Shown: positions 1-64,000 of the stretch, piece by piece
Layout: each line of letters starts with the position of its first letter
Numbering within the stretch: the first letter of the stretch is position 1
NCBI RefSeq assembly: GCF_001426405.1
Contig: NZ_LMEP01000023.1
Span: forward strand, 124,001 to 188,000
DNA length: 64,000 nt
Direction: 5' to 3'
DNA from: Streptomyces sp. Root1304
GTDB lineage: Bacteria > Actinomycetota > Actinomycetes > Streptomycetales > Streptomycetaceae
Made by a program: the position numbers and the translations under genes
The notes under the pieces: model-generated
The model's database searches: none
What the model saw: only the letters and a program-made list of their open reading frames with translations
What the model was told of the DNA's origin: nothing

Positions 1-1620
1 AAGCGTGCCGAAGGCCAGGCCCCGGTCACCCGCCAGACGGGAGGCGCAGAAGGCGTCGGCCACCGCGTGCGGCGCGTGCCGGACGAGGAGCGAGCCCTGG
101 AGGACGAGCGCCAGACGCTCCACCAGCCGGCGGGCGCGCAGCTGGGCGTCCTCGGTGAGGACGAGTTCGCCCCGCAGTTCGCGCCAGGCGGCGTCCAAGC
201 GGGCGTCGGCGCCGGCGGCGGCCTCGACCTCCGCACGGAAGGCCTCCAGGGACTCCGGTTCGCGGGCCAGCGCCCGCAGGACGTCCAGGGCGTTGACGTT
301 TCCGGAGCCCTCCCAGATCCCGTTCAGCGGGGCCTCGCGGTAGAGGCGGGGCATGCCGGAGGCCTCGTCGTACCCGTTGCCGCCCAGGCATTCGAGCGCC
401 TCGGCCACGGCGGCGGGCTGGCGCTTGCACACCCAGTACTTGCCCACGGCGGTGGCCAGGCGCAGGAACGCGCGCTCCCCGGCGTCGCCCCGCTGCGCGC
501 GGTCCGCCGCGCCGGCGATCCGCAGGGCCAGGGTGGTCGCGGCCTCCGACTCGACGCCCAGGTCGGCGATGACATTGCGCATCAGCGGCTGGTCGATGAG
601 CTTCGCTCCGAGCACCGAACGGTGCCGGATGTGGTGGGCGGCCTGCGCGAGCGCGGCGCGGGTGCCGGAGGCCGAGCCGAGGACGCAGTCGAGTCGGGTC
701 ATGGTGACCATGTCGATGATGGTCCGTACGCCCTGCCCCTCGGCGCCGACCAGCCAGGCGACGGTGTCGTCGAACTCCGGCTCGCTGCTGGCGTTGCTGC
801 GGTTGCCGAGCTTGTCCTTCAGCCGCTGGATCCGGAAGGTGTTGCGGCTGCCGTCGGGGAGCACCCGGGGGACCAGGAAGCAGGACAGGCCGCCCGGGGC
901 CTGGGCCAGGACGAGGAAGAGGTCGTTCATCGGGGCGCTGGTGAACCACTTGTGGCCGCGCAGCCGCCAGCTGCCGTCCGCCGCCTCCACCGCCGTGGTC
1001 GTGTTGGTACGGACGTCCGTGCCGCCCTGCTTCTCCGTCATGCCCATGCCCGCGAGCAGGCCCCGCTTGCCGGCCGGGGCGCGCAGCCCCGGGTCGTACA
1101 CCCGGCTGGTGAGCAGGGGTTCGTACTCCTTGGCGAGCGCGGGGGCGGAGCGGAGGGCCGGGACGACGGCGTACGTCATGGACACCGGGCAGCCGTGGCC
1201 CGCCTCCGTGGTGCTCCACACCATGAACCCGGCGGCGCGGGCCACATGGGCGCCGGGCCGGTCGTCGGCCCAGGGTGCGCCGCCGAGGCCCTCGCCGATC
1301 GCGACGTCCATCAGGGAGTGGTACGACGGGTGGAAGTCGACCTCGTCGACGCGGTTGCCGTAGCGGTCGTGGGTCCGCAGTTCGGGTTCGTGGCGGTTGG
1401 CCGCCTCCGCCCACCGTTGGACCTCCTCGCTGCCGGCCCGGAGACCGATCCGGTGCAGGTCGCCGAGGTACCACTCGGCGCCCTCACGGCGTACGCCCTC
1501 CAGCAGGACGGGGTCGTCGGCGACATCGTGGCCGACGAGGGGCGGGACCTGGTTGGTGACGTCGTGGGTGCGCGCGGTGGGGTTGCTGCGCAGCGGCGGC
1601 ACTCCGGCGGTCGCGGTCAT
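1..1620 (-). CDS. AidB-like acyl-CoA dehydrogenase family flavoprotein, 3' end cut by window edge
   Basis: Reading down from an ATG at 1620 the frame stays open for 540 codons to the window edge, so only the last few residues are missing. The protein has the acyl-CoA dehydrogenase fold signatures of the AidB branch: MTEKQGGTDVR around residue 194 and IWEGSGNV around residue 437, with a helical C-terminal region. AidB proteins are FAD-binding, linked in enterobacteria to protection from alkylating agents; the true substrate here is not visible. A strong ribosome site (AGGAGGAG) lies before the ATG. A TetR gene lies 124 nt upstream on the same strand, which suggests local control and perhaps co-transcription. 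A 32-bp-period duplication sits in that gap. An ordinary branched or long acyl-CoA dehydrogenase role is the alternative. Confidence 0.85.
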   Translation of the reverse strand, partial: MTATAGVPPLRSNPTARTHDVTNQVPPLVGHDVADDPVLLEGVRREGAEWYLGDLHRIGLRAGSEEVQRWAEAANRHEPELRTHDRYGNRVDEVDFHPSYHSLMDVAIGEGLGGAPWADDRPGAHVARAAGFMVWSTTEAGHGCPVSMTYAVVPALRSAPALAKEYEPLLTSRVYDPGLRAPAGKRGLLAGMGMTEKQGGTDVRTNTTTAVEAADGSWRLRGHKWFTSAPMNDLFLVLAQAPGGLSCFLVPRVLPDGSRNTFRIQRLKDKLGNRSNASSEPEFDDTVAWLVGAEGQGVRTIIDMVTMTRLDCVLGSASGTRAALAQAAHHIRHRSVLGAKLIDQPLMRNVIADLGVESEAATTLALRIAGAADRAQRGDAGERAFLRLATAVGKYWVCKRQPAAVAEALECLGGNGYDEASGMPRLYREAPLNGIWEGSGNVNALDVLRALAREPESLEAFRAEVEAAAGADARLDAAWRELRGELVLTEDAQLRARRLVERLALVLQGSLLVRHAPHAVADAFCASRLAGDRGLAFGTL

Positions 1621-1647
1621 GGCGGGGCTCCTCCTGGTCGGCGGGAC

Positions 1648-1705
1648 GGGCGGGCGAGACGGACGCTGGTGGGCGGTGCGGGCGGGCGAGACGGACGCTG
1701 GTGGG
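1648..1705. repeat. tandem duplication, two 26-bp identical copies with 32-bp period
   Basis: Positions 1648-1673 and 1680-1705 are identical for 26 bases (beginning GGGCGGGCGAGAC), separated by 6 bases. The repeat fills the short gap between the TetR gene and the ribosome site of the AidB-like gene, so it changes the spacing of the leader. It may be a replication-slippage product; no regulator is known for it. Confidence 0.8.
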
Positions 1706-1744
1706 TGGTTCGGTGCTGTGCGGGGGAGTGCGGGGGAATGCGGT

Positions 1745-2377
1745 TCAGACACCTGGGGTGGTGGGGTGCTGCGCGCCGGTGCAGCGCAAGGTCATCGCGG
1801 TGAGTTCGGCGAGCAGGTCGGCGACGGCGCCGTCGGAGCCGCCCGCGGGGGTGCCCAGCGGGTCCACGAGCACCTCCCCGACCGCGCCGGTCAGCGCGGC
1901 GGCGGTGACGCGGGCGTCCTGCGGGGGCAGCAGCCCGGCGGCCGTGCCCTCGCGGACGACCTCGGCGAACAGTTCGTGGTAGCGGCGCCGGAACTCCAGG
2001 CGCTCGGCCCCCAGGGCGGGTTCGGCGGGCGCCGCGAGCAGGGCGTAGGCCAGGCCGGGGCGTTCCAGGGCGCGCCGCGCGAAGACCCGTACGCCGTCGG
2101 TCAGCCGCTCGACCGGATCGCCGTCCCCGTGGAGGACCTCGCTCAGCACCTCGGCCTCGCGGCCGGACGCGCGGCGGAAGACCTCCACGGCGAGGGCGGC
2201 CTTGGAGGGGAAGTGCTGGTAGACGGAGCCGGCCGCGATGCCCGCGGCGGCGGCGACGGCGGTCACCGAGGCGTTCGCCCAGCCGACCTCGGCCACCACC
2301 TGGGTCGCCTGGTCCACCAGGCGCTCACGGGCGGCCTCCAGCCGTTCGAGTTCCGCGGGGGTCTTCCGATAGGCCAT
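1745..2377 (-). CDS. TetR/AcrR family transcriptional regulator
   Basis: The 210-residue product begins MAYRKTPAELERLEAAR and has a classic TetR N-terminal helix-turn-helix (VTAVAAAAGIAAGSVYQHF, roughly residues 31-50), followed by an all-helical ligand-binding domain of normal length. The start at 2377 is chosen because homologues of this type begin MAYR; an in-frame ATG eight codons earlier (2401) would run through a candidate operator. It lies upstream of the AidB-like acyl-CoA dehydrogenase on the same strand, the usual arrangement for a TetR repressor that senses an acyl-CoA or a related ligand. Ligand and target are inference. Confidence 0.9.
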   Translation of the reverse strand: MAYRKTPAELERLEAARERLVDQATQVVAEVGWANASVTAVAAAAGIAAGSVYQHFPSKAALAVEVFRRASGREAEVLSEVLHGDGDPVERLTDGVRVFARRALERPGLAYALLAAPAEPALGAERLEFRRRYHELFAEVVREGTAAGLLPPQDARVTAAALTGAVGEVLVDPLGTPAGGSDGAVADLLAELTAMTLRCTGAQHPTTPGV

Positions 2378-2386
2378 ACGAAGAAG

Positions 2387-2400
2387 TGAACCACCATTCA
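2387..2400. promoter_or_regulatory. candidate TetR operator (inverted repeat TGAA-N6-TTCA)
   Basis: The sequence TGAACCACCATTCA lies 10 nt before the TetR start, with 4-bp arms TGAA/TTCA. Its place just upstream of the tetR gene and in the divergent gap fits autoregulation. The arms are short, so this is only a candidate. Confidence 0.4.
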
Positions 2401-2522
2401 TCTCTTGGTTCCAGCCCCCGGAGCCGAGCCGTTCGATCCCGAAGGGATGAATGTGCCGCGATGGCGCTCCCTCGGACGGAGCGGGGCGCCACGCTTCTGA
2501 CGTGCGCAGACAAGGCAGCAAG

Positions 2523-4505
2523 GTGGTTCCCGCCCAGCGGAACGCCACACCGGGACCCCTCACGGACCGGGCCGTGGTCCCGCCCGTGCCCCCAGGGCTC
2601 CCCACCCACCCGAGCGGGCCCGTCGAGGCCCGTCTCCGCTACTGGTTCGACACCACCCTGAGCCGCGGGACCCCCGCCCTCGTCGGCTGGCTCGCCCTCG
2701 CCTGCCTCGCCCTCGTCGTGCCCGTGAGCGCCCTGCTCGTGTGGACCGACCACCGCGCCCCCGCCACCCTCAGCGCGAGGATCGCCGCCGTGTGGCGGAG
2801 CACGGGACAGACCCTGCGGCTCGGCGGCGAGGTCGGCCCGCCGCTGCGCGTCGCGCTGTCGGTCCTCCTCGCCCTCATCGCGCTCTTCTACGTCTCCACC
2901 CTGGTCAGCCTCATCACCACCGGCATCACCGACAAACTGCTCGCCCTCGACCGGGGGCACGCCAGAGTCGTGGAGAGCGGCCACACCGTCGTGCTCGGCT
3001 GGTCGGAACAGATCCCCACCGTCGTCGCCGAACTCGTCACCGCCCACGCCCAGCGGCGCCGCGGGGTCGTCACCGTCCTCGCCGACCGGGGCAAGGCCGA
3101 CATGGAGGAGGAGTTCCGGGGCACCGTCGGCCCGGTCGGCCGCGCTCGGCTCCTCTGCCGCACCGGCCGGCCCACCGATCCCGTCGCGCTCGCCCGGGTG
3201 AGCCCGGCGACGGCGGAGTGCGTGCTCGTCCTGCCCAGGGACAGCCCCGGCGACGACGCCGAGGTCGTCAAGACGCTGCTCTCCCTCACGGCGGCCGTGG
3301 GCGAGGAACACCCGGTGCGGGTCGTCGCGGCCGTACGGGGCGACCGCTACCTCGGCGCCGCCCGGCTGGCCGGCGGCCCCCGGGCCACCGTCCTGGACAC
3401 GGACGACCTCTCCGCGCGGCTCCTCGTCCAGTGCGCGCGACAGCCCGGACTCTCCCTGGTCCACCAGGAGTTGCTGGACTTCGCGGGGCACGAGTTCTAC
3501 ACGGTGCGCGAGCCCGGTCTGTGCGGCCTGACCTTCCACGAGGCCGCCGCCTTCTCCCCGGTGTCGGCCGTCGTCGGCATCGCCCACGAGGACGGCACCG
3601 TGTCGCTCAACCCGCCCGGCCGGACTCCCGTCCTGTCGGGCGACGGCCTGATCGTGATCGCCGAGCACGAGGACGCCACCCACTGGTCCGCCGCACCGCA
3701 CCCGTGCGACCCGACGGCGATCCGTACGGGACGGCCCGTACCGCCCGGCCCGGCCGCGGCCCCCGAACGCTTCCTCCTGCTGGGCTGGAACCGGCGGGCC
3801 CACCGGATCGCGGTCGCGCTGTCCCGGCGTACGCCCCCGGGATCCGTGCTCGACGTCGTGGCCGAGCCGCGCACCGCCACCGTCTCCGGCATCCGGGCCC
3901 TCACGGACGCCGTCGGACACCGTCTGTTCGTACGCCACCACCCCGGTGACCCGACCCTGCGCGAGACGACGGACGCGCTGGACCCCACCGCGCACGACGC
4001 CGTGATCGTCCTCGCCGCCGACGCCCGGCCCGGCCAGGAGGATCCGGACGACCGGACCCTCGTCACCCTCCTCCACCTGCGGGCCCGTGACCGCGAGCGG
4101 GTGCGGGCGGACGGCCGGTGCGTTCCCGTCGTCACCGAGATGGCCGACGACCGCAACCGGCTGATCGCCCCCCACGCCCCCGGCGCCGACTTCGTGGTCA
4201 GCGGCAGGCTGATCGGGCTCCTGATGACACAGATCTCCCAGAACCCTTGGCTGGCCGCGGTGTTCCAGGAGCTCTTCGCCGAGGGAGGGAGCAGCCTCCG
4301 GATCGACCCGGCGGGCCGCTACATCGAGACGGACCGCGAGGTCTCCTTCGCGACCGTCGTCGAATCCGCCGCCCGCCAGGGCGCGTGCGCCATCGGCTAC
4401 CGCGCCCGCGGCCCTGCGCACGGCCTGTGCGTCAACCCGCCGAAGTCACAGCTCCGGCACTGGCGCCAGGACGACGAGATCGTGGTCCTGGCGCCGGAGG
4501 AATGA
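2523..4505 (+). CDS. CASTOR/POLLUX-related ion-channel-like protein with two TrkA-N/RCK-like domains
   Basis: The protein has an N-terminal part with two membrane segments ([20 protein letters not shown] and [20 protein letters not shown]) followed by two Rossmann-like nucleotide-binding halves, beginning near [16 protein letters not shown] and [17 protein letters not shown]. This layout is that of the CASTOR/POLLUX channel family, known in plants as nuclear envelope cation channels; bacterial members are little studied. GTG 2523 is preferred because AAGG lies 7 nt upstream and codon use before it is poor in third-position GC; ATG 2451 and GTG 2574 are in-frame alternatives. With GTG 2523 the product is 660 residues. 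It is divergent from the tetR gene and convergent with the CYP154 gene. Ion specificity cannot be read from the sequence. Confidence 0.85.
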
Positions 4506-4513
4506 CCCCGCCC

Positions 4514-4561
4514 GCCGTCCGGAGCCGGACGGCACACAACCGGCCGGCTCGGTCCGGCCGG
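4514..4561. terminator. two hairpins between convergent genes
   Basis: GCCGTCCGG/CCGGACGGC (4514-4533, 9-bp arms, 2-nt spacer) and CCGGCCGG/CCGGCCGG (4540-4561, 6-nt loop) lie in the 70-nt gap between the channel gene and the CYP154 gene. They lack U-tracts, as is common in Streptomyces, and probably act in both directions. Confidence 0.65.
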
Positions 4562-4575
4562 CCGGCGGCGGACCG

Positions 4576-5820
4576 TCAGCCCAGTACGACCGGCAGGTCG
4601 AACAGGTCGTTCTGCGTGACGACCGGCTTGTTGCGCAGCTCCTCGCGCGGCACCGCGAGCCGCAGCTCAGGGAACCTCGCGTACAGCGCGGGCAGCGCCA
4701 CCGACGCCTCCAGACGGGACAGCGCCGCGCCGGGGCAGACGTGCGGGCCGTGACCGAAGGAGATGTGACGGTTCGGCGTACGGGTCACGTCGAAGTCGCC
4801 CGCCGTCGGGCCGAACTGCGCCTCGTCCCGGCCGATCGCGCCGAAGGAGACGATGAGGGCCTCGCCCTTCGGCAGGACGCGGTCGCCGATCTCGATGTCC
4901 TCGGCGGCGAAGCGGATGAGCACGTGCGAGGTCGGCGTCGACCAGCGCAGCGTCTCCTCGATGACGTTCTCCCACGGCACCTCGCCCTTGAGGACCCGGG
5001 CGCGCTGCTCGGGGTGGGTCTCCAGGGCGACGACAGCGTTGACGATCAGGCTGATCGTCGTCTCGTGCCCGGCCGCCACCATCAGCTGGAGGGTGTTGGT
5101 GATCTCCTCCGTGCTGAGCCGGTCGCCGCCCTCCGAGGCCTCGATCAGCGCGCTGGTGAGGTCGTCGCCGGGCTGCTCCGTCTTCGCCGCCACGATCCCG
5201 GCGAAGAGGGCGCCCAGGTCCGCCATCATCTGCGGCACCTCCTCCGGAGGCGTCTGCGTCGAGAAGAACTTGTCGAACAGCGCCTTCAGCCGGGGCTGGT
5301 CGGCCGCGTCGACACCCATCAGCTCGCAGACCACGTTCATCGGCAGCGGGAACGCGAACCCGGCCTTCAGGTCCACGACCTCACCGGCCGGACGCTCGGC
5401 CAGCCGGTCCAGCATGCCCTCGGTGAGGGCCTCGATGCCCTCGCGCAGCCGCTCCACCCGGCGCGCGGTCAGCGCCTGCGCGACCAGGGTGCGCAGCCGC
5501 CGGTGCTCCTCGCCGTCCACCGTCAGCATCGACCTGCCCGGGTTGGCCAGGCCGATCAGCGGCCAGTCCATCGGTATCTCGCCGCGCTGCCAGGCACCCC
5601 AGACGTCGATGTCCTTGACGAGCCGGGAGTCGGTCAGCAGCCGCCGGGCCTCGGCGTGGTGCGTGACGGCCCAGCACGGCACCCCACCGGGCAGCACGAC
5701 ACGGGCGAGCGGACCGGCGGCGCGCAGCCGGGCGCTCTCGCCGTCCAGGTCGCCGACGAACGGGTCCAGGGCGATGACCTCGGCGCCGTTCGCGGCGGTG
5801 TGGTCGTACGGGCAGCTCAT
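4576..5820 (-). CDS. cytochrome P450, CYP154 family, last gene of conservon 1
   Basis: This 414-residue P450 has all core motifs: I-helix AAGHETT, K-helix EETLR (the ExxR motif), and haem loop [11 protein letters not shown] with the cysteine ligand. CYP154 enzymes are soluble actinobacterial monooxygenases that oxidise steroids, polyketides or other small molecules with ferredoxin and a reductase. The ATG at 5820 overlaps the stop of the CYP157 gene by 4 nt, so the pair is translationally coupled. In Streptomyces, CYP157-CYP154 pairs at the end of cvnABCD clusters are a known arrangement. Family assignment rests on this context and the motifs; the substrate is unknown. No reductase or ferredoxin lies in the same transcript; a ferredoxin is encoded at 10354-10590. 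Confidence 0.9.
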
Positions 5821-7046
5821 CCGATGGCTCCAAGTGCGGGTGTCGGGGTGTAGGTCACGGGGAGCGCGGACAGACCGCGCAGCCAGGGGGAGGGGCGACG
5901 GGCGAGGTCGCCCGCGGTCACGGCGAGGTCCACGTCGGGCAGCCGGTCGAGCAGCACCTCGATGCCCGTCCGGGCGATGGTCTCGGCCACTTCCTGGGCC
6001 GGGAACGGGCAGCGGTGCTCACCGTGCCCGAAGGACAGGTGGGCGTTGTTGCCGCCGGTGAACGCGCCCGAGTCGGTGCGCACGTGCGGGTCGGAGTTGG
6101 CGGCGGCCAGCCCGAGCAGCAGCAGATCGCCCTGGCCGATCACGCGCCCGCCGAGGTGGGTGTCGCGCGAGGCCCAACGGCCGGCGACGTTCTGGGTGGG
6201 GGTGTCCTCCCACAGGACCTCGTTCATGGCCTCGCCGACGCTGTGCCGGCCGCCCGCGAGCGAGGCCGCGAAGCGGTCGTCGGTGAGCATCAGACGCAGC
6301 GAGTTGCCGATCCAGTCGGCGGTGGGCTGGTGGCCCGCGGCCATCATCACCATGAGGTCCTGGGCGACCTCCTCCAGGGAGAACCCGGCGGTGTTGCCGA
6401 GCATCCGGGAGGCCACGTCGTCGCCGGGCTCAGCCGACTTGGCGGCGAGCAGCGCGAACATGGACTCGCCCAGGTGGCGCTGGCCCTCCAGGGCCCCCTC
6501 CTGGCCGTTGATCATGTCGTTCATGGCGGTGACGAGGGCCGGGCCCTGCTCGTCGGCGAAGCCGTAGACGCTGGCGAGGACCCGTACCGGCAGGAGCATC
6601 GCGTACTCGGCGATGATGTCGCAGGAGCCCTTGGCGCACAGCGCGTCGATGAGTTCGTCGGCGAAGCGCTCGGCCCGCTGCCGCAGCACGAACGGGTCGA
6701 TCGCCTCCAGCGCCCCGGAGACGACGGCGGCGCGCTCGCGGTGCCGCTCGCCCACGGTGTAGAGGATGGACGGCTGCTTGCGGCCGATCATGGGCAGCAG
6801 CGGCCAGTCCGCCGGGATGGCGTCCCACTGGTTCCACAGGTCGGAGTCGCGGGAGAAGAGCACCGGGTCGCTGGTGACCTGGTGCAGCTCGCGGTAGCCG
6901 ACGACCAGCCACGCCGGGATGCCGCCGTCCAGGACGACCGGCGCGACCGCCCCGTGTTCGCGCCGGATCTGCCGGTACAGCTCCGTGGGGTCGGTCTGGA
7001 ACCTGGGCCCGCTCAGGGGGACGGGCTGGGGTTCGGGGTGGGTCAC
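5817..7046 (-). CDS. cytochrome P450, CYP157 family (no ExxR motif), conservon 1
   Basis: The 409-residue product has a P450 fold with the haem loop FGHGEHRCPFPAQ (cysteine present), but the K-helix reads NEVLWED, so the arginine of the otherwise nearly universal ExxR motif is tryptophan. The I-helix reads AAGHQPT: the usual acid-threonine pair of AGHETT is altered as well. Loss of ExxR is an established trait of CYP157. GTG 7046 overlaps the cvnD stop as GTGA, and the stop overlaps the CYP154 start, so it is locked into the operon. The double motif loss suggests unusual oxygen activation, or a binding or partner role to CYP154; that is inference. Confidence 0.9.
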   Translation of the reverse strand: MTHPEPQPVPLSGPRFQTDPTELYRQIRREHGAVAPVVLDGGIPAWLVVGYRELHQVTSDPVLFSRDSDLWNQWDAIPADWPLLPMIGRKQPSILYTVGERHRERAAVVSGALEAIDPFVLRQRAERFADELIDALCAKGSCDIIAEYAMLLPVRVLASVYGFADEQGPALVTAMNDMINGQEGALEGQRHLGESMFALLAAKSAEPGDDVASRMLGNTAGFSLEEVAQDLMVMMAAGHQPTADWIGNSLRLMLTDDRFAASLAGGRHSVGEAMNEVLWEDTPTQNVAGRWASRDTHLGGRVIGQGDLLLLGLAAANSDPHVRTDSGAFTGGNNAHLSFGHGEHRCPFPAQEVAETIARTGIEVLLDRLPDVDLAVTAGDLARRPSPWLRGLSALPVTYTPTPALGAIG

Positions 7047-7672
7047 GGGGTGTGCTCCGGGATCGGCTGGGACGTCGGCCGCGGGGCCGAGGCGACGACG
7101 GTGCGCAGGTGTTCGACGAGCGAGATGAGGACCTGCTTGCTGGACTCCCGCGAACGGGCGTCGCAGAGGACCAGCGGGACCTCGTCGGCGAGGTCGAGGG
7201 CCTCGCGGATCTGGGCGGGGGAGTGGGAGGGTCCGCCGAAGTCGTTGCAGGCGACGACGAACGGCGTGCCGTGGTGTTCCAGGCGGTCGATCGCGTACCA
7301 GGAATCGGCGAGCCGGCGCGTGTCGACGAGCACGACGGCGCCCAGCGTCCCGGAGAACAGCCGGTCCCAGAGGAACCAGAACCGTTCCTGTCCGGGCGCC
7401 CCGAACAGGTACAGGATGTTGTGGGCGTCCAGCGAGATCCGGCCGAAGTCGAAGGCCACGGTGGTGGCCGTCTTCGAGCTGACGCCGACGGTGTCGTCGA
7501 CGCCTTCGCCGGCCTGCGTCATCGTCTCCTCGGTGTTCAGCGGACGGATCTCGCTGACCGAGCGGACCAGGGTGGTCTTGCCGACGCCGAATCCGCCGAC
7601 GACGACGATCTTCAGTCCGTTGTCGGCGGTGCTCTGCAGGGTCTGGCGCTGTTCAGAGGTTACGGAGTCCAA
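7043..7672 (-). CDS. cvnD: CvnD-type small GTP-binding protein, conservon 1
   Basis: A 209-residue Ras-like G-domain protein. The P-loop is GGFGVGKTT, the switch region contains TEETMTQAG, and the G3 motif is LFGAPGQERFWFLWD. The usual NKxD base-specificity motif is replaced by CNDF, as in other CvnD proteins. In conservons CvnD is the GTPase, with CvnB as roadblock partner and CvnA as membrane sensor. The start is TTG 7672, which overlaps the end of cvnC by 20 nt; the second conservon has the same 20-nt overlap, which supports this choice. The stop overlaps the CYP157 start by 4 nt. Confidence 0.9.
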   Translation of the reverse strand: MDSVTSEQRQTLQSTADNGLKIVVVGGFGVGKTTLVRSVSEIRPLNTEETMTQAGEGVDDTVGVSSKTATTVAFDFGRISLDAHNILYLFGAPGQERFWFLWDRLFSGTLGAVVLVDTRRLADSWYAIDRLEHHGTPFVVACNDFGGPSHSPAQIREALDLADEVPLVLCDARSRESSKQVLISLVEHLRTVVASAPRPTSQPIPEHTP

Positions 7673-8006
7673 CGAGCACCTGCTCCAGGATGTCGTGATC
7701 GGGAAGGCGGTACGACGAGCGGGGATGCCGCACGTGGATCCGGCCCGTGTCGTGCAGGTCTGCCAGGAGGATCCGGGTGATCGACACGGGCAGGCCGAGT
7801 CCGGCGGCGACTTCCACCACCGCCGTGGGGAAACGGCACATCCGGAGGATCGCGGCGTGCTCGGACTGCATGCCCGGAACCGGATCGCTCTCGGTGACGA
7901 TGAGCGTCACCAGGTCGAAGGCGTCGGAACCGGCGCGGCTGCGCCCGCCGGTGAGGGTGTAGAGCCGGTCGGGGGAGTCGTCCCGTCCCGGCCTGCCGCG
8001 ACTCAT
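7653..8006 (-). CDS. cvnC: CvnC, DUF742 family protein, conservon 1
   Basis: A 117-residue DUF742 protein. The middle, from SEHAAILRMCRFPTAVVEVA to the LPDHDILEQVLVGLRNL end, looks like a winged-helix-type fold. Its function is unproven; it is a constant member of conservons, where it is thought to join CvnA, B and D at the membrane. It overlaps cvnB by 4 nt (ATGA at 8003-8006) and cvnD by 20 nt. It matches the conservon 2 protein in length (117 residues) and layout, with a GG(S/F) segment followed by DLVTLIV/NLVTLIA. Confidence 0.9.
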   Translation of the reverse strand: MSRGRPGRDDSPDRLYTLTGGRSRAGSDAFDLVTLIVTESDPVPGMQSEHAAILRMCRFPTAVVEVAAGLGLPVSITRILLADLHDTGRIHVRHPRSSYRLPDHDILEQVLVGLRNL

Positions 8007-8404
8007 CCCCGGGGCCTCGCTACCAGGTGCTCGCCCAACTGCTCGACCAGCTCCGACATGTTGTGGCCGACGAGCCCGGCGTCGGCGTCCTCGTCGGCGA
8101 CGAGAGCGAGGTGGGCGCCCTCGCCGGCCTCGACGATGAACAGGATGCCGCCGTAGAACTCGGCCATCGCCGAGCGGACCCCGCCCGTGCCGTCACCGAA
8201 CTCCACGGAGGCACCGTGCGAGAGGCTCTGGATGCCCGCGGCGATGGCGGCGAGCTGGTCCGCCTGGTCGACGGTGAGCCCGGCGGTACGGCAGAGCTTG
8301 AGGCCGTCGCGGGAGAGCACCAGGGCGTGACGGGTGCCCGGGGTGCGTTCCAGGAGGCCCTCAAGGAGCCAGCTGAGCTTCTCGTCGGTGGTGGTGCCGG
8401 TCAT
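8003..8404 (-). CDS. cvnB: CvnB, roadblock/LC7 domain protein, conservon 1
   Basis: A 133-residue protein made of one roadblock/LC7 domain, the MglB-like fold that in bacteria often regulates a Ras-like GTPase. Typical features are the N-terminal LSWLLEGLLERTPGTRHAL helix and strand, the LVLSRDGL hairpin, and the AAIAAGIQSLS helix. The likely partner is CvnD two genes downstream. ATG 8404 overlaps the cvnA stop, giving translational coupling. Function as a GTPase-activating or scaffold protein is inferred from the family. Confidence 0.92.
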   Translation of the reverse strand: MTGTTTDEKLSWLLEGLLERTPGTRHALVLSRDGLKLCRTAGLTVDQADQLAAIAAGIQSLSHGASVEFGDGTGGVRSAMAEFYGGILFIVEAGEGAHLALVADEDADAGLVGHNMSELVEQLGEHLVARPRG

Positions 8405-10062
8405 TGCGGGGTGCCTTCCGGGGACGGGGAGTTCGGGGTGTTTCGGGGCTCGGAGGCGTCCGGCCCGGTCACGGCCGGGCGCGCGGTCTCCTGGGGGGCG
8501 GAGTCCGGCCGGGGGGAATCGAGCGGGGCGGATTCCGGCTGGGCGGGCTCGGGCAGCGGGGCTTCCGTCTGGGAGGCGGCGCGGACGGCCTGGCGGAAGG
8601 TGCCGAAGCGGCTCGCCGCCCCGGCCGCGGCGCCCGTGCGCGGGCTCGCGGTACGGGGTTTGGCGGCGGCGTCCGGCCCCTCGGGGTGGGCCGCCGCCAG
8701 GGCCCGGCCGCGGCGGCGGCGCGGGAGACCGCTCTCGCCGAACCGCGGGTGCTCGCCGGTGCCTTCGGCCGCGCTGTCGTGCACGGCCTCCGGCTCGGGA
8801 GCCGGAGCGACGGCCGGCGCGGGGGCGGTGGTCCGGTCCGGTGCCTCGCCGGTGGCCTGCGCGGGTACGGACACCCCGCGGCCGGCCGGGGGAGCCGGCG
8901 GGGGCGTGGGCGCGGCCTGGGGCTCCATGGGGGTACGGCTGATCAGTTCCTGGGGCAGCATCAGCAGGGCGCCGGTGCCGCCGCGCGCCGAGGGGCGGAA
9001 CGACACGGTCAGGCCGTGCTTGCGGGCCAGCCGGCCGACGACGGCCAGACCCAGCCGGGTGCCGGACAGGCCGGCCAGGTCCTGCGCGGCCGAGCCCACG
9101 GCGGCCTCGGCGCGCCGCAGCTGCACGTCGCTCATCACCAGACCGCTGTCCTCGACGGCGATCATGATGCCGGCCGGGACCTCTTCCACGTAGATGTGGA
9201 CCTCGGCGGTGGGCGGGGAGAAGTTGGCGGCGTTGTCCATGAGTTCGGCGAGGGCGTGCATGACGCCCTCGGCCGCGTGGCCGGCGACGGCCGCGTCGCT
9301 GCTGGAGTGCAGACGCACCCGCTGGTAGCCGCCGATCCGGCCCATGGCGCCGCGCAGGATCGACTCCATGCCGATCGGGCGGGCCCAGCGGCGGCCGGAG
9401 CGCGCTCCGGTGAGCACGGCGACGGAGTCGGCGAGCCTGCCCGCCTGGGCGGTGCGGTGGTCGAGGTGGAGGAGGTCGGTGAGGACGTCCTCGTCCGCGT
9501 GCCGGTGCTCCATCTCGCGCAGGTCCGCGAGCATGCTGGTGGCGAGGGCCTGCATCCGGCCCGCCGCGTTGGCCGAGGCGGCCATGGCGGCGGAGCGGCC
9601 GGATTCGGCGCGGCGCAGCCGGGCTTCGAGCCGCTCGACGTCGGCGGCCCGTTCACGGACGAGCGCCGTCGTCCGGGCGGTGTGGGAGCTGACGAGTTCC
9701 TCGGTACGCGCCGCGTGGGCGGCCTCGGCCGCCGCGGCCCGCGCCTCGTACCGCTCCTTGAGGGTGGCGGTCTCGCGCGCGGCGGACGCCCGCGACTGGG
9801 CGGCGTAGGTCTCCCGCGAGGCGAGCTCGGCGGAGAGGGTCTCGACCCGGCGGCTCAGCGTCCGCGAGGTGCGGCCGTACCAGGTGACGGCGAAGGCCGC
9901 CGCGGAGAGCAGCAGGACGCCGCAGGCGGCGAACCAGGCGAGCGCGGTGCGGACGCCGTCCGGCGCCGCGGTGGCCGCGGCGGCGGCGACCGCGCCACCC
10001 GCTGCGGCTGTCAGCGACGAGGCGATCAGGGCAGGGCGGAAGGGGGTGGGTGACGCCGACAT
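8401..10062 (-). CDS. cvnA: CvnA, membrane sensor histidine-kinase-like protein, conservon 1
   Basis: With the ATG at 10062 the product has 553 residues. Two membrane helices near the N-terminus (ALIASSLTAAAGGAVAAAAA and ALAWFAACGVLLLSAAAFAV) are followed by a long coiled coil (roughly residues 70-190), a DHp-like HLDHRTAQAGRLAD segment and a HATPase_c domain with N-box ELMDNAANFSPP and G-box GTRLGLAVVGRLARKHG. The C-terminal 200 residues are disordered, rich in Pro, Ala and Arg. CvnA proteins resemble sensor kinases, but kinase activity is not established. GAGAG lies 9 nt before the ATG; a GTG at 10086 is an alternative. A -10 box (10113-10118) lies upstream and cvnBCD with two P450 genes follow in one coupled operon. 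Confidence 0.92.
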   Translation of the reverse strand: MSASPTPFRPALIASSLTAAAGGAVAAAAATAAPDGVRTALAWFAACGVLLLSAAAFAVTWYGRTSRTLSRRVETLSAELASRETYAAQSRASAARETATLKERYEARAAAAEAAHAARTEELVSSHTARTTALVRERAADVERLEARLRRAESGRSAAMAASANAAGRMQALATSMLADLREMEHRHADEDVLTDLLHLDHRTAQAGRLADSVAVLTGARSGRRWARPIGMESILRGAMGRIGGYQRVRLHSSSDAAVAGHAAEGVMHALAELMDNAANFSPPTAEVHIYVEEVPAGIMIAVEDSGLVMSDVQLRRAEAAVGSAAQDLAGLSGTRLGLAVVGRLARKHGLTVSFRPSARGGTGALLMLPQELISRTPMEPQAAPTPPPAPPAGRGVSVPAQATGEAPDRTTAPAPAVAPAPEPEAVHDSAAEGTGEHPRFGESGLPRRRRGRALAAAHPEGPDAAAKPRTASPRTGAAAGAASRFGTFRQAVRAASQTEAPLPEPAQPESAPLDSPRPDSAPQETARPAVTGPDASEPRNTPNSPSPEGTPQ

Positions 10063-10112
10063 CAACCAGACTCTCGGGACAGGCACACGGGGAAGGGAGT
10101 CGTAACGTCGGC

Positions 10113-10118
10113 ACTATA
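10113..10118 (-). promoter_or_regulatory. -10 box (TATAGT) for conservon 1
   Basis: On the minus strand TATAGT fits the vegetative TANNNT -10 consensus, about 50 nt before the cvnA ATG. No clear -35 was seen at the usual distance, so an activator may be needed. The surrounding 10090-10210 stretch is markedly AT-richer than its neighbours. Confidence 0.5.
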
Positions 10119-10172
10119 GATCTGTTGTTGATCAATACGGAACTCAGTCGACCGGATCGTCATTCTTTACAT

Positions 10173-10195
10173 GGCACATGTATCGCTTATGTGCC
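10173..10195. promoter_or_regulatory. inverted repeat GGCACAT-N9-ATGTGCC upstream of conservon 1
   Basis: A perfect 7-bp inverted repeat with a 9-nt spacer lies about 55-80 nt upstream of the -10 box of cvnA. The position fits an activator or repressor site for the conservon operon. No known regulator is assigned. Confidence 0.5.
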
Positions 10196-10282
10196 CAAGA
10201 AAGTCCGACGTTGTTCGTTCTGCGCCGAAGTGGCGGGTGGGGGAGGGGGCCTGACCCTCTGTGGGCCCACGTCCCCCGGGGG

Positions 10283-10312
10283 CGACGCACCGGTGCCGGC
10301 ACCGGTGCGTCG
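10283..10312 (-). terminator. 30-bp perfect palindrome after the ferredoxin gene
   Basis: The half-site CGACGCACCGGTGCC is followed directly by its reverse complement, so RNA could form a 13-bp stem with a 4-nt loop. It starts 42 nt beyond the ferredoxin stop. Shorter palindromes GTGGGCCCAC (10261-10270) and CCCCCGGGGG (10273-10282) lie beside it. A terminator is the simplest reading. Confidence 0.7.
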
Positions 10313-10353
10313 GACGGGGTCGACGGGGTTCGAGGCCGGCGCCGGCGCCGGGG

Positions 10354-10590
10354 TCAGGCGGACCCGGAAGCTTCGGCCGGGTCGTGGATCGTGATCGCCT
10401 GTACGGGGCAGGCGCGGGCGGCCTCGTCCAGCAGCGTGTCGTCCCCGTCGGGGCCGGCCTCGGGACCGCCGTCCTCCCGGCCGGGCACGACCATCCCGAA
10501 TCCGTCGTCGTCCTGGGTGAAGAACCCCGGTGAGGTCAGGGCGCACTGTCCGGCGCCGATGCACAGGTCTCCGTCGATCGTGACGCGCAT
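10354..10590 (-). CDS. 3Fe-4S ferredoxin, partner of the CYP105-like P450
   Basis: A 78-residue acidic ferredoxin. The cluster ligands are visible as C-x5-C (CIGAGQC, residues 10-16) and a distal CP (ARACPVQAI), the pattern of 3Fe-4S ferredoxins that feed electrons to actinobacterial P450s. It starts 14 nt after the P450 stop with GAGGAG as ribosome site, so both are made from one transcript. It probably serves the adjacent P450, and could also serve the two conservon P450s nearby, which have no ferredoxin of their own; the latter is inference. Confidence 0.93.
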   Translation of the reverse strand: MRVTIDGDLCIGAGQCALTSPGFFTQDDDGFGMVVPGREDGGPEAGPDGDDTLLDEAARACPVQAITIHDPAEASGSA

Positions 10591-10604
10591 CCGCGGCACT
10601 CCTC

Positions 10605-11795
10605 TCACCAGTTGACGGGGAGGGCGAGCATCCCCTGGATCGTGTCGCCCGGCTTGAACGGGATCTCCTCGGCGGGTGCGTCGAGCCGCAGCCCCGGCAG
10701 CCGGCGCAGCAGCGTCCCGAGCGCGATCTCCAGCTCGGCGCGGGCCAGGTTCTGCCCCAGGCACTGGTGGATGCCGAAGCCGAACGCCACGTGGTGGCGG
10801 GCCGATCGGGTCCAGTCCAGGCTGTCCGGATCGCTGTAGGCGGCGGCGTCCCGGTTGATCACCGAGGTCGAGAACGCCACGCCCTCGCCCGCGCGGATGA
10901 CCGTCCCGGAGACGTCGATGTCCTCGCGCGCGACCCGCAGCAGTCCGTCCGCGATCGACAGGAACCGCAGCAACTCCTCGACGGCGGTGGGGACGAGCGC
11001 GGGATCGGCCCGCAGCTCCGCCATCCGCTCGGGATGGTCGAGCAGCGTGTACGTACCGAGGGAGATCATGTTCGCCGTGGTCTCGTGTCCGGCGATCAGC
11101 AGGATCGTGGCGAGCTGCACCAGCTCCTGCCGGTCCGGGCCGCCGTTCCCGGCGCCCTGGGCCACGAGGTCGTCGATGACGCCTTCGCCCGGCTTCGCCC
11201 GCTTGCGGTCGATCAGGTCGCCGAGGTACTCCTCCAGTTGGGCCAGGGCGTCCTCGGTGTCCGCGCCGGTCGGCCCGCGCAGCAGCCGCCGCGACTGTTC
11301 CTCGAAGAACTCGTGGTCCTCGTACGGCACACCGAGCAGGTCGCAGATGACCATCGACGGCACCGGCAGGGCGAAGGCGCTCACCAGCTCGGCGGGCGGC
11401 CCCTGGGCCTCCATGGCGTCCAGCAGGCGGTCGACGGTCTCCTGGATGCGGGGCCGCAGACCTTCCGTGCGCTTGAGGGTGAAGCTCGGGATGAGCAGCC
11501 GGCGCTGGGCGTTGTGCTCGGGGTCGTCCCAGCCGAGCAGCGCGGCACGGCGGCGCCGCCGCAGCGTTCCCGCGCGCTCGGTCGGCATCGGGAAGTCGGG
11601 CCGGGTGGAGTCGGTGGACAGGCGCGGGTCCGCGAGGAGCGCGCGGGCGGCCCCGTGCCCGGTGACCAGCCACACCTGCCGCCCGTCCCAGAGCGTCACC
11701 CGTGACAGCGGGCGTTCCTCGGCGGGCCGGGGGTAGTCGGTCGGCGGGTGGTAGGGGCAGGTCCGGGACTGCGGAAACGCAACGGCTTTCGTCAT
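10605..11795 (-). CDS. cytochrome P450, CYP105-like
   Basis: A 396-residue P450 with complete motifs: I-helix LLIAGHETTANM, K-helix EELLR, and haem loop FGFGIHQCLGQNLAR. The length, the AGHETTANM helix and the coupled 3Fe-4S ferredoxin are typical of CYP105, a broad-substrate actinobacterial family active on xenobiotics and antibiotics. The start MTKAVAFPQSRTCPYHPP is preferred because the preceding in-frame sequence looks non-coding. Two palindromes (11853-11883) upstream suggest repressor control. The gene lies between two conservons and next to a drug exporter. The substrate is unknown. Confidence 0.9.
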   Translation of the reverse strand: MTKAVAFPQSRTCPYHPPTDYPRPAEERPLSRVTLWDGRQVWLVTGHGAARALLADPRLSTDSTRPDFPMPTERAGTLRRRRRAALLGWDDPEHNAQRRLLIPSFTLKRTEGLRPRIQETVDRLLDAMEAQGPPAELVSAFALPVPSMVICDLLGVPYEDHEFFEEQSRRLLRGPTGADTEDALAQLEEYLGDLIDRKRAKPGEGVIDDLVAQGAGNGGPDRQELVQLATILLIAGHETTANMISLGTYTLLDHPERMAELRADPALVPTAVEELLRFLSIADGLLRVAREDIDVSGTVIRAGEGVAFSTSVINRDAAAYSDPDSLDWTRSARHHVAFGFGIHQCLGQNLARAELEIALGTLLRRLPGLRLDAPAEEIPFKPGDTIQGMLALPVNW

Positions 11796-11852
11796 GGGAG
11801 GCCTCGCTAGGTGCGAATCGGTGACTCTGACGTGGGTGCCGTCTCCACTACA

Positions 11853-11883
11853 TGCCTCAGGCACCTATCTGGTCTACGCGTAG
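11853..11883. promoter_or_regulatory. two palindromes upstream of the CYP105-like gene
   Basis: TGCCTCAGGCA (11853-11863) and CTACGCGTAG (11874-11883) are perfect palindromes 11 nt apart in the gap before the P450 gene. The second has the look of a TetR-type operator core. No regulator gene lies adjacent, so control would be in trans. Confidence 0.4.
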
Positions 11884-12030
11884 TTCGGCCAATCCACCCG
11901 ATCGGACCCACGGGGTCTCGGCCACCCGCCCGGTCGGCGCCGCGGAGGGTGTCGCAGGGGGCGCTCACCCGGGCAGGGCCCCGATGGGGGACCGGGGCGA
12001 ATGAGGGGGACACCGTCCTTCTCCCCTTGC

Positions 12031-12036
12031 TATGTT
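12031..12036 (+). promoter_or_regulatory. -10 box (TATGTT) for the leader of the chloramphenicol exporter gene
   Basis: TATGTT matches TANNNT. Its spacing predicts a transcript starting at or next to the ATG at 12044, so the short leader frame would be read as a leaderless message. A weak -35 (GGGACA-like) lies near 12007-12013. Confidence 0.45.
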
Positions 12037-12043
12037 GAGCCGC

Positions 12044-12094
12044 ATGTCCAGTCCTGAGGCGGAGAGAAGCCGGCCACCGGTGATCGGTGGCTGA
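12044..12094 (+). CDS. leader peptide (16 aa), possible attenuator of the chloramphenicol exporter
   Basis: The frame reads MSSPEAERSRPPVIGG and then stops; it lies 190 nt before the exporter start. Its ATG sits about 7 nt after a -10 box, so it would be translated from the very 5' end. The last codons overlap a perfect hairpin (12073-12091). Leader peptides at which drug-stalled ribosomes open an RNA structure are established for several chloramphenicol-resistance genes (cat, cmlA). That this one works so is inference; a second in-frame ATG at 12032 would fall inside the -10 box. Confidence 0.45.
   Translation: MSSPEAERSRPPVIGG
12073..12091 (+). promoter_or_regulatory. leader hairpin GCCACCG-GTGAT-CGGTGGC
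   Basis: A perfect 7-bp stem with a 5-nt loop spans the end of the leader peptide frame. A second small hairpin TCGGC/GCCGA follows at about 12127-12141. Together they could form alternative structures that control the downstream exporter gene. Confidence 0.45.
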
Positions 12095-12283
12095 TCGCGC
12101 AACCCTCTGACGACCCTGCCTCCTTCGGCCCTTCGCCGAGCAGTGCGTCGCGGATCCGCCATGGATCAACCGCATCGCGGGATCGCGCCCGGAGTCCCCT
12201 CCGCGGCGGCTCCCACGCGACCCCCGGACCTTCCGTCCGCGCGTCGCGTCCCCCTGTTTCTGCGATGTAGTCGGAGCTTCTCC

Positions 12284-13486
12284 ATGCCCTTCGCCGTCTA
12301 CGTTCTCGGGCTCGCGGTCTTCGCCCAGGGAACGTCGGAATTCATGCTGTCCGGTCTCGTGCACGACATGGCCGCCGACTTCGGGGTGTCCCTCGCGGCC
12401 GTCGGCTCGCTCACCTCCGCCTTCGCCGTCGGCATGGTCGTCGGCGCGCCGCTGGTCGCCGTGCTCAGCCTGCGGTGGCCCCGCCGCCGGGCGCTGCTGG
12501 CCTTCCTCCTCACCTTCCTCCTCGCCCACGTCGTCGGCGCCCTCACCCACAGCTTCGACGTCCTCTTCGTCACGCGGGTGGTCGCCGCCCTCGCCAACGC
12601 CGGCTTCCTCGCCGTCGGCCTCTCCACCGCCGCCGCCATGGCGGGACCGGAGGCCAAGGGCCGGGCGACCTCGGTCCTGTTGAGCGGAGTGACCCTGGCG
12701 TGCGTCGCCGGAGTTCCGCTCGGTGCCGTCGTGGGCGAGGTGTGGGGCTGGCGCTCCGCCTTCTGGGGCGTCGCCCTCGTCTCCGCGCCCGCCGTCCTCG
12801 CGATCCTGCGGTCCGTGCCGGCGACGCCCGTCGACCCCGGGGCGCCCGGCGTCCGCCATGAACTGCGGGCGCTGCGCACCCCCCGGCTGATCGTCACGCT
12901 CGCTCTCGGAGCGCTGGTGAACGGCGCGACGTTCTGCTCCTTCACGTATCTCGCCCCCGTCGTCACCGAGGTCACGGGCCTGAGCGCCGGGTGGGTTCCC
13001 GCCACGCTGGCGCTCTTCGGCATCGGCTCCTTCGTCGGCGTCAACCTGGGCGGCCGGCTGGCGGACCGCCGGCCCGGCCCGGTCCTCGTGGCCGGCGGCG
13101 CGGCACTGGCGGCGGGCTGGCTGCTGCTCGCCCTCGTGGCCGGCCACCCGGTGGCCGCGCTCCTCCTCGTCCTCGTCCAGGGGACGCTGTCCTTCGGCGT
13201 CGGCTCCACCCTGATCGCCCGGGCCCTCTACGCGGCCTCCGGGGCGCCCACCCTGTCCGGCGGCTTCGCCACCGCCGCGCTGAACGTCGGCGCGGTGGCG
13301 GGCCCCGTCCTGGGCGGTCTCGCCCTCGGCACGGGACTCGGCTTCCGCGCGCCGCCGGTCGTGAGCGCCGCGCTCGTGGCCGTCGCCCTCCTGGTCGCCG
13401 GCGCGGCCCGCCGCACCCTGAGGAGGGAAGGCGCGGCCGTGCGTTCGGAAGCCCAGGGTTCAGGGCGGGCGAACGTCAATTCGTGA
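12284..13486 (+). CDS. cmx: Cmx/CmrA-family chloramphenicol efflux MFS transporter
   Basis: A 400-residue major facilitator protein with 12 predicted membrane helices. The N-terminus MPFAVYVLGLAVFAQGTSEF, the segment LTSAFAVGMVVGAPLV, the stretch ALANAGFLAVGLSTA and FGVGSTLIARALYAASGAPT are close to the Cmx/CmlR group of actinobacterial chloramphenicol exporters. It pumps drug out across the cell membrane. ATG 12284 is chosen for its GGAG site 8 nt upstream and for its match with family N-termini. The long 5' leader with a small peptide frame suggests drug-inducible control. Flanking P450 and conservon genes are not required for this function. Confidence 0.88.
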   Translation: MPFAVYVLGLAVFAQGTSEFMLSGLVHDMAADFGVSLAAVGSLTSAFAVGMVVGAPLVAVLSLRWPRRRALLAFLLTFLLAHVVGALTHSFDVLFVTRVVAALANAGFLAVGLSTAAAMAGPEAKGRATSVLLSGVTLACVAGVPLGAVVGEVWGWRSAFWGVALVSAPAVLAILRSVPATPVDPGAPGVRHELRALRTPRLIVTLALGALVNGATFCSFTYLAPVVTEVTGLSAGWVPATLALFGIGSFVGVNLGGRLADRRPGPVLVAGGAALAAGWLLLALVAGHPVAALLLVLVQGTLSFGVGSTLIARALYAASGAPTLSGGFATAALNVGAVAGPVLGGLALGTGLGFRAPPVVSAALVAVALLVAGAARRTLRREGAAVRSEAQGSGRANVNS

Positions 13487-13516
13487 TCGGTTCATGGCGT
13501 GTTCGGTGCGGTGAAT

Positions 13517-13542
13517 GGTCATTTAATGCGCCCTGAATGACC
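13517..13542. promoter_or_regulatory. inverted repeat GGTCATT-N12-AATGACC before conservon 2
   Basis: A perfect 7-bp inverted repeat, which also holds two direct copies of TGAATG, lies about 50 nt upstream of the -10 box of cvnA2 and 30 nt after the exporter stop. It could be an operator for conservon 2 or a weak terminator for the exporter. The AT-rich spacer (TAATGC) argues more for a protein site. Confidence 0.45.
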
Positions 13543-13590
13543 GGTGGAGGTAGCCCTTCCAGCTCGGGCACATGGGGAACCCGAACTGAC

Positions 13591-13596
13591 TATGCT
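13591..13596 (+). promoter_or_regulatory. -10 box (TATGCT) for conservon 2
   Basis: TATGCT fits TANNNT and predicts a start near 13603, leaving a leader of about 155 nt before the cvnA2 ATG. An inverted repeat CACAGCG-N9-CGCTGTG (13619-13641) lies just inside that leader. No convincing -35 is present. Confidence 0.4.
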
Positions 13597-13618
13597 CCCC
13601 TCTGTGTTGCGATGCGGT

Positions 13619-13641
13619 CACAGCGAGTCATGAACGCTGTG
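13619..13641. promoter_or_regulatory. inverted repeat CACAGCG-N9-CGCTGTG in the conservon 2 leader
   Basis: Perfect 7-bp arms and a 9-nt spacer, the same geometry as the repeat before conservon 1 although the bases differ. Placed just after the likely transcription start, it could be a repressor site or a leader hairpin. Confidence 0.45.
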
Positions 13642-13757
13642 TGCTCGCGGACGGAACGCGGCGGCGGGAAGCGACCATCGACGCGCTCTCGGAGCGCCCC
13701 GTCGGCGCATCGCCTCACCCCAGTCCGCTCATTCCCAGTCTGCTGAGGGACCCCTTG

Positions 13758-15245
13758 ATGGTTCGTGCAGGATCGATGTCCAGAGCCCGCCCGCCCGCGC
13801 CCCCTCGGGTCTGGCTCCTCACCCCCGGAGTGCTGGCCGGCGCCTTGATGGCAGCGTTGCTCCTCTCGCCTGCACACATACGTACGGCCGTGGCCTGGTA
13901 CGGGCTCGGCGCGATCCTCCTCGCGCTCGCCGCCTCCGCCGAGACCGCGCGCCGGCTGCGCACCGCCGACGAGGCCCGCACCAGCCGGGCGGGAGCCGAG
14001 GAGCGCGCGTACTACGCGCAGCGCGAGGCGGCCCTGCTCGGCCGCCTCGCCGACCAGCAGGCCGCCACCGTGTGGCTCGCCGAGGAACTGCTGCCCGCGG
14101 CCGTCGCCCGGCTCCGCAGGGGCGCGCCCGCCTCGGAGGTCCTGCGGTCCGCCGCCTTCGGAAGCCACCTCGACGAGGACTTCGCCGAAGCGCTCCGGGG
14201 CGCCCTCGGGGCACTCCTGGAAGCGGTGGAGGCCGAGGAGCACACCCGCGACGCCTCCCAGCGCACCCTGGTCGCCGTCGCGCGCCGGGTCCAGGCGATC
14301 GTGCACCAGCTCGCCAAGGACCTGCACACCATGCAGATCGTCCACGGTAACGACCTCGTGGTCTCCCGGGGCCTCCAGGACGTCGACCACCGCAACGCCC
14401 TGATCGGGCGGCTCGCGGCCAGCATCGCCGTCCTCGGCGACGCCCGCCCCGGACGGCAGTGGTCGAAGGCGATCCCGCTCTACGACGTGCTCCGCGGCGC
14501 CATGTCCCGCATCGTGGACTACCCCCGCGTGAAGCTGACCTCGGTGGCCGAGGTGGCCGTGGTCGGACCCGGCTCCGAGCCGATGATCCACCTCCTCGCC
14601 GAACTCCTCGACAACGCCACCACGTTCTCGCCGCCCCACACCCCGGTGGAGGTCACCGCGAGCGAGGTGCCCTCCGGCATCGCGATCGAGATCGAGGACC
14701 GCGGCGTCGGACTCACCGAAGAGGTCCGGCACCGCATCGAACGCGTCATGAAGCAGTCGATGTCGGGCATCCAGCTGGCGAGCCTGGGCGAAGTGACCCA
14801 GCTCGGCCTGCCGGTCGTCAGCCGGCTCGCCCGCGAGCACGGCTGCGAGGTCGACCTGCGCACCTCCGCCTACGGAGGCGTACGGGCCGTCGTCCTCGTG
14901 CCCAGGAATCTGATCACCACGGTCCCGCAGCCCGTCATGCGCTTCCCGGAACCCGTCCGGAAGCGCGCGGTCAGCGGTCCGGTCCTGCCGAGGGTGGTGC
15001 CGCCGGTGGAGGCCTCCACGGAATCCGGCGAGGTCAGGAAGACCCCCAACGGACTCCCGCAGCGCCGCAGGGAGTCGCCCGTCCCGACCCCCGTCGTCGT
15101 GGCCGGTCCGACACCCCCGCCCGCCGGGGACTCCTCCGGCACGACCCGCCCCCCGGGTCTGATGTGGGAGGCCTTCAACGGCGACAAGCGAGCGGCTGCC
15201 GAACCCTCCACTTCCCCCAGCGAACCGTCAGATGAGGTTGAGTAA
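13758..15245 (+). CDS. cvnA: CvnA, membrane sensor histidine-kinase-like protein, conservon 2
   Basis: A 495-residue protein with two N-terminal membrane helices (GVLAGALMAALLLSP and AVAWYGLGAILLALAASA), a coiled-coil region, the DHp-like DVDHRNALIGRLAASIAVL, and a HATPase domain with N-box ELLDNATTFSPP and GLPVVSRLAREHG. The C-terminal 100 residues are disordered and proline-rich. ATG 13758 has GAGGGA 8 nt upstream; frames open further upstream but without a ribosome site. Architecture matches CvnA of conservon 1, with a shorter tail. The stop (TAA 15243-15245) lies one base before the cvnB ATG. Confidence 0.9.
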   Translation: MVRAGSMSRARPPAPPRVWLLTPGVLAGALMAALLLSPAHIRTAVAWYGLGAILLALAASAETARRLRTADEARTSRAGAEERAYYAQREAALLGRLADQQAATVWLAEELLPAAVARLRRGAPASEVLRSAAFGSHLDEDFAEALRGALGALLEAVEAEEHTRDASQRTLVAVARRVQAIVHQLAKDLHTMQIVHGNDLVVSRGLQDVDHRNALIGRLAASIAVLGDARPGRQWSKAIPLYDVLRGAMSRIVDYPRVKLTSVAEVAVVGPGSEPMIHLLAELLDNATTFSPPHTPVEVTASEVPSGIAIEIEDRGVGLTEEVRHRIERVMKQSMSGIQLASLGEVTQLGLPVVSRLAREHGCEVDLRTSAYGGVRAVVLVPRNLITTVPQPVMRFPEPVRKRAVSGPVLPRVVPPVEASTESGEVRKTPNGLPQRRRESPVPTPVVVAGPTPPPAGDSSGTTRPPGLMWEAFNGDKRAAAEPSTSPSEPSDEVE

Positions 15246-15246
15246 C

Positions 15247-15654
15247 ATGCAGCCACTGCCCAACATGGACTGGATGCTCAAGGAGCTCGTGGGCAGCGTC
15301 CCGTACGTGCGCCACGTGGTCGTCCTGTCGTCGGACGGGCTGTGCATCGGGCAGGCGAACACGGAGCCCGACGCCGCCGACGCCATCGCCGCCGCCTGTT
15401 CCGGCATCCAGAGCCTGGCGCGGGCCATCGCCCAGATGTTCCCGGAAGGGAACGGCACGACCCGGATGGTCGGGATCGAGGCCGACGGCGGCTACTTCTC
15501 CCTGATGGCCGCGGGCCCGGGGGCGTACCTCGCGGTCCTCGCCGACCAGGAGGTGGACGCCGGCCTCCTGGGGGACCGCATGCGGACCCTGGTGGTCAGG
15601 ATCGGCCAGCACATGACCAGCCCGCCCCGGGATGACGTCGGGCAGGCGATGTGA
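15247..15654 (+). CDS. cvnB: CvnB, roadblock/LC7 domain protein, conservon 2
   Basis: A 135-residue roadblock/LC7 protein beginning MQPLPNMDWMLKELVGSV, with the VVVLSSDGL hairpin and the AAACSGIQSLARAIAQMF helix. It is the presumed regulator or partner of the CvnD GTPase. ATG 15247 lies one base after the cvnA stop; an in-frame ATG at 15232 lies inside cvnA and lacks a ribosome site. The stop overlaps the GTG of cvnC. Confidence 0.92.
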   Translation: MQPLPNMDWMLKELVGSVPYVRHVVVLSSDGLCIGQANTEPDAADAIAAACSGIQSLARAIAQMFPEGNGTTRMVGIEADGGYFSLMAAGPGAYLAVLADQEVDAGLLGDRMRTLVVRIGQHMTSPPRDDVGQAM

Positions 15655-16004
15655 CATCAGAGAACCGGAACCCCTGGGAGGAAGGCAACCCCGTCCCCCT
15701 CTACGTCATCACCGGCGGGGGTTTCTCGGCCGAGACCTTCAACCTGGTCACCCTCATCGCGGCGAGGTCCACACCGGACCCCGCGATGCAGCCGGAGCAG
15801 GCGGCCATCCTCACCATGTGCACGTACCCGCTGTCGGTCGCCGAGCTGTCGGCCTACCTCAGCCTGCCGTTCAGCGTCGTCACCGTGCTCCTGTCCCAAC
15901 TCGTCGACGAGGAAAGGGTCGAGGCCATCGCGCCCGTCCCCGTCGCGGCGTTCCCCGAACGAGGCCTACTCGAGGCGGTGATCCATGGACTACGCAAGCT
16001 CTGA
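15651..16004 (+). CDS. cvnC: CvnC, DUF742 family protein, conservon 2
   Basis: A 117-residue DUF742 protein, the same length as its conservon 1 counterpart. It contains PLYVITGGGFSAETFNLVTL, a central winged-helix-like part, and the closing LLEAVIHGLRKL. It starts at GTG 15651, overlapping cvnB by 4 nt, and overlaps cvnD by 20 nt, exactly as in conservon 1. It probably acts with CvnA and CvnB at the membrane; no biochemical role is established. Confidence 0.9.
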   Translation: MTSENRNPWEEGNPVPLYVITGGGFSAETFNLVTLIAARSTPDPAMQPEQAAILTMCTYPLSVAELSAYLSLPFSVVTVLLSQLVDEERVEAIAPVPVAAFPERGLLEAVIHGLRKL

Positions 16005-16611
16005 CGCGCCCGCCGTCATCGGACCGCGCGGCACCGACATGCTGCTGCCGTACGGCGCCCGGGGCGTCAAGATCGTGGTCGTCGGCGGCTTCGGAGTCGG
16101 CAAGACGACCATGGTCGGGACGGTGAGCGAGATCCCGCCCCTGACCACCGAGGAGACCATGACGCAGGCGGGCGTCGGGATCGACCACAACCCCGGCGCC
16201 CAGGGCAAGAACACCACGACCGTCGCCCTGGACTTCGGCCGGATCAGCATCAACGAGGAGCTGATCCTCTATCTGTTCGGGACCCCGGGACAGGAACGCT
16301 TCTGGTTCCTGTGGAACGGCATCTTCGAAGGCGCCCTCGGCGCCGTGGTGCTCGTCGACACCCGGCGCGTCGAGGTCTGTTTCGAGGTGGTCACCCGCCT
16401 GGAGGACCGCCGCGTCCCCTTCGTCGTGGCCGTCAACAGCTTCCCGGAAGCCCCGCAGTACCCCGTAGAAGAACTGCGCACCGCTCTGGCCCTCAGCGAT
16501 TCCGTGCCCATCGTCACCTGTGACGCACGCGACCGGGCGTCCTGCCGTGACGCCCTGCTCTCGCTGATGGTCTACCTGTGCACCCTCGCAGCCGCCCAGG
16601 AGACCGCATGA
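15985..16611 (+). CDS. cvnD: CvnD-type small GTP-binding protein, conservon 2
   Basis: A 208-residue G-domain protein with P-loop GGFGVGKTT, switch segment TEETMTQAG and G3 motif LFGTPGQERFWFLWN. The base-recognition motif is VNSF in place of NKxD, so nucleotide specificity may be relaxed. The ATG at 15985 lies inside the end of cvnC and its TGA overlaps the CYP157 ATG (16608-16611). Conserved coupling in both conservons implies fixed subunit ratios. Confidence 0.9.
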   Translation: MDYASSDAPAVIGPRGTDMLLPYGARGVKIVVVGGFGVGKTTMVGTVSEIPPLTTEETMTQAGVGIDHNPGAQGKNTTTVALDFGRISINEELILYLFGTPGQERFWFLWNGIFEGALGAVVLVDTRRVEVCFEVVTRLEDRRVPFVVAVNSFPEAPQYPVEELRTALALSDSVPIVTCDARDRASCRDALLSLMVYLCTLAAAQETA

Positions 16612-18050
16612 CCGTCCCACCCGCCGAACACACCACCGCGCTGCCCGGACAGACCCCGCCCCCGGGCTGCCCGGCCCACGTGGCCACCACAGGACCCGGC
16701 GGAGCGAGCCGGCTCTACGGCCCCGCCGCCGTGACGGACCCCATGGGCCTGTACGAGGAACTGCGCGCCGCCCACGGCCCGGTGGCGCCCGTCCTGCTCG
16801 ACGGCGACGTCCGCGCCTGGCTCGTCCTCGGCTACCTCGAGAACCGCGACGTGGCCAGCCGCCCCACCCAGTTCTCCCGCGACCCGCGCGTCTGGCACGG
16901 CTGGACGAGCGGGGAGATCGACCCGGCGACCTCGCCGCTGGTCCCGATGATCGGCTGGCGCCCCGACTGCGTGTGCGCGGACGGCGAGGAACACCAGCGG
17001 CTGCGCGGCGCGGTCACCGCGGGACTCGACCAGTTCGACCACCGGGGGCTCCGCCGGCACATCACCCGCTTCGCCCACGAGCTGATCGACACCTTCTGCG
17101 AGGACGGCGAGGCGGAGCTCGTCGAGCAGTTCACCGAGCACCTGCCCATGCTCACGCTCACGCATCTGCTCGGCATGTCGGACGAGGCCGGACCCGGGCT
17201 CGTGCACGCCGCCCGTGACCTCTTCAAGGCCACCGAGACCTCGCTCGCCAGCAACGCGTACGTCCTGGAGAGCCTGGAGAAGCTGGTCGTCACCAAGCGC
17301 TCCCGTCCGGGGCACGACATCGCCTCCGCGCTGCTCGCCCACCCCGCGGGCCTCTCCGACGAGGAGGTGCAGCACCACCTGCGCCTGATCCTGCTCGCCG
17401 GGTACGAGACGACCGCCAACCTGATGTCCAACGTCCTGCGCATGGTCGTCACCGACCCGCGGTTCAGGGGCTCCCTGGCGGGCGGTCAGATGACCCTGCC
17501 CGAAGCCGTGGAGCAGGTCCTCTGGGACGAGCCGCCGCTGATGGTGTGTCCGGGCCGCTGGGCCAACGGCGACACCACCCTCGGCGGGCAGCAGATCAAG
17601 GCGGGGGACATGCTCCTGCTCGGCCTCGCCGCCGGAAACGTCGACGAGGCGATCCGGCCGAACCCCGCGACCCCGGTGCACCACAACCGCGCGCACCTGT
17701 CCTTCAGCGCCGGCAACCACGAGTGCCCCGGTCAGGACATCGGCCGCATCATCGCCGACACCGGCATCGACATCCTCCTCACCCGGCTCCCCGACATCGC
17801 CCTCTCGGTGCCCGAGGAGAGCCTCACCTGGCGCTCCACCACGTGGGCACGGCACCTCACGGCTCTGCCGGTGCAGTTCGTCTCCCGGGCGCCGCAGGTC
17901 CACGACCAGCCCGCCCCGCTGCCGCCCCCGCCCGCCCGGACCGACACGGGTCCGCCGGCGCCGCCGCGGCCGCAGGCCGAGCCGGCCCGGGGGACCGCGC
18001 CCCGGGGCAGCTGGTGGACGCGCGTCCTGAGGATGCTGGGGTGGCGGTAG
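16608..18050 (+). CDS. cytochrome P450, CYP157 family (no ExxR motif) with proline-rich tail, conservon 2
   Basis: The 480-residue protein has a P450 core with I-helix ILLAGYETTANL and haem loop FSAGNHECPGQDIGR, but the K-helix reads EQVLWDE, so tryptophan stands where the ExxR arginine belongs. A C-terminal tail of about 60 residues is almost all Pro, Ala and Arg (for example PAPLPPPPARTDTGPPAPP) and ends in a basic WWTRVLRMLGWR segment that could touch a membrane. Unlike conservon 1, no CYP154 gene follows; the next gene is a terpene synthase on the opposite strand. The start overlaps cvnD as ATGA. Confidence 0.88.
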   Translation: MTVPPAEHTTALPGQTPPPGCPAHVATTGPGGASRLYGPAAVTDPMGLYEELRAAHGPVAPVLLDGDVRAWLVLGYLENRDVASRPTQFSRDPRVWHGWTSGEIDPATSPLVPMIGWRPDCVCADGEEHQRLRGAVTAGLDQFDHRGLRRHITRFAHELIDTFCEDGEAELVEQFTEHLPMLTLTHLLGMSDEAGPGLVHAARDLFKATETSLASNAYVLESLEKLVVTKRSRPGHDIASALLAHPAGLSDEEVQHHLRLILLAGYETTANLMSNVLRMVVTDPRFRGSLAGGQMTLPEAVEQVLWDEPPLMVCPGRWANGDTTLGGQQIKAGDMLLLGLAAGNVDEAIRPNPATPVHHNRAHLSFSAGNHECPGQDIGRIIADTGIDILLTRLPDIALSVPEESLTWRSTTWARHLTALPVQFVSRAPQVHDQPAPLPPPPARTDTGPPAPPRPQAEPARGTAPRGSWWTRVLRMLGWR

Positions 18051-18091
18051 CGCCGTACGACCGGACTCCGCGGGTGATCCCGTGCTCCGGA

Positions 18092-18138
18092 GGACCGCAC
18101 CGCACGGCCGTACCCTCCCGTACGGCTGTGCGGTGTCC
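18092..18138. terminator. strong convergent terminator between CYP157 and the terpene synthase
   Basis: GCCGTAC-CCTCCC-GTACGGC (18107-18126) is extended by ACCGCAC/GTGCGGT (18099-18105 with 18128-18134) across a single mismatch. The structure ends right at the stop codon of the terpene synthase and can serve both genes. Confidence 0.75.
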
Positions 18139-19173
18139 TCACTCCTGGAAGGCGGGGACGTCCGTGGGGGCGTACCGGGGGGCACCGGTGTACCAGGCGT
18201 GGATCCCCGAAAGGAAGCCGCACGCGCCCCGGAGCCAGGTCTCCAGCTCGGCGCGCTCGGCCTCGTCGAGCCCGGCGCGCTCGACGACCGGCGGCAGCTC
18301 GGTCCGCCGGAGGTGCTCGAAGTCCCGCATCCGGGAGTTGACCAGGTTCAGGGCGGCGGGGACGGCGTCGTGGAGCGGGATGCCCAGGGAGGTGCCGAGG
18401 ACCAGGACGAGGTTGTTGACGTCGTGCTCCTCGTTGACCTCGCGGTCGTAGGAGGCGATGTCGTTGGCGAGCCCCATGTAGTCCATGAAGGCGTCGAGGA
18501 GGGCGCGGACGGTCCGGCTGCGCCGTATCTGCTCGGGTATTCGCGCGCCGGTGGCCAGCTCCACGGAGTAGGGGGCGGTGTGCGCGGCGAAGCTCTCCCG
18601 GCGGAACGGCGCGTACTCGATCAGATGGGGGACACGGCCGCCCCGGCTGTTGGCCAGTTCCTCGACGCCGGCGTCCACGTACCTCACGAGGGCCCGGTTG
18701 AACTCATGGCGCCAGTGGGCGAGTCGGGGCGGGAAGAGCTGGCCCTGGAGGTCGGCGATGCCCCGCTCGACGGCGTTCGTCGGCTCCGGCAGCCGGGCTC
18801 CGGGCTCCGGTCGCAGGAAGGCGTGCAGGCGCGTGGTGAACGCGCGCGCGGCGGGCAGGTCGCCGGTCTGCTTGAAGGCGGCGGCGAAGTAGTCGTCCCA
18901 GGCCAGCGCCCAGATGTTGAACCGGTGGTTCAGCCGCAGGTCGGCGAGTGACGCGTCCGGCAGGGTCCAGGCGGTGAGCTGGTCGACGGTCATCGCGTGG
19001 AAGCGGTCCGGGGTCCAGATCGGCCGGTGCGCCGACGGCCTCCCTTCGCCGCCCAGCATGCCCATCGCACGGGCCCACGTCTCGCTCTCCTGGCGCAGAG
19101 CGGGCAGGCAGGGGTTCACCCGCAGGGGGTGGGGCATCCACAACTCGGGGATCTCGACGGCGTGCACGGTCAT
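18139..19173 (-). CDS. class I terpene synthase (bacterial terpene cyclase family)
   Basis: A 344-residue single-domain terpene synthase. The N-terminus ELWMPHPLRVNPCLPALRQE resembles the geosmin/germacradienol synthase group. The first metal site reads WDDYF (a short aspartate-rich motif), the second is the complete NSE triad NDIASYDRE, and the terminal RY pair is present (GAPRY). Such enzymes ionise a prenyl diphosphate, usually farnesyl diphosphate, with three magnesium ions and cyclise it. ATG 19173 has GGAGGGGG upstream. It converges on conservon 2, whose P450 could modify the product; this is inference. The product cannot be predicted. Confidence 0.9.
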   Translation of the reverse strand: MTVHAVEIPELWMPHPLRVNPCLPALRQESETWARAMGMLGGEGRPSAHRPIWTPDRFHAMTVDQLTAWTLPDASLADLRLNHRFNIWALAWDDYFAAAFKQTGDLPAARAFTTRLHAFLRPEPGARLPEPTNAVERGIADLQGQLFPPRLAHWRHEFNRALVRYVDAGVEELANSRGGRVPHLIEYAPFRRESFAAHTAPYSVELATGARIPEQIRRSRTVRALLDAFMDYMGLANDIASYDREVNEEHDVNNLVLVLGTSLGIPLHDAVPAALNLVNSRMRDFEHLRRTELPPVVERAGLDEAERAELETWLRGACGFLSGIHAWYTGAPRYAPTDVPAFQE

Positions 19174-19564
19174 GGGGACCGACCCCCTCCTCTTTCGGCC
19201 CGTCCCGGTGTGCGGACGGGCCCCACACACACGAACAACGGACGATTCACGTCACCACGGCACCGAGGACGGCCGATTCCCGCCCTACGGCTCTCCAAAC
19301 CTGCCCGCCCCGAACGACCGGCAACCCCTCCACCGACGTGGACCGGTGATCAGAAGGAGAATTAACCGGAGGGGAACGGTCCTGCGAACGATCCGACTGG
19401 GGCGCATTCCGCAACTCCCCGCACAGCGGCCCATCATAGGGGCCTTGTCCGGGAGCCCGGCCCGCTGCAAGATCGCTGGGAGAGCGACGACGACGGACCT
19501 GTGGTCCGAGGAGTGGGGGGCGGGACATGAGGGCGGCTGCTACGAGGAGACCGGGCGGGGCGTC
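19174..19564. other. 391-nt divergent intergenic region
   Basis: It separates the terpene synthase (minus) from the TerD-like gene (plus). TATGAT on the minus strand (19433-19438) fits a -10 box for the terpene synthase and would leave a leader of about 250 nt. An AT-richer patch with GGAGAATTAACC lies near 19351-19363. No gene with coding character was seen. Confidence 0.5.
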
Positions 19565-20926
19565 ATGAGCGCGATGGCCAAGGGCGGGAACGGCTTCGTT
19601 CCCACCGTGCCGCTGAACGTCGCGGTGCGGGGCGCCGGACTGGACGCCATGGCAATGCTGTTGACGGACGGCGGGACGGTCGGCGGCGACGGGGACGTCG
19701 TCTTCCACGGGGCGCCCGCGCACCCCTCCGGGGCGGTCCGGCTGACCGGCGGCGGGACGGGCACGGCGTGGCTGGAGATCGGCCTCGCCACCCTGGAGGC
19801 GCGGATCGAGCGGGTGCTCGTCGTCGCCTCGACGGAGAACGGGTCGATGCGGGACGTGGCCGGGCTGTGCGTGGAGGCCTTCGCCCCCGACGGCACGTCG
19901 GTGGCGCGGTACGACGTCACGGACGCCGCCGGGGAGACCGCGATGGTGCTGGCGGAGCTGTACCGGCGGGCGGGCGGCTGGAAGTTCCGTGCGGTGGGCC
20001 AGGGTTACGCGAACGGCCTCGCGGGCCTGGCGACGGATCACGGCGTCGACGTGGCCGGGCCGGCACCGGCCGGGGCGTCGGTGGTTCCCCCGGTCGCGCC
20101 TGCGCAGCCGGCGCCGGTGGCAAGGCAAGTGGTGGGCGGAGCACCGGAGTTCAAGACCCCAAATGCACCGATGCCGATGCCGATGCCGATGCCCGCGCCG
20201 GTGCCGCTTCCGCCGCCCCCGGCGGCGCCGACACCGCTGCCACCGCCGGCCGCTCCCGCCCCGTGGGCGGCCCCGCCGGTCGTGCCCGCAGCCCCCGCCG
20301 CGTGGGCGCCTCCGCCCGTCCTGCGGACGCCCGGGGCCCCGTGGTCGTACGGCCCCGTCTTCGAGCCCCTCACCTGGACCGGCCGCGACAACGACGTGAT
20401 CACCGTCGAGGGTCTCCCGCCGGGGCCGGTCGTCGTCCAGCTGGACATCGACGGCGACGGCTACACGGGGCTCACCGTCCTCGACCGCCGCAACAAGGAG
20501 GCGGACAACCTCGTCAACAGCACGGAGGACGACTTCTGGGGGCGCGTGCTCGCGCAGGTGCCGAAGAAGGGGCCGCTGCGCCTCAAGCTGGAGGCCGAGG
20601 GGCCGTGGAGGGTCGAGGTCTCCCCGCTGGCCATGGCCCGTCACCTGACGGAGGACGAGGTGGACTACCGCGGTCCCGACGTGCTGCTGCACACCGGCGG
20701 TGCGGCCGACCTGACGGTGCACTACCGCGGTGACGAGAACCTGATCGTCAACATCTACGAACTCGCCGGCCACCACGACCACACCGCCCTGCCCGACGAC
20801 GAGAACGTGCTCAACGAGATCGGCAGGCGGCGCGAGACCGTGCCGCTGCCCGAGGGGCCGCTCGTGGTGCAGTTCGAGATGGCGGACGGTCCCTGGCGCG
20901 CCCGGCTGAAGCGTCTCCGGGGGTGA
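19565..20926 (+). CDS. TerD-family stress protein with proline-rich linker and C-terminal beta-rich domain
   Basis: The 453-residue protein starts with a TerD-like domain of about 170 residues (VPLNVAVRGAGLDAMAMLLT, later VAGLCVEAFAPDGT and RRAGGWKFRAVGQGYANGL). TerD domains bind calcium and occur in tellurite and general stress clusters. A linker of about 100 residues follows, with (Met-Pro) repeats encoded by tandem ATGCCG units at 20171-20194 and long proline runs. The C-terminal 180 residues (from LTWTGRDNDVITVEGLPPGP) look beta-rich and are not recognised further. ATG 19565 is preferred; ATG 19574 is possible. It converges closely on the DUF2278 gene. Confidence 0.8.
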   Translation: MSAMAKGGNGFVPTVPLNVAVRGAGLDAMAMLLTDGGTVGGDGDVVFHGAPAHPSGAVRLTGGGTGTAWLEIGLATLEARIERVLVVASTENGSMRDVAGLCVEAFAPDGTSVARYDVTDAAGETAMVLAELYRRAGGWKFRAVGQGYANGLAGLATDHGVDVAGPAPAGASVVPPVAPAQPAPVARQVVGGAPEFKTPNAPMPMPMPMPAPVPLPPPPAAPTPLPPPAAPAPWAAPPVVPAAPAAWAPPPVLRTPGAPWSYGPVFEPLTWTGRDNDVITVEGLPPGPVVVQLDIDGDGYTGLTVLDRRNKEADNLVNSTEDDFWGRVLAQVPKKGPLRLKLEAEGPWRVEVSPLAMARHLTEDEVDYRGPDVLLHTGGAADLTVHYRGDENLIVNIYELAGHHDHTALPDDENVLNEIGRRRETVPLPEGPLVVQFEMADGPWRARLKRLRG

Positions 20927-20929
20927 TCC

Positions 20930-20944
20930 GGGCGCAGGGCGCCC
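20930..20944. terminator. short hairpin GGGCGC-AGG-GCGCCC between convergent genes
   Basis: A 6-bp GC stem with a 3-nt loop fills the 27-nt gap between the TerD-like gene and the DUF2278 gene. It is the only terminator-like element there. Confidence 0.55.
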
Positions 20945-20953
20945 CCACCGTGC

Positions 20954-21625
20954 TCAGGTGGTCGGGTGCCCGGCGCCGTCCGTGTGTCCGGCCTGGCTGG
21001 AGAACTTGTTCAGGAAGACGTCGTAGCGGCCGTCCGGGCGGAGGCTGAGCGTCGCGCCGTCCTGCCAGATGCCGTTCTCGGGCCACCACTGGGAGTCGGC
21101 CGGGTCGCCCTGGTTCTGGTGGATGTTGTGCACGCCGAGGTCTCCCTCGGTGTCGTGCTCGAAGGGCTCGCCGAAGACGAGGACGCGTCCGCCGGGCACG
21201 AGGACGGACTCCAGCGCGGCGGCGGCGTCGGCGTTCGAGCCCGCTTGCCAGGGGCGGGAGCCGAGCAGATCGAGGAGGTCCCGCAGCCAGGACGGCGGGC
21301 GGCGCTCGAACAGGACGCCGCTGTGGTCCACCAGCTCCGGGTGACGGAGCAGGTCCAGGGCACCCGAGTCCGGCGAGGGGGCGAGGGTGTGGAAGCCCGG
21401 GGCGAGGGCCGCGGCGGGCCCGACGGCGGCGGCGTCCAGGGTGAACGTCTTCCACTGCACGCCCACGTTGGACTTGTGGCTGTCGACGTCCACGGCGCAC
21501 TGGTACCGCCCGTCGGGAGCGTCCACCTCCAGATGGAGGTGGAACCAGCGGCCCTGGTCGTCCGGCTGGTCGCGGTAGTGGCGGTGCAGCGTTCCCGAGA
21601 GCACGCCGTAGCTCGTGAAGGGCAT
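20954..21625 (-). CDS. DUF2278 (YukJ-like) family protein
   Basis: A 223-residue protein that begins MPFTSYGVLSGTLHRHYRD. Segments typical of DUF2278 are QGRWFHLHLEVDAPDG, the NVGVQWKTFTLD stretch, VLVFGEPFEHD and the closing HNIHQNQGDP with QWWPENGIWQDGA. The family has no proven activity. ATG 21625 matches family N-termini; the frame is open for 29 more codons upstream but those look non-coding. It is divergent from an amidase gene, with a TACTCGCGGGTA palindrome between them. Confidence 0.85.
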   Translation of the reverse strand: MPFTSYGVLSGTLHRHYRDQPDDQGRWFHLHLEVDAPDGRYQCAVDVDSHKSNVGVQWKTFTLDAAAVGPAAALAPGFHTLAPSPDSGALDLLRHPELVDHSGVLFERRPPSWLRDLLDLLGSRPWQAGSNADAAAALESVLVPGGRVLVFGEPFEHDTEGDLGVHNIHQNQGDPADSQWWPENGIWQDGATLSLRPDGRYDVFLNKFSSQAGHTDGAGHPTT

Positions 21626-21743
21626 GGCTCCAGTGAAACACCGGTGGCTACGGAGAGCATCCGTAACGTGTCCGTACGTGATGTCACCCCGTCTCCGCCC
21701 TCGGATGCGCACGGAAGCGTTCCGGGAGCGAACCCTCGCGAGT

Positions 21744-21755
21744 TACTCGCGGGTA
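21744..21755. promoter_or_regulatory. candidate operator TACTCGCGGGTA
   Basis: A near-perfect palindrome (one mismatch pair) 48 nt before the amidase start, preceded by a second CTCGCGAG palindrome. TACYCGCGRGTA-like sites are common targets of TetR-type regulators in Streptomyces. Its regulator is not encoded nearby. Confidence 0.35.
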
Positions 21756-21803
21756 CGGCATGCTGGTCGTCCATCGATCGCGAGGCCGGGGGCTGAGACA
21801 GCG

Positions 21804-23222
21804 GTGTCCACATTCGAGGAACTGACCACGGTGCACGCCTTCAGGGACGACTCCCTGGGGGAGCACGACGCCGTGGGACTCGCCGCGGCGATACGGCGGG
21901 GCGAGGTGAGCGCCGCCGAGGCCGCCAGGGACGCGGCCGAGCGCGTCCGGGCCGTCGAAGGGCGGCTGCACGCGGTGCAGGTGCGCGTGTCCGCCCCCGC
22001 GCCGGCCGCCGGGACCGGCGGCGGGGCACTGGCCGGGGTGCCGACCTTCGTCAAGGACAACACCGACTACCTCGGGCTGCCCACGGGCCACGGCAGCTCC
22101 GCCTTCACCCCGAGGACCGCGCGGCGGCACGCGCCCTTCGCCCGGCAGCTCCTGAGCACCGGCGCCACGGTGCTCGGCAAGACACGGCTGCCCGAGTTCG
22201 GGTTCAGCCCGAGCACGGAGTACGAGGCCGCCGAGCCCGTGCGCAACCCGTGGAACACGGGGCACTCGGCGGGCGGTTCGTCCGGCGGCAGCGCGGCGCT
22301 GGTGGCCGCCGGTGCGGTGCCCTTCGCCCACGCCAACGACGGCGGCGGCTCGATCCGGATCCCCGCCGCCTGCTGCGGACTCGTCGGCCTCAAGCCGACC
22401 CGGGGCCGGGTCGTGACGAACGCCCAGAGCCGTCAGCTGCCCCTCGACATCGTCATCGACGGCATCGTGAGCCGGTCCGTTCGGGACACCGCCGCGTTCC
22501 TCGCGGCGGCCGAGGAGCACTGGCGCAACCCGAAGCTGCCGCCCCTCGGCCTCGTCGAGGGCCCCTCGGCGCGGCGGCTGCGCGTCGGCTTCCTGCTCGA
22601 CTCGCCGAACGGCGTGCCCACCGACGCCGCCACCCGCGAGGCCGTCACGGAGACCGTGGCCACGCTCGAACGGCTCGGCCACACCGTGGAACCGGTGGAG
22701 CTGACCCTCGATCCCCGGTTCACCGAGGACTTCCTCACGTACTGGGGGATGCTGTCGTTCCTGCTCGGCATCACGGGCCGCGGCTTCGGCGCGGACTTCG
22801 ACCGGCACCGCATGGACGGCCTCAGCCGAGGGCTGCGCGAGGACTACCTCACGAGCTGGCGGAGCACCCCGGGCGTGCTGCACCGGCTCAAGCGTACGAG
22901 GGAGGCGTACGCGGCCGCGTTCCGCGGGCTCGACCTGGTGCTGTCGCCGGTCCTCGCCCACACGACACCACGCCTCGGCCACCTCAGCCCCACCGTCCCC
23001 TACCGGACCCTGATCGACCGGATCCTCGCGTACGTCGCCTTCACCCCGGTCAACAACGTCGTCGGCACCCCGTCGCTCTCCCTCCCGGCCGTCCGGCCGA
23101 CGGAGGAGGGCCTGCCCATCGGCGTGATGTTCTCCGCCCGTCCCGGCGCCGAGCGGACCCTCCTGGAGCTCGCCTTCGAACTGGAGGCGGACCGCCCGTT
23201 CCGACGGATCCAGGGCGTCTGA
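21804..23222 (+). CDS. amidase (amidase signature family)
   Basis: A 472-residue amidase-signature hydrolase. The catalytic lysine is in GVPTFVKDNTDYLG, and the nucleophile with its cis-serine in GHSAGGSSGGSAALVAAG; DGGGSIRIPAACCGLVGLKP is the usual substrate-binding segment. These enzymes hydrolyse amides through a Ser-cisSer-Lys triad; the C-terminal part carries a family-typical NVVGTPSLSLP. GTG 21804 is the chosen start since upstream codons look non-coding. It ends near a very strong terminator. A metabolic amidase is likely, a GatA role unlikely because GatB and GatC are absent. Confidence 0.9.
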   Translation: MSTFEELTTVHAFRDDSLGEHDAVGLAAAIRRGEVSAAEAARDAAERVRAVEGRLHAVQVRVSAPAPAAGTGGGALAGVPTFVKDNTDYLGLPTGHGSSAFTPRTARRHAPFARQLLSTGATVLGKTRLPEFGFSPSTEYEAAEPVRNPWNTGHSAGGSSGGSAALVAAGAVPFAHANDGGGSIRIPAACCGLVGLKPTRGRVVTNAQSRQLPLDIVIDGIVSRSVRDTAAFLAAAEEHWRNPKLPPLGLVEGPSARRLRVGFLLDSPNGVPTDAATREAVTETVATLERLGHTVEPVELTLDPRFTEDFLTYWGMLSFLLGITGRGFGADFDRHRMDGLSRGLREDYLTSWRSTPGVLHRLKRTREAYAAAFRGLDLVLSPVLAHTTPRLGHLSPTVPYRTLIDRILAYVAFTPVNNVVGTPSLSLPAVRPTEEGLPIGVMFSARPGAERTLLELAFELEADRPFRRIQGV

Positions 23223-23267
23223 CCCGGGAAGGCACCGCGCTCCTCGTGCTCGTGCACGGAACCACGT

Positions 23268-23301
23268 GCGGGAGCCGGGCGGTCGCCCGCCCGGCTCCCG
23301 C
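23268..23301. terminator. 15-bp perfect hairpin between convergent genes
   Basis: GCGGGAGCCGGGCGG pairs with its perfect complement at 23287-23301 around a TCGC loop. It lies 45 nt after the amidase stop and 36 nt from the end of the SAP-like gene, and probably ends both transcripts. Confidence 0.85.
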
Positions 23302-23337
23302 GTCGCCGTCCGCGTGTCCCCGGCGGTCGGCTCCGGC

Positions 23338-23667
23338 TCAGCTGCCGCCGCCCAGGGCGCGCCGGAGCTGTTCCTTGTTCATCTTCGAGCGGCCGTCGAT
23401 GTTGCGGCGCTTGGCCTCCTCGTAGAGCTGGTCGTACGTACGCCCCTCGGCCCCGCTGTGCGAGCGCCGGCCGCCGCGCTCGCCCGAGGACATGTCCTCC
23501 CGCGACAACCGGCTGGAGGTCTTCGACTCGCCGTGCCGCGCCCGTTCCTTGTTCACCGTGCGGGCGGCGATCTCCTCGGCGCGCTTCTCGCTCTCGCCGC
23601 GCTGCTTCGCGCTCTCCTTGACGTGCTCGTACTGCCGCTCCCGCTTGGGGCTGGATCCGCGAGGCAT
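23338..23667 (-). CDS. SAP/Rho-N-like small basic protein ('plasmid stabilization' family)
   Basis: A 109-residue highly charged protein. The N-terminal part (RGSSPKRERQYEHVKESAKQ, then EEIAARTVNKERARHG) is helical and basic, and the C-terminal 35 residues (TYDQLYEEAKRRNIDGRSKM) form a Rho-N/SAP-like helix pair that may bind nucleic acid. Database names for such Streptomyces proteins as plasmid stabilisation factors are historical; the function is unknown. ATG 23667 has AAGGAG upstream; the longer in-frame start lacks one. It lies in a group of stress-related genes. Confidence 0.85.
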   Translation of the reverse strand: MPRGSSPKRERQYEHVKESAKQRGESEKRAEEIAARTVNKERARHGESKTSSRLSREDMSSGERGGRRSHSGAEGRTYDQLYEEAKRRNIDGRSKMNKEQLRRALGGGS

Positions 23668-23739
23668 GGCGTGCTCCTTCCGGGGTGACACGAAGGCTTC
23701 CGGCGTCCGTCCCCCGGCGGCTACCCGCCGTCCCGCCGG

Positions 23740-24255
23740 TCACTCCACCTTCTTCGCCGTGTGCCGGCTCCGGGCCCACAGCGGGAGCGCGAACCAGCAC
23801 AGCAGGTACCAGGCCAGGACCCCGCCCACGAGCCAGGGCACGATCGCGTTGTCGGTGGCCACACGCAGGATGAGGACGAGCGCGCTGGTGAGGGTGGCCA
23901 GCAGCAGCACGATGCCGATGAGGATCAGCCGGGACGCCCAGACGACCGCCTCGGGTTTGATCCGTCGTCCGGAGACGATCCGGTGGAAGGAGACCGGACC
24001 GATGAGCGCGCCGGTGGCCAGCGAGCCGAGGACCACGGTCAGGACGTAGATCCCCTTGTCGGTCGAGCCCAGGCTCGCGTACCGGGGGGTGAAGACGACG
24101 GTCAGCAGGAAGCCGAGGAGGATCTGTACGCCCGTCTGGGCCACCCGGATCTCCTGCATGAGGTCCTGCCACTGCCGGTCCGCGCGCTCCTCGGCGGTCT
24201 CCACCCGCCCCCGGCCGCCCGTGTCCGCCTGGCCGCCTCCCTCGTCTCCGGTCAT
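23740..24255 (-). CDS. DUF6328 family membrane protein
   Basis: A 171-residue protein with a hydrophilic N-terminus (EERADRQWQDLMQEIRVAQT) and four predicted membrane helices: VQILLGFLLTVVFTP, YVLTVVLGSLATGALIG, LILIGIVLLLATLTSALVLI and IVPWLVGGVLAWYLLCWFAL. It fits DUF6328 in size and layout; the role is unknown. ATG 24255 is used, with GTG 24264 possible. It follows the sigma-factor region on the other strand and may be stress controlled. Confidence 0.8.
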   Translation of the reverse strand: MTGDEGGGQADTGGRGRVETAEERADRQWQDLMQEIRVAQTGVQILLGFLLTVVFTPRYASLGSTDKGIYVLTVVLGSLATGALIGPVSFHRIVSGRRIKPEAVVWASRLILIGIVLLLATLTSALVLILRVATDNAIVPWLVGGVLAWYLLCWFALPLWARSRHTAKKVE

Positions 24256-24474
24256 CCTTCCCACCTTTCGGCTCGCCCCGCGGCCCGCCGGCCGCTCCGC
24301 CCGGTCCTGGCAGCATCACACGAGAACCTCCCGTCGGCCGGGCCGGACCGCACCCGGCCGGGCCCGCGGGGCGTACGCCGCCACCGGAATCGTGAACGGT
24401 TCACCGTGTACGACGGGCCCCCGGGGGAACCCGCCGAAGGAGAGAGGCCCCCGAACCGAGGCGCGGAGCCGACG

Positions 24475-25026
24475 ATGAGCGAACCAGCCGGGACGAACAG
24501 CCGGACCCGTCGCCTCGGACTGCGGGGCGCGGAGTCGGTGGTCGCGCGCTGCCGGGACTTCTGCCGCGAGGCCCTCACCGACTGGGACTGGCCGGCGGCG
24601 CCGCCGTCGGCCGTGCTCACGGTGGAGGAACGGCAGATCGCCGTCGAGGACGTCCTGCTGCTGGTGTCGGAGGCCGTCACCAACGCCTGCCTCCACGCCG
24701 GCGGCCCGACGGAGCTCGTGATCCGGCTGGTCCCCGCGGAGCCGGGGACGCCCGACGCGGCCGTCGGGGTGCGGATCGAGGTGAGCGACCGGAGCAGCGG
24801 GGTCCCTCGGCTGCGGCCGCGGGGTGCGCCGGGGCGACCGGGAGGCAACGGGCTGATCGTGATCGACCGGCTCGCCCACGCCTGGGGGGTCGCCGCGAGG
24901 GACGGGGGCAAGTCCGTCTGGATGGACGTCGTGGCACCGGCTGGGTCGGTGGAACCGCCGGACGGTGCGTCAGGCCTCCTCGCCGCTGAATCGGCCGGCC
25001 CCGACGGGGAAGCCCCGGAGCCGTGA
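24475..25026 (+). CDS. HATPase_c_2 ATP-binding protein, RsbW-like anti-sigma candidate
   Basis: A 183-residue GHKL-fold protein. The N-box is VSEAVTNACLHAGG and the G-box GGNGLIVIDRLAHAWG; VRIEVSDRSSGVPRL is the D-box strand. This is the RsbW/SpoIIAB-like serine-kinase anti-sigma class, much expanded in Streptomyces. A GGAG site lies before ATG 24475. Its last 57 nt overlap, tail to tail, the end of the SigF/SigB-type sigma gene on the minus strand, so sense-antisense effects are possible. That it controls this sigma factor is inference from position. Confidence 0.88.
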   Translation: MSEPAGTNSRTRRLGLRGAESVVARCRDFCREALTDWDWPAAPPSAVLTVEERQIAVEDVLLLVSEAVTNACLHAGGPTELVIRLVPAEPGTPDAAVGVRIEVSDRSSGVPRLRPRGAPGRPGGNGLIVIDRLAHAWGVAARDGGKSVWMDVVAPAGSVEPPDGASGLLAAESAGPDGEAPEP

Positions 25027-25986
25027 CGGGGCCTGCGCGCCCCGGGCGGGCGTTCCCGAGGGGGCACGTCCGCGCGGTCCCGTGGGCTTCGCGGGCCTCG
25101 TCCTCGGAGTCCTGCCCGGCCGGTCCGGGCGGTCCGTGACGAGCGCGGTGCGCAGCTCGCCGATGATGCGGCTCAGGAGACGGGAGACGTGCATCTGCGA
25201 GAGTCCCAGGCGCTCGCCTATCTCCGCCTGGGTCAGCTCCTCGCCGAACCGCAGCGCCAGGATCGTCCGGTCCCGTTCGCAGAGCGCGGCGACGAGCGGC
25301 TTGAGCGCCTCCAGGTTCTCGATCTTCTCGTAGGCCTCGTCGTCGGTGCCCAGCCGGCGGGCGAGCATGCCGGGACCGCCGTCCTCGTCGTCCACGGGCA
25401 CGTCGAGGGAACGGCTGGAGAAGCCGTTCGCGGCGATCCGGCCCTCGCGCAGCTCGGACTCGCTGACGTGGAGGCGCTCGCTGAGCTGCGCGTCCGTCGG
25501 CGGCCTGCCCAGCTCCTGTTCGAGGGCGTCGTTCGCCTTCGCCAGGTCGAGCCGCAGTTCCTGGAGGCGACGGGGCACGTGGACGCTCCAGCCGGTGTCC
25601 CGCAGGTGGCGTCTGATCTCGCCGAGCACGGTCGGCAGGGCGAAGGACATGAACTCGCACCCGCGGCCGGGGTCGAACCGGTTGATCGCCTTGATCAGGC
25701 CGACGGTGCCGACCTGGACGACGTCCTCCCAGGACTCCCCGGAGCGGCGGAACCGGGTCGCCGCGTACTTCACCAGGCTGAGGTTCAGCTCCACCAGGGT
25801 GTTGCGTACGTACGAGTAGTCGGCCGTGCCCTCCTCCAGTGAGCGGAGCCGCCGGAACAGGGTCGCCGACAGGGCGCGGGCGTCGTCGGTGCTGACCGAC
25901 AGCGGATCCGCGATCTCGGGGAGGCCGTCGGTCACCTCGGGTGTGAGGTCGTCGACGGTTCCTGCGGTGATTCGGCGGTTCGGCAT
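24970..25986 (-). CDS. SigF/SigB-family RNA polymerase sigma factor
   Basis: A 338-residue sigma factor of group 3. Region 2 includes NLSLVKYAATRFRRSGESWE and VGLIKAINRFDPGRGCEFMS; region 3 has HVPRRLQELRLDLAKAND; region 4 carries the helix-turn-helix LTQAEIGERLGLSQMHVSRL. Relatives direct general stress and development genes and are held by RsbW-like anti-sigma factors. After region 4 there is an unusual tail of about 55 residues rich in Arg and Pro. GAGGAG precedes ATG 25986. HATPase anti-sigma-like genes lie on both sides. Confidence 0.92.
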   Translation of the reverse strand: MPNRRITAGTVDDLTPEVTDGLPEIADPLSVSTDDARALSATLFRRLRSLEEGTADYSYVRNTLVELNLSLVKYAATRFRRSGESWEDVVQVGTVGLIKAINRFDPGRGCEFMSFALPTVLGEIRRHLRDTGWSVHVPRRLQELRLDLAKANDALEQELGRPPTDAQLSERLHVSESELREGRIAANGFSSRSLDVPVDDEDGGPGMLARRLGTDDEAYEKIENLEALKPLVAALCERDRTILALRFGEELTQAEIGERLGLSQMHVSRLLSRIIGELRTALVTDRPDRPGRTPRTRPAKPTGPRGRAPSGTPARGAQAPSRLRGFPVGAGRFSGEEA

Positions 25987-26069
25987 GGAAAGTCTCCTCG
26001 AAGAGGCCCCTCAGTGCTCCTACCCGCTCACACGCCGGGGAAGCGGAACGGGCCCGGACGATCCGGCGC

Positions 26070-26104
26070 GGGCACGGATCGTACGGCGAAGGGGCACGGA
26101 TCGT
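26070..26104. promoter_or_regulatory. direct repeat GGGCACGGATCGT x2 (22-bp spacing) before the sigma and anti-sigma genes
   Basis: Two identical 13-mers at 26070-26082 and 26092-26104 stand 22 bp apart, about two helical turns, in the divergent gap between the sigma factor and an anti-sigma-like gene. This spacing suits a dimer of a regulator binding the same DNA face. Confidence 0.5.
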
Positions 26105-26177
26105 GAGGAACGGGAATGCGTAGCGTTCGCCGGGGAAGGGGCCCCTTGGAGGGAACAGGGCAAGGAGAAGAGATCGG

Positions 26178-26615
26178 GTGGGAAGAACAGTGACCGCAGG
26201 GCATCGCACGACGGACGGGAACGGACTCCCGGTCCCACGTGACGCTGCCGAGGCGCGCGCCCGTGTGGCGAAGGCGCTGACGGTGGGGGCGTCCGGGCAG
26301 GGGGGCGTTCCGTCGCCCGTCGCACTCGGGGACGCGCTGCTCGTGACGTCCGAACTGGTGACGAACGCGCTCCGTCACGGGGGCGGCCTCACCGGCTTCG
26401 ACGTGGAGCTCGACCCGACGGAGGTGAAGATCTCCGTCGCGGACGCGAGCGACGAGCTGCCGCACCGCTCGGGTCCCTCGGGTCCCGAGCGGGTCGTCGG
26501 GCTGCCCGAGGGAGGCTTCGGGTGGCCCATGATCAGGCTGCTCGCGCTGGAGGTCAGGCTGAGCCTGCCCTCGGCGGGCGGCAAGACCATCGAGGTGCGG
26601 CTGCCGCTGCGCTGA
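26178..26615 (+). CDS. HATPase_c_2 ATP-binding protein, second anti-sigma candidate
   Basis: A 145-residue GHKL-fold protein: N-box VTSELVTNALRHGGG, strand VKISVADASDELP, and GGFGWPMIRLLALEVRLS in place of the G-box. It belongs to the same RsbW-like class as the gene at 24475 but is shorter and nearer the family core. It is divergent from the sigma gene, sharing the upstream region with the direct repeat. GTG 26178 has AAGGAG 10 nt before it; GTG 26190 is an alternative. It probably binds the neighbouring sigma factor or an anti-anti-sigma protein elsewhere. Confidence 0.85.
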   Translation: MGRTVTAGHRTTDGNGLPVPRDAAEARARVAKALTVGASGQGGVPSPVALGDALLVTSELVTNALRHGGGLTGFDVELDPTEVKISVADASDELPHRSGPSGPERVVGLPEGGFGWPMIRLLALEVRLSLPSAGGKTIEVRLPLR

Positions 26616-26636
26616 CGGCAGGCCGCCGGCCGCTGC

Positions 26637-26657
26637 CGGGCGGGCCGGGCCCGCCCG
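26637..26657. terminator. convergent terminator CGGGCGGGC-CGG-GCCCGCCCG
   Basis: A perfect 9-bp stem with a 3-nt loop lies in the 43-nt gap between the anti-sigma-like gene and the small membrane protein gene. It is placed to end both. Confidence 0.7.
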
Positions 26658-26658
26658 C

Positions 26659-27099
26659 CTACCGGCGTACCGTGTCGTCCGTCTTGAGGTCCTCGACCGC
26701 GTCGTCGAACTCGTCGAGCTTGTCGGGGCAGTAGACCTGGAGCACGATCCGCTCGGCCTGCACCGCCCTGGTGTCGGCGATGACCGGGCGCATGCCCGGG
26801 CCGGTGGCGCCGTTGGAGATCCGCTCGATGCGGTAGAGCGCCTTCTTGAGGGCGTCGCCGGGGGCCTGGCAGACCTCGCCGCCGTCCGTGCCGAGCAGCC
26901 GCTGGGTGTTCTCCTGGTCGGGGGCCGGGTAGCCGGCCTTCACCAGCTCCTCGCTGAGCCGGCTCGCCTTGGAGGCGCTCTCGTCGGTCCGTTTGAAGGT
27001 GCTGTACCGGATGAGACCGGTGACGACCAGGCCGACGAGGATGACGATCGCGCCGATGTAGATCCACTTGTGCTCGGAGGCGAATCGGGTGGGGCTCAT
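26659..27099 (-). CDS. single-pass membrane protein coupled to the amino-acid permease
   Basis: A 146-residue protein with one membrane helix (WIYIGAIVILVGLVVTGLIR, residues 12-31) and a soluble domain outside or inside the cell (ELVKAGYPAPDQENTQRLLG and later VLQVYCPDKLDEFDDAVEDL). No family is recognised. Its ATG overlaps the stop of the permease gene (ATGA 27096-27099), so the two are made together, and it may be an accessory or sensor subunit. Two cysteines (EVCQAP and VYCPD) could form a disulfide if the domain is extracellular. Confidence 0.75.
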   Translation of the reverse strand: MSPTRFASEHKWIYIGAIVILVGLVVTGLIRYSTFKRTDESASKASRLSEELVKAGYPAPDQENTQRLLGTDGGEVCQAPGDALKKALYRIERISNGATGPGMRPVIADTRAVQAERIVLQVYCPDKLDEFDDAVEDLKTDDTVRR

Positions 27100-28562
27100 G
27101 AGGTGCCTGCCTCGCTCCGGGCGGCGGAGGTGCGCCAGCTCGGCTTGCGGAACCTGAGGAAGGCCCACGGGATGAGCAGGCCGAGGACGACGAGACCGCC
27201 GCCGACGATGACGATGTACGACCAGACGCTGCCGCTGCCGAACTGCGAGGGCGGGACGAAGCCGATGGCGAGCGCCGCGAGCGAGGAGAGCAGACCGACG
27301 GCGCACAGCAGCCCCAGGGCGGGTGCCCGGTAGCCGCGCGGGTGGTCGGGCTGGTTCTTCCGCAGCCGCACGGCGGCGGCGAACATCAGCAGGTAGACGA
27401 TGAGGTACACCTGCGTGGTGATGGTCGAGAAGATCCAGTAGACGCTGGACACATTGGGGATCAGCGCGTACATCAGGGCGATGACCGAGGTGACGATGCC
27501 CTGGGTGACGAGGATGTTCTGCTGGATGCCGAACTTGTTGAGCTTCTGCAGGAACGGCGGCAGATAGCCCTCACTGCGCGAGATCTCCAGCAGGCCCTTG
27601 GAGGGCCCGGCCAGCCAGGTCAGCATGCCGCCGAGCGAGGCGGAGATCAGCATGACGGCGGCGATCGGGGTCATCCAGCCGACGTCGAAGTAGGAGAAGA
27701 ACGCGTCGAACGCCTGCATCACGCCCGCGGTGAGGCTGAGCTGGTCCGCCGGGACGACCCAGCTGATCGCGAGCGCGGGAAGGATGAAGATCAGCAGGAC
27801 GAGTCCCATCGCCAGGAACATCGACTTCGGGTACTCCTTCGCCGGGTCCTTCAGCGAGGAGACGTGAACGGCGTTCATCTCCATCCCGGAGTAGGAGAGG
27901 AAGTTGTTGACGATGAGGACGAGGCTCGCGAGGCCCGTCCACTGGGGGAGCAGATGGCTGCTGTTCATCGGCGCCGCCGACGGGTTGCCCTGGCCGAGGA
28001 AGACCATGCCGAGGACGACGAGGACGGTGCCGGGCACGAGCGTACCGATGACGAGGCCCCAGCTCGAAAGACCGGCCAGTGCCTTCGTGCCGCGCGACGA
28101 GACCCAGACGCCCGTCCAGTACAGGACCATGATGACGATGGCCGTGTAGAGGCCGTTGTCGGCGAGCGAGGGATCGATGACGTACGCGATCGTGCTGGCC
28201 ACGAACGCCAGCAGGCTCGGGTAGTAGAAGATCGTCATCGCGAACTGGCACCACACCGCGAGGAACCCGAGCGGCTTCGAAAGCCCCTCCGCGACCCAGC
28301 GGTACACACCGCCCGACCACCCCGACGCCAGCTCCGCCGAGACCAGCGCGGTCGGCAGCAGGAACACGATCGCCGGGACGAGATAGAGGAAGACGCAGGC
28401 CAGGCCGTAGACGGCCATGGTCGGCGCCGCCCGCAGGCTGGCGACCGAGGCCGTGGTCATCAGGGCCAGCGTCACCCAGGTCAGGGTCGGCGTGGCCGCC
28501 GACCTCGCCACCGGGCGTGCCTCCGGTCTCGGCAGATCTGACGGAACGTCCATGGAACTCAT
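27096..28562 (-). CDS. APC-family amino-acid permease (GadC-like)
   Basis: A 488-residue transporter with about 12 membrane helices. The consensus start of APC transporters is visible at TWVTLALMTTASVASLRAAP, and the segment GGVYRWVAEGLSKPLGFLAV matches the GadC/AdiC-like glutamate/GABA antiporter branch, as does YSGMEMNAVHVSSLKDPAKE. Substrate is probably an amino acid or amine. ATG 28562 follows GAGG by a normal distance; ATG 28553 is possible. The small membrane protein is translated from the same mRNA. Confidence 0.88.
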   Translation of the reverse strand: MSSMDVPSDLPRPEARPVARSAATPTLTWVTLALMTTASVASLRAAPTMAVYGLACVFLYLVPAIVFLLPTALVSAELASGWSGGVYRWVAEGLSKPLGFLAVWCQFAMTIFYYPSLLAFVASTIAYVIDPSLADNGLYTAIVIMVLYWTGVWVSSRGTKALAGLSSWGLVIGTLVPGTVLVVLGMVFLGQGNPSAAPMNSSHLLPQWTGLASLVLIVNNFLSYSGMEMNAVHVSSLKDPAKEYPKSMFLAMGLVLLIFILPALAISWVVPADQLSLTAGVMQAFDAFFSYFDVGWMTPIAAVMLISASLGGMLTWLAGPSKGLLEISRSEGYLPPFLQKLNKFGIQQNILVTQGIVTSVIALMYALIPNVSSVYWIFSTITTQVYLIVYLLMFAAAVRLRKNQPDHPRGYRAPALGLLCAVGLLSSLAALAIGFVPPSQFGSGSVWSYIVIVGGGLVVLGLLIPWAFLRFRKPSWRTSAARSEAGTS

Positions 28563-28674
28563 CGGACACACCTCGCGTGGGACGGACGGAATGCCGCCAC
28601 CCTCCACGACGCCGGACGACCCCGCACGGCGGGTGCGCCGTCGGGGTGACGCCCGGCCCTCCGGACACGAGAAC

Positions 28675-28711
28675 GGTCCGGACCCGGGACGGCACGCGCG
28701 GGCTCCGGACC
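28675..28711 (-). terminator. hairpin GGTCCGGA/TCCGGACC after the helicase gene
   Basis: An 8-bp stem with an inner CCCG/CGGG pair lies 23 nt beyond the helicase stop on the minus strand, ahead of the permease promoter region. Confidence 0.6.
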
Positions 28712-28733
28712 GGGGGCGTGACCGCCCGGGGGA

Positions 28734-30134
28734 TCAGCCGCCGCGGCGGATCCGCGCGGCCTGCCGGGCCTCGGCGGTCTTACGGGCCTCGGCGGCCCGC
28801 CGGGACTCGTTCTTGGCGCGGCCGGGGCGGCCCGGGACGGTGCCGATGCCCCGGAAGGCCGCGCCGCCGCGCTTGGCGCCCTCCTTGCTGGGCGCGCTGC
28901 CGTCCACGGGCACGCCCGAGGGGGTCCGGGCGCCGGTGATCCGGCTCAGCTCGGCCTCGCCGGAGCGGACCCGGGTCTCCTGGGGGCGGATGCCGGCGTC
29001 CGCCATCAGGCGGGCCACCTCGCGCCGCTCCTCGGGGGTCACCAGGGTGACGACGACACCGGACTCGCCGGCGCGGGCGGTGCGACCGCCGCGGTGGAGG
29101 TAGTCCTTGTGGTCGGCCGGCGGGTCGACGTTGACGACCAGGTCGAGCTCGTCGACGTGGATGCCGCGCGCCGCCACGTTGGTGGCGACGAGGACGGGGA
29201 CCTTGCCGGACCGGAAGCGGTCCAGGGTGCGGGTCCGCAGCGGCTGGGACTTGCCGCCGTGGAGCGCGGCGGCGCGGATCCCGCTGCCGAGGAGGTGCTT
29301 GGTGAAGCGGTCGACCGAGGCCTTCGTGGCCAGGAACATGATGACCCGCCCGTCGCGGGCGGCGATCTCCGTGGCGGTGGCGAACTTGTCGGCGCCGTGC
29401 ACGAGGAGGACGTGGTGGTCCATCGTGGTGACGGTGGCGGACGAGGGATCGACCGAGTGGACGACCGAGTCCGTGAGGTACCGCTCGACGAGCAGGTCGA
29501 CGTTGCGGTCGAGGGTGGCGGAGAACAGCAGCCGCTGCCCTCCGGGGGGCGTCAGGTCCATGATCTCGGTGACCTGGGGCATGAAGCCCATGTCGGCCAT
29601 CTGGTCCGCCTCGTCGAGGACGGTGACGGCCACCCGCTCCAGCCGGCAGTCCTTGCGCTCGACCAGGTCCATCAGCCGGCCGGGGGTGGCGATCACGACC
29701 TCGGCGCCGTCGCGCAGGGCGGTGGCCTGCCGGCCGATCGACATGCCGCCGACGACGGTGGCCAGGCGCACCTTCAGGGCCCGGGCGAAGGGGTCGAGCG
29801 CGTCCGTGACCTGCTGGGCGAGTTCGCGGGTGGGGACGAGGATCACGGCGAGGGGCTTACGGGCCTCGGCGCGGCGTCCGGCGGTGCGGACGAGCAGGGG
29901 GAGCCCGAAGGCGAGGGTCTTGCCGGAACCGGTCCGGCCGCGTCCCAGGACGTCACGGCCCGCGAGGGCGTCGGGGACGGTCGCGGACTGGATCGGGAAC
30001 GGCTCGTCGACTCCGAGCCGGGTGAGCTCGGCGAGGACCTCGGCCGGCAGCCCGAGCGCGGCGAATCCGGCGGCCGGCGTGCTCGGGGCGGGGGTGGGCT
30101 CGGCGGCGCCGGGCGTGCGGGGGGTGGTGTTCAT
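28734..30134 (-). CDS. DEAD-box ATP-dependent RNA helicase
   Basis: A 466-residue helicase with the motifs in order: Q motif FPIQSATVPDAL, Walker A GRTGSGKT, PTRELAQQ, TPGRLMDL, DEAD-type VLDEADQMADMGF, SAT (LLFSATLDR), VATNVAARGIH and HRGGRTARAG. The C-terminal 90 residues are basic with RRAAEARKTAEARQAAR repeats that may bind RNA. GAGGAAGG precedes ATG 30134. It lies 240 nt downstream of a cold-shock gene on the same strand; RNA helicases of this kind often help unwind RNA in the cold, so a joint role is likely, though a hairpin between them suggests separate transcripts or partial read-through. Confidence 0.95.
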   Translation of the reverse strand: MNTTPRTPGAAEPTPAPSTPAAGFAALGLPAEVLAELTRLGVDEPFPIQSATVPDALAGRDVLGRGRTGSGKTLAFGLPLLVRTAGRRAEARKPLAVILVPTRELAQQVTDALDPFARALKVRLATVVGGMSIGRQATALRDGAEVVIATPGRLMDLVERKDCRLERVAVTVLDEADQMADMGFMPQVTEIMDLTPPGGQRLLFSATLDRNVDLLVERYLTDSVVHSVDPSSATVTTMDHHVLLVHGADKFATATEIAARDGRVIMFLATKASVDRFTKHLLGSGIRAAALHGGKSQPLRTRTLDRFRSGKVPVLVATNVAARGIHVDELDLVVNVDPPADHKDYLHRGGRTARAGESGVVVTLVTPEERREVARLMADAGIRPQETRVRSGEAELSRITGARTPSGVPVDGSAPSKEGAKRGGAAFRGIGTVPGRPGRAKNESRRAAEARKTAEARQAARIRRGG

Positions 30135-30320
30135 GGGGGGACCTTCCTCGAAAACGGTGCGCTTCGAGGAATTCGCGACGGGCCGCGGACGGCCCCATGA
30201 ATTTCTGGAACGTACCGAACGCCAGGTGCGTGCGGATCGGGTCACACCGAGGGTGAAGAAGGGGTGCCCGGCCCGTGAATGAGCCTGGAAGTGCTGAAAA
30301 ATGCCTGGGAAATGCGACGA

Positions 30321-30355
30321 GCCGGCGCCCTCACCACACGGGTGAGGACACCGGC
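30321..30355 (-). terminator. terminator after the cold-shock gene
   Basis: CCTCACC-ACACG-GGTGAGG with outer GCCGG/CCGGC arms across 3-nt internal loops forms a strong hairpin 20 nt beyond the csp stop. It separates csp from the helicase gene. Confidence 0.75.
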
Positions 30356-30374
30356 TGCGTCGGACGTGTCAACG

Positions 30375-30578
30375 TCAGGCGGGGAGGATGTTCTCCGCCT
30401 GGGGGCCCTTCTGGCCCTGCGTGACGTCGAAGGTCACCTTCTGGCCTTCCTGGAGCTCACGGAAGCCAGAGGTGGCGATGTTGGAGTAGTGGGCGAACAC
30501 GTCCGGGCCGCCACCCTCCTGCTCGATGAAGCCGAAGCCCTTTTCAGCGTTGAACCACTTCACGGTGCCGTTAGCCAT
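30375..30578 (-). CDS. cold-shock protein (CspA/CSD family)
   Basis: A 67-residue cold-shock domain protein: [20 protein letters not shown] with RNP1 KGFGFIE, then RNP2-like DVFAHYSNI, ending AENILPA. It binds single-stranded RNA or DNA and acts as an RNA chaperone. AAGGAG lies 7 nt before the ATG. The long 5' leader carries a near-perfect 14-bp hairpin (30680-30714) with a U-rich tail on the csp strand, which could control expression by temperature or by transcription ending. Size and motifs are fully typical. Confidence 0.97.
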
Positions 30579-30679
30579 GTCAAATCTCCTTCGGGGCGTA
30601 GCCCTGGAAGCCGCACTGTGCGACTCCCGGCGTCGCCGTGATGATTGCCCCGTCCGGAAAACTGCACCGAAAACACAGA

Positions 30680-30714
30680 AAGTGCCTGACGATGTCGAAT
30701 CGTCAAAGGCACTT
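30680..30714 (-). promoter_or_regulatory. 14-bp hairpin with U-rich tail in the csp 5' leader
   Basis: On the csp strand AAGTGCC-TT-TGACGAT, loop TCGAC, ATCGTCA-GGCACTT pairs perfectly apart from a 2-nt bulge. It is followed by TTTCTGTGTTTT, so it looks like an intrinsic terminator or thermosensor placed about 100 nt before the csp start. The element is AT-rich compared with its surroundings. It could instead end plus-strand transcripts, since TTTCTTT follows on that side as well. Confidence 0.6.
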
Positions 30715-30840
30715 GTAAGTTTCTTTGGGAACCACGACTGCAACTGCTGTCGACTGTAGCACGTCGTCGCCGGGGGTGCACGGAATGGCGTTTCTCACGC
30801 CGTTTCTCACGCCCGCGCCCCGTGGGGAGCGGAACGCGGA

Positions 30841-30886
30841 ACGGCGGCGCGCCGCACCCCGGGGAAGGAGTGCGGCGCGCCGCCGT
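30841..30886 (-). terminator. 17-bp terminator hairpin of gap
   Basis: ACGGCGGCGCGCCGCAC (30841-30857) pairs perfectly with 30870-30886 around a 12-nt loop, 19 nt beyond the gap stop codon. It is one of the strongest hairpins in the window. Confidence 0.85.
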
Positions 30887-30905
30887 GCCGTGGAACGGGT
30901 GGAGA

Positions 30906-32351
30906 TCAGACCGCCGGGGACGGGAAGGTCGGGTACTCCACGCCGGAGACGTGCTGGACCACGCGGATCACCTGGCACGAGTAGCCGAACTCGTTGTCGT
31001 ACCACAGGTAGAGGATCGCGTTGTCGCCGTCGACCTTGGTCGCGCCGGCGTCGACGATCGACGCGTGACGCGAGCCCACGAAGTCCATGGAGACGGCGTC
31101 GGGGGCGGTGGTGAAGTCGATCTGACGCTTCAGCGGCGAGTGCAGCGAGACGTCGCGGAGGTACTCGAGGACCTCGTCGCGGGTGGTCTCGCGGCCCAGG
31201 CGCAGGCTCAGGATCGCGATCGAGACGTCCGGGACGGGGACGCGGATCGAGCTGCCGGTGATCGGGGCCTTCAGGTCCGGCAGGGCCTTCGCGACGGCCG
31301 AGGCGGCACCGGTCTCGGTGATCACCATGTTGAGCGGCGCGGAACGGCCGCGGCGGTCGGCCTTGTGGTAGTTGTCCAGGAGGTTCTGGTCGTTCGTGAA
31401 CGAGTGGACCGTCTCCACGTGGCCGCGCAGCACGCCGTACTCGTCGTCCATCGCCTTGAGCGGCGGGACGATCGCGTTGGTGGTGCAGGAGGCGCAGGAC
31501 AGGATCTGCTCGTCCGGCTTGATCGTGTCGTGGTTGACGCCGTGCACGATGTTCGGCACGTCACCCTTGCCGGGCGCGGTCAGGACGACCTTGTCGATGC
31601 CGGGGCGCAGGTGCTTCGACAGGCCCTCGCGGTCACGCCACTTGCCGGTGTTGTCGATGAGGATGGCGTTCTCGATGCCGTACGCCGTGTAGTCGACCTC
31701 GGAGGGGTCGTTGGCGTAGATCACCTTGATCGTGTTGCCGTTGGCGACGATCGTGCTGGTCGCCTCGTCGACGGTGATGGTGCCCTGGAACTGGCCGTGG
31801 ATCGAGTCGCGGCGCAGCAGCGAGGCACGCTTCACCAGGTCCTGCTCACCGCCACCGCGCACGACGATGGCGCGCAGGCGCAGGCCGTTGCCCGAACCGG
31901 CCTTCTCGATGAGGAGGCGGGCGACGAGGCGGCCGATGCGGCCGAAGCCGTAGAGGACGACGTCGCGGCCGTCACGGCGCTCGATCTTGTTCTCGCCGGT
32001 GGCGCCGGCCACGGCCTCGGCCGTGAACTCCTCCACCGTCAGACCGCGGCTGTCGGTCTTGTAGTCGGCGGCCAGCACACCGATGTCGATCTGGCACGGG
32101 CCCAGGTCGAGGGTCGTGAGCGTCTGGAGGAACGGGAGCGTCTCGGTGACCGAGAGCTCCTCGCCGTCGATCTGCCGGGCGAACCGGTGGGTCTTGAGGA
32201 TGCTGACCACCGACTTGTTCACCAGGGAGCGGCTGTGGACCAGGACGGTGACGTCCTGCTCCCGGTGCAGCTTCCCGATGATCGGGATCATCGACTCCGC
32301 GATCTCCTCGCGGTTCTTCCAACTGGTGAACGAGTCGTCATTGACAGTCAC
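30906..32351 (-). CDS. gap: glyceraldehyde-3-phosphate dehydrogenase, long form
   Basis: A 481-residue GAPDH, longer than the usual 330-340 because of an N-terminal extension of about 125 residues (VNDDSFTSWKNREEIAESMI). The NAD-binding motif is VVLYGFGRIGRLVARLL, and the catalytic cysteine lies in LSCASCTTNAIVPP; DNTGKWRDREGL and LYLWYDNEFGYS are family segments. It catalyses the NAD-linked oxidation of glyceraldehyde 3-phosphate in glycolysis. Extended forms occur in actinobacteria beside a normal-length paralogue. GTG 32351 is the start; the ribosome site is weak. The role of the extension is unknown. Confidence 0.93.
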   Translation of the reverse strand: MTVNDDSFTSWKNREEIAESMIPIIGKLHREQDVTVLVHSRSLVNKSVVSILKTHRFARQIDGEELSVTETLPFLQTLTTLDLGPCQIDIGVLAADYKTDSRGLTVEEFTAEAVAGATGENKIERRDGRDVVLYGFGRIGRLVARLLIEKAGSGNGLRLRAIVVRGGGEQDLVKRASLLRRDSIHGQFQGTITVDEATSTIVANGNTIKVIYANDPSEVDYTAYGIENAILIDNTGKWRDREGLSKHLRPGIDKVVLTAPGKGDVPNIVHGVNHDTIKPDEQILSCASCTTNAIVPPLKAMDDEYGVLRGHVETVHSFTNDQNLLDNYHKADRRGRSAPLNMVITETGAASAVAKALPDLKAPITGSSIRVPVPDVSIAILSLRLGRETTRDEVLEYLRDVSLHSPLKRQIDFTTAPDAVSMDFVGSRHASIVDAGATKVDGDNAILYLWYDNEFGYSCQVIRVVQHVSGVEYPTFPSPAV

Positions 32352-32489
32352 AAGATTATCTTTCGAGCTAGGCGGCGCTCATATGGTAACCCGGGGCCGG
32401 TCTGATCAATCAAGGGGTGCCGAACCGTACGATGGGACCCGTCGGGAACCGTCGTAGGCGGACGGGCCCGCCTACCTTGATGCGGGGGC

Positions 32490-35442
32490 ATGGTGGTGAA
32501 GTTCGGGCTGCTCGGATCGCTCGTCGTCCACGACGGGACGGAGCTGCGGCCGGTGTCGGGCCCCAAGGTCCGGGTCCTCCTCGCCGCACTCCTCCTCCAG
32601 GCCAACCGCGCCGTCTCCCGGGACTCCCTCAAGGAGGCCCTCTGGGGGGCCTCCGTCCCCGCCAGCGCCGACGCCGCCCTCGCCAACCACCTCACCCGGC
32701 TGCGCCGCACCCTCGCCGCCGCCGACCGCGGTTCCGAGGACCGCCTGCGCACCGTGGCCCCCGGCTACCAGCTGCTCGTCCACGAGGGCGAACTCGACGC
32801 CGACGTCTTCGAGGCCCCGCGTCAGGGCCGTACAGCTCGCGCACCGGCGGGAGGACTGGGAGGGCGTGCGCCGCGAGGCCGCGCTCGCCATGGACCTGTG
32901 GCGCGGCACGCCCCTCGCCGACCTGGCTCCCTTCGCCGAGGCCGAGGGGCCCGCGCTCCGCGTCCACCAGCTCGCGGAGGCCCGCCTCCAGGCCCTGGAA
33001 TGGAGCTTCGACGCGGAGCTGTGCCAGGGGCGGCACCACGAGGCCGTCGCCCCGCTCAGTACCCTCGCCGCCGAGCACCCGCTGCGCGAGGGCTTCCACC
33101 GCCGGCTCATGCTCGCCCTGCACCGGTCCGGCCGCCAGGCCGAGGCCTTCTCCGTCTACCACCGGCTGCGCCGCAGCCTCGTCGACGAACTCGGCACCGA
33201 ACCGAGCGTGGCCGTCCAGCGGGCCCACGAGGAGGTGCTCGCGGGGGACCCCGGCCCCCGCCCGCGCACCCGGTCGGGCACCGCCGCACCGCGCCCGCCC
33301 TTCCAGCTGCCCTGGGAGGGCGACGCGTTCACGGGCCGTACGGCCGAGGTGGCGCGGGTGCGGGCGCTGCTCGGCGCCGGGGACGTGCCCGGGACCAGGA
33401 CGGGACACGGCAGCGGGACCGGCGCCGGGAGCACGTACGACACCGGTGGCGTGCACGGGACCGGTGGTGACGGGGAGGGGCCCGCGCGCGTCCGGCCCGT
33501 CGTCATCTCCGGCATGGGCGGCATCGGCAAGACCGCCCTCGCCGTCCACGTGGCCCACCGCGTCCGTGACGCCTTCCCCGACGGCGCCCTCTACGCCGAC
33601 CTGCGCGGCTACTGCGTCGAGGGCGCCCGGACGGCCCACGAGCTGCTCGCCCGCTTCCTCTCCGACCTCGGGGTGCGCCACGGCACCCTGCCCGAGGACA
33701 CCGACGACCGCGCCCTCCTCTTCCGCTCCGCGCTCGCCGAGCGCCGGGTCCTGCTCGTCCTCGACAACGCCCGCAGCGCCGCCCAGGTCGCTCCGCTGCT
33801 CCCCGCCGGCGGGCCCAGCGCCGCCCTGATCACCAGCCGTCAGCTGCTCGCCGACCTGCCCGGCTCCGTCACGGTCCCGCTCGCCCCGCTGGCCGCCCCG
33901 GACCAGCACGCGCTGCTCGCCCGGCTCGCGGGCGCCGACCGCGTGGGGCAGGAGCCCGAGGCGCTGGCCGACATCATGGACGCCTGCGGCGGTCTGCCGC
34001 TCGCCCTCCGCATCGTCGGCGGCCGGCTCGCCTCCCGCCCCTCCTGGCCCCTCGCCCTCCTCGCGAAGCGCCTCACCCCGCACCGGGGCCGGCTGGAGAC
34101 CCTCGCCATGGGCGACTTCGACGTCCAGCGGACCTTCGCCATGAGCTACGTGGCCATGCGGGACAGCGACCAGCCCCTGGAGCGCGAGGGCGCCCGCGCC
34201 TTCCGGCTCCTCGGCCGGAACTGGTCCGGCCACCAGGTCACCCCCCAGTCCACCGCCGCGCTCCTGGACGTCACCGAGAGCCGCGCCGCCGCCGTGCTCG
34301 ACGTCCTGGCCGACGCCCACCTCGTCCTCACCCCCGCCCCCGACCGTTACGTGCTCCACGACCTGCTCGGCGAGTACGCGTGGCAGCGCGGCGAGGAGGA
34401 GGACACCGAGGCCGAGCGCACCACGGCCGTGCTGCGCCTGCTCTCCTGGTACGCCACCGCCCTCGCCACGGCCTCGCGGGTCGCCACCCGCGAGACGCAG
34501 TCCCCGCCGCCCCTCGACGGGGGCACCGGGACGCGCCCGGCCCTGCCCGAGTTCAGCGACGACGTCGAGGCGATCCGCTGGACCGCCAAGGAACTCCCCG
34601 CCATCCAGGACGCCCTGACCCGCGCCGGGGAACTGGGCCGCTCCGACCTGGCCTGGCGGCTCGCCGTCGGACTCTTCGGCTACGCCGGTACGCACTGGTG
34701 GACGGCCGAGTGGGACATCTGCCTGGGGCAGGCCATGGACATCGCGCGCGCCCACGGCGACACGCTGGGCCAGGCCTGGCTGCACCGCCGCATGGCCGTC
34801 GCCCACGGCATGGCCTTCCGCAACGAGGCCTGCCTCGACCACCTCCGCATCGCCCTGGAGCTGTTCACCGAGCGCGGGGACGTACTGGCCCAGGCCTCCA
34901 TCCTCGGCAACATGTCCTCCCTCTACGCCCAGATCGAGGACGCCGAACGGGCGCTCAGCCACGCCGAACTCTCCCGCGACCTCTATCTGAAGGCCGGGCC
35001 CGACCTCTCCCGCGAGACGGGCGGCAGCCGGGGCGAGGCCCTCGTCCTCAGCAGGATCGCGGACGCCCGGCAGCTGCTCGGCGACCTCGACGGGGCGGCG
35101 GCGGACTTCCTGCGCGTGATCGAGCTGCTGCGCACGGACGGACACTGGCTGTTCCTCGCCACCTCTCTCACCAAGTACGGCGACATCCTGCGGGGTCTGG
35201 GGCGCCGCGACGAGGCCTTCGCCGCCCTCGCGGAGGCGCTCGGCATCCGGCACCGGATGAACGACGTCGGCGGGACCGCCGACTGCCTGGTCTTCACGGC
35301 CCGCGCCCACCACCACTTCGAGGAGTGGGGCGCCGCCCGTGAGACCTGGGAGAACTGCCTGCGGCTGGCCCGGGAGCACAACCTGACCAAGCGGATCGCG
35401 GAGAGCCTCGAAGGACTGGAGGCCCTGCCGGGGGAAACGTAG
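32490..35442 (+). pseudogene. AfsR/SARP-family regulator with NB-ARC and TPR domains, interrupted by a 1-nt frameshift
   Basis: The N-terminal OmpR-type winged helix (VKFGLLGSLVVHDGTELRPV to about residue 100) is read in one frame from 32490, but the bacterial activator domain (VQLAHRREDWEGVRREAALA onward) and everything after are in another. Removing one C from the run CCCC at 32815-32818 joins them as DADVFEARVRAVQLAH, giving about 983 residues. The second part has an NB-ARC domain with P-loop GMGGIGKTALA, a Gly/Thr-rich linker before it, and C-terminal TPR helices. Such proteins switch on antibiotic or stress genes. The long second frame (to 35442) is intact, so a sequencing error, recent loss, or ribosomal frameshifting at CCCC are all possible. 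GTG 32493 or 32496 may be the true start. Confidence 0.8.
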
Positions 35443-35471
35443 CGCCCCGGCCCCGTACGGCGGCCGCTCAC

Positions 35472-35547
35472 AGCCGTCCCGGACGGCACGCGGGAATCTG
35501 CGGGACGTCCCGGAGACGGCTGGGACGGCACCGGCGCCGGTCGGTGC
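35472..35547. terminator. nested inverted repeats between the SARP gene and the GNAT gene
   Basis: AGCCGTC/GACGGCT (35472-35478 with 35515-35521) encloses CCGTC-CCG-GACGG, and GCACCG/CGGTGC (35528-35547) encloses the palindrome ACCGGCGCCGGT. They lie between two convergent genes and probably end transcription there. Confidence 0.5.
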
Positions 35548-35572
35548 GTGGGCGAGCGGGGATGTCGGGCCG

Positions 35573-36199
35573 TCAGCTCCGGGTGGACGCGGCCAGGCGC
35601 CGTTCCAGTGCCGCACGGCGCTCCGGCCACTCCTCGACGACGACCGAGAAGACGGCGGTGTCCCGGAGACGGCCCTCCTCGCCCGGGACCCAGGACGGGG
35701 CCCAGTTCCGCAGGACGCCCTCGAAGCTCGCGCCGACCCGCTCCACGGCCGCCCGCGAACGGGCGTTGCGGGCGTCCGTCATGAGGTCGACCCGCGCCAC
35801 GCCCCAGATGTCGAAGGCGTGCCGCAGGAGCAGGTACTTGGCCTCAGTGTTCACGCCCGTGCCCTGCGCGGAGGCGGCGAGCCAGGTGTAGCCGATCTCG
35901 ACCGCGCGCAGCCCCTCGCCGGAGGGCCACGGCCGGGGCTCGCAGAACGAGGTGTGGCCGACCACCCGCCCGCTCGGCACGTGCACCTGGGCGTACGGGG
36001 TCAGCAGGCCCGCTTCGGCGCGGGCCAGGTGCCCGTCGACGTACGCGGCGATCTCCGCCCGCTCGGGGACCCGGGTGTAGCGGTACGACCCCCGGTCCTC
36101 CTCCGCCGCCTCGGCGAGACCCCGGGCGTGCTGCCGCCCCAGCGGCTCCAGGCGCACCGAGGCGCCTTCCAGAACGGGTCCTGCCGGGGGAAAGCCCAT
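35573..36199 (-). CDS. GNAT N-acetyltransferase, RimJ/RimL type
   Basis: A 208-residue GNAT-fold acetyltransferase. [19 protein letters not shown] is the typical RimJ/RimL opening, [20 protein letters not shown] the acetyl-CoA loop (QGTGVN standing for the R/Q-x-x-G-x-G/A motif), and [20 protein letters not shown] the conserved motif B helix. It transfers acetyl from acetyl-CoA to an amine, perhaps a protein N-terminus or a small molecule. ATG 36199 follows a GGAG; a GTG at 36220 is in frame. The target is unknown. Confidence 0.9.
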
Positions 36200-36303
36200 G
36201 TTTCCGTACTCCGTGATCACGCGTCGGGTAGGTCGGGGACCGTGCGAACGGTGTGCAGAATCTCAGAGTCGCCGGGGAACGGCACCTCGTTTCCGCCCGG
36301 CGG

Positions 36304-37335
36304 TCACGGGAAGGCCAGCGCCCGGAAGGCGTCCCTGACCCGGGCCAGCGGACCCGGGTCCCGGGTGAGGCGGAGCCGGTTGGTCAGCAGGACCGCCCAG
36401 CGCCCGCGCGCCGGCGACACCCACATCCCCGTACCCGTGAAGCCGAAGTGCGCCCACACGCCGTCCGCCGGAACCGTGCCCGGCGCCGGATGCCAGAACA
36501 GGCCGCGCGGCGGGTCGAGTTCGCCGGTGTGGACGCGGAGCGACACGGCGGTCCAGTCCGCCGAGAAGGTGCCGGGCGCCGGGGCGAGGAGATGGCGGAG
36601 GAACCGGCCGATGTCGGCGGTGGTGGTGAAGACCCCGGCGATCCCGCAGGCCCCGCCGAGGAGCCGGGCCGAGAAGTCGTGGACGGTGCCCCGGAGCGGC
36701 GCGCCGGTCCCCTCGTCGTACTCGGTGGGGGCGCAGCGCTCCCCGAGCGCGGCGGGCAGCGGACCGTACCGGGTCTCCGGCATGGTGAGCGGGTCCCAGA
36801 CCCGTTCCCCGGCGAGCCGGGGGAGCGGGGTGCGGGTGAGGTGCTCGGCGAGGTAGCCGAGGACCAGCGCCGCCCGGTCGGTGTACGCGACGGCTTCCCC
36901 CGGCCGGTGCCGGAGCGGCTCCGCGAGGACGCCGTCCCTGACGTCCTGCGGGTCCGAGCCGTACAGGTGCCGGAGGTTGGCGCGGAGCGGCATGCCCGCC
37001 GTGTGGGTGAGGAGGTGGTGGGCCGTGGCCCCGGCGAGGGGCCGCCCCGCCGCCTCGGGCCAGTAGGAGCCGAGCGGGGCCGCGAGGTCGAGCTTCCCGG
37101 CGTCGACGAGGGTCCCCGTCACGGCCCACACGGCGAGGATCTTGGTCAGGCTCGCGACGTCGAACAGGGTGTCGTGGCGCATCGGCTCCCCGGGGCGCGC
37201 CGGGTCGAGGAGCCCGACCGCTCCGTCCGACAGGATGCCCCGGGCGTCACCCACGGCCCACGCGGCGCCCGGATACACGCCCGTGCGGGCCGCGTCGCCG
37301 AGCAGCCGCTCGAAGGGATCGCTGCGCACTGCCAA
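36304..37335 (-). CDS. serine hydrolase of the beta-lactamase/DD-peptidase fold (class C-like)
   Basis: A 343-residue enzyme with Ser62-Leu-Thr-Lys65 as nucleophile motif (DVASLTKILAVW), Tyr151-Thr-Asp as the second motif and HFGFTGTG as the third, where KTG is usual. It has no signal peptide, so it is probably cytoplasmic, like EstB-type esterases. It may hydrolyse esters or peptides. The start is TTG 37335 with GGAGG 7 nt upstream; GTG 37329 lies too far from it. Overall length is normal for the family. Confidence 0.85.
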   Translation of the reverse strand: MAVRSDPFERLLGDAARTGVYPGAAWAVGDARGILSDGAVGLLDPARPGEPMRHDTLFDVASLTKILAVWAVTGTLVDAGKLDLAAPLGSYWPEAAGRPLAGATAHHLLTHTAGMPLRANLRHLYGSDPQDVRDGVLAEPLRHRPGEAVAYTDRAALVLGYLAEHLTRTPLPRLAGERVWDPLTMPETRYGPLPAALGERCAPTEYDEGTGAPLRGTVHDFSARLLGGACGIAGVFTTTADIGRFLRHLLAPAPGTFSADWTAVSLRVHTGELDPPRGLFWHPAPGTVPADGVWAHFGFTGTGMWVSPARGRWAVLLTNRLRLTRDPGPLARVRDAFRALAFP

Positions 37336-37445
37336 GGCGGGCCTCCGGCGGGTCTGCGGGGGCGGGCCCCGGGGAGCCTGGCGGGCCGCGCTCCGGAGTC
37401 ATGCCCCGGCCGTACGGGAAGACACCCTTCCGTCACGGGAAGACC

Positions 37446-37474
37446 CCGCCGGGCGTGATCCGTACTCCCGGCGG
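37446..37474 (-). terminator. hairpin CCGCCGGG-N13-CCCGGCGG after the VanW-family gene
   Basis: A perfect 8-bp stem lies 12 nt beyond the stop codon on the minus strand, placed as the terminator of the VanW-family gene and ahead of the hydrolase promoter. Confidence 0.65.
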
Positions 37475-37485
37475 ACGCGCCCGCG

Positions 37486-39225
37486 TTACTTGCAGACCAC
37501 TTCGTCGCGCGGCGTGTAGTGGGTCTTGAAGGTCTCCCGCTTGACCTCGGCGCCGTCGTTCTTGAACACCCGGTCCACCGAGATGTCGAAGCCTTCGAGC
37601 GGCGGCTGCGGCACACAGGCCTCGCCGGTGCCCTCGCGCTTCGTGGGCTCCGTGAGGTTGGTGCGCGGTCCCGCGACCGCCTCCACGGAGTCGTACTTCT
37701 TCGTGCCCAGGAAGCTCACCGTGACCGAGGTGTCGGTCGCGCCCGCCTTGATGTAGATGGGCTTGCCGGTGTCGTTGCGGAACTTCAGGTCCAGCGAGCC
37801 CCACGCGACGGTCGCCTCGCGGCCGGCCGGGTAGCGCTCGATGTAGAAGGAGTGGGCGCCGTACTCCACGGGCTTCACCCCGGCGAAGAACATGGCGTTG
37901 AACATGGTGGTGGCCATGGCCGAGACGCCACCGCCGGGCGCCGACCGGTACTGGCCGTCCAGGATCATCGTGCCGTCGACGAAACCGTTGTCCGCGGTCC
38001 GCTCGCCGACCGTCCTGTTGAAGCTCCACACCTCGCCCGGCTGCACGATCGAGCCGTTGATCAGCTCGGCCGCCCGGCCGATGTTCGTCGTCCGGTACGG
38101 CGCGCTCGGGAAGTTCACCGTGAACGTCGACATCTGCTCGGTGATGCCGAGCCGCGCCAGCGAGTCCGCGCTCAGCTCGGGCTCGGTGACGGTGGTCGCC
38201 ACCGGCGCGGTCCGCGCGGCGGCACCGGACTTGGTGAGCAGCGGGCGTACGGCGTCACCGAGGGCCTTCGCGGTCACCTCGTGCCCGGGCCGGCCCTCCG
38301 ACTCCACCACGACCTTGCCGTCCCGCACCCCGAGGCTCGCCTCGACGGGCGCGCCGGTCAGCGAGGCGAGCGGCCGGGCCACGTCCGGGTCGCGCAGCAG
38401 CGCCTCCGCGTCGAGGGCGGGGGTGAGCCGGCCGTCCTCCGTCTTCACGGTGAGGTGGTCGCTCAGGGTCGCGGCGGAGATCCGCAGCCGCTCCTGGCCC
38501 GCGGTGAGGGTCACCGGGCCGGACACGGCGGGCTTCGCGTACGTGTCGAGGAAGCGGGACACCTCGGTCGCGGGCAGCTTCGGCTGGGTCGTCGTGACGG
38601 GCAGGTTCACCGCGGCGGCGGCGCCGGCGGCGGGGTAGGCGGCGCGCAGCGTCTCGACGGCCTGCCCGGTGTCCAGCTTCTGTCCCGTCACCGGGTGCGT
38701 CGCGACGGCCTTGCCGTCGCGGAAGGCGACGGACCCCTCGCGTACCGCCCGGTCGTTCTTCTTCGCCAGCGCCGACACGGTGGCGTTCGCCTTGTCGGCG
38801 TCGTACGCGAGGACGGGCCGGATGTCGCGCTCGCCGGACGAGAAGAGCCGCCCGATGACGGTGAACGGGTCGCGGGCCGGATCGGCGGCCAGATCGGCGG
38901 TCTTCGCCAGGTCCACGGTGAGCCCGGCGGCGGCCGGCGCCACGCTGGTGGCGCTGTCGCCGACCCGCACGGGTATGGGGGCGTTCCAGGAGGCCGGGGC
39001 CTCGGCGGCCAGCTTGGCCCGGGCCTCGGCCCGGCTCATGCCGCCGATGTCCACGCCGTCGACACGGGTGCCGGCGGATATGTCGTCGCCGGTCGCGAAG
39101 AGCCCCGCGACGTACAGGCCACCCGCGGCGACGGCGACCACACCCGTCGCGATGGCCGCCGTCCGGAGACGCGGACGGCGCCCCTGTCGGGGCGTCGGGG
39201 CATGGTCGGTCCTGGAGCGGGGCAC
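37486..39225 (-). CDS. VanW-family membrane-anchored protein with peptidoglycan-binding-like domains
   Basis: A 579-residue protein with a basic N-terminus, one membrane helix (AAIATGVVAVAAGGLYVAG) and a large extracytoplasmic part. It has repeats of about 120 residues of the type that precede VanW domains (ISAGTRVDGVDIGGMSRAEA, and two YDADKANATVSALAKKN/TPALDAEALLRDPD segments), and a C-terminal VanW domain (EVWSFNRTVGERTADNGFVD, GGGVSAMATTMFNAMFFAGV). Despite the name, VanW proteins are not vancomycin enzymes; they are cell-wall associated with unknown function. GTG 39225 is chosen for its GGGAGAG; GTG 39261 is possible. Confidence 0.85.
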   Translation of the reverse strand: MPRSRTDHAPTPRQGRRPRLRTAAIATGVVAVAAGGLYVAGLFATGDDISAGTRVDGVDIGGMSRAEARAKLAAEAPASWNAPIPVRVGDSATSVAPAAAGLTVDLAKTADLAADPARDPFTVIGRLFSSGERDIRPVLAYDADKANATVSALAKKNDRAVREGSVAFRDGKAVATHPVTGQKLDTGQAVETLRAAYPAAGAAAAVNLPVTTTQPKLPATEVSRFLDTYAKPAVSGPVTLTAGQERLRISAATLSDHLTVKTEDGRLTPALDAEALLRDPDVARPLASLTGAPVEASLGVRDGKVVVESEGRPGHEVTAKALGDAVRPLLTKSGAAARTAPVATTVTEPELSADSLARLGITEQMSTFTVNFPSAPYRTTNIGRAAELINGSIVQPGEVWSFNRTVGERTADNGFVDGTMILDGQYRSAPGGGVSAMATTMFNAMFFAGVKPVEYGAHSFYIERYPAGREATVAWGSLDLKFRNDTGKPIYIKAGATDTSVTVSFLGTKKYDSVEAVAGPRTNLTEPTKREGTGEACVPQPPLEGFDISVDRVFKNDGAEVKRETFKTHYTPRDEVVCK

Positions 39226-39284
39226 ACGCTCTCCCGTGGCGTCGAGGATGGGGGGAACCACTCGACGGTACGCCGAAAGAGTGT

Positions 39285-39298
39285 CTTATGCACATAAG
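39285..39298. promoter_or_regulatory. perfect palindrome CTTATGCACATAAG upstream of the VanW-family gene
   Basis: A 14-bp palindrome in an AT-rich island 60 nt before the VanW-family start and 210 nt before the IclR gene. The shape is that of an operator or of a MerR/ArsR-type promoter element. Confidence 0.5.
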
Positions 39299-39511
39299 GC
39301 CGGTTTGACCTGCGGGGATACGGAGGGGGAGGGCGGGCTCACGGAGAGTGCGACGCGGTGTGCGGGTGCGCGGGTGTGCGGATGCGCCGGGGTGCGGGTG
39401 CGCTCGCGGGGCGCCGGGCCTCAGGGCGTTACGGCCGGGCCGCGAGCGCCCGACGGCCGCGCGTGCGGGCTCCCGCCCGGTGCCCCGGCGGCGCGCGCTT
39501 AAGCTGGACCG

Positions 39512-40273
39512 GTGCCTGATCCGTCCCCGAGCTCCGGGCCCCGGTCCGTCGACCGGGCCCTCGCCGTCCTCGACGCCGTCGCCGACGCCGACCGGCCCGT
39601 CGGGGCCAAGGCGCTGGCCCGGCACCTCGGCTGCGCCCTCTCGACCGTGTACCACCTCACCGGACCCCTCCTCGCCCGCGGTTACCTCGTCCGCACCGCC
39701 GAGGGGTACGCCCCGGGACCCCGCGTCCCGGCGCTGCACCGCTCCCACCAGCGGCACCACGGACTCGGCGCCGGGACCGGCGAACTCCTCGGCCGGCTGC
39801 GCCGGGCCACCGGCGCGGAGGCGTACCACACCGCGTACCGCGACGGCCTGATCACCGTCGTCGACACCACCGCCCCGGTCACCGACACCGCCCACCCCTT
39901 CGTACCCGGCCCCGAGGACCGCGCGCACGCCACCGCCCACGGCAAGGCCCTGCTCGCCGCCCTGCCGCGCCCGCTGCGCCGCCGCTATCTCGCGGAGCAC
40001 GGGATGGCACGGTTCACCGAGCGCACCATCACCAGCGCCGAGCGCTTCGAGGCCGAGGCCGAGCGGGTGCGCGGGCAGGGCTTCGCCGTGTCGGTGGGCG
40101 AGGCCGACCTCGCGTACACCTGTCTCGCCGTGGCCCTGCCCGAGCGCGGCGACGGCATCGTGCACGCGCTCTCCGTCTCGCTGCCGACCGCCGACTTCGG
40201 CCGGCGGCAGGGCGCCGTCCGGGCGGCCCTCGCCCGCGCCGTACCGGACTTTCCGGCCCTGCCGGAATCCTGA
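39512..40273 (+). CDS. IclR-family transcriptional regulator
   Basis: A 253-residue IclR regulator: N-terminal winged helix (AKALARHLGCALSTVYHLTG, residues about 31-50) and a GAF-like effector domain (HTAYRDGLITVVDT, ATAHGKALLAALP, VSVGEADLAYTCLAVALPE). Members control catabolic genes in response to small acids. It is translated from GTG 39512. It lies just ahead of a small monooxygenase-fold gene (46-nt gap), which may be its target. The 280-nt upstream region is low-complexity GGGTGCG repeats. Confidence 0.92.
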   Translation: MPDPSPSSGPRSVDRALAVLDAVADADRPVGAKALARHLGCALSTVYHLTGPLLARGYLVRTAEGYAPGPRVPALHRSHQRHHGLGAGTGELLGRLRRATGAEAYHTAYRDGLITVVDTTAPVTDTAHPFVPGPEDRAHATAHGKALLAALPRPLRRRYLAEHGMARFTERTITSAERFEAEAERVRGQGFAVSVGEADLAYTCLAVALPERGDGIVHALSVSLPTADFGRRQGAVRAALARAVPDFPALPES

Positions 40274-40318
40274 GGGGACCGGCTGGCGGCGCCCGCCGAA
40301 GAACCGCACGCTGGACCC

Positions 40319-40648
40319 ATGATCTTCATCGCCGTCCGATTCACCGCCCGCCCCGACCACGCCGACCGCTGGCTCGACCTGGTCGGGGACTTCACCCGCG
40401 CCACCCGCGAGGAGCCCGGCAACCTCTTCTTCGACTGGTCCCGCAGCGTCGACGACCCCAACGTCTTCGTCCTCCTGGAGGCCTTCGCCGACGCCGAGGC
40501 GGGCGCCGCCCACGTCGCCTCCGCACACTTCAAGGCCGGTCTGGAGACCATGGCCGGAGCCATCGCCACCACCCCCGAGATCATCAACGTCGAGGTTCCG
40601 CAGCAGGGCTGGGGCGCCATGGCGGAGCTGGCCCCGACCGGCGTCTGA
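40319..40648 (+). CDS. putative quinol monooxygenase (ABM-fold) protein
   Basis: A 109-residue ferredoxin-like dimeric alpha-beta-barrel protein of the YgiN/antibiotic-biosynthesis-monooxygenase type: MIFIAVRFTARPDHADRWLD, FDWSRSVDDPNVFVLLEAFA, HVASAHFKAGLETM. Such proteins can oxidise quinols without a cofactor or serve as small regulators. It follows the IclR gene by 45 nt on the same strand and is probably co-transcribed. The Glu and His near HVASAHF are family typical. Confidence 0.88.
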   Translation: MIFIAVRFTARPDHADRWLDLVGDFTRATREEPGNLFFDWSRSVDDPNVFVLLEAFADAEAGAAHVASAHFKAGLETMAGAIATTPEIINVEVPQQGWGAMAELAPTGV

Positions 40649-40740
40649 GCCACCGTCCACGGCCCCTGGACCCGCCGTCCCGCCTGATAGGTTCGCACGC
40701 ACACGCAGGCGGGGCGGCGGCCCGAGGGGAGAAGCGGCAC

Positions 40741-41775
40741 ATGGCGTCGAGCGGGCGGCAGACCGGCAGGCCCACCCTGGAGGAGGTCGCGGCCAGGGCG
40801 GGAGTCGGTCGCGGCACCGTGTCCCGGGTCATCAACGGCTCCCCCCGGGTGAGCGAACAGGCCAAGGCCGCCGTCGAGCGGGCCGTCGCCGAACTCGGCT
40901 ACGTCCCCAACCGGGCCGCCCGCGCCCTGGCCGGCAGCCGTACCGACGCCGTCGCCCTGGTGATCCCCGAGACCGAGGCCCGGCTCTTCGCGGAGCCGTA
41001 CTTCCTCGACATCATCCGTGGCGTCAGCAGCGAACTCGCCGACGCCGACAAGCAGTTGCTGCTCACCCTGATCCGCAGCGAGCAGGAGCGCCAGCGCTTC
41101 GAGCAGTACCTCGCCGCCCAGCGCGTCGACGGAGTCCTCCTCGTCTCCGTGCACGGCGAGGACCCGCTGCCCGACCAGGTCCGTGCCCTCGGCCTGCCCG
41201 CCGTCCTCAACGGCCGCCGTACCGAGGACGAACGCGTCGCCTTCGTCGACTCCGACAACACCGGCGCCGGCCGGACCGCCGTCGCCCACCTCGCCGGGCG
41301 CGGCCGACGCACCATCGCCACCATCACCGGCCCCCTCGACATGTACGTGGCCCGCTGCCGCCTCGACGGCTACCGCGAAGGCCTGACCGGAGCCGGACTC
41401 GTCCCCGACGACGGGCTCGTCGCCGACGGGGACTTCACCGAGGAGGGCGGCCGGCGCGCCATGCGCGAACTCCTCGACCGCAGGCCCGACCTGGACGCCG
41501 TCTTCGCCGCCTCCGACGTGATGGCCGCGGGCGCGCGCGGAGTGCTGCGCGAGGCGGGCCGCCGGGTCCCCGAGGACGTGGCCCTCGTCGGCGTCGACGA
41601 CTCGGCCGTCGCCCGGCACATGGACCCGCCCCTGACAAGCGTCCGCCAGCCCATCGAGGAGATGGGCCGCACCATGGCCCGGCTGCTGCTCCAGGAGATC
41701 GCCTCACCCGGCGACCCCGATGAGCAGCCCCGCCGGATGCTCCCGACGGAACTGGTGGTCCGCGCCTCCTCCTGA
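40741..41775 (+). CDS. LacI-family transcriptional regulator
   Basis: A 344-residue LacI regulator. The N-terminal HTH is TLEEVAARAGVGRGTVSRVI, followed by the hinge helix segment ALAGSRTDAVALVIPET and a periplasmic-binding-protein-like sensor with DGVLLVSVHGEDP, FVDSDNTGAGRTA and ALVGVDDSAVARHMDPPLTS. It probably senses a sugar. ATG 40741 begins the standard N-terminus. No sugar transporter lies beside it, so its target lies elsewhere, or is the GH15 gene at 60434; the latter is speculation. Confidence 0.93.
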   Translation: MASSGRQTGRPTLEEVAARAGVGRGTVSRVINGSPRVSEQAKAAVERAVAELGYVPNRAARALAGSRTDAVALVIPETEARLFAEPYFLDIIRGVSSELADADKQLLLTLIRSEQERQRFEQYLAAQRVDGVLLVSVHGEDPLPDQVRALGLPAVLNGRRTEDERVAFVDSDNTGAGRTAVAHLAGRGRRTIATITGPLDMYVARCRLDGYREGLTGAGLVPDDGLVADGDFTEEGGRRAMRELLDRRPDLDAVFAASDVMAAGARGVLREAGRRVPEDVALVGVDDSAVARHMDPPLTSVRQPIEEMGRTMARLLLQEIASPGDPDEQPRRMLPTELVVRASS

Positions 41776-41976
41776 GGACCCCTCGCCCGACGGGTGAACG
41801 ACTCCACGGGACCACCCCCGCGCACGGGACCGCCGCCGGACCACCCCGCGCACGTCCCCGAGATCGCCGCCGAGATGCACCCGCCCCGGGGGCCCCGGAG
41901 AATGGACACCGTACGGGGTCCCTGTCCGCGACCGAGGGCGCTCCCGACGGCGTCCGACCCGGCAAGGGGGTCGACG

Positions 41977-44900
41977 ATGCCGCTGCGCCAGCCGAACCGG
42001 CCGCTCGCCGCGACCGGGACACTGCGCCGGTGGACCCTGCTGTACGTCCTGGCCGTCGTGCTCCTGACGATCGCCTATCTGCGGTACCCCTCCCGCCACA
42101 CCGCCCTGTGGGCGCTCATCGGACTCGGCGGCGTCATCGCCATCCTCGTCGGCATCCGCCTCCACAAGCCGTCCCGGCGCTGGCCCTGGCTCGTGCTCGC
42201 CGCCGCCAACCTCACCTTCGTCGGCGGCGACACCGCGTACAACGCCCTGGAGGCCTTCTTCGGCCAGACGCGGCCCTTCCCCTCCGTCGCGGACGCCCTG
42301 TACCTGGCGACGTACCCCCTCTTCGCCGTCGGCCTGTTCGGCTTCATCCGCTACCGGGCCGTCGGCCGTGACCTCGGGGTCGTCCTCGACGCGCTGATCC
42401 TCACCTCGGGCCTCGCGCTCCTCTCCTGGGTCTACCTCATCACCCCGCTCGCCCGGAGCGAGGAGATGAGCTGGACCGAGAAGGCCATCTCCATCGCCTA
42501 TCCGCTCGGCGACGTGCTGATGCTGGCGATGCTCGCCCGGCTCCTCGTCCCCGGCGGCCTCAGAACCCGGTCCGTACAGCTCCTCACCCTCGGCACCTGC
42601 GGCATCCTCGCCTCGGACGTCATCTACGTCACCCTCCAGCTCAAGGGCACCTGGCAGGTCGGCACCCCCCTCGACCTGGGCTGGGTCGTCTTCTTCACCG
42701 CCTGGGGCCTGGCCGCCCTCCACCCCTCGATGACGCTGCTCACCGAGCGCGCCCCCGAACCCGCCCCGCGCGTCGCCGAGCGGCGCCTCGCGCTGCTCGC
42801 CGGCGCCTCGCTCGTCGCCCCCGTCCTGCTCCTCCTCCAGTCGCTGCACCAGGACCGGGACGAGGACATCGCCGTCATCGCGATCTTCTCCGCGCTGATG
42901 TTCCTCCTCGTCCTCGCCCGGCTCTGGGGGATGATGAACGACCACGGCAAGTCCGAGTCGCGCGAACGCAGTCTCCGGATCGCCGCCGCGTCCCTCGTCG
43001 CCGCCCTCAGCCCCCGCGAGGTCGGCGGAGCCGTGGAGACGGCGTCCGCGACGCTCTTCGGCCCCGGCACCGGCCACCGGGTCCTCCTCCTCACCCGCGA
43101 CCGGCGGGGCGACCTCAACGCCGTGGCCACCGCGAGCCACCCCTGGAGCTGCCGTACGGGGGAACTGACCCACCACGGCACCGACGAGCCGCCCAGGCCC
43201 ACGCCCGAACCACCCCGGGCACCCGCCGGCGACTCGCCCCTCGATCCGCCGGACGGGCCGCCCCCGCCCCCCGGCCCCGCCTGGCCCGCGGCCGTCGCCG
43301 GAGGCACCCGGCTCGTCCCCGTGGCCCGGCTCGACGCCGCCGTCGCCGCGGAGCTCGCCCCCGAGCCGTACGCCCTGCTCTGCCCCCTGCGGCTCCAGGC
43401 CGCCGCGGGAGCCGAACCGCTGCTCGGCGTCCTGGTCCTCGCGGGACCCGAGAAGAAGCTCGCCGAGATCTCCGGACCGGCCCAGTCCCTCGCCTCCCAG
43501 GCGGCCCTGGCCCTCGAACGCTTCGCGCTCAGCGAGGAGGTCAACCGCCGTACCAGCGAGGCCTACTTCCGCACCCTCGTGCACAACACCTCGGACGTCA
43601 TCCTCATCGTCGACGACGACGACACCGTCCGCTACGCCAGCCCCTCCGCCGAGAGCATGTTCGGCCGCTCCCTGCTCCAGGGCACCCCGCTCACCGACCT
43701 CGTCGCCCCCGCCGACGTACCCGCCGCGCTCCGCGTCCTCGCCGACGCGCGCTCCCGGGGCGCCGTCGACGCCCGCGACGACTGGAAGCTGCTCCACGGC
43801 GGCTCTGCCGATCTGGAGGTCGAGGTCCGCTGCAGCAACCTGCGCGACGAGCGCACCGTCCACGGCCTCGTCCTCACCCTCCGGGACGTGACCGAGCAGC
43901 GGAAACTCGAACGGGAACTGACCCACCGGGCGTTCCACGACTCCCTCACCGGGCTCCCCAACCGCGTCCTCCTGCTCGAACGGGTCGAGCGCGCCCTGCT
44001 CCGGGGCCGCCGCGAATCCACCCTGACCTGCATGCTCTTCGTCGACCTCGACGACTTCAAGGTCGTCAACGACACCATGGGGCACTCCGTCGGCGACGAA
44101 CTCCTCGTCGCCGTCGCCCGCCGCCTCACCTCCGTGCTGCGGCTCACCGACACCGCGGCCCGGCTCGGCGGCGACGAGTTCGCCGTCCTCATCGAGGGCG
44201 CCCGTGAACCCCGCGACGCCGAGGCACTGGCGGCGGAGATCGTGCACACCCTCAGCCAGCCGTTCCACCTGACCGACGGAGCGGTCTCCGTCTCGACCAG
44301 CGTCGGCATCGCGACCGTGCTCGACAGCGCCCACGCCGAGGAACTCCTCGGCCACGCCGACCTCGCCCTGTACGCGGCCAAGGCCGCCGGCAAGAAGCGG
44401 TGGCGGCTCTTCCACCCGGAGTTCCACTCGCGGCTGGTCGCCCGGCACGAACTCCAGGCGGGCATGGACACGGCCATCGCGGACCACGCCTTCGCCCTGC
44501 GCTACCAGCCGATCGTGGAGGTCAGCGGCGGGGCCCCGGCCGGTCTCGAAGCACTGATCCGCTGGCCGCACGCCCGGCGCGGCCTGGTGCCGCCCGACCA
44601 GTTCATCGCCCTCGCCGAGGAGAGCGGCCACATCATGCCGCTGGGCGCCTGGGTCCTCGAACACGCCGCGCTCGACATCGCCCGCTGGCAGCGCGCCCGC
44701 CCCGGCCGGGCCCCCCTGTACGCCAGCGTCAACGTCTCCGCCCGCCAGTTCCGCGACCCCGGCTTCCTCGAGGGCGTACGGCGCACCCTGCGCTCCTCGG
44801 GGCTCGCGCCGGGCTCGCTCGTCCTGGAGCTCACCGAGACCGTCCTCATGCGCAGGGACGCCCAGATCCGGACCACCATGGCCGCCCTGAAGGACCTCGG

Positions 44901-46602
44901 CGTCTCCATCGCCATCGACGACTTCGGCACCGGGTTCTCCTCGCTGAGCTACCTCCGCGAGTTCCCCATCGACGTCCTCAAGGTCGACAAGTCGTTCATC
45001 GACGACATCACCACCGACCCGCAGCAGGTGGCGCTCGTCGAGGGCATCGTCCGCATCGCGGACGTACTCGGACTCCAGGTCGTCGCCGAGGGCATCGAGC
45101 ACGAGGAACAGCGGGCGCTCCTGGCCGAGATGGGCTGCCGGTACGGGCAGGGCTATCTCTTCGCCCGGCCCATGACCGCCCACCAGGCGGAGTCGTACCT
45201 GCACCGCGCGCCGTCCGGTGCCGAGCGCCTCGCGGTCCGTCCCCCGGCCGGCGTCGGTGGCTCCGTCCGGCCCTCCGTCCGGCTGTCGGCGAGGGGCCCC
45301 GCCCGCCCGTCGGCCGGCGCCGCCGTCCGCCCGTCCGGCACCGTACGGCACCCTCCGCGCTCCTCCCGCTGGCGCGACCTGGAGCACCTCCAGCACACCA
45401 GCCGGATGTGCGACGCCGTCATCGACGAGATCGACGGCCGCCGCATCCGGGTCGGCGACGACTGGCTCGTCGACTTCGCCTCCTGCAACTACCTGGGCCT
45501 CGACCTCGACCCGACGGTCATCGCCTCGATCGAACCGCAGGTCAGACGGTGGGGCACCCATCCCAGCTGGTCCCGTCTCCTCGGCAGCCCCCGGCTCTAC
45601 CCCCGGATCGAGGAGCGGCTCTCGGAACTCCTCGGCGCCCCCGACACCCTGCTGCTGCCCACCATCACCCTCATCCACCAGTCGGTGATCCCGGTTCTCG
45701 CGGGCACCGGGCAGGTCTTCGTCGAGGCGCAGGCCCACCGCACCGTGTACGACGGCTGCGTCGTCGCCCGGGGGCAGGGCGCCGAGATCCACCGCTTCCA
45801 CGCGGAACGGCCCGGGGAACTGGCGTCGCTGCTGCGCGGCGCGCCCGCCGACGCCGGCCGGCTGGTCTGCATGGACGGCGTCAACAGCATGACCGGCAAC
45901 TTCCCCGACCTGCCCGGCCTGGCCCGCGTCTGCCGGGAGAACGGCGCCCTCCTGTACGTCGACGACGCCCACGGCTTCGGCGTCATCGGTGAGCGCAGCC
46001 CCGGAGAGAGCAGCCCCTACGGCACCCGAGGCAACAGCATCGTCCGCCACCTCGGCGAGACCTACGAGGACCTGGTCCTCGTCGGCGGCTTCTCCAAGGC
46101 GTACTCCTCGCTCCTCGCCTTCCTCGCCGTCCCGAAGTGGCTCAAGGACCATCTGAAGGTGGCGGCCGCCCCGTACCTCTACTCGGGGCCCTCGCCGACC
46201 GCCTCGCTCGCCACCGCGCTTGCCGGACTCGACGTCAACGAGGAACGCGGCGACGAGATCAGGGCCCGGCTGTACGCCATGACGGCCCGCCTCCTCGCCC
46301 ACGTCCGGGGCCTCGGGGCCGCCACCCCCAACACGGACGGGCTGCCGATCGTCGAGATCCCCCTCGCGGACGCCGCCGACCTCGACGCCGTCGCCGCCTT
46401 CCTCTGGAAGCACGGCATCTACGTCACGCTCGCCGCCTACCCGCTCGTCCCGCGCGACCGCGTGGGCTTCCGCATCCAGGTCACCGCGGCCAACACCGAC
46501 GCCGAGATCGACCGGCTCTGCGAGGTCCTCACGGAACTCGCCGGACGCTTCCGGCTCCGCCCCGCCCGCCCCGTCGCCGCCGGCCGGACGGCGGAGAAGT
46601 GA
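41977..46602 (+). CDS. membrane-bound PAS-GGDEF-EAL cyclic-di-GMP enzyme fused to a PLP-dependent alpha-oxoamine synthase
   Basis: One uninterrupted 1541-residue frame. Residues 10-320 hold 9-10 membrane helices; about 330-500 is GAF-like; 525-640 is a PAS domain (TSEAYFRTLVHNTSDVILIV). The GGDEF domain is complete (RLGGDEFAVL, near 729) with an RxxD inhibitory site five residues before it (RLTD-TAARL-GGDEF). The EAL domain (825-1070) has EALIRW, DDFGTGFSSLSYLREFPIDV and EGIEHEEQ, so both activities look intact. After a low-complexity Pro/Arg/Ser linker, residues 1129-1530 form an alpha-oxoamine synthase like BioF or CqsA: CNYLGL, DDAHGFG, and GGFSKAYSS with the PLP lysine. AAGGGGG precedes ATG 41977. 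The next gene, a methyltransferase, overlaps its stop. Confidence 0.88.
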   Translation: MPLRQPNRPLAATGTLRRWTLLYVLAVVLLTIAYLRYPSRHTALWALIGLGGVIAILVGIRLHKPSRRWPWLVLAAANLTFVGGDTAYNALEAFFGQTRPFPSVADALYLATYPLFAVGLFGFIRYRAVGRDLGVVLDALILTSGLALLSWVYLITPLARSEEMSWTEKAISIAYPLGDVLMLAMLARLLVPGGLRTRSVQLLTLGTCGILASDVIYVTLQLKGTWQVGTPLDLGWVVFFTAWGLAALHPSMTLLTERAPEPAPRVAERRLALLAGASLVAPVLLLLQSLHQDRDEDIAVIAIFSALMFLLVLARLWGMMNDHGKSESRERSLRIAAASLVAALSPREVGGAVETASATLFGPGTGHRVLLLTRDRRGDLNAVATASHPWSCRTGELTHHGTDEPPRPTPEPPRAPAGDSPLDPPDGPPPPPGPAWPAAVAGGTRLVPVARLDAAVAAELAPEPYALLCPLRLQAAAGAEPLLGVLVLAGPEKKLAEISGPAQSLASQAALALERFALSEEVNRRTSEAYFRTLVHNTSDVILIVDDDDTVRYASPSAESMFGRSLLQGTPLTDLVAPADVPAALRVLADARSRGAVDARDDWKLLHGGSADLEVEVRCSNLRDERTVHGLVLTLRDVTEQRKLERELTHRAFHDSLTGLPNRVLLLERVERALLRGRRESTLTCMLFVDLDDFKVVNDTMGHSVGDELLVAVARRLTSVLRLTDTAARLGGDEFAVLIEGAREPRDAEALAAEIVHTLSQPFHLTDGAVSVSTSVGIATVLDSAHAEELLGHADLALYAAKAAGKKRWRLFHPEFHSRLVARHELQAGMDTAIADHAFALRYQPIVEVSGGAPAGLEALIRWPHARRGLVPPDQFIALAEESGHIMPLGAWVLEHAALDIARWQRARPGRAPLYASVNVSARQFRDPGFLEGVRRTLRSSGLAPGSLVLELTETVLMRRDAQIRTTMAALKDLGVSIAIDDFGTGFSSLSYLREFPIDVLKVDKSFIDDITTDPQQVALVEGIVRIADVLGLQVVAEGIEHEEQRALLAEMGCRYGQGYLFARPMTAHQAESYLHRAPSGAERLAVRPPAGVGGSVRPSVRLSARGPARPSAGAAVRPSGTVRHPPRSSRWRDLEHLQHTSRMCDAVIDEIDGRRIRVGDDWLVDFASCNYLGLDLDPTVIASIEPQVRRWGTHPSWSRLLGSPRLYPRIEERLSELLGAPDTLLLPTITLIHQSVIPVLAGTGQVFVEAQAHRTVYDGCVVARGQGAEIHRFHAERPGELASLLRGAPADAGRLVCMDGVNSMTGNFPDLPGLARVCRENGALLYVDDAHGFGVIGERSPGESSPYGTRGNSIVRHLGETYEDLVLVGGFSKAYSSLLAFLAVPKWLKDHLKVAAAPYLYSGPSPTASLATALAGLDVNEERGDEIRARLYAMTARLLAHVRGLGAATPNTDGLPIVEIPLADAADLDAVAAFLWKHGIYVTLAAYPLVPRDRVGFRIQVTAANTDAEIDRLCEVLTELAGRFRLRPARPVAAGRTAEK

Positions 46603-47414
46603 ACGGCGGCGAGGCGAACGCCGGAGACGTGAACGGCGGTGACGCGAGGGGTCGCCGTGCGTCGCCCCCGGCGGCCGCGACCCGGGTGCGCCGCAACCGC
46701 GACGCCGACTGGGACGCCTGGCCCGTCGCCGACTACCTCGCCGAGAACTACCGGCGGCTCCACCCCTGCGACATCGCCGTCATCCGCCACCACGCCGCCG
46801 TCTACCGGCGCCACGCCCCCGGCAGCCTGGACCGCACCCTCGAACTCGGCGCGGGCCCGAACCTCTACCCGCTGATGCTCGCGGGCGCCGCGAGCCGCCG
46901 CGTCGACGCCCTCGAACCGGGCGCCGCCGGCGCCGACTACCTCCGCCGCCAGCTCGACCGGGGGCCCGACGAGAGCTGGCAGCCCTTCTACGCCCTGTGC
47001 CGCTCCCTGGTCCCCACGCTCCCGGCCACCCTCGCGGAGGCGCTCCGCCCGGTGCGGGTGGTGCCCGGCACCGCCGCCGACCTCGTCCCCGGCACCTACG
47101 ACCTGGCCTCGATGAACTTCGTCGCCGAGAGCGTCACCGAGGACGTCGAGGAGTTCGCCGCCCTCTGCGCCGCGTTCGTCGGCGCGGTCCGGCCGGGCGG
47201 CCGGCTGATCGCCGCCTTCATGGAACGCATGCCGAGCTACCGCATCGGCACCGGTCCGGTCTGGCCCGCCTGCCCCGTCGACGAGGCCGACCTGCGCGCC
47301 GTGTTCGCGCCCCGGACGACCGGGCTGCGGATCGCCCGGGTGGCGAAGGACCTGACGCTGCCCGAGTACGGGGACACCGGCATCCTGCTCCTCGCCGCGG
47401 AACGGCCCGTGTGA
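46599..47414 (+). CDS. SAM-dependent methyltransferase, NNMT/PNMT/TEMT type
   Basis: A 271-residue class I methyltransferase. The SAM motif I is LELGAGPNLYPLML, motif II region DALEPGAAGADYL, and VPGTYDLASMNFVAESVTED is the segment typical of the NNMT/PNMT/TEMT group, which methylates amine or thioether nitrogen, sulfur or selenium. GTG 46599 overlaps the fusion gene stop; a repeat of the ribosome site and start (GGAGA-GTGAACGGCGG) offers a second GTG at 46629, which would drop a Gly/Asn-rich leader. Position suggests it modifies the oxoamine product. Confidence 0.82.
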   Translation: MNGGEANAGDVNGGDARGRRASPPAAATRVRRNRDADWDAWPVADYLAENYRRLHPCDIAVIRHHAAVYRRHAPGSLDRTLELGAGPNLYPLMLAGAASRRVDALEPGAAGADYLRRQLDRGPDESWQPFYALCRSLVPTLPATLAEALRPVRVVPGTAADLVPGTYDLASMNFVAESVTEDVEEFAALCAAFVGAVRPGGRLIAAFMERMPSYRIGTGPVWPACPVDEADLRAVFAPRTTGLRIARVAKDLTLPEYGDTGILLLAAERPV

Positions 47415-47432
47415 TCCCGCCCCCGGCGCACC

Positions 47433-48725
47433 TCAGGCGTGGCGCCGGATCGTGGCCGCGTACTCCGCCAGCGAGGACCCCGGCGTCCCGTCGTACAGCT
47501 GCCGGTCGAAGGCCCACATCATGCCTTCGAGCCCGCAGGACGCCATCTGCCGGAACGCCGTCTCCGTCACCCCCGGCCGGTACGGGGACACCTGCGGCCC
47601 CGCGCTCTCCCCGGCCAGCCGGGTGAAGCCCGCGCTCCTGGCCACCGCCGCCACCCACCGCGCCGAGGACCAGTCGCGCACCGCCGCGTCGTCCGGCGCG
47701 GTCACGTCCGTGCGCGCGTCGCCGGGCGAGCAGCCGTTGTCGACGGGGTCGCCCGTGCCGTCCACGAGCGCCGTCGTGACGATCCGCACCGTGTCCCGGT
47801 GCTCGATCAGGGGGAGCGTCAGGAAGAAGCCGGCGCCCCGCGCCACGAGCCGGACCGACGGCACGTCGGTGAGCCGCCCGTCGACGGCCGCCCGCAGGTC
47901 CGAGGGGTAGAAACCGGCCCCCGGCACGAGGACCTTGAGCTCCCCCGTGTACCCGAGGGAGGTGTACAGGTCGAGCTGCCAGTTCACGCCCCCGGCCAGC
48001 GCCCCCGCGTACCAGTCGTACCAGCGCGTCACCTGCTCACGGGTGAACGGCTTCCCGTGGTACATCGCCTCCCCGGGCCGCCATCCCGGATACGGGCTGC
48101 TCTCCTGGGCGTGACTGTCGTACGCCCAGAACTCGCCGGGGCCGCCGCCCTCCGACAGCGGCGACGGATAGGCGAACTCGCCGCTCTCGTTGACGCCGAT
48201 CCGGATCGCCCAGAAGTGGCCGAGCCCGATGAGCCGGTCCACCGCGCGCGCGTAGTCGGCGACCTGCCCCCGCACGGGTTCGCTGAACACGATGTTCGGG
48301 GTGCCGGTGGACCGCTCGCCGAACTGGTTCACGAAGACCGACTCGGGGTAGGCGTTCGGCAGCCAGGACGGCGGATGGTTGAGGCCGAGCCCCGCCTCGA
48401 CGCGCAGCCCCGCCGCCCGGAAGGAGTCGAGCCGGGCCCGCAACTCGCGCGCGTAGCCCTCGTCGTACACGCCCTGCTCCGGTTCGAGCCGCCCCCAGTC
48501 GATCTGCAGGTGCGCCACCCGGATGCCGTGCGCGAACTCGGTGCGCGCCCGGTCGGGATCGGTCTGGAGGGTGCCGTACCAGTACGGGCCCGGCGCCGGG
48601 GCCGGTTCCCGCCCCGGGTTCCCGTGCCGCAGCACACCGAAGGCCCCCACGAGCAGCAGGAGGACCGCGAGGACCGCCAGAGCGGCCGCCCCGCCCCGGC
48701 GCCCCGACCACCTGCGTCCCGTCAT
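47433..48725 (-). CDS. membrane-anchored glycoside hydrolase-like protein (TIM-barrel, GH42/GH5-like)
   Basis: A 430-residue protein with an N-terminal membrane anchor (AALAVLAVLLLLVGAFGVLR) and an extracytoplasmic TIM-barrel. HLQIDWGRLEPEQGVYDEGY is the typical start of a beta-galactosidase or cellulase-type barrel, and GVNESGEFAYPSPL carries the likely acid/base glutamate after strand 4; the nucleophile is not obvious. It is the last gene of the glycan operon, overlapping the GT4 stop by 4 nt, and may trim or release the polymer made by the other genes. GH family is uncertain. Confidence 0.78.
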   Translation of the reverse strand: MTGRRWSGRRGGAAALAVLAVLLLLVGAFGVLRHGNPGREPAPAPGPYWYGTLQTDPDRARTEFAHGIRVAHLQIDWGRLEPEQGVYDEGYARELRARLDSFRAAGLRVEAGLGLNHPPSWLPNAYPESVFVNQFGERSTGTPNIVFSEPVRGQVADYARAVDRLIGLGHFWAIRIGVNESGEFAYPSPLSEGGGPGEFWAYDSHAQESSPYPGWRPGEAMYHGKPFTREQVTRWYDWYAGALAGGVNWQLDLYTSLGYTGELKVLVPGAGFYPSDLRAAVDGRLTDVPSVRLVARGAGFFLTLPLIEHRDTVRIVTTALVDGTGDPVDNGCSPGDARTDVTAPDDAAVRDWSSARWVAAVARSAGFTRLAGESAGPQVSPYRPGVTETAFRQMASCGLEGMMWAFDRQLYDGTPGSSLAEYAATIRRHA

Positions 48726-49813
48726 GACAGCAGCTCCCGGTAGAGCGCCGCGTAGCGGGCCGCGAACCGTTCGGGGCCGAAGTGCTCCTCGACGAGGGAG
48801 CGGCCCCGCTCCGCGAGCACGTCCCAGGACCTCGGCTGGTCGAGCAGCCAGGCCAGCTGCTGCCCCGTGCGCCGGGCGTCACCGGCCGGAGCCCGCAGCA
48901 CCGCGTGGCCGAAGTCCGCGAACTGCGGGAGGTCGCTGAGGATCGCGGGCCGCCCCGAGGCGAGCGCCTGGAGCACGGTGAGCGGGATGTCCGCCTTGCC
49001 GCCGAGCACCGCGGGCGGGAACAGCAGCACATGGACGGAGGCGAGGAGCGCGTGCATGTCGTCGACGTAGCCGAGTACCTCGAAGTCCGTGAGGCCCGAG
49101 GCCCCGGCCCGCTCGCGCAGTGCCTCGTCGAGCGCGCCGGGGTCCTGGCCGGGCCGTCCGCGCATCGCGAGGACCAGCCGGAACCGCGCCCCGGCCCGTA
49201 CGGCCTCCGCCGCCGCGTCGATCGCGATCTCCGCCCCGCCGTCCGGGTCGTGGTGCCCGGCGAACAGGACCGTCGGGAAGCCCTCGGGGCGCGGCAGATA
49301 CGGCCACGCGTCGAGGCCGATCATCGGCGGCACGACGCGCACGTCCCCGAAGTCCGCTGCCCGCAGCCGTCGTGCCATGGATTCGGAGAGGGCGATCGTG
49401 GTCCCCAGCGGCCGGGTGCGGGCCAGGAAGCGGTTGTCCATCACCCCGGGCACCGTGTGGACCACCGGCCGCCCGCCGAGCAGCAGCGGGCGCAGCCACG
49501 AGAACGCGGGGAAGGTGCGGCCGATCGTCAGGAAGGCGTGCACCAGGTCGACCCGGCGGGCGAACACGGCCCCGAGGAGCGCGGACTGCACCCGCTCGGG
49601 CACGTGCGGCACGCCGTCGCGGGAGAGCAGCCGGACCGGCCGCCCGCGCGTCGGCGGCGCCTGGCGGCGGCGCGGCCACTGGGAGAACCAGACGAAGTCC
49701 ACGTCCGGCAGGGCGCCGAGGACGTCGGAGGCGAGCCGCACGTCACAGCCCTCCGCCCCGTCCAGCGGACTGCTGGTCAGGAGCAGGACACGGGGCCGGT
49801 CAGCGCGACGCAT
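48722..49813 (-). CDS. glycosyltransferase family 4
   Basis: A 363-residue GT-B transferase. The N-terminal Rossmann half begins RVLLLTSSPLDGAEGCDVRL, and the C-terminal half has TVLFAGHHDPDGGAEIAIDA, a LGYVDDMHALLASVHVLLFP stretch and PLTVLQALASGRPAI, where the second acidic residue of the EX7E motif is missing. It adds a sugar from a nucleotide donor. The ATG has GGAGG 6 nt upstream and overlaps the GT39 gene by 14 nt. The sugar is unknown. Confidence 0.88.
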   Translation of the reverse strand: MRRADRPRVLLLTSSPLDGAEGCDVRLASDVLGALPDVDFVWFSQWPRRRQAPPTRGRPVRLLSRDGVPHVPERVQSALLGAVFARRVDLVHAFLTIGRTFPAFSWLRPLLLGGRPVVHTVPGVMDNRFLARTRPLGTTIALSESMARRLRAADFGDVRVVPPMIGLDAWPYLPRPEGFPTVLFAGHHDPDGGAEIAIDAAAEAVRAGARFRLVLAMRGRPGQDPGALDEALRERAGASGLTDFEVLGYVDDMHALLASVHVLLFPPAVLGGKADIPLTVLQALASGRPAILSDLPQFADFGHAVLRAPAGDARRTGQQLAWLLDQPRSWDVLAERGRSLVEEHFGPERFAARYAALYRELLS

Positions 49814-51485
49814 CGCCCGCCTCCGTCACCGGCGGCGCCGGCAGCGGCCCCGCCGTCGGACCGGGCGCCGGGAGCAGCGGCCCCGTCACGGCGGAGCCCG
49901 GCACGGCGAGTTCCGTCAGGTCCGGTCCCGGCAGCGGCGCGGGGAGCCGGTACAGGGCGAGGGTGCCGTACGTGGGCCCGTGGAACACGAACAGCGGCCG
50001 CAGCCCGTCCGTCAGCCCGCGCACCTCCGCGACCGAGGAACGCCCGTACCCCTGCTGGATGACCCGCCAGGGCACGATGAGGTACCCGGCGTCGTTCGCC
50101 GTCCGCTCCGCGGGAGTGACCCAGTGGCCTAGGCGGTAGGTGTCCTCCAGCGCCCAGGTGGTCACGCCCCGGGTCCGCTCGCCGTCCACGGTGACGATGC
50201 CGCTGCCCGCCGGCACGTGGGTGAGCAGATACGCCCGGAGCCGGGCGAAGCCGTCGTCGGGCGTCCAGCGGTCGTGGGCGTAGACCGCGGCGGGGGCGGC
50301 GAGCAGCGCGACGAGGGCGCCGCACGCCACCAGGCGCAGCCCGCGCCGGTGGCGGGACGGCACCGGCAGGGTGACGGCGAGCGCCACCAGGTTCGGCACG
50401 AACAGCAGATAGAGCGCCTGCTCCTCCAGGGTGCCGATGGCGAGCGCGTACCCGAGGGTGAGGATCGCCGCGATGTGGAAGAGGGTCAGCAGCCGGTACA
50501 CCGGTTCCCGGTGGCGCAGCAGCAGCACGAGGGCCACCGGGGTGAGCGCGAGCAGCAGGTACGTGCTCGCGTAGCCGGGGAGTTCGGCGACGAGCCGGCC
50601 CGAGAGGGAGGGCGTGCCCGCGGCGTTGAACCCGGTCTCCTGCACGATCCCGAGGAGCCGCCGCACACCGGAGGTCTTCGCCTCCCAGAAGGCGTCCATG
50701 TGCCCGAACCCGGCCACCAGGGCCACGTACACGGCGTATGCGGCGACGGTCACCGAGGCGGTCAGGGCGACCAGCCGGCGGGGTGGACCCCAGCCGAGGG
50801 CGAGGGCGGCGAGCAGCGGCAGCACGGCGATCAGCACCGCGTGGTCCTTCGTCAGGATCGCGAGTCCGAAGAACAGTCCGGCGAGCACGGCCCGCGCCCG
50901 GGGCCGGGTGGGCGGGTCGGGGCGGGTGAGCCCCACCAGGACCAGCATGCCCGCGAGGACCCACATCATCGTGGCCGTTTCGAGCAGCACCCGGTCGTTC
51001 TGGCGGATGCAGAACTGGTCCAGGGCGAAGACCAGGGCGGCGACGGCGCCCGCGCCGCGCGAGCGGACGCGCGCCACCAGGAAGACCAGCAGGGCGGCGG
51101 TGACCCCGGCGAGCAGGGCGTTGAGCACCCGGGAGGAGTGCACGCCCGCGATGACGTCGGCGTGCTCCCCGACCACCTTCGTCCAGCCGGCCTCCAGATA
51201 GAAGTAGCCGGGCGGGTGGAGGAAGAACAGCCCCTCGTCGTTCCCGGGGAAGCCGCCCGCGGCGGCACTCTCCCCGAGCCTGCGGTAGATCGGCTCGTCG
51301 ACGAACAGGTCCCCGGCGCGGCTGATCTCCAGGAGGCGCAGGACCGTGGTGAGCACGGCGGCCAGGACCGCGTAGACGTACGTGGGGAGGGGGCCGCGCC
51401 GGACGCGCCGGCGCGGACGCGGGGTGGGTTCCGGCGCCGCCGGCCCGGCCCCGACGGCCACGGGTGCGGTGCGCTCGACGGTCAT
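49800..51485 (-). CDS. glycosyltransferase family 39 (ArnT/PMT-like) membrane protein
   Basis: A 561-residue integral membrane protein with about 11-12 helices. The N-terminal extracytoplasmic loop carries the catalytic acid pattern LFVDEPIYRRLGES, as in ArnT and PMT enzymes that use polyprenyl-phosphate sugars outside the membrane. A C-terminal soluble domain starts near PAGSGIVTVDGERTRG. It would transfer a lipid-linked sugar onto the growing glycan or a protein. GGAGG precedes ATG 51485, which overlaps the deacetylase stop. Confidence 0.88.
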   Translation of the reverse strand: MTVERTAPVAVGAGPAAPEPTPRPRRRVRRGPLPTYVYAVLAAVLTTVLRLLEISRAGDLFVDEPIYRRLGESAAAGGFPGNDEGLFFLHPPGYFYLEAGWTKVVGEHADVIAGVHSSRVLNALLAGVTAALLVFLVARVRSRGAGAVAALVFALDQFCIRQNDRVLLETATMMWVLAGMLVLVGLTRPDPPTRPRARAVLAGLFFGLAILTKDHAVLIAVLPLLAALALGWGPPRRLVALTASVTVAAYAVYVALVAGFGHMDAFWEAKTSGVRRLLGIVQETGFNAAGTPSLSGRLVAELPGYASTYLLLALTPVALVLLLRHREPVYRLLTLFHIAAILTLGYALAIGTLEEQALYLLFVPNLVALAVTLPVPSRHRRGLRLVACGALVALLAAPAAVYAHDRWTPDDGFARLRAYLLTHVPAGSGIVTVDGERTRGVTTWALEDTYRLGHWVTPAERTANDAGYLIVPWRVIQQGYGRSSVAEVRGLTDGLRPLFVFHGPTYGTLALYRLPAPLPGPDLTELAVPGSAVTGPLLPAPGPTAGPLPAPPVTEAGDASR

Positions 51486-52354
51486 GACACACCTCCGGCG
51501 GTGTGGAGCCCGCGGCCGGGGGCCCGCGCGCGGCCCGGATCCGCGGTCCAGGGACCGGACTCGGGCAGCAGGTACACCTCGGGCGCGCGCGGGATGCGGC
51601 CCCCGGGGAACAGGGCGTCCGCCTGCGTCCGGTAGCCGCGGATCAGCTCCGCCTTGCGGTCGAGGCCCCGCTCCCAGGTGTGGGCCACGAGCCGGTGCCG
51701 GCCGGTGAACCCCGGGTCGGGGTGCGCGTGCTGGTCGTACGGGAAGTCGCTGTAGTACACGACCCGGCGCCCGCAGCGCTCGGCGGCGGTGCGCACCAGG
51801 ACGTGGTCGGCGTGCCCGCCCACGCCGAGCGGCGCGAGGACGAGCCCGCCGGTGGTGCCCGGCAGCAGGGCGTCGACGGTCGCCCCGACCGCGCGCAGGG
51901 TTCCGTCGTCGTGCCCGGAGACCCGGCCGCGGGCGAGGTGCAGGCGGTACGTCGGGTAGACGTGCGTCAGCTCGGGCAGCAGCCGCGAGAGGCGCTCCGT
52001 GCCCGGCCGGGGCCGGGGCATCCGCCGGAAGAGACCGTCGACCAGGCCGACGTGACGCCAGCGGACGTCCAGCCGCTCCAGGACCCGCCGGTCCTCCGCC
52101 CGCCGCTCGGCGAAGAGGCACTCCGCGTCCTCGGCGCCGGTCTGCTTGAGGTACTGGCGGGCGGAGAGGGTGTACGGCGGTGGCGCGGCCCGGGTGAACA
52201 GCGTGGCGACGGTCACGGGCGCCCGCCGCCCCGCCCAGCCGAGCAGCCCGCCGCAGGACAGCACGGCGTCGTCGAGGTGCGGCGAGAGCACCAGGACCGG
52301 GACGCCCGATCCGATGACGGTCCGTACGAATCCGGTCAGCGGGTCGTCTGCCAT
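51482..52354 (-). CDS. PIG-L family deacetylase
   Basis: A 290-residue LmbE-like zinc hydrolase. The metal site VLVLSPHLDDAVLSCGG (PHxDD) and the distal GGHADHVLVR histidines are complete. Members remove acetyl from N-acetylglucosamine or related sugars of mycothiol, GPI-like lipids and glycans. In this operon it probably de-acetylates a lipid- or polymer-bound amino sugar. It overlaps the kinase-GT4 gene by 19 nt and the GT39 gene by 4 nt. Confidence 0.92.
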   Translation of the reverse strand: MADDPLTGFVRTVIGSGVPVLVLSPHLDDAVLSCGGLLGWAGRRAPVTVATLFTRAAPPPYTLSARQYLKQTGAEDAECLFAERRAEDRRVLERLDVRWRHVGLVDGLFRRMPRPRPGTERLSRLLPELTHVYPTYRLHLARGRVSGHDDGTLRAVGATVDALLPGTTGGLVLAPLGVGGHADHVLVRTAAERCGRRVVYYSDFPYDQHAHPDPGFTGRHRLVAHTWERGLDRKAELIRGYRTQADALFPGGRIPRAPEVYLLPESGPWTADPGRARAPGRGLHTAGGVS

Positions 52355-54216
52355 GACGCACCCCTCTTCCTCGGCCGGCGAGGGCCGGCCGGAGTGTCCA
52401 GAAGCCGGTGGGCCAGGGCCAGGTAGCGGCCCGTCATCTCGTCCCAGGTGTACCGCCGGGCGGCGAGCCCGGAGCGCCGGCCGAGCCGGCGGCGGAGCGC
52501 CGCGTCGGTGGCCAGCTCGTTCATCCGTTCCGCGAGCGCCGCGACGTCGAAGGGCGGTACGGCGACGTCGCCGCCGTCGCGCATCCAGCGCAGCGCGGGC
52601 AGGTCGAAGTGGAGGACCGGCTTGCCGTACGACATGGCTTCGAGGGCCACCAGGCCGAAGGTCTCGTGCCGGGACGGCATGGCCAGGAACGCGCTGTCGC
52701 GCAGGAGTTGCCGCTTGCGGTCCTCCTCGACGTACCCCACCCAGTGGATCCGGGGCCGGGGCCCGTGCCGGCGGGCGGCGAGGAGCGCGGCCAGCCGGCG
52801 TTCCTCCGCCGGGGTGCCACTGCCCGCGATGAGCAGGTCGAGCGGTGGCGCGGCGCGCCCGTACGCGTCGAGCAGCAGGTCGAGGCCCTTGGTCCAGGTG
52901 TCGATCCGGCCCAGGAAGAGGATGAACTGCCCGGAGCCGAGGTCGGTCTCGTCGAGCTCGCGCGGCTCCACGCCGTTGGCGATGACCTGGACGTCGGCGC
53001 GGGGGCTGAGGCGGCGGACCACCGCGCCGTCGGCCGTGTTCATCACCACGATGTGCCGGTAGCAGCGCAGTCCCAGCCGTTCGACCAGGAAGAACGGGAT
53101 GTGGTAGCGGCGCCACAGGGCCTCCGCGCTGCGGCCCTGGTCGATGCCGACGACGGGGGCGCCGCCGGTCAGCGGCAGGAAGCTCGTCGAGAACGGGGGA
53201 GTGAAGCTCTCCAGCCACAGGTCGTGCGGGATGCGGCGGGCCACGAACGGCAGCATCGCGAGGAACAGCACCTGCCCGGCGCGCGGTCCGGCGCGGCCCA
53301 CCGGCAGCCGGACGTACCGGATGCCGTCGCGTTCCCCCGAGCCGCCGCTGCGGCCCGCCGTCACCACGGTCACCCGGTAGTCCTCGGCGAGCCGCCGGGC
53401 CACCTTGCAGATCACCAGGGCGCCGCCGCCTCGGTAGGCGGGGTTCTCCGCGTCGTCGTAACTGGACAGCACCACGTGCCGCCGGGCGGGACTCCCGGAC
53501 TCCTCGGGGGTCCGGTCCCGGTCCCGTTCCGCTTCCAGGATCCGGTCGAGGGCCGTCGCCGCCACCAGGGACGGGGGCCGCTCGCCGTCGATCCGCACGA
53601 TCCGCGAGAGCCGTCGCGACCAGTTCCGGTACCGGCTCCACCAGGCCGTCGGGGGCCCGGCGACCTCCTCCCAGCCCCGGCCGCGGAGGGTGTCGGGGCC
53701 GGTCTGCACGAGCAGGGTCAGCCGGTAGCGTGCGGCGATCCGGCGGTAGACGTGCGCCGCCCGCGAGGTCTCGGGCAGGTCGAACTTCACCAGGCCGTCC
53801 AGCGGGCCCCGGTCCGTCACGACCACCGCCCGCCGGCCGCGGGCACGCGCGCGCGTACGGGCGAGCAGCTCGGCGGCCGCGATCCGGGCGGCGAGTTCGC
53901 CCGCGTCGAGGAACGCGTGGGCGCGGCGCAGCCGGGATCCCCGGCGCTCGGGATCCCCGGCGCGCCGTGCCCACCCGCCCCCCGCCGGTTCCCCCGCTTC
54001 TCCCAGCCGAGGCGGAACGACGAACCGGCGGCACAGGAAGCAGCCGTAGCAGTGGGTGCTGACGACGGTCAGACCGCGTGCGTCGAGCAGCGTCGTCAGC
54101 CGGCCGACCAGCGAGGACTTGCCCGAGCCGTCGGGTCCGGAGACGGCGACGAGCAGGGGCCGCCGCGGCCCGTTCCCGGTGCCCGTGGTGGTGCGTCCGG
54201 CACCCCTGGTGGTCAT
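52336..54216 (-). CDS. P-loop kinase domain (thymidylate-kinase-like) fused to a GT4 glycosyltransferase
   Basis: A 626-residue two-domain protein. Residues 18-230 form a P-loop kinase like thymidylate kinase: Walker A VSGPDGSGKSSLVGRL and the DRGPLDGLVKFDLPE segment with the conserved DRG. Residues about 245-610 form a GT4: VVLSSYDDAENPAYRGGGAL, SGQFILFLGRIDTWTKGLDL, SRHETFGLVALEAMSYGKPV with the EX7E motif (E of HETFG to E of ALEAM). The kinase could phosphorylate a sugar or a polyprenol-type acceptor for the transferase. Both ends overlap neighbours by 4 and 19 nt. Confidence 0.85.
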   Translation of the reverse strand: MTTRGAGRTTTGTGNGPRRPLLVAVSGPDGSGKSSLVGRLTTLLDARGLTVVSTHCYGCFLCRRFVVPPRLGEAGEPAGGGWARRAGDPERRGSRLRRAHAFLDAGELAARIAAAELLARTRARARGRRAVVVTDRGPLDGLVKFDLPETSRAAHVYRRIAARYRLTLLVQTGPDTLRGRGWEEVAGPPTAWWSRYRNWSRRLSRIVRIDGERPPSLVAATALDRILEAERDRDRTPEESGSPARRHVVLSSYDDAENPAYRGGGALVICKVARRLAEDYRVTVVTAGRSGGSGERDGIRYVRLPVGRAGPRAGQVLFLAMLPFVARRIPHDLWLESFTPPFSTSFLPLTGGAPVVGIDQGRSAEALWRRYHIPFFLVERLGLRCYRHIVVMNTADGAVVRRLSPRADVQVIANGVEPRELDETDLGSGQFILFLGRIDTWTKGLDLLLDAYGRAAPPLDLLIAGSGTPAEERRLAALLAARRHGPRPRIHWVGYVEEDRKRQLLRDSAFLAMPSRHETFGLVALEAMSYGKPVLHFDLPALRWMRDGGDVAVPPFDVAALAERMNELATDAALRRRLGRRSGLAARRYTWDEMTGRYLALAHRLLDTPAGPRRPRKRGASWQTTR

Positions 54217-56693
54217 GGCACCCGCCTCCGCAGTCTCTTCGTCACCACGAGCGGCACCCGGAGGGACGCCTCACGGGTCGCGGCCCGCAGCCGTCGCTCG
54301 CCCAGCAGGTGGCCGGTGTGTTCGGCGCCCACCCGCAGGGAGGTCCGTACGCGCAGCGGTACGGGGAGCGGGACGGGCTCGCCCCGGTCCAGGCGCGCCA
54401 TCGCCTCCACGGCGGTGGCGAGCGCCTCGTGCCCGCCCGTGCTCCAGCCCTCGCGGGCGGCCTCCCGGCTGGCCTCCGCCAGGATGTCGGGGCGCAGGAG
54501 GGCCCGCAGGGCGAGGAGTTCGGACAGGTCGAGGGTGAGGTTCTGGAAGAGCGCGTGCGCGAGCCAGATCCGCAGCCGGTCGGAGGGACACGGCATCAGC
54601 CAGGCACAGCCGTTCGTCCGGCCGTTCGCGTCCTCGGGCCGTCCCGCGCGGGCGAACAGCTTCTCGGTCGGCACCACCTGCACCCCGAACCACGACACCG
54701 AACCGTGCAGATGCGCCGCCGGGCCGGTCGGGGGTTCCAGGAGGACCTTGCTCGTCCGCTCCAGCCAGTACGTCTCCCGGTGCGTGTACCAGCCGGTCAG
54801 GGCGGCCTGTGCCGCGCCCAGCCGGCCCGGCGGCACCACCAGGTCGAAGTTGCCGTACACGTAGTCCCCGGCCAGGTCCGCCTTGATCAGGACGGTCGGG
54901 ATGCCCGCCGCCCGCAGCAGCCGCGTGGACTCGACGAGGTTCCGCCGGAACAGGGCCGTCGCGCGCTCCACCTCGGTGAGGGCGGCGCCCAGCTGACGGG
55001 GGTACGCGCGGGCCAGTCGGCCCTCCACCTGATTGCGCCGGGCCGCGGCCAGCGCTCCGAGCAGCTCCTCGTCACCGGCGGGCCGGACCCGGCCCCGCCA
55101 CACGGCGTCGACGAGAAGCGGCACGGAACGCTCGTCGTGGGCCGCGGCCCGAGCCCCTGGTGTCCCGGACGGCGCCGGCCACGGGGCCGCCGCGGGCTCC
55201 GTGCCGTCGCCCGGCGGGATCGTGTCGTCGCCGTTCACGTCGGTCTCCTTTCCTTCGCCGCCCTCGGGTTCCGGCCCGGGGGCCGGACCGCGCCGCCGGC
55301 CGAAGAAGCGCCACAGCGCGACCACCGTGATCGTCACCGCGGCGGCGAACCAGGCGACGGTGTACGGGCGGAGCAGCGCGAGGCCGCCGGCGAGGGCGAG
55401 GAGCGGCAGGACGACCCGGCCGAACGGCCGGTCCGCCACGCCGAATCCGTGCTGTCGGCCGTGCCGTACGGCGAGCAGGACCAGGGCCCCGACCGTTCCG
55501 CACAGCCCGCCGACCGCCATTCCGAGCACTCCGGCCGCGGTCCAGCCGCAGGCCAGGCCCGTGACGTACAGGGCGAGTCCGGCGAGCAGCGTCCGCAGGC
55601 ACGCGTAGTCGTTGACCGCCTGCGCGAAGGTCACGAGCAGGGCGAGCGCGCCGAGCGCGAGCCCCGACGTCGCCGTGCAGGCCATCAGGGTGGAGACCAT
55701 CGTGTAGCCGGCCGGGAAGACCCGGGTGATCAGATCGCCGGGCACGGTCGCGGCCACCACGGTCAGCGGCAGTGCCACCGTCAGGTACATCCGCAGCGCG
55801 CTCGCCGTCAGCGGATCGCCCGCCCGCCGCCGCGACAGCGCGGGCAGGAAGGCGATCGACACGGCGCCGGCCAGGAAGAGCGGCACCCGTCCCAGCATCA
55901 CCGCCGCCTGGTAACTGGCCGCCGCCGCACGGTCGGTGGGCAGGATCGCGACGAGCACGATGTCCACGGCCGCGAGCAGCGCCACCACGCCCTGGAGCGA
56001 GGCGACGCCCGCCGCGCGGCGCCACAGCTCGCGGTCGGCGGTCAGGGTCCGCCAGGGGCGGCGGGGCACGCCGGGGAACCGGCGCGGCCGGAAGAGGACG
56101 TACGGCAGGACGGCGATCCCGAAGGCCGCGAGGGCGCCCGTCTCGCCGAGTCCGAGGGTGGTGACGAGGAACAGTCCGACGGCGAACTTGAGCCCGGCCT
56201 CCACGGCGGTGAGCACCGCCAGCGTCCGCAGCCGCTCGGTGCCCTGGAGCCAGCCCGCGCTGACCCGGGTGACATAGACGGCGAGGGTGCTGCCCGCGAC
56301 CACCAGCGTGGTCGCCGCGCCCGCGAAGCCCGCCGCGACACAGCCCACCACGACCGCGGCGACGGAGCCGCCCGCGACGGCGGTGACGAAGGCGAACCGC
56401 ACGGCGTCGCCGCGTTCGGCGTCCGAACGGGCCCGTGCGAGGGCCTGCGCCAGCATCCAGGGCACGGTGACCACGGCCACGGCCGAGGCGCACACGACGA
56501 GCCCCTGTCCTGCCGCGAAGGTGGCGTACTCGCCGACGTCCAGCAGCCGGGTGAGGACCAGGGTGTACGCGTAGTTGAGGGCGCCGACCAGGACCACCGC
56601 GGTCGCGATCCAGCGCGCGCCGTGGACCGCCGTGACCTCGTCCGGGTGAGCGGTGCGCGGCAGGGGAGCGAGGCGCTCGGCGGCGGCGGTCAT
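54213..56693 (-). CDS. oligosaccharide flippase fused to a nucleotidyltransferase-like domain
   Basis: An 826-residue frame. Residues 1-450 form a Wzx/MurJ-type flippase with about 12-14 helices (ALNYAYTLVLTRLLDVGEYA, GLVVCASAVAVVTVPWMLAQ, LGRVPLFLAGAVSIAFLPAL). A short acidic linker follows, then about 340 residues of the uncharacterised nucleotidyltransferase type (NQVEGRLARAYPRQL, RAAGIPTVLIKADLAGDYVY, LHGSVSWFG), often met in exopolysaccharide clusters. The join contains a strong ribosome site and a GTG (55238) in the same frame, so the second domain may also be made alone. The start overlaps the GT4 gene at 56690. Confidence 0.82.
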   Translation of the reverse strand: MTAAAERLAPLPRTAHPDEVTAVHGARWIATAVVLVGALNYAYTLVLTRLLDVGEYATFAAGQGLVVCASAVAVVTVPWMLAQALARARSDAERGDAVRFAFVTAVAGGSVAAVVVGCVAAGFAGAATTLVVAGSTLAVYVTRVSAGWLQGTERLRTLAVLTAVEAGLKFAVGLFLVTTLGLGETGALAAFGIAVLPYVLFRPRRFPGVPRRPWRTLTADRELWRRAAGVASLQGVVALLAAVDIVLVAILPTDRAAAASYQAAVMLGRVPLFLAGAVSIAFLPALSRRRAGDPLTASALRMYLTVALPLTVVAATVPGDLITRVFPAGYTMVSTLMACTATSGLALGALALLVTFAQAVNDYACLRTLLAGLALYVTGLACGWTAAGVLGMAVGGLCGTVGALVLLAVRHGRQHGFGVADRPFGRVVLPLLALAGGLALLRPYTVAWFAAAVTITVVALWRFFGRRRGPAPGPEPEGGEGKETDVNGDDTIPPGDGTEPAAAPWPAPSGTPGARAAAHDERSVPLLVDAVWRGRVRPAGDEELLGALAAARRNQVEGRLARAYPRQLGAALTEVERATALFRRNLVESTRLLRAAGIPTVLIKADLAGDYVYGNFDLVVPPGRLGAAQAALTGWYTHRETYWLERTSKVLLEPPTGPAAHLHGSVSWFGVQVVPTEKLFARAGRPEDANGRTNGCAWLMPCPSDRLRIWLAHALFQNLTLDLSELLALRALLRPDILAEASREAAREGWSTGGHEALATAVEAMARLDRGEPVPLPVPLRVRTSLRVGAEHTGHLLGERRLRAATREASLRVPLVVTKRLRRRVP
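55236..55250 (-). promoter_or_regulatory. internal ribosome binding site and GTG start inside the flippase fusion
   Basis: On the minus strand AAGGAG lies 5-6 nt before GTG 55238, near perfect for Streptomyces. The frame is continuous with the flippase. Translation from here would give a free 341-residue nucleotidyltransferase-like protein. Confidence 0.6.
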
Positions 56694-58165
56694 GACGGCC
56701 GTCCGCCCGAGGGGCCCGGCGTGGCGCCCTCGTCGGATCCGGCCGCGCCGAGCAGCACGTCGTGGCCGTTGGCCAGGGTGATGCGGGCCCTCGCGACGGC
56801 GGCCTCGGCCACGTCGAGGCGGCTCAGCGCGTTCCACGCCCGTACCTCGTCGCAGCCGTGGAGCAGCAGCCGGAAGGCATCGCCCTCCCGGTGCCAGACA
56901 TCGGTCTCGCGCAGCGAACTCCGCACCGCCCGTTCGGTGGCGTCGGGGTCCGGCGAGGTGAAGCGGGTGACGACGGACAGGTCGCTCGCACAGCGGCGGG
57001 AGCGCCGGTGGCGGTGGATGCGCTGGAGGTCCTCCAGGACGACCTGGGCGAGCCGTTCGGCGCTGGCGTCCCAGGAGAAGGCCGCCGCCCAGGCGCGGCA
57101 GCGGGCCGCCGTGAGGTCCCGCGCCTCCGGCGTCGCCAGGGCGTCCAGGGCCTCGGCGATCCCGGCCGCCAGGTCCGTCCCGGGGGCGAGGAGCCAGCCG
57201 TTGACGCCCGGCCGGATCGCGTCCCGCAGCCCCGGCACGTCGAAGGCGAGCGCGGGAGTGCCGACGGCGTTCGCCTCGATGACGGCGAGTCCCCAGCCCT
57301 CGGCCACCGAGGGCACGACCGTCAGCCACGCCCGGTGGAACAGCTCCTGCTTGCGCTCCTCGGAGACATGACCGTGGAAGACGACGGCGGACCCGATGCC
57401 GAGCCCGGCGGCGAGCTTCCGCAGCGACTCGCCCTCCGGCCCGTCCCCGCAGAGGTCGACGCGCAGCTCCGGCGTCCGCCGCAGCAGTCCGGGCACGGCC
57501 CGGAGGATCAGGTCGACCCGCTTCTGCGGCACGAGCCGGCTGACCACGGTCAGCGCCGGGGTCGCGGAGCGGCGTCCGGAGGGCGTGGTGAGCGTGGGGT
57601 CGGGGCGCCCGTTGGGCACGATGTGGATCGGGTTGCCGAAGCCGAGTTCGCGCCGGGCGCCCTCCCGGGTGGACGGCGACACGACGACCACCGGCCGCCC
57701 CCGGTAGACCCGCCGGCTGACCTGCTTCTCCAGGACCCGACCCACCGTGTTCATCGGCCACCGGAACCGGGTGTCGAACTGGTGCTGGTGGACGTGGTGG
57801 ATGACGCAGATGTCGGCGGTCCACCGGGGCGTGAACAGCGGCGAGAAGAACGGGATCCCGTTCTGGAAGTCGACCACGGCGTCGTACGCGTGACGGTTCC
57901 GCAGCAGGTGCGCCGCGGCCGTCGCGTACACGCCGAAGGTCCCGCCGGCGCGTACGACGAGGATCCCGTCGCGGTACTCACGGGCACGCGAGCCGGGGTA
58001 CCGCGACGAGACGAGGGTGACGTGGGCTCCGGCCGCCGCGAACCGCCGGGCGATCTCCCAGCAGTACGCCTCGGCTCCGCCCGCGTCGGGGTGCGCGGGG
58101 TCGCGCCAGTTGAGGAAGGCGAGGTCGGTACGGGCGAGCCGGTCGAGTGCGGTCACGGGAATCAC
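56690..58165 (-). CDS. glycosyltransferase family 4 with C-terminal extension
   Basis: A 491-residue GT-B transferase. The N-terminal half has FLNWRDPAHPDAGGAEAYCW, a marker of GT4s acting on lipid-linked glycans; the C-terminal half has ALTVVSRLVPQKRVDLILRA and the catalytic EGWGLAVIEANAVGTPALAF. About 100 residues follow the GT fold (VVTRFTSPDPDATERAVRSS, VRAWNALSRLDVAEAAVARA) and are not recognised. GTG 58165 overlaps the GT2 stop (GTGA); GTG 58156 is an alternative. Confidence 0.87.
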   Translation of the reverse strand: MIPVTALDRLARTDLAFLNWRDPAHPDAGGAEAYCWEIARRFAAAGAHVTLVSSRYPGSRAREYRDGILVVRAGGTFGVYATAAAHLLRNRHAYDAVVDFQNGIPFFSPLFTPRWTADICVIHHVHQHQFDTRFRWPMNTVGRVLEKQVSRRVYRGRPVVVVSPSTREGARRELGFGNPIHIVPNGRPDPTLTTPSGRRSATPALTVVSRLVPQKRVDLILRAVPGLLRRTPELRVDLCGDGPEGESLRKLAAGLGIGSAVVFHGHVSEERKQELFHRAWLTVVPSVAEGWGLAVIEANAVGTPALAFDVPGLRDAIRPGVNGWLLAPGTDLAAGIAEALDALATPEARDLTAARCRAWAAAFSWDASAERLAQVVLEDLQRIHRHRRSRRCASDLSVVTRFTSPDPDATERAVRSSLRETDVWHREGDAFRLLLHGCDEVRAWNALSRLDVAEAAVARARITLANGHDVLLGAAGSDEGATPGPSGGRPS

Positions 58166-58911
58166 CTGGCCAGCGAGATCCGCAGGAGATCGGCCATCGA
58201 GCGCAGTCCGTCGCGCCGTGCCGAGAACGTCGAACCGGGGACGTCGTGCCAGACCACCGGCACCTCCACGACGTCCCGCCCGGCCCGCACGACGTGGGCG
58301 AGCAGTTCCACGTCGAAGGCGAAGCCGTCGACGTGGCAGTCGCGGGCGACGGCGCGGGCGAGGGGACCGGAGAAGAACTTGAACCCGCACTGGGTGTCGG
58401 CCACCCCGGGCAGCGAGAGCCGCGCGAGCGTACGGAACATCAGGCCGCCGCCGCGCCGGAGCGCCGACTGCTCGACGGCGAGGCGCGCGCCGGGGGCGTG
58501 CCGTGAGGCGATGACCGCGCCGTGCCCGGCGCGCAGCAGCCCCATGACCCGGTCGAGGGTCTCGACGGGGGTGGCGTTGTCGGCGTCGGCGAAGCCGATG
58601 AACCGGGCGGAGGAGGTCTCGATCCCGCGCCGCACCGCCGCGCCCTTGCCCTGGTCGCTGCACCCGATGGCGTGGACCGGGACGGGGGAGCCGGCGAAGC
58701 GCTCCAGGACGTCGAGGGTGCCGTCGGCGCTGTTGTTGTCGACCACGACGACCGCCGAGGACCAGGGCCGTCCGGCGAGGTAGTCGAGGGTGGCGGCCAC
58801 GGTGGAGGGCAGCCGGCGCTGCTCGTTGAAGGCCGGTATCAGCAGTTCGAGTTCCACCGGCGGGCGGACGAGCGGGCGGGGGAGCGGTACGTGCGCGTGG
58901 GTGGCGGCCAT
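58162..58911 (-). CDS. glycosyltransferase family 2 (dolichyl-phosphate-sugar synthase-like)
   Basis: A 249-residue GT-A enzyme: LELLIPAFNEQRRLPSTVAA, VVVVDNNSADGTLDVLERFA, and the metal-binding acids in FIGFADADNATPVETLDRV; later DTQCGFKFFSGPLARAVARD. The pattern is that of Alg5/DPM-like enzymes that load a sugar onto polyprenyl phosphate, which would feed the GT39 enzyme. ATG 58911 has AGGAGG 9 nt upstream. The frame stays open to a GTG at 59385 with its own GGAAGAGG, so a form with 158 extra disordered residues is possible. Confidence 0.88.
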   Translation of the reverse strand: MAATHAHVPLPRPLVRPPVELELLIPAFNEQRRLPSTVAATLDYLAGRPWSSAVVVVDNNSADGTLDVLERFAGSPVPVHAIGCSDQGKGAAVRRGIETSSARFIGFADADNATPVETLDRVMGLLRAGHGAVIASRHAPGARLAVEQSALRRGGGLMFRTLARLSLPGVADTQCGFKFFSGPLARAVARDCHVDGFAFDVELLAHVVRAGRDVVEVPVVWHDVPGSTFSARRDGLRSMADLLRISLAR

Positions 58912-59472
58912 CACGCCTCGCCTCCTGGGGACAAGGCGCGGGGCGCGGGGCGCACGGGCGCGCGGGGGATCGGTGGGGGTGGGGCGGGTGGGGCGCTGCG
59001 ACGCGGCCGGTCCGGCGGACGTCAGGGTCCCGGAGGATCCGGCAGGCGCGGCAGGTGCGGCAGGTGCGGCAGGTTCGCCTGGTTCGGCGGGTTCGCCCGG
59101 TTCGGCTGGTTCTCCGGAGGCGCGGTCGCGTCGCGCGGTGCGCGTGCGTGCCGTACGGCCCCGGTGCCGGCGCCCGGCGACGTGCGGCCGGCGCGTCCGG
59201 TCGAGGGCGGGCACGGCGGCGGCGCGGACCCGGTCGGACGCCCGGCGTGCCGGGTGGGTGTCCGAGCGGTGGGCGGAGCGGCGGGGCGAGCGGCGCCGGG
59301 CATCGGCGAGGGGCCAGTCGGTCATCCGCCGCAGGGGATGCGGTGCGGATGCCACCGGCGCTCGGCTGATGCAGAGGGAGGTCACGACGAGCCTCTTCCG
59401 ACAACCGACCCTACCGAGGGTCTGTCCAGAAATAGTGCTGTTTCCACCGTTAGCACCCTTACGAGCGCTTCG
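58912..59472. other. 561-nt region between the two GT2 genes, possibly coding for an N-terminal extension
   Basis: On the minus strand the region 59385-58912 is open in frame with the GT2 gene and keeps high GC at codon third positions. It would encode a Pro/Ala/Arg/Glu-rich tail-like stretch. GGAAGAGG stands 6 nt before GTG 59385, and TAGGGT (a possible -10) lies just upstream at about 59410-59415. A 9-bp tandem repeat lies inside. If not coding, it is a long leader. Confidence 0.5.
59041..59112. repeat. 9-bp tandem repeat, eight units
   Basis: Units such as GGCAGGTGC, GGCAGGTTC, GCCTGGTTC, GGCGGGTTC follow each other without gaps. Read on the minus strand in the GT2 frame they encode Glu-Pro-Ala/Gly and Ala-Ala-Pro tripeptides. 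The length should vary between strains. Confidence 0.8.
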
Positions 59473-60279
59473 TCAACCGGAGGAGGTGCCGGGACCACGG
59501 GCGGCGCGCCCGGGTCGCCGGTGTGCGAGCCGGGACAGCGCGTTGTGCGGCCGTTCGTCGAGCAGGGTGCCGAGGATGCGCGCGCCGTCACGGACCGTGC
59601 GGGGGTGTGACGGGCCGTGGCGGTGCGGCAGTTCGAGGCTCGGGACCTCGGCCACGCGCAGCCCGTAGTGGAGCGCGTGCGCGACGAGTTCCGCCCCGAG
59701 CTCGACACCGTCCTCGCGCAGGTCCAGCAGGTCCACGAAGGTGCGCCGGAACGCGCAGAACCCGTACCAGAGATCCGTCAGGTGCTGCCCGTACAACTGC
59801 CGTGCGACCCGCAGCAGGGCCCGGTGCCCGAGCCGCCGCGAGAGCGGGTAGTCGGCGAAGTCGCCGCCCGCGATGAACCGCGATCCCTTGACGAAGTCGT
59901 AACCGCTCTCCAGGTAGTGCAGGAAGTGCGGGATCTCGTGCGGGGACATGCTGCCGTCGGCGTCCATCAGGACGACGAACTCCCCGGTGGCCGCGCGCAG
60001 CCCCGCGTGCGGGATGTCGCCCCGGCCGGCGTCCCAGGGACCGAGCCCGCGCACGGTGAGCCCTTCGCGGAACCCCCCGCGCCCCCCGCCGTCACCGGCC
60101 GGCGCACCGACCAGGACCACGTCCCCGACACTCGACGGAAGTTGGCCGAGGAGCGGAGCCAGCACCGCTCCGGGGTCCCTGACCTCGGGTCGGACCGTCA
60201 GTACGAGGCTCACCGTCCGCGTGCCGGGATCGGGTGACCGGTCGGTCGACCGGCGCAGGGGATGCGAATCGCTACTCAT
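59473..60279 (-). CDS. glycosyltransferase family 2
   Basis: A 268-residue GT-A enzyme: VSLVLTVRPEVRDPGAVLAP (the canonical opening is altered), EFVVLMDADGSMSPHEIPHF with the DAD metal site, and FVKGSRFIAGGDFADYPLSR as in dolichyl-phosphate mannose synthases; LTDLWYGFCAFRRT is the family segment that binds acceptor. It is the first gene of the glycan locus, separated by 560 nt from the next. The ATG follows GGAAGG. Its N-terminus HPLRRSTD recurs as HPLRRMTD in the extended frame of the second GT2. Confidence 0.87.
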   Translation of the reverse strand: MSSDSHPLRRSTDRSPDPGTRTVSLVLTVRPEVRDPGAVLAPLLGQLPSSVGDVVLVGAPAGDGGGRGGFREGLTVRGLGPWDAGRGDIPHAGLRAATGEFVVLMDADGSMSPHEIPHFLHYLESGYDFVKGSRFIAGGDFADYPLSRRLGHRALLRVARQLYGQHLTDLWYGFCAFRRTFVDLLDLREDGVELGAELVAHALHYGLRVAEVPSLELPHRHGPSHPRTVRDGARILGTLLDERPHNALSRLAHRRPGRAARGPGTSSG

Positions 60280-60421
60280 CGGTACGGCCTTCCGCGCGAC
60301 GAACCCGCGCCCGTCCAGCGTCCTGCGCCGGGGGTGACGCCGTCAAGGCGCCGCCGCCGGAGCGACGCTTCCGCCCGCCCCCCGGAACGCCGTGGCTTCT
60401 GCGCGCGCCTCCCCATGGGCA

Positions 60422-60427
60422 TACAAT
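60422..60427 (+). promoter_or_regulatory. -10 box (TACAAT) for a leaderless GH15 transcript
   Basis: TACAAT ends 6 nt before the GH15 ATG at 60434, and no ribosome site is present. Transcription should start at or within a base of the ATG, giving a leaderless message, which is common in Streptomyces. Confidence 0.6.
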
Positions 60428-60433
60428 CCGGTC

Positions 60434-62275
60434 ATGGCAGGGCGAATTGAAGACTACGCCCTCGTCGGTGACCTGGAGACGGCGGCGCTCGTCGGGACCG
60501 ACGGGTCCGTCGACTGGTGGTGCGCCCCCCGCTTCGACTCGCCCGCCTGTCTCGCCTCCCTCCTCGGCGATCCCGGGCACGGCCGCTGGCTGCTCGCCCC
60601 GGCCGGCGACGCCCGCTGCTCGCGCAGGAGTTACCGGGGCGACACGCTCGTCCTCGACACCTTCTGGGAATCCTGCTCCGGAACCGTCCGCGTCACGGAC
60701 TTCATGCCCCCGCGCTCACCGCGCGAGGACGCCCCGCGCATCGTCCGGCTGGTGGAGGGGATCGCCGGACGGGTGGACATGCGGGGCGAGTTGAGGGTGA
60801 GGTTCCACCACGGCAGCATCGTGCCGTGGACCCGCTCGGTGGACCGCCGCACCGTCGCGTCCGTCGCCGGACCGGACGCCGCCTACTTCTCCTGCGGGCC
60901 CGGCGTGGAACCGGTCGTCACCCCGGACCGCACCACCGTCGAGTTCACCGTCACGGCCGGCCGGCGGGTCGCCTTCGTCCTCGGCTGGCGCCCCTCGCAC
61001 CTGCCCGCGCCCCCGGCCGCGCCGCCCGCCGGCCTCGACGCCGCCCTCACCCGTACCCTCGCCTTCTGGAACGACTGGGCCGCCGCCCTGCGCTACGAAG
61101 GGCCCGCGCGCGAAGCCGTCATCCGCTCCTTGCTCACCCTCAAGGCCCTCACGTACGCCCCCACCGGCGGCGTCGTCGCCGCGGCCACCGCCTCGCTCCC
61201 CGAGTCCGTCGGCGGGCCGCGCAACTGGGACTACCGCTTCTGCTGGCTCCGCGACTCCACCTTCACCCTCTCCTGCCTCCTGCGCGGCGGCTACCGCCGG
61301 GAGGCGCTCGCCTGGAAGGACTGGCTGGTCCGCGCCGTCGCGGGCGACCCCGCCGATCTCCAGCCGCTCTACGGGGTCGAGGGCCAGCGGCGGCTGCCCG
61401 AGACGCACGCCGACTGGCTGCCCGGCTACGAGGGCTCACAGCCCGTCAGATTCGGCAACGCGGCCGTCGGGCAGTTCCAGCTCGACATCTACGGCGAGGT
61501 CCTCAGCACCGTCTACTCGGCCGTCCGCTCCGGTGTCGCCCTCGACGCCCCCGCCTGGGCGCTGGTCGCCTCGCTCCTGGAGTACCTCGGCGAACGCTGG
61601 CAGGAACCCGACGAGGGGATCTGGGAAGTCCGGGGCCCACGCCGCCACTTCGTCCACTCCAAGGTGATGGCCTGGGTCGCGGCCGACCGGGCCGTCCGGC
61701 TGGCCCGCGTCGCCGGACTGCGCGGCTCCCTCGGCCGCTGGCAGTCCCTGCGCCGCGACATGCGCGCGGAGATCTGCGCCCGGGGCTGGAGCGAGGAACA
61801 GCAGTCCTTCACCCAGTACTACGGCGGCCGTCAGATCGACGCCACCGCCCTGCTGATCCCCCGGCTCGGCTTCCTCCCCGCCGACGACCCCCGGGTCCTC
61901 GGCACCGTGCGGGCCATGGAACGCCTCGACGACCACGGCTTCCTGCGCCGCTACGGCGACACCCGCGACGGCGGCACCCACGAACTCGACGGCCTCGTCG
62001 GAACCGAAGGGGCCTTCGTCGCCTGCACGTTCTGGTACGCCGACGCCCTCGCCCTCACCGGCAGGCCCGCGGAGGCCAGGGCGGTCTTCGAGCGGGTCCT
62101 CGACATCCGCAACGACGTCGGGCTGCTCGCCGAGGAATGGGACCCGGTGGCCGGCCGCCAGCTCGGCAACACCCCCCAGGCGCTCAGTCACGTGGCGCTG
62201 GTGAACACCGCGTTCACCCTCTACGGCACACGGCGCCGGGACCGTACCCCCGCCCGCCCCCTCGCCGTGGCATGA
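60434..62275 (+). CDS. glycoside hydrolase family 15 (glucoamylase/trehalase-like)
   Basis: A 613-residue GH15 enzyme. The N-terminal beta-domain opens with RIEDYALVGDLETAALVGTD and GSVDWWCAPRFDS. The alpha/alpha-barrel has NWDYRFCWLRDSTFTLSCLL, EPDEGIWEVRGPRRHFVHSK (with the first catalytic Glu) and LLAEEWDPVAGRQLGNTPQA (with the second, in the AEEWD/LGNTPQALSH context). Such proteins hydrolyse alpha-glucosides, in mycobacteria and streptomycetes often trehalose. No signal peptide is present, so it acts in the cytoplasm. It is probably translated from a leaderless mRNA. Confidence 0.93.
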   Translation: MAGRIEDYALVGDLETAALVGTDGSVDWWCAPRFDSPACLASLLGDPGHGRWLLAPAGDARCSRRSYRGDTLVLDTFWESCSGTVRVTDFMPPRSPREDAPRIVRLVEGIAGRVDMRGELRVRFHHGSIVPWTRSVDRRTVASVAGPDAAYFSCGPGVEPVVTPDRTTVEFTVTAGRRVAFVLGWRPSHLPAPPAAPPAGLDAALTRTLAFWNDWAAALRYEGPAREAVIRSLLTLKALTYAPTGGVVAAATASLPESVGGPRNWDYRFCWLRDSTFTLSCLLRGGYRREALAWKDWLVRAVAGDPADLQPLYGVEGQRRLPETHADWLPGYEGSQPVRFGNAAVGQFQLDIYGEVLSTVYSAVRSGVALDAPAWALVASLLEYLGERWQEPDEGIWEVRGPRRHFVHSKVMAWVAADRAVRLARVAGLRGSLGRWQSLRRDMRAEICARGWSEEQQSFTQYYGGRQIDATALLIPRLGFLPADDPRVLGTVRAMERLDDHGFLRRYGDTRDGGTHELDGLVGTEGAFVACTFWYADALALTGRPAEARAVFERVLDIRNDVGLLAEEWDPVAGRQLGNTPQALSHVALVNTAFTLYGTRRRDRTPARPLAVA

Positions 62276-62354
62276 CCGCGCGGCGTACCGCCGCGGCTCG
62301 CTCCACGGGCACGGCGCTCGACGGACACGCCGCCGGAGCGACCCGGGGGTCACC

Positions 62355-62603
62355 TCACGGACGGGGGCCCCGGTCCTCGTCCGGCAGGGTCCAGCGCCCG
62401 TCGCCGCCCCGGCCCGGACGGAAGCGGCGGCCCTCGTACCGGCGGCGCGAGTCGTGCGACTCGCTCATCGCCTCGAAGGCCACGAACGCGGCGATCACCA
62501 GCACGATCACGATCGCGCCCAGGACGTACCAGCCGTTCGGCGCCAGGAACCCGAACGCGATCAGGACGACCAGCCCGATGCCGATCTTGCGCGGCAGCGA
62601 CAT
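62355..62603 (-). CDS. small membrane protein
   Basis: An 82-residue protein with two membrane helices forming a hairpin (IGIGLVVLIAFGFLAPNGWY and VLGAIVIVLVIAAFVAFEAM) and an Arg/Gly-rich cytoplasmic tail (RRRYEGRRFRPGRGGDGRW). GGGAGAG lies before the ATG. No family was recognised. It is convergent with the GH15 gene and divergent from the PAP2-like gene, the 135-nt gap between them holding both promoters. Confidence 0.7.
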   Translation of the reverse strand: MSLPRKIGIGLVVLIAFGFLAPNGWYVLGAIVIVLVIAAFVAFEAMSESHDSRRRYEGRRFRPGRGGDGRWTLPDEDRGPRP

Positions 62604-62738
62604 GTGAAGCTCTCCCCCCGGAGAATGCCTGCGGTCTTCCGAGCAGACGCACACACCGCCCGGCCGGTTCCCGCCCTCGGCGTGTCGTTCGGGTGAGTCC
62701 AGCGGGCGGGGCCGCCGCGCCTGGGTTCGAATCGGGAC

Positions 62739-63812
62739 ATGGCTTCCTACGACAGGCCCCGCGCGGGCGGCACCCCGAGGCCGCTGGAGACCGGTGACAC
62801 CTGGTGGTACGCCGCCGTGGCAGGCGAGGCCGCGGGATCGTTCAGCGCCAGGGTCCGCACCCGGACCCGGCGCGCCTGCCTCGGGGCCGTCCTCCTCCTC
62901 ACCGTCGTCTACGCCGGCCTCGTGCTCACCGCGACCGGCCGCCGCTGGGGCGACGCCGCCATGACCGGCCGGCGCGCCGACACCACCGCCGCCACCCTGC
63001 TCCGCGAACACCCCTCCCTCGCCGGACTCACCACCCTGTCCCTCGTCGTCGGCTGCGTCCTCCTGGTCGCCATCGGCCTCATACGCAAGCGGTACGTCCC
63101 CACCGGGCTCGCCGCCGGTGCGGTCGTCACCGCCCTCGCCGTCACCGGACTCCTCCAGCGGTACGCACCCCGCCCCCGGCTCGTCGACACCGGCGGGGCC
63201 CTCGTCCCCAGCGGCTTCCCCAGCGCGCAGACCACCCTCGCCCTGGGCGTCGCCCTCGGCCTGCTCCTCGTCGTCCCCTACCGGCTGCGCAGCCTCGCCG
63301 TCGGCACCGCGACGCTCTGGGCCGTCGCCGTCGGCGCGTACACCGTCGCCGCCGGCCAGCACCGGCCCGGCGACGTCATCGCCGCCGCCCTGGTCGTCCT
63401 CGCCGTCTTCTGCGGACTGCTCGCCGTCCTCGCCCGCAAGGGCAAGGTGCGCCGCGGCGCCCGCCGGGGACCCGCCCTGCCCGGCCTCCCGGTGACCGTG
63501 CCGCTCGCCCTGCTCGCCGCCGCCGGGCTCGGCATCGGCCTCTGGCTCCTCGGCGACACCCTCGCGCTCCCGGCCACCGCCCCCTACGACCCCGCCGAGC
63601 TGCGCCTCGCCCACCGCTGCGGACAGGCGCTCGCCGCCGGTGTCGTCGCGGCCTCGGGACTGATCACCCTCGCCCTGCTGCGCCGTGTCGACCTCGACGG
63701 CGCCGCGGCCCCGTACCGTCTCGGCGGCCCCTTCGTGGAGGCCGCCGGAGTCCCGAAGGACGGAGAGCTCGTGGGGCCCTTTACCGAGGACCTCGATCAC
63801 GAGATATCTTGA
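62739..63812 (+). CDS. PAP2-superfamily membrane protein with altered catalytic motifs
   Basis: A 357-residue membrane protein with about 8 helices. The PAP2 motifs are recognisable but changed: QRYAPRP for KX6RP, VPSGFPSAQ where PSGH is expected (His to Phe), and GQHRPGDV for the SR-X5-H-X3-D motif with the Ser-Arg lost but His and Asp kept. Phosphatase activity is therefore doubtful, and a transport or binding role is possible. ATG 62739 is the only good start. Its stop overlaps the operator-like palindrome upstream of idh. Confidence 0.75.
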   Translation: MASYDRPRAGGTPRPLETGDTWWYAAVAGEAAGSFSARVRTRTRRACLGAVLLLTVVYAGLVLTATGRRWGDAAMTGRRADTTAATLLREHPSLAGLTTLSLVVGCVLLVAIGLIRKRYVPTGLAAGAVVTALAVTGLLQRYAPRPRLVDTGGALVPSGFPSAQTTLALGVALGLLLVVPYRLRSLAVGTATLWAVAVGAYTVAAGQHRPGDVIAAALVVLAVFCGLLAVLARKGKVRRGARRGPALPGLPVTVPLALLAAAGLGIGLWLLGDTLALPATAPYDPAELRLAHRCGQALAAGVVAASGLITLALLRRVDLDGAAAPYRLGGPFVEAAGVPKDGELVGPFTEDLDHEIS

Positions 63813-63822
63813 TGTCGAGCAA
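63805..63822. promoter_or_regulatory. palindromic site TATCTTGATGTCGAGCAA upstream of idh
   Basis: CTTGA-TG-TCGAG forms a near-perfect palindrome about 36 nt before the idh start and overlaps a TTGATG -35-like element; TACGCA 15 nt later may be the -10. In S. coelicolor the MarR-family regulator TamR is reported to control isocitrate dehydrogenase, aconitase and malate synthase through sites of this general kind; the match here was judged from memory. Confidence 0.45.
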
Positions 63823-63857
63823 TCTCGCATACGCAGACGTGGAGCTGGAGAACCCTG

Positions 63858-64000
63858 GTGACTGACTCGACCATCATCTACACCCACACTGACGAGGCGC
63901 CCGCCCTGGCGACGTACTCGTTCCTGCCCGTGATCCAGGCGTATGCCTCGCAGGCCGGCGTCACGGTCGAGACGCGGGACATCTCCCTCGCGGGCCGCAT
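63858..64000 (+). CDS. idh: monomeric NADP-dependent isocitrate dehydrogenase, 5' end only
   Basis: The first 47 codons read [20 protein letters not shown] and then [20 protein letters not shown], the well-conserved N-terminus of the 740-residue monomeric isocitrate dehydrogenases of actinobacteria. The enzyme oxidises isocitrate to 2-oxoglutarate with NADP in the citric acid cycle. It starts at GTG 63858 with GGAG 7 nt upstream. The rest lies beyond the window. Confidence 0.93.

Follow-up and report, generated by a model that had tools for sequence, protein, structure and literature searches.

Organisation of the Locus

The window, a 64,000-nucleotide stretch of DNA from Streptomyces sp. Root1304, carries a gene in which a membrane PAS-GGDEF-EAL protein continues in frame into a putative alpha-oxoamine synthase (OS), followed by a methyltransferase gene (Table 1). 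The first-pass annotation had described a single frame joining the two parts, and this frame is indeed uninterrupted, running stop-free from position 41794 to the stop at 46602. The start ATG at 41977 is preceded by AAGGGGG, and the closest relatives align from residue 1. The Pfam scores of GGDEF, EAL and Aminotran_1_2 far exceed the cut-offs, and the N-terminal membrane domain (residues 12–316) has no match in Pfam. The low-complexity linker lies where the annotation had placed it, at about 45200–45360.

Table 1. Features of the locus, with positions in the window and residues of the fused protein.
Feature	Positions	Strand	Residues	Basis and details
Fused gene, membrane PAS-GGDEF-EAL + putative alpha-oxoamine synthase (OS)	41977..46602	+	1541 aa	Open frame, domain matches, fusion conserved
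N-terminal membrane domain	42010..42924	+	12–316	About 9 hydrophobic segments (hydropathy)
PAS domain	43564..43902	+	530–642	Pfam
GGDEF domain	43930..44400	+	652–808	Pfam; RxxD site 44140–44151, GGDEF motif 44167–44181
EAL domain	44470..45171	+	832–1065	Pfam; EAL motif 44548–44556
Linker, low-complexity	45202..45360	+	1076–1128	Predicted disordered
OS domain	45361..46599	+	1129–1541	Pfam Aminotran_1_2 at 1165–1518; PLP lysine codon 46096–46098
SAM-dependent methyltransferase	46599..47414	+		Candidate GTG start 46599, with a 4-nt overlap of the OS stop

The methyltransferase is akin to the SCO2525 family (123 bits, cut-off 240) and to NNMT/PNMT/TEMT, scoring below the cut-off in both cases. Its homologue lies downstream in 111 of the 123 loci compared and was not found in the other 12, some of which stop soon after OS. 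An MFS gene directly follows OS in 12 of the 123 loci, basal ones included.

Cyclic-di-GMP Module

The protein has both domains of a GGDEF-EAL turnover protein with intact motifs. The GGDEF motif, the RxxD site and the EAL acids are all present, as annotated, and both halves of the fused protein are intact and conserved. In alignment A2, the GGDEF, RxxD, EAL, DDFG and K.DK motifs were found in 46 of 46 sequences. Among 95 thinned loci (79 fused, 16 not), GGDEF, EAL and K.DK were kept in all, and RxxD and DDFG in 94 each; L239 has a true change at the RxxD arginine and L097 at the second D of DDFG. Motif states were judged on the alignment, the pattern scan alone having missed 7 of the 95 rows.

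Oxoamine Synthase Domain

A structure model of the OS domain (pLDDT 77) was compared with known structures using VIA-align. The Z-score was 40.9 to BioF (5jay; rmsd 2.6, 368 aligned residues) and 40.4 to serine palmitoyltransferase (SPT, 3a2b). BioF, SPT and ThaOS gave Z-scores of 40–41, the set of BioF, SPT, ThaOS, KBL and ALAS about 38–41 overall, and CqsA 35.8. The model thus places OS, as a predicted structure, in PLP fold type I, within the BioF/SPT/KBL/ALAS group. The best sequence match in the PDB was serine palmitoyltransferase (2x8u, E = 2.8e-35), with CqsA (2wk7) at E = 2e-8. Closeness to CqsA was not supported: OS is nearer in sequence to the SPT, KBL, BioF and ALAS entries, which score better, and on this ranking an identity with CqsA was rejected. 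With NCBIfam, OS stayed under the cut-off of every OS-type model among the matches listed (25 of 43), e.g., bioF (173.8 bits, cut-off 426.45), gly_Cac_T_rel (142 bits, cut-off 535.4) and SPT (153.9 bits, cut-off 500).

In an alignment of 43 OS sequences, residues H126, D201, H204 and R371 of the domain were kept in 43/43 and K246 in 42/43. We take these to be the stacking His, the Asp/His pair, the C-terminal carboxylate-binding Arg and the PLP lysine, respectively. The exception, L193, is the only OS of the 43 with Q in place of the PLP lysine; it may be an inactive synthase within a fused protein, or an error. The fold and catalytic residues are those of SPT, BioF, KBL and ThaOS; unlike these enzymes, the present OS is fused to a c-di-GMP protein. 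A further difference is the WGTHPSWSR motif, invariant in the OS sets, which stands where SPT has a glycine-rich stretch. The annotation of a complete PLP enzyme is borne out by the fold and the catalytic residues. Judging by sequence and model, the domain appears to be a member of the alpha-oxoamine synthase family, with putative activity and substrates, and both enzymes of the protein, the c-di-GMP module and OS, look active.

Distribution of the Fusion

A search of 392 genomes of the genus found OS, with E = 1e-80 or better, in 67. Upstream DNA (up to 6 kb, less at contig ends) was taken for 66 loci besides the window; L099, which stops at the contig edge, was unreadable upstream. In every one of the 66 loci that could be read upstream, the c-di-GMP part immediately precedes OS, in L104 in pieces. 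By frame check, 55 of the 66 are fused, the window included, and in 11 the c-di-GMP part is in another frame, separated by a stop, or broken. The 55 comprise 54 scored as fused and L079, whose sole stop is the natural C-terminal one. Of the 80 named loci, which are the best of 336 relatives, 66 carry the fusion; in each of the 14 others a c-di-GMP gene precedes OS on the same strand, with only the EAL part found in L240. Pooling both sets and counting identical OS once gave 123 loci: 99 fused (97 scored, plus L079 and L217, whose only stop is at the natural C-terminus), 23 not fused and one unreadable. Two loci have remnants of OS: L160 has OS split across two frames, and L161 has fragments of OS and of the methyltransferase between otherwise conserved flanks.

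The membrane domain of the fused protein (very probably CdgF, see below) was present in 33 of 199 genomes of the genus, which include all 29 OS genomes of that range and four without OS. G196, with an OS remnant only, is not among the 33. No match to OS at ≥60% identity was found in 72,556 plasmid records, in a search that may leave out near relatives.

Linker and Reading Frame

The join of the c-di-GMP part and OS is a genuine fusion, common to many Streptomyces. The contrary explanation is that the join is accidental, caused by a lost stop, a sequencing error or a chance open frame, and that two proteins are made. Long open frames are common at high G+C, and L057 shows a spurious frame of 1481 codons even though the two genes there are in different frames. 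However, the frame is continuous, with no stop, in 99 of the 122 loci with upstream DNA. The first-pass annotation had regarded a stop and a new start in the linker of relatives as telling against the fusion. Most relatives have no such arrangement; separate or broken genes do occur in 23 of the 122 loci.

The start codons also speak against an accident. The only in-frame ATG, GTG or TTG between 45176 and 45420 of the window is the ATG at 45406, already within the conserved N-terminus of OS, so that OS is left without a good start of its own. The linker of fused loci is 18–116 residues long (median 33), and in 41 of the 97 scored fused loci it has no in-frame ATG or GTG, one being present in the other 56. 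In 33 independent fused pairs, picked on the OS DNA, linker substitutions at codon positions 1, 2 and 3 numbered 175, 183 and 252 (p = 4e-5). This preference for third positions, likewise unfavourable to an accidental join, is weaker in the linker (252/610) than in OS (1945/2936); the linker therefore looks translated and loosely constrained. Linker indels were multiples of three in 38 of 84 cases (p = 0.03), a weak effect in a DNA alignment of low-complexity sequence. An accidental join is thus highly improbable, and a lost stop or chance frame was rejected on the conservation of the fusion.

In a 1021-residue AlphaFold model, residues 562–612 of the model, which make up most of the linker, have pLDDT below 50, and with a pTM of 0.43 the model offers no trusted arrangement of OS relative to EAL. 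The linker is probably a flexible tether, as predicted from its modelled disorder.

Probable Orthology with CdgF

According to PMC6205966, S. venezuelae has eight chromosomal c-di-GMP genes with GGDEF. Genome G015 (8.22 Mb) gave eight GGDEF matches, the same number as in the published table. Their positions correlate with the vnz gene numbers with r = 0.9998 for the eight genes, with almost no offset and a largest misfit of 74 kb; the genes were paired in chromosome order, which itself raises r, and a syntenic relative would fit too. The fused gene of G015, 98% identical over GGDEF-EAL, falls on cdgF (vnz02140/sven0451), within 15 kb. We infer that G015 is S. venezuelae, and the fused gene is very probably the CdgF orthologue in its full-length form.

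CdgF is given in PMC6205966 as a possibly bifunctional 10TM-PAS-PAC-GGDEF-EAL protein; its Table 1 thus lists 10 TM, compared with the approximately nine hydrophobic segments seen here. C-terminally FLAG-tagged CdgF was present only in the membrane fraction (PMC6205966), which is expected if the OS end stays attached, and also of the c-di-GMP part alone if the gene model ended before OS. The same source describes CdgF as low in abundance and cdgF as one of the genes with the lowest expression; deleting it gave no developmental phenotype. PMC12096830 reports cdgF to be upregulated at hyphal fragmentation in two RNase mutants, and a 2026 paper calls the function of CdgF undefined.

The main texts of PMC6205966, PMC7911125 and PMC13232838 make no mention of aminotransferase or pyridoxal, and in PMC6205966 oxononanoate and synthase are also unmentioned. 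The S. ghanaensis table of PMC7911125 has no such fused protein among the entries available. A description of a fusion of an oxoamine synthase with a GGDEF or c-di-GMP protein was not found among the papers listed by searches of open-licence PMC articles. Synthase/receptor pairs and multi-domain GGDEF-EAL proteins are already known.

Evolution of the Fused Protein

The c-di-GMP part and OS are adjacent separate genes in Dactylosporangium, in one MAG and in one further family. In Dactylosporangium, separate PAS-GGDEF-EAL, OS and MFS genes follow one another in a row in 5/5 cases (MFS assigned by Pfam in L231); we read this order as the ancestral operon. In the OS tree, with the Frankia-type sequences set as the root, Dactylosporangium and G592 branch off first, all with separate genes. 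L158, from another genus of the Streptomycetaceae, also has separate genes; most other Streptomycetaceae have the fusion, which later split several times. The tree has seven changes between the fused and separate states on 102 rows (a quick tree, in which 28 of 99 inner branches are unresolved) and fits one fusion followed by several later splits. Splits recur in 11 Streptomyces rows, which implies that a single chain is not essential. The distances of OS and PAS-GGDEF-EAL are strongly correlated (Mantel r 0.89, reached in 0/999 shuffles), and, by this sequence measure, the two parts are inherited together.

The Frankia-type loci (L142–L155, family code f18, which we take to be Frankia) have a stand-alone OS. 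A different GGDEF-EAL gene lies within about 3 kb of it in 12 of 14 loci, which share ancestry; the two without it are L148 and L149, the latter meeting a contig edge soon after OS. The GGDEF-EAL protein is 49.6% identical over 421 aa to RmdB of G000 and 35–42% identical to that of the window. An Aat-like gene occurs in 11/14 of these loci and a type-11 methyltransferase gene in 9/14 (Pfam check in L146). In most of them, the methyltransferase gene lies on one side of OS and the Aat-like gene, with the GGDEF-EAL gene beside it, on the other. The c-di-GMP block of L145 and L147 has changed sides relative to OS and is still linked. The idea that the Frankia-type OS occupies the Streptomyces rmdB locus did not hold: in G000 and G015, rmdB is flanked by ligA-like and gat-like genes (named by eye from their sequences), with neither Aat nor OS present.

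These observations bear on the possibility that the fusion only fixes the stoichiometry and membrane position of an OS acting on membrane or lipid substrates, e.g., long-chain acyl groups converted to sphingoid-like bases, with no functional link to c-di-GMP. The closest PDB sequence being a serine palmitoyltransferase would agree with it, as would the loci where the genes are separate or broken. However, linkage to GGDEF-EAL recurs, with a different protein, in the Frankia-type genomes (with the shared ancestry noted above), and OS is co-inherited with PAS-GGDEF-EAL. We regard this explanation as quite unlikely.

CdgF-like Proteins without OS

Twelve CdgF-like loci without OS were examined. 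In seven (L267, L268, L271, L273, L274, L275 and L276), a gene for an A-PCP-thioester reductase follows directly, and in four of these seven a Leu_Phe_trans (Aat-like) gene also lies behind it (checked by Pfam in L268). The seven reductase-linked CdgF-like proteins form one clade with support of 100, beside the OS clade of the Streptomycetaceae (the neighbouring branches have 89 and 93, not starred). The other five (L266, L269, L270, L272 and L277) fall within the OS clade and are best read, from their position in the tree, as losses of OS; OS can therefore be lost while the c-di-GMP part stays. Overall, the comparison suggests that the CdgF-like family has exchanged its partner, which is OS in one case and a reductase-type NRPS set in the other.

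An A-PCP-R protein and an L/F transferase are enzymes of the livipeptin-type tRNA-dependent peptide aldehyde pathway (PMC10548850). Counterparts of these two adjoin the related clade of CdgF-like proteins, and none of the livipeptin pathway enzymes was found in the OS operon itself. The text of PMC10548850 makes no mention of GGDEF, di-GMP, cyclase or phosphodiesterase.

Proposed Function

Our preferred reading, held tentatively and at somewhat short of even confidence, is that CdgF is a small-molecule synthase coupled in one polypeptide to a membrane c-di-GMP transducer which senses the product, in a CqsA/CqsS-like manner. OS, whose fold and catalytic residues are in place, would form an alpha-amino ketone from an acyl thioester and an amino acid by decarboxylative condensation. 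Gene order suggests that the product of the overlapping methyltransferase gene would modify this amino-ketone and that the MFS pump, where encoded, would export the product. The N-terminal membrane domain and PAS might then sense the product or a close derivative, and sensing could set the balance between GGDEF and EAL activities. The disordered linker would tether the synthase to the membrane in a fixed 1:1 ratio. The reading builds on the single frame, the intact active-site residues, the co-inheritance of the parts, the recurring methylation and export genes nearby and the different synthase set beside the related clade; the steps of signalling and sensing are proposed from gene order and by analogy. 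Weighing against it are the five losses of OS, the recurrent splits, the Q of L193, the low expression of cdgF and the lack of a developmental effect of its deletion, and the loci in which no methyltransferase gene was found.

The nearest working analogue is the CqsA/CqsS synthase/receptor pair of Vibrio, in which an alpha-oxoamine synthase is likewise encoded with a multi-TM signalling protein. There, synthase and receptor are neighbours, whereas in Streptomyces they are usually one chain; the output in Vibrio passes through the histidine kinase CqsS, and here it would be c-di-GMP turnover by GGDEF-EAL. The likeness to the receptor pair is, on the present side, one of gene adjacency and co-inheritance.

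A serious rival, though in our estimate an unlikely one, reverses the direction of control. Here, c-di-GMP, bound or turned over by GGDEF/EAL, would switch the attached OS, and a metabolite would be timed to a life-cycle stage with no need for product sensing. With its RxxD and EAL sites intact, the module could serve as a c-di-GMP sensor, the adjoining export and methylation genes fit a secreted metabolite, and c-di-GMP has been reported to control the synthesis of natural products in streptomycetes (PMC7026642). Such control does not, however, need a membrane domain of 9–10 segments. Tight allostery is not favoured either by the disordered tether or by the occurrence of the parts as separate proteins in Dactylosporangium, G592 and the Frankia-type genomes, and the related clade has a different enzyme set in place of OS. 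In our judgement, the direction from product to c-di-GMP fits the gene neighbourhood better than that from c-di-GMP to OS, which the first-pass annotation had put forward.

The reading of CdgF as a product-sensing protein can be extended, in a form that is possible but doubtful. CdgF would be a signal synthase and receptor-transducer in one chain, whose amino-ketone is methylated and exported and whose own membrane domain reads the outside level into c-di-GMP. The CdgF-like proteins would then be a receptor platform with an exchangeable synthase, namely OS in one branch and, in the other, a reductase-type NRPS together with a tRNA-dependent transferase.

The literature describes c-di-GMP as helping to time Streptomyces sporulation and influencing antibiotic production, and the signals perceived by Streptomyces GGDEF/EAL proteins as unknown (PMC6205966). 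Judging from the fusion, these bacteria seem to tie a small molecule of their own making to an internal decision signal. A c-di-GMP protein with its own synthase names a candidate ligand source and offers a genetic handle; a cdgF deletion mutant and a tagged allele have already been made in S. venezuelae, a harmless model species (PMC6205966). A candidate rule for genome mining also follows, by which CdgF-like proteins may point to an adjoining small-molecule pathway.

Other Features of the Loci

A defence system was considered and rejected: PADLOC gave the fused protein only a weak stretch match to SspA (E = 6e-4), inside the aminotransferase fold, and gave no match for the methyltransferase. 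The Streptomyces locus L088 carries both modules, with a fused CdgF-OS gene and methyltransferase gene followed by convergent Aat-like and A-PCP-reductase genes. Beside the methyltransferase gene, the minus strand of the window (47433–54034) encodes a GH42-like protein, a glycosyltransferase and a PMT-like membrane protein. Members of glycosyltransferase cluster c2 lie close to OS in 21 loci, the window included.
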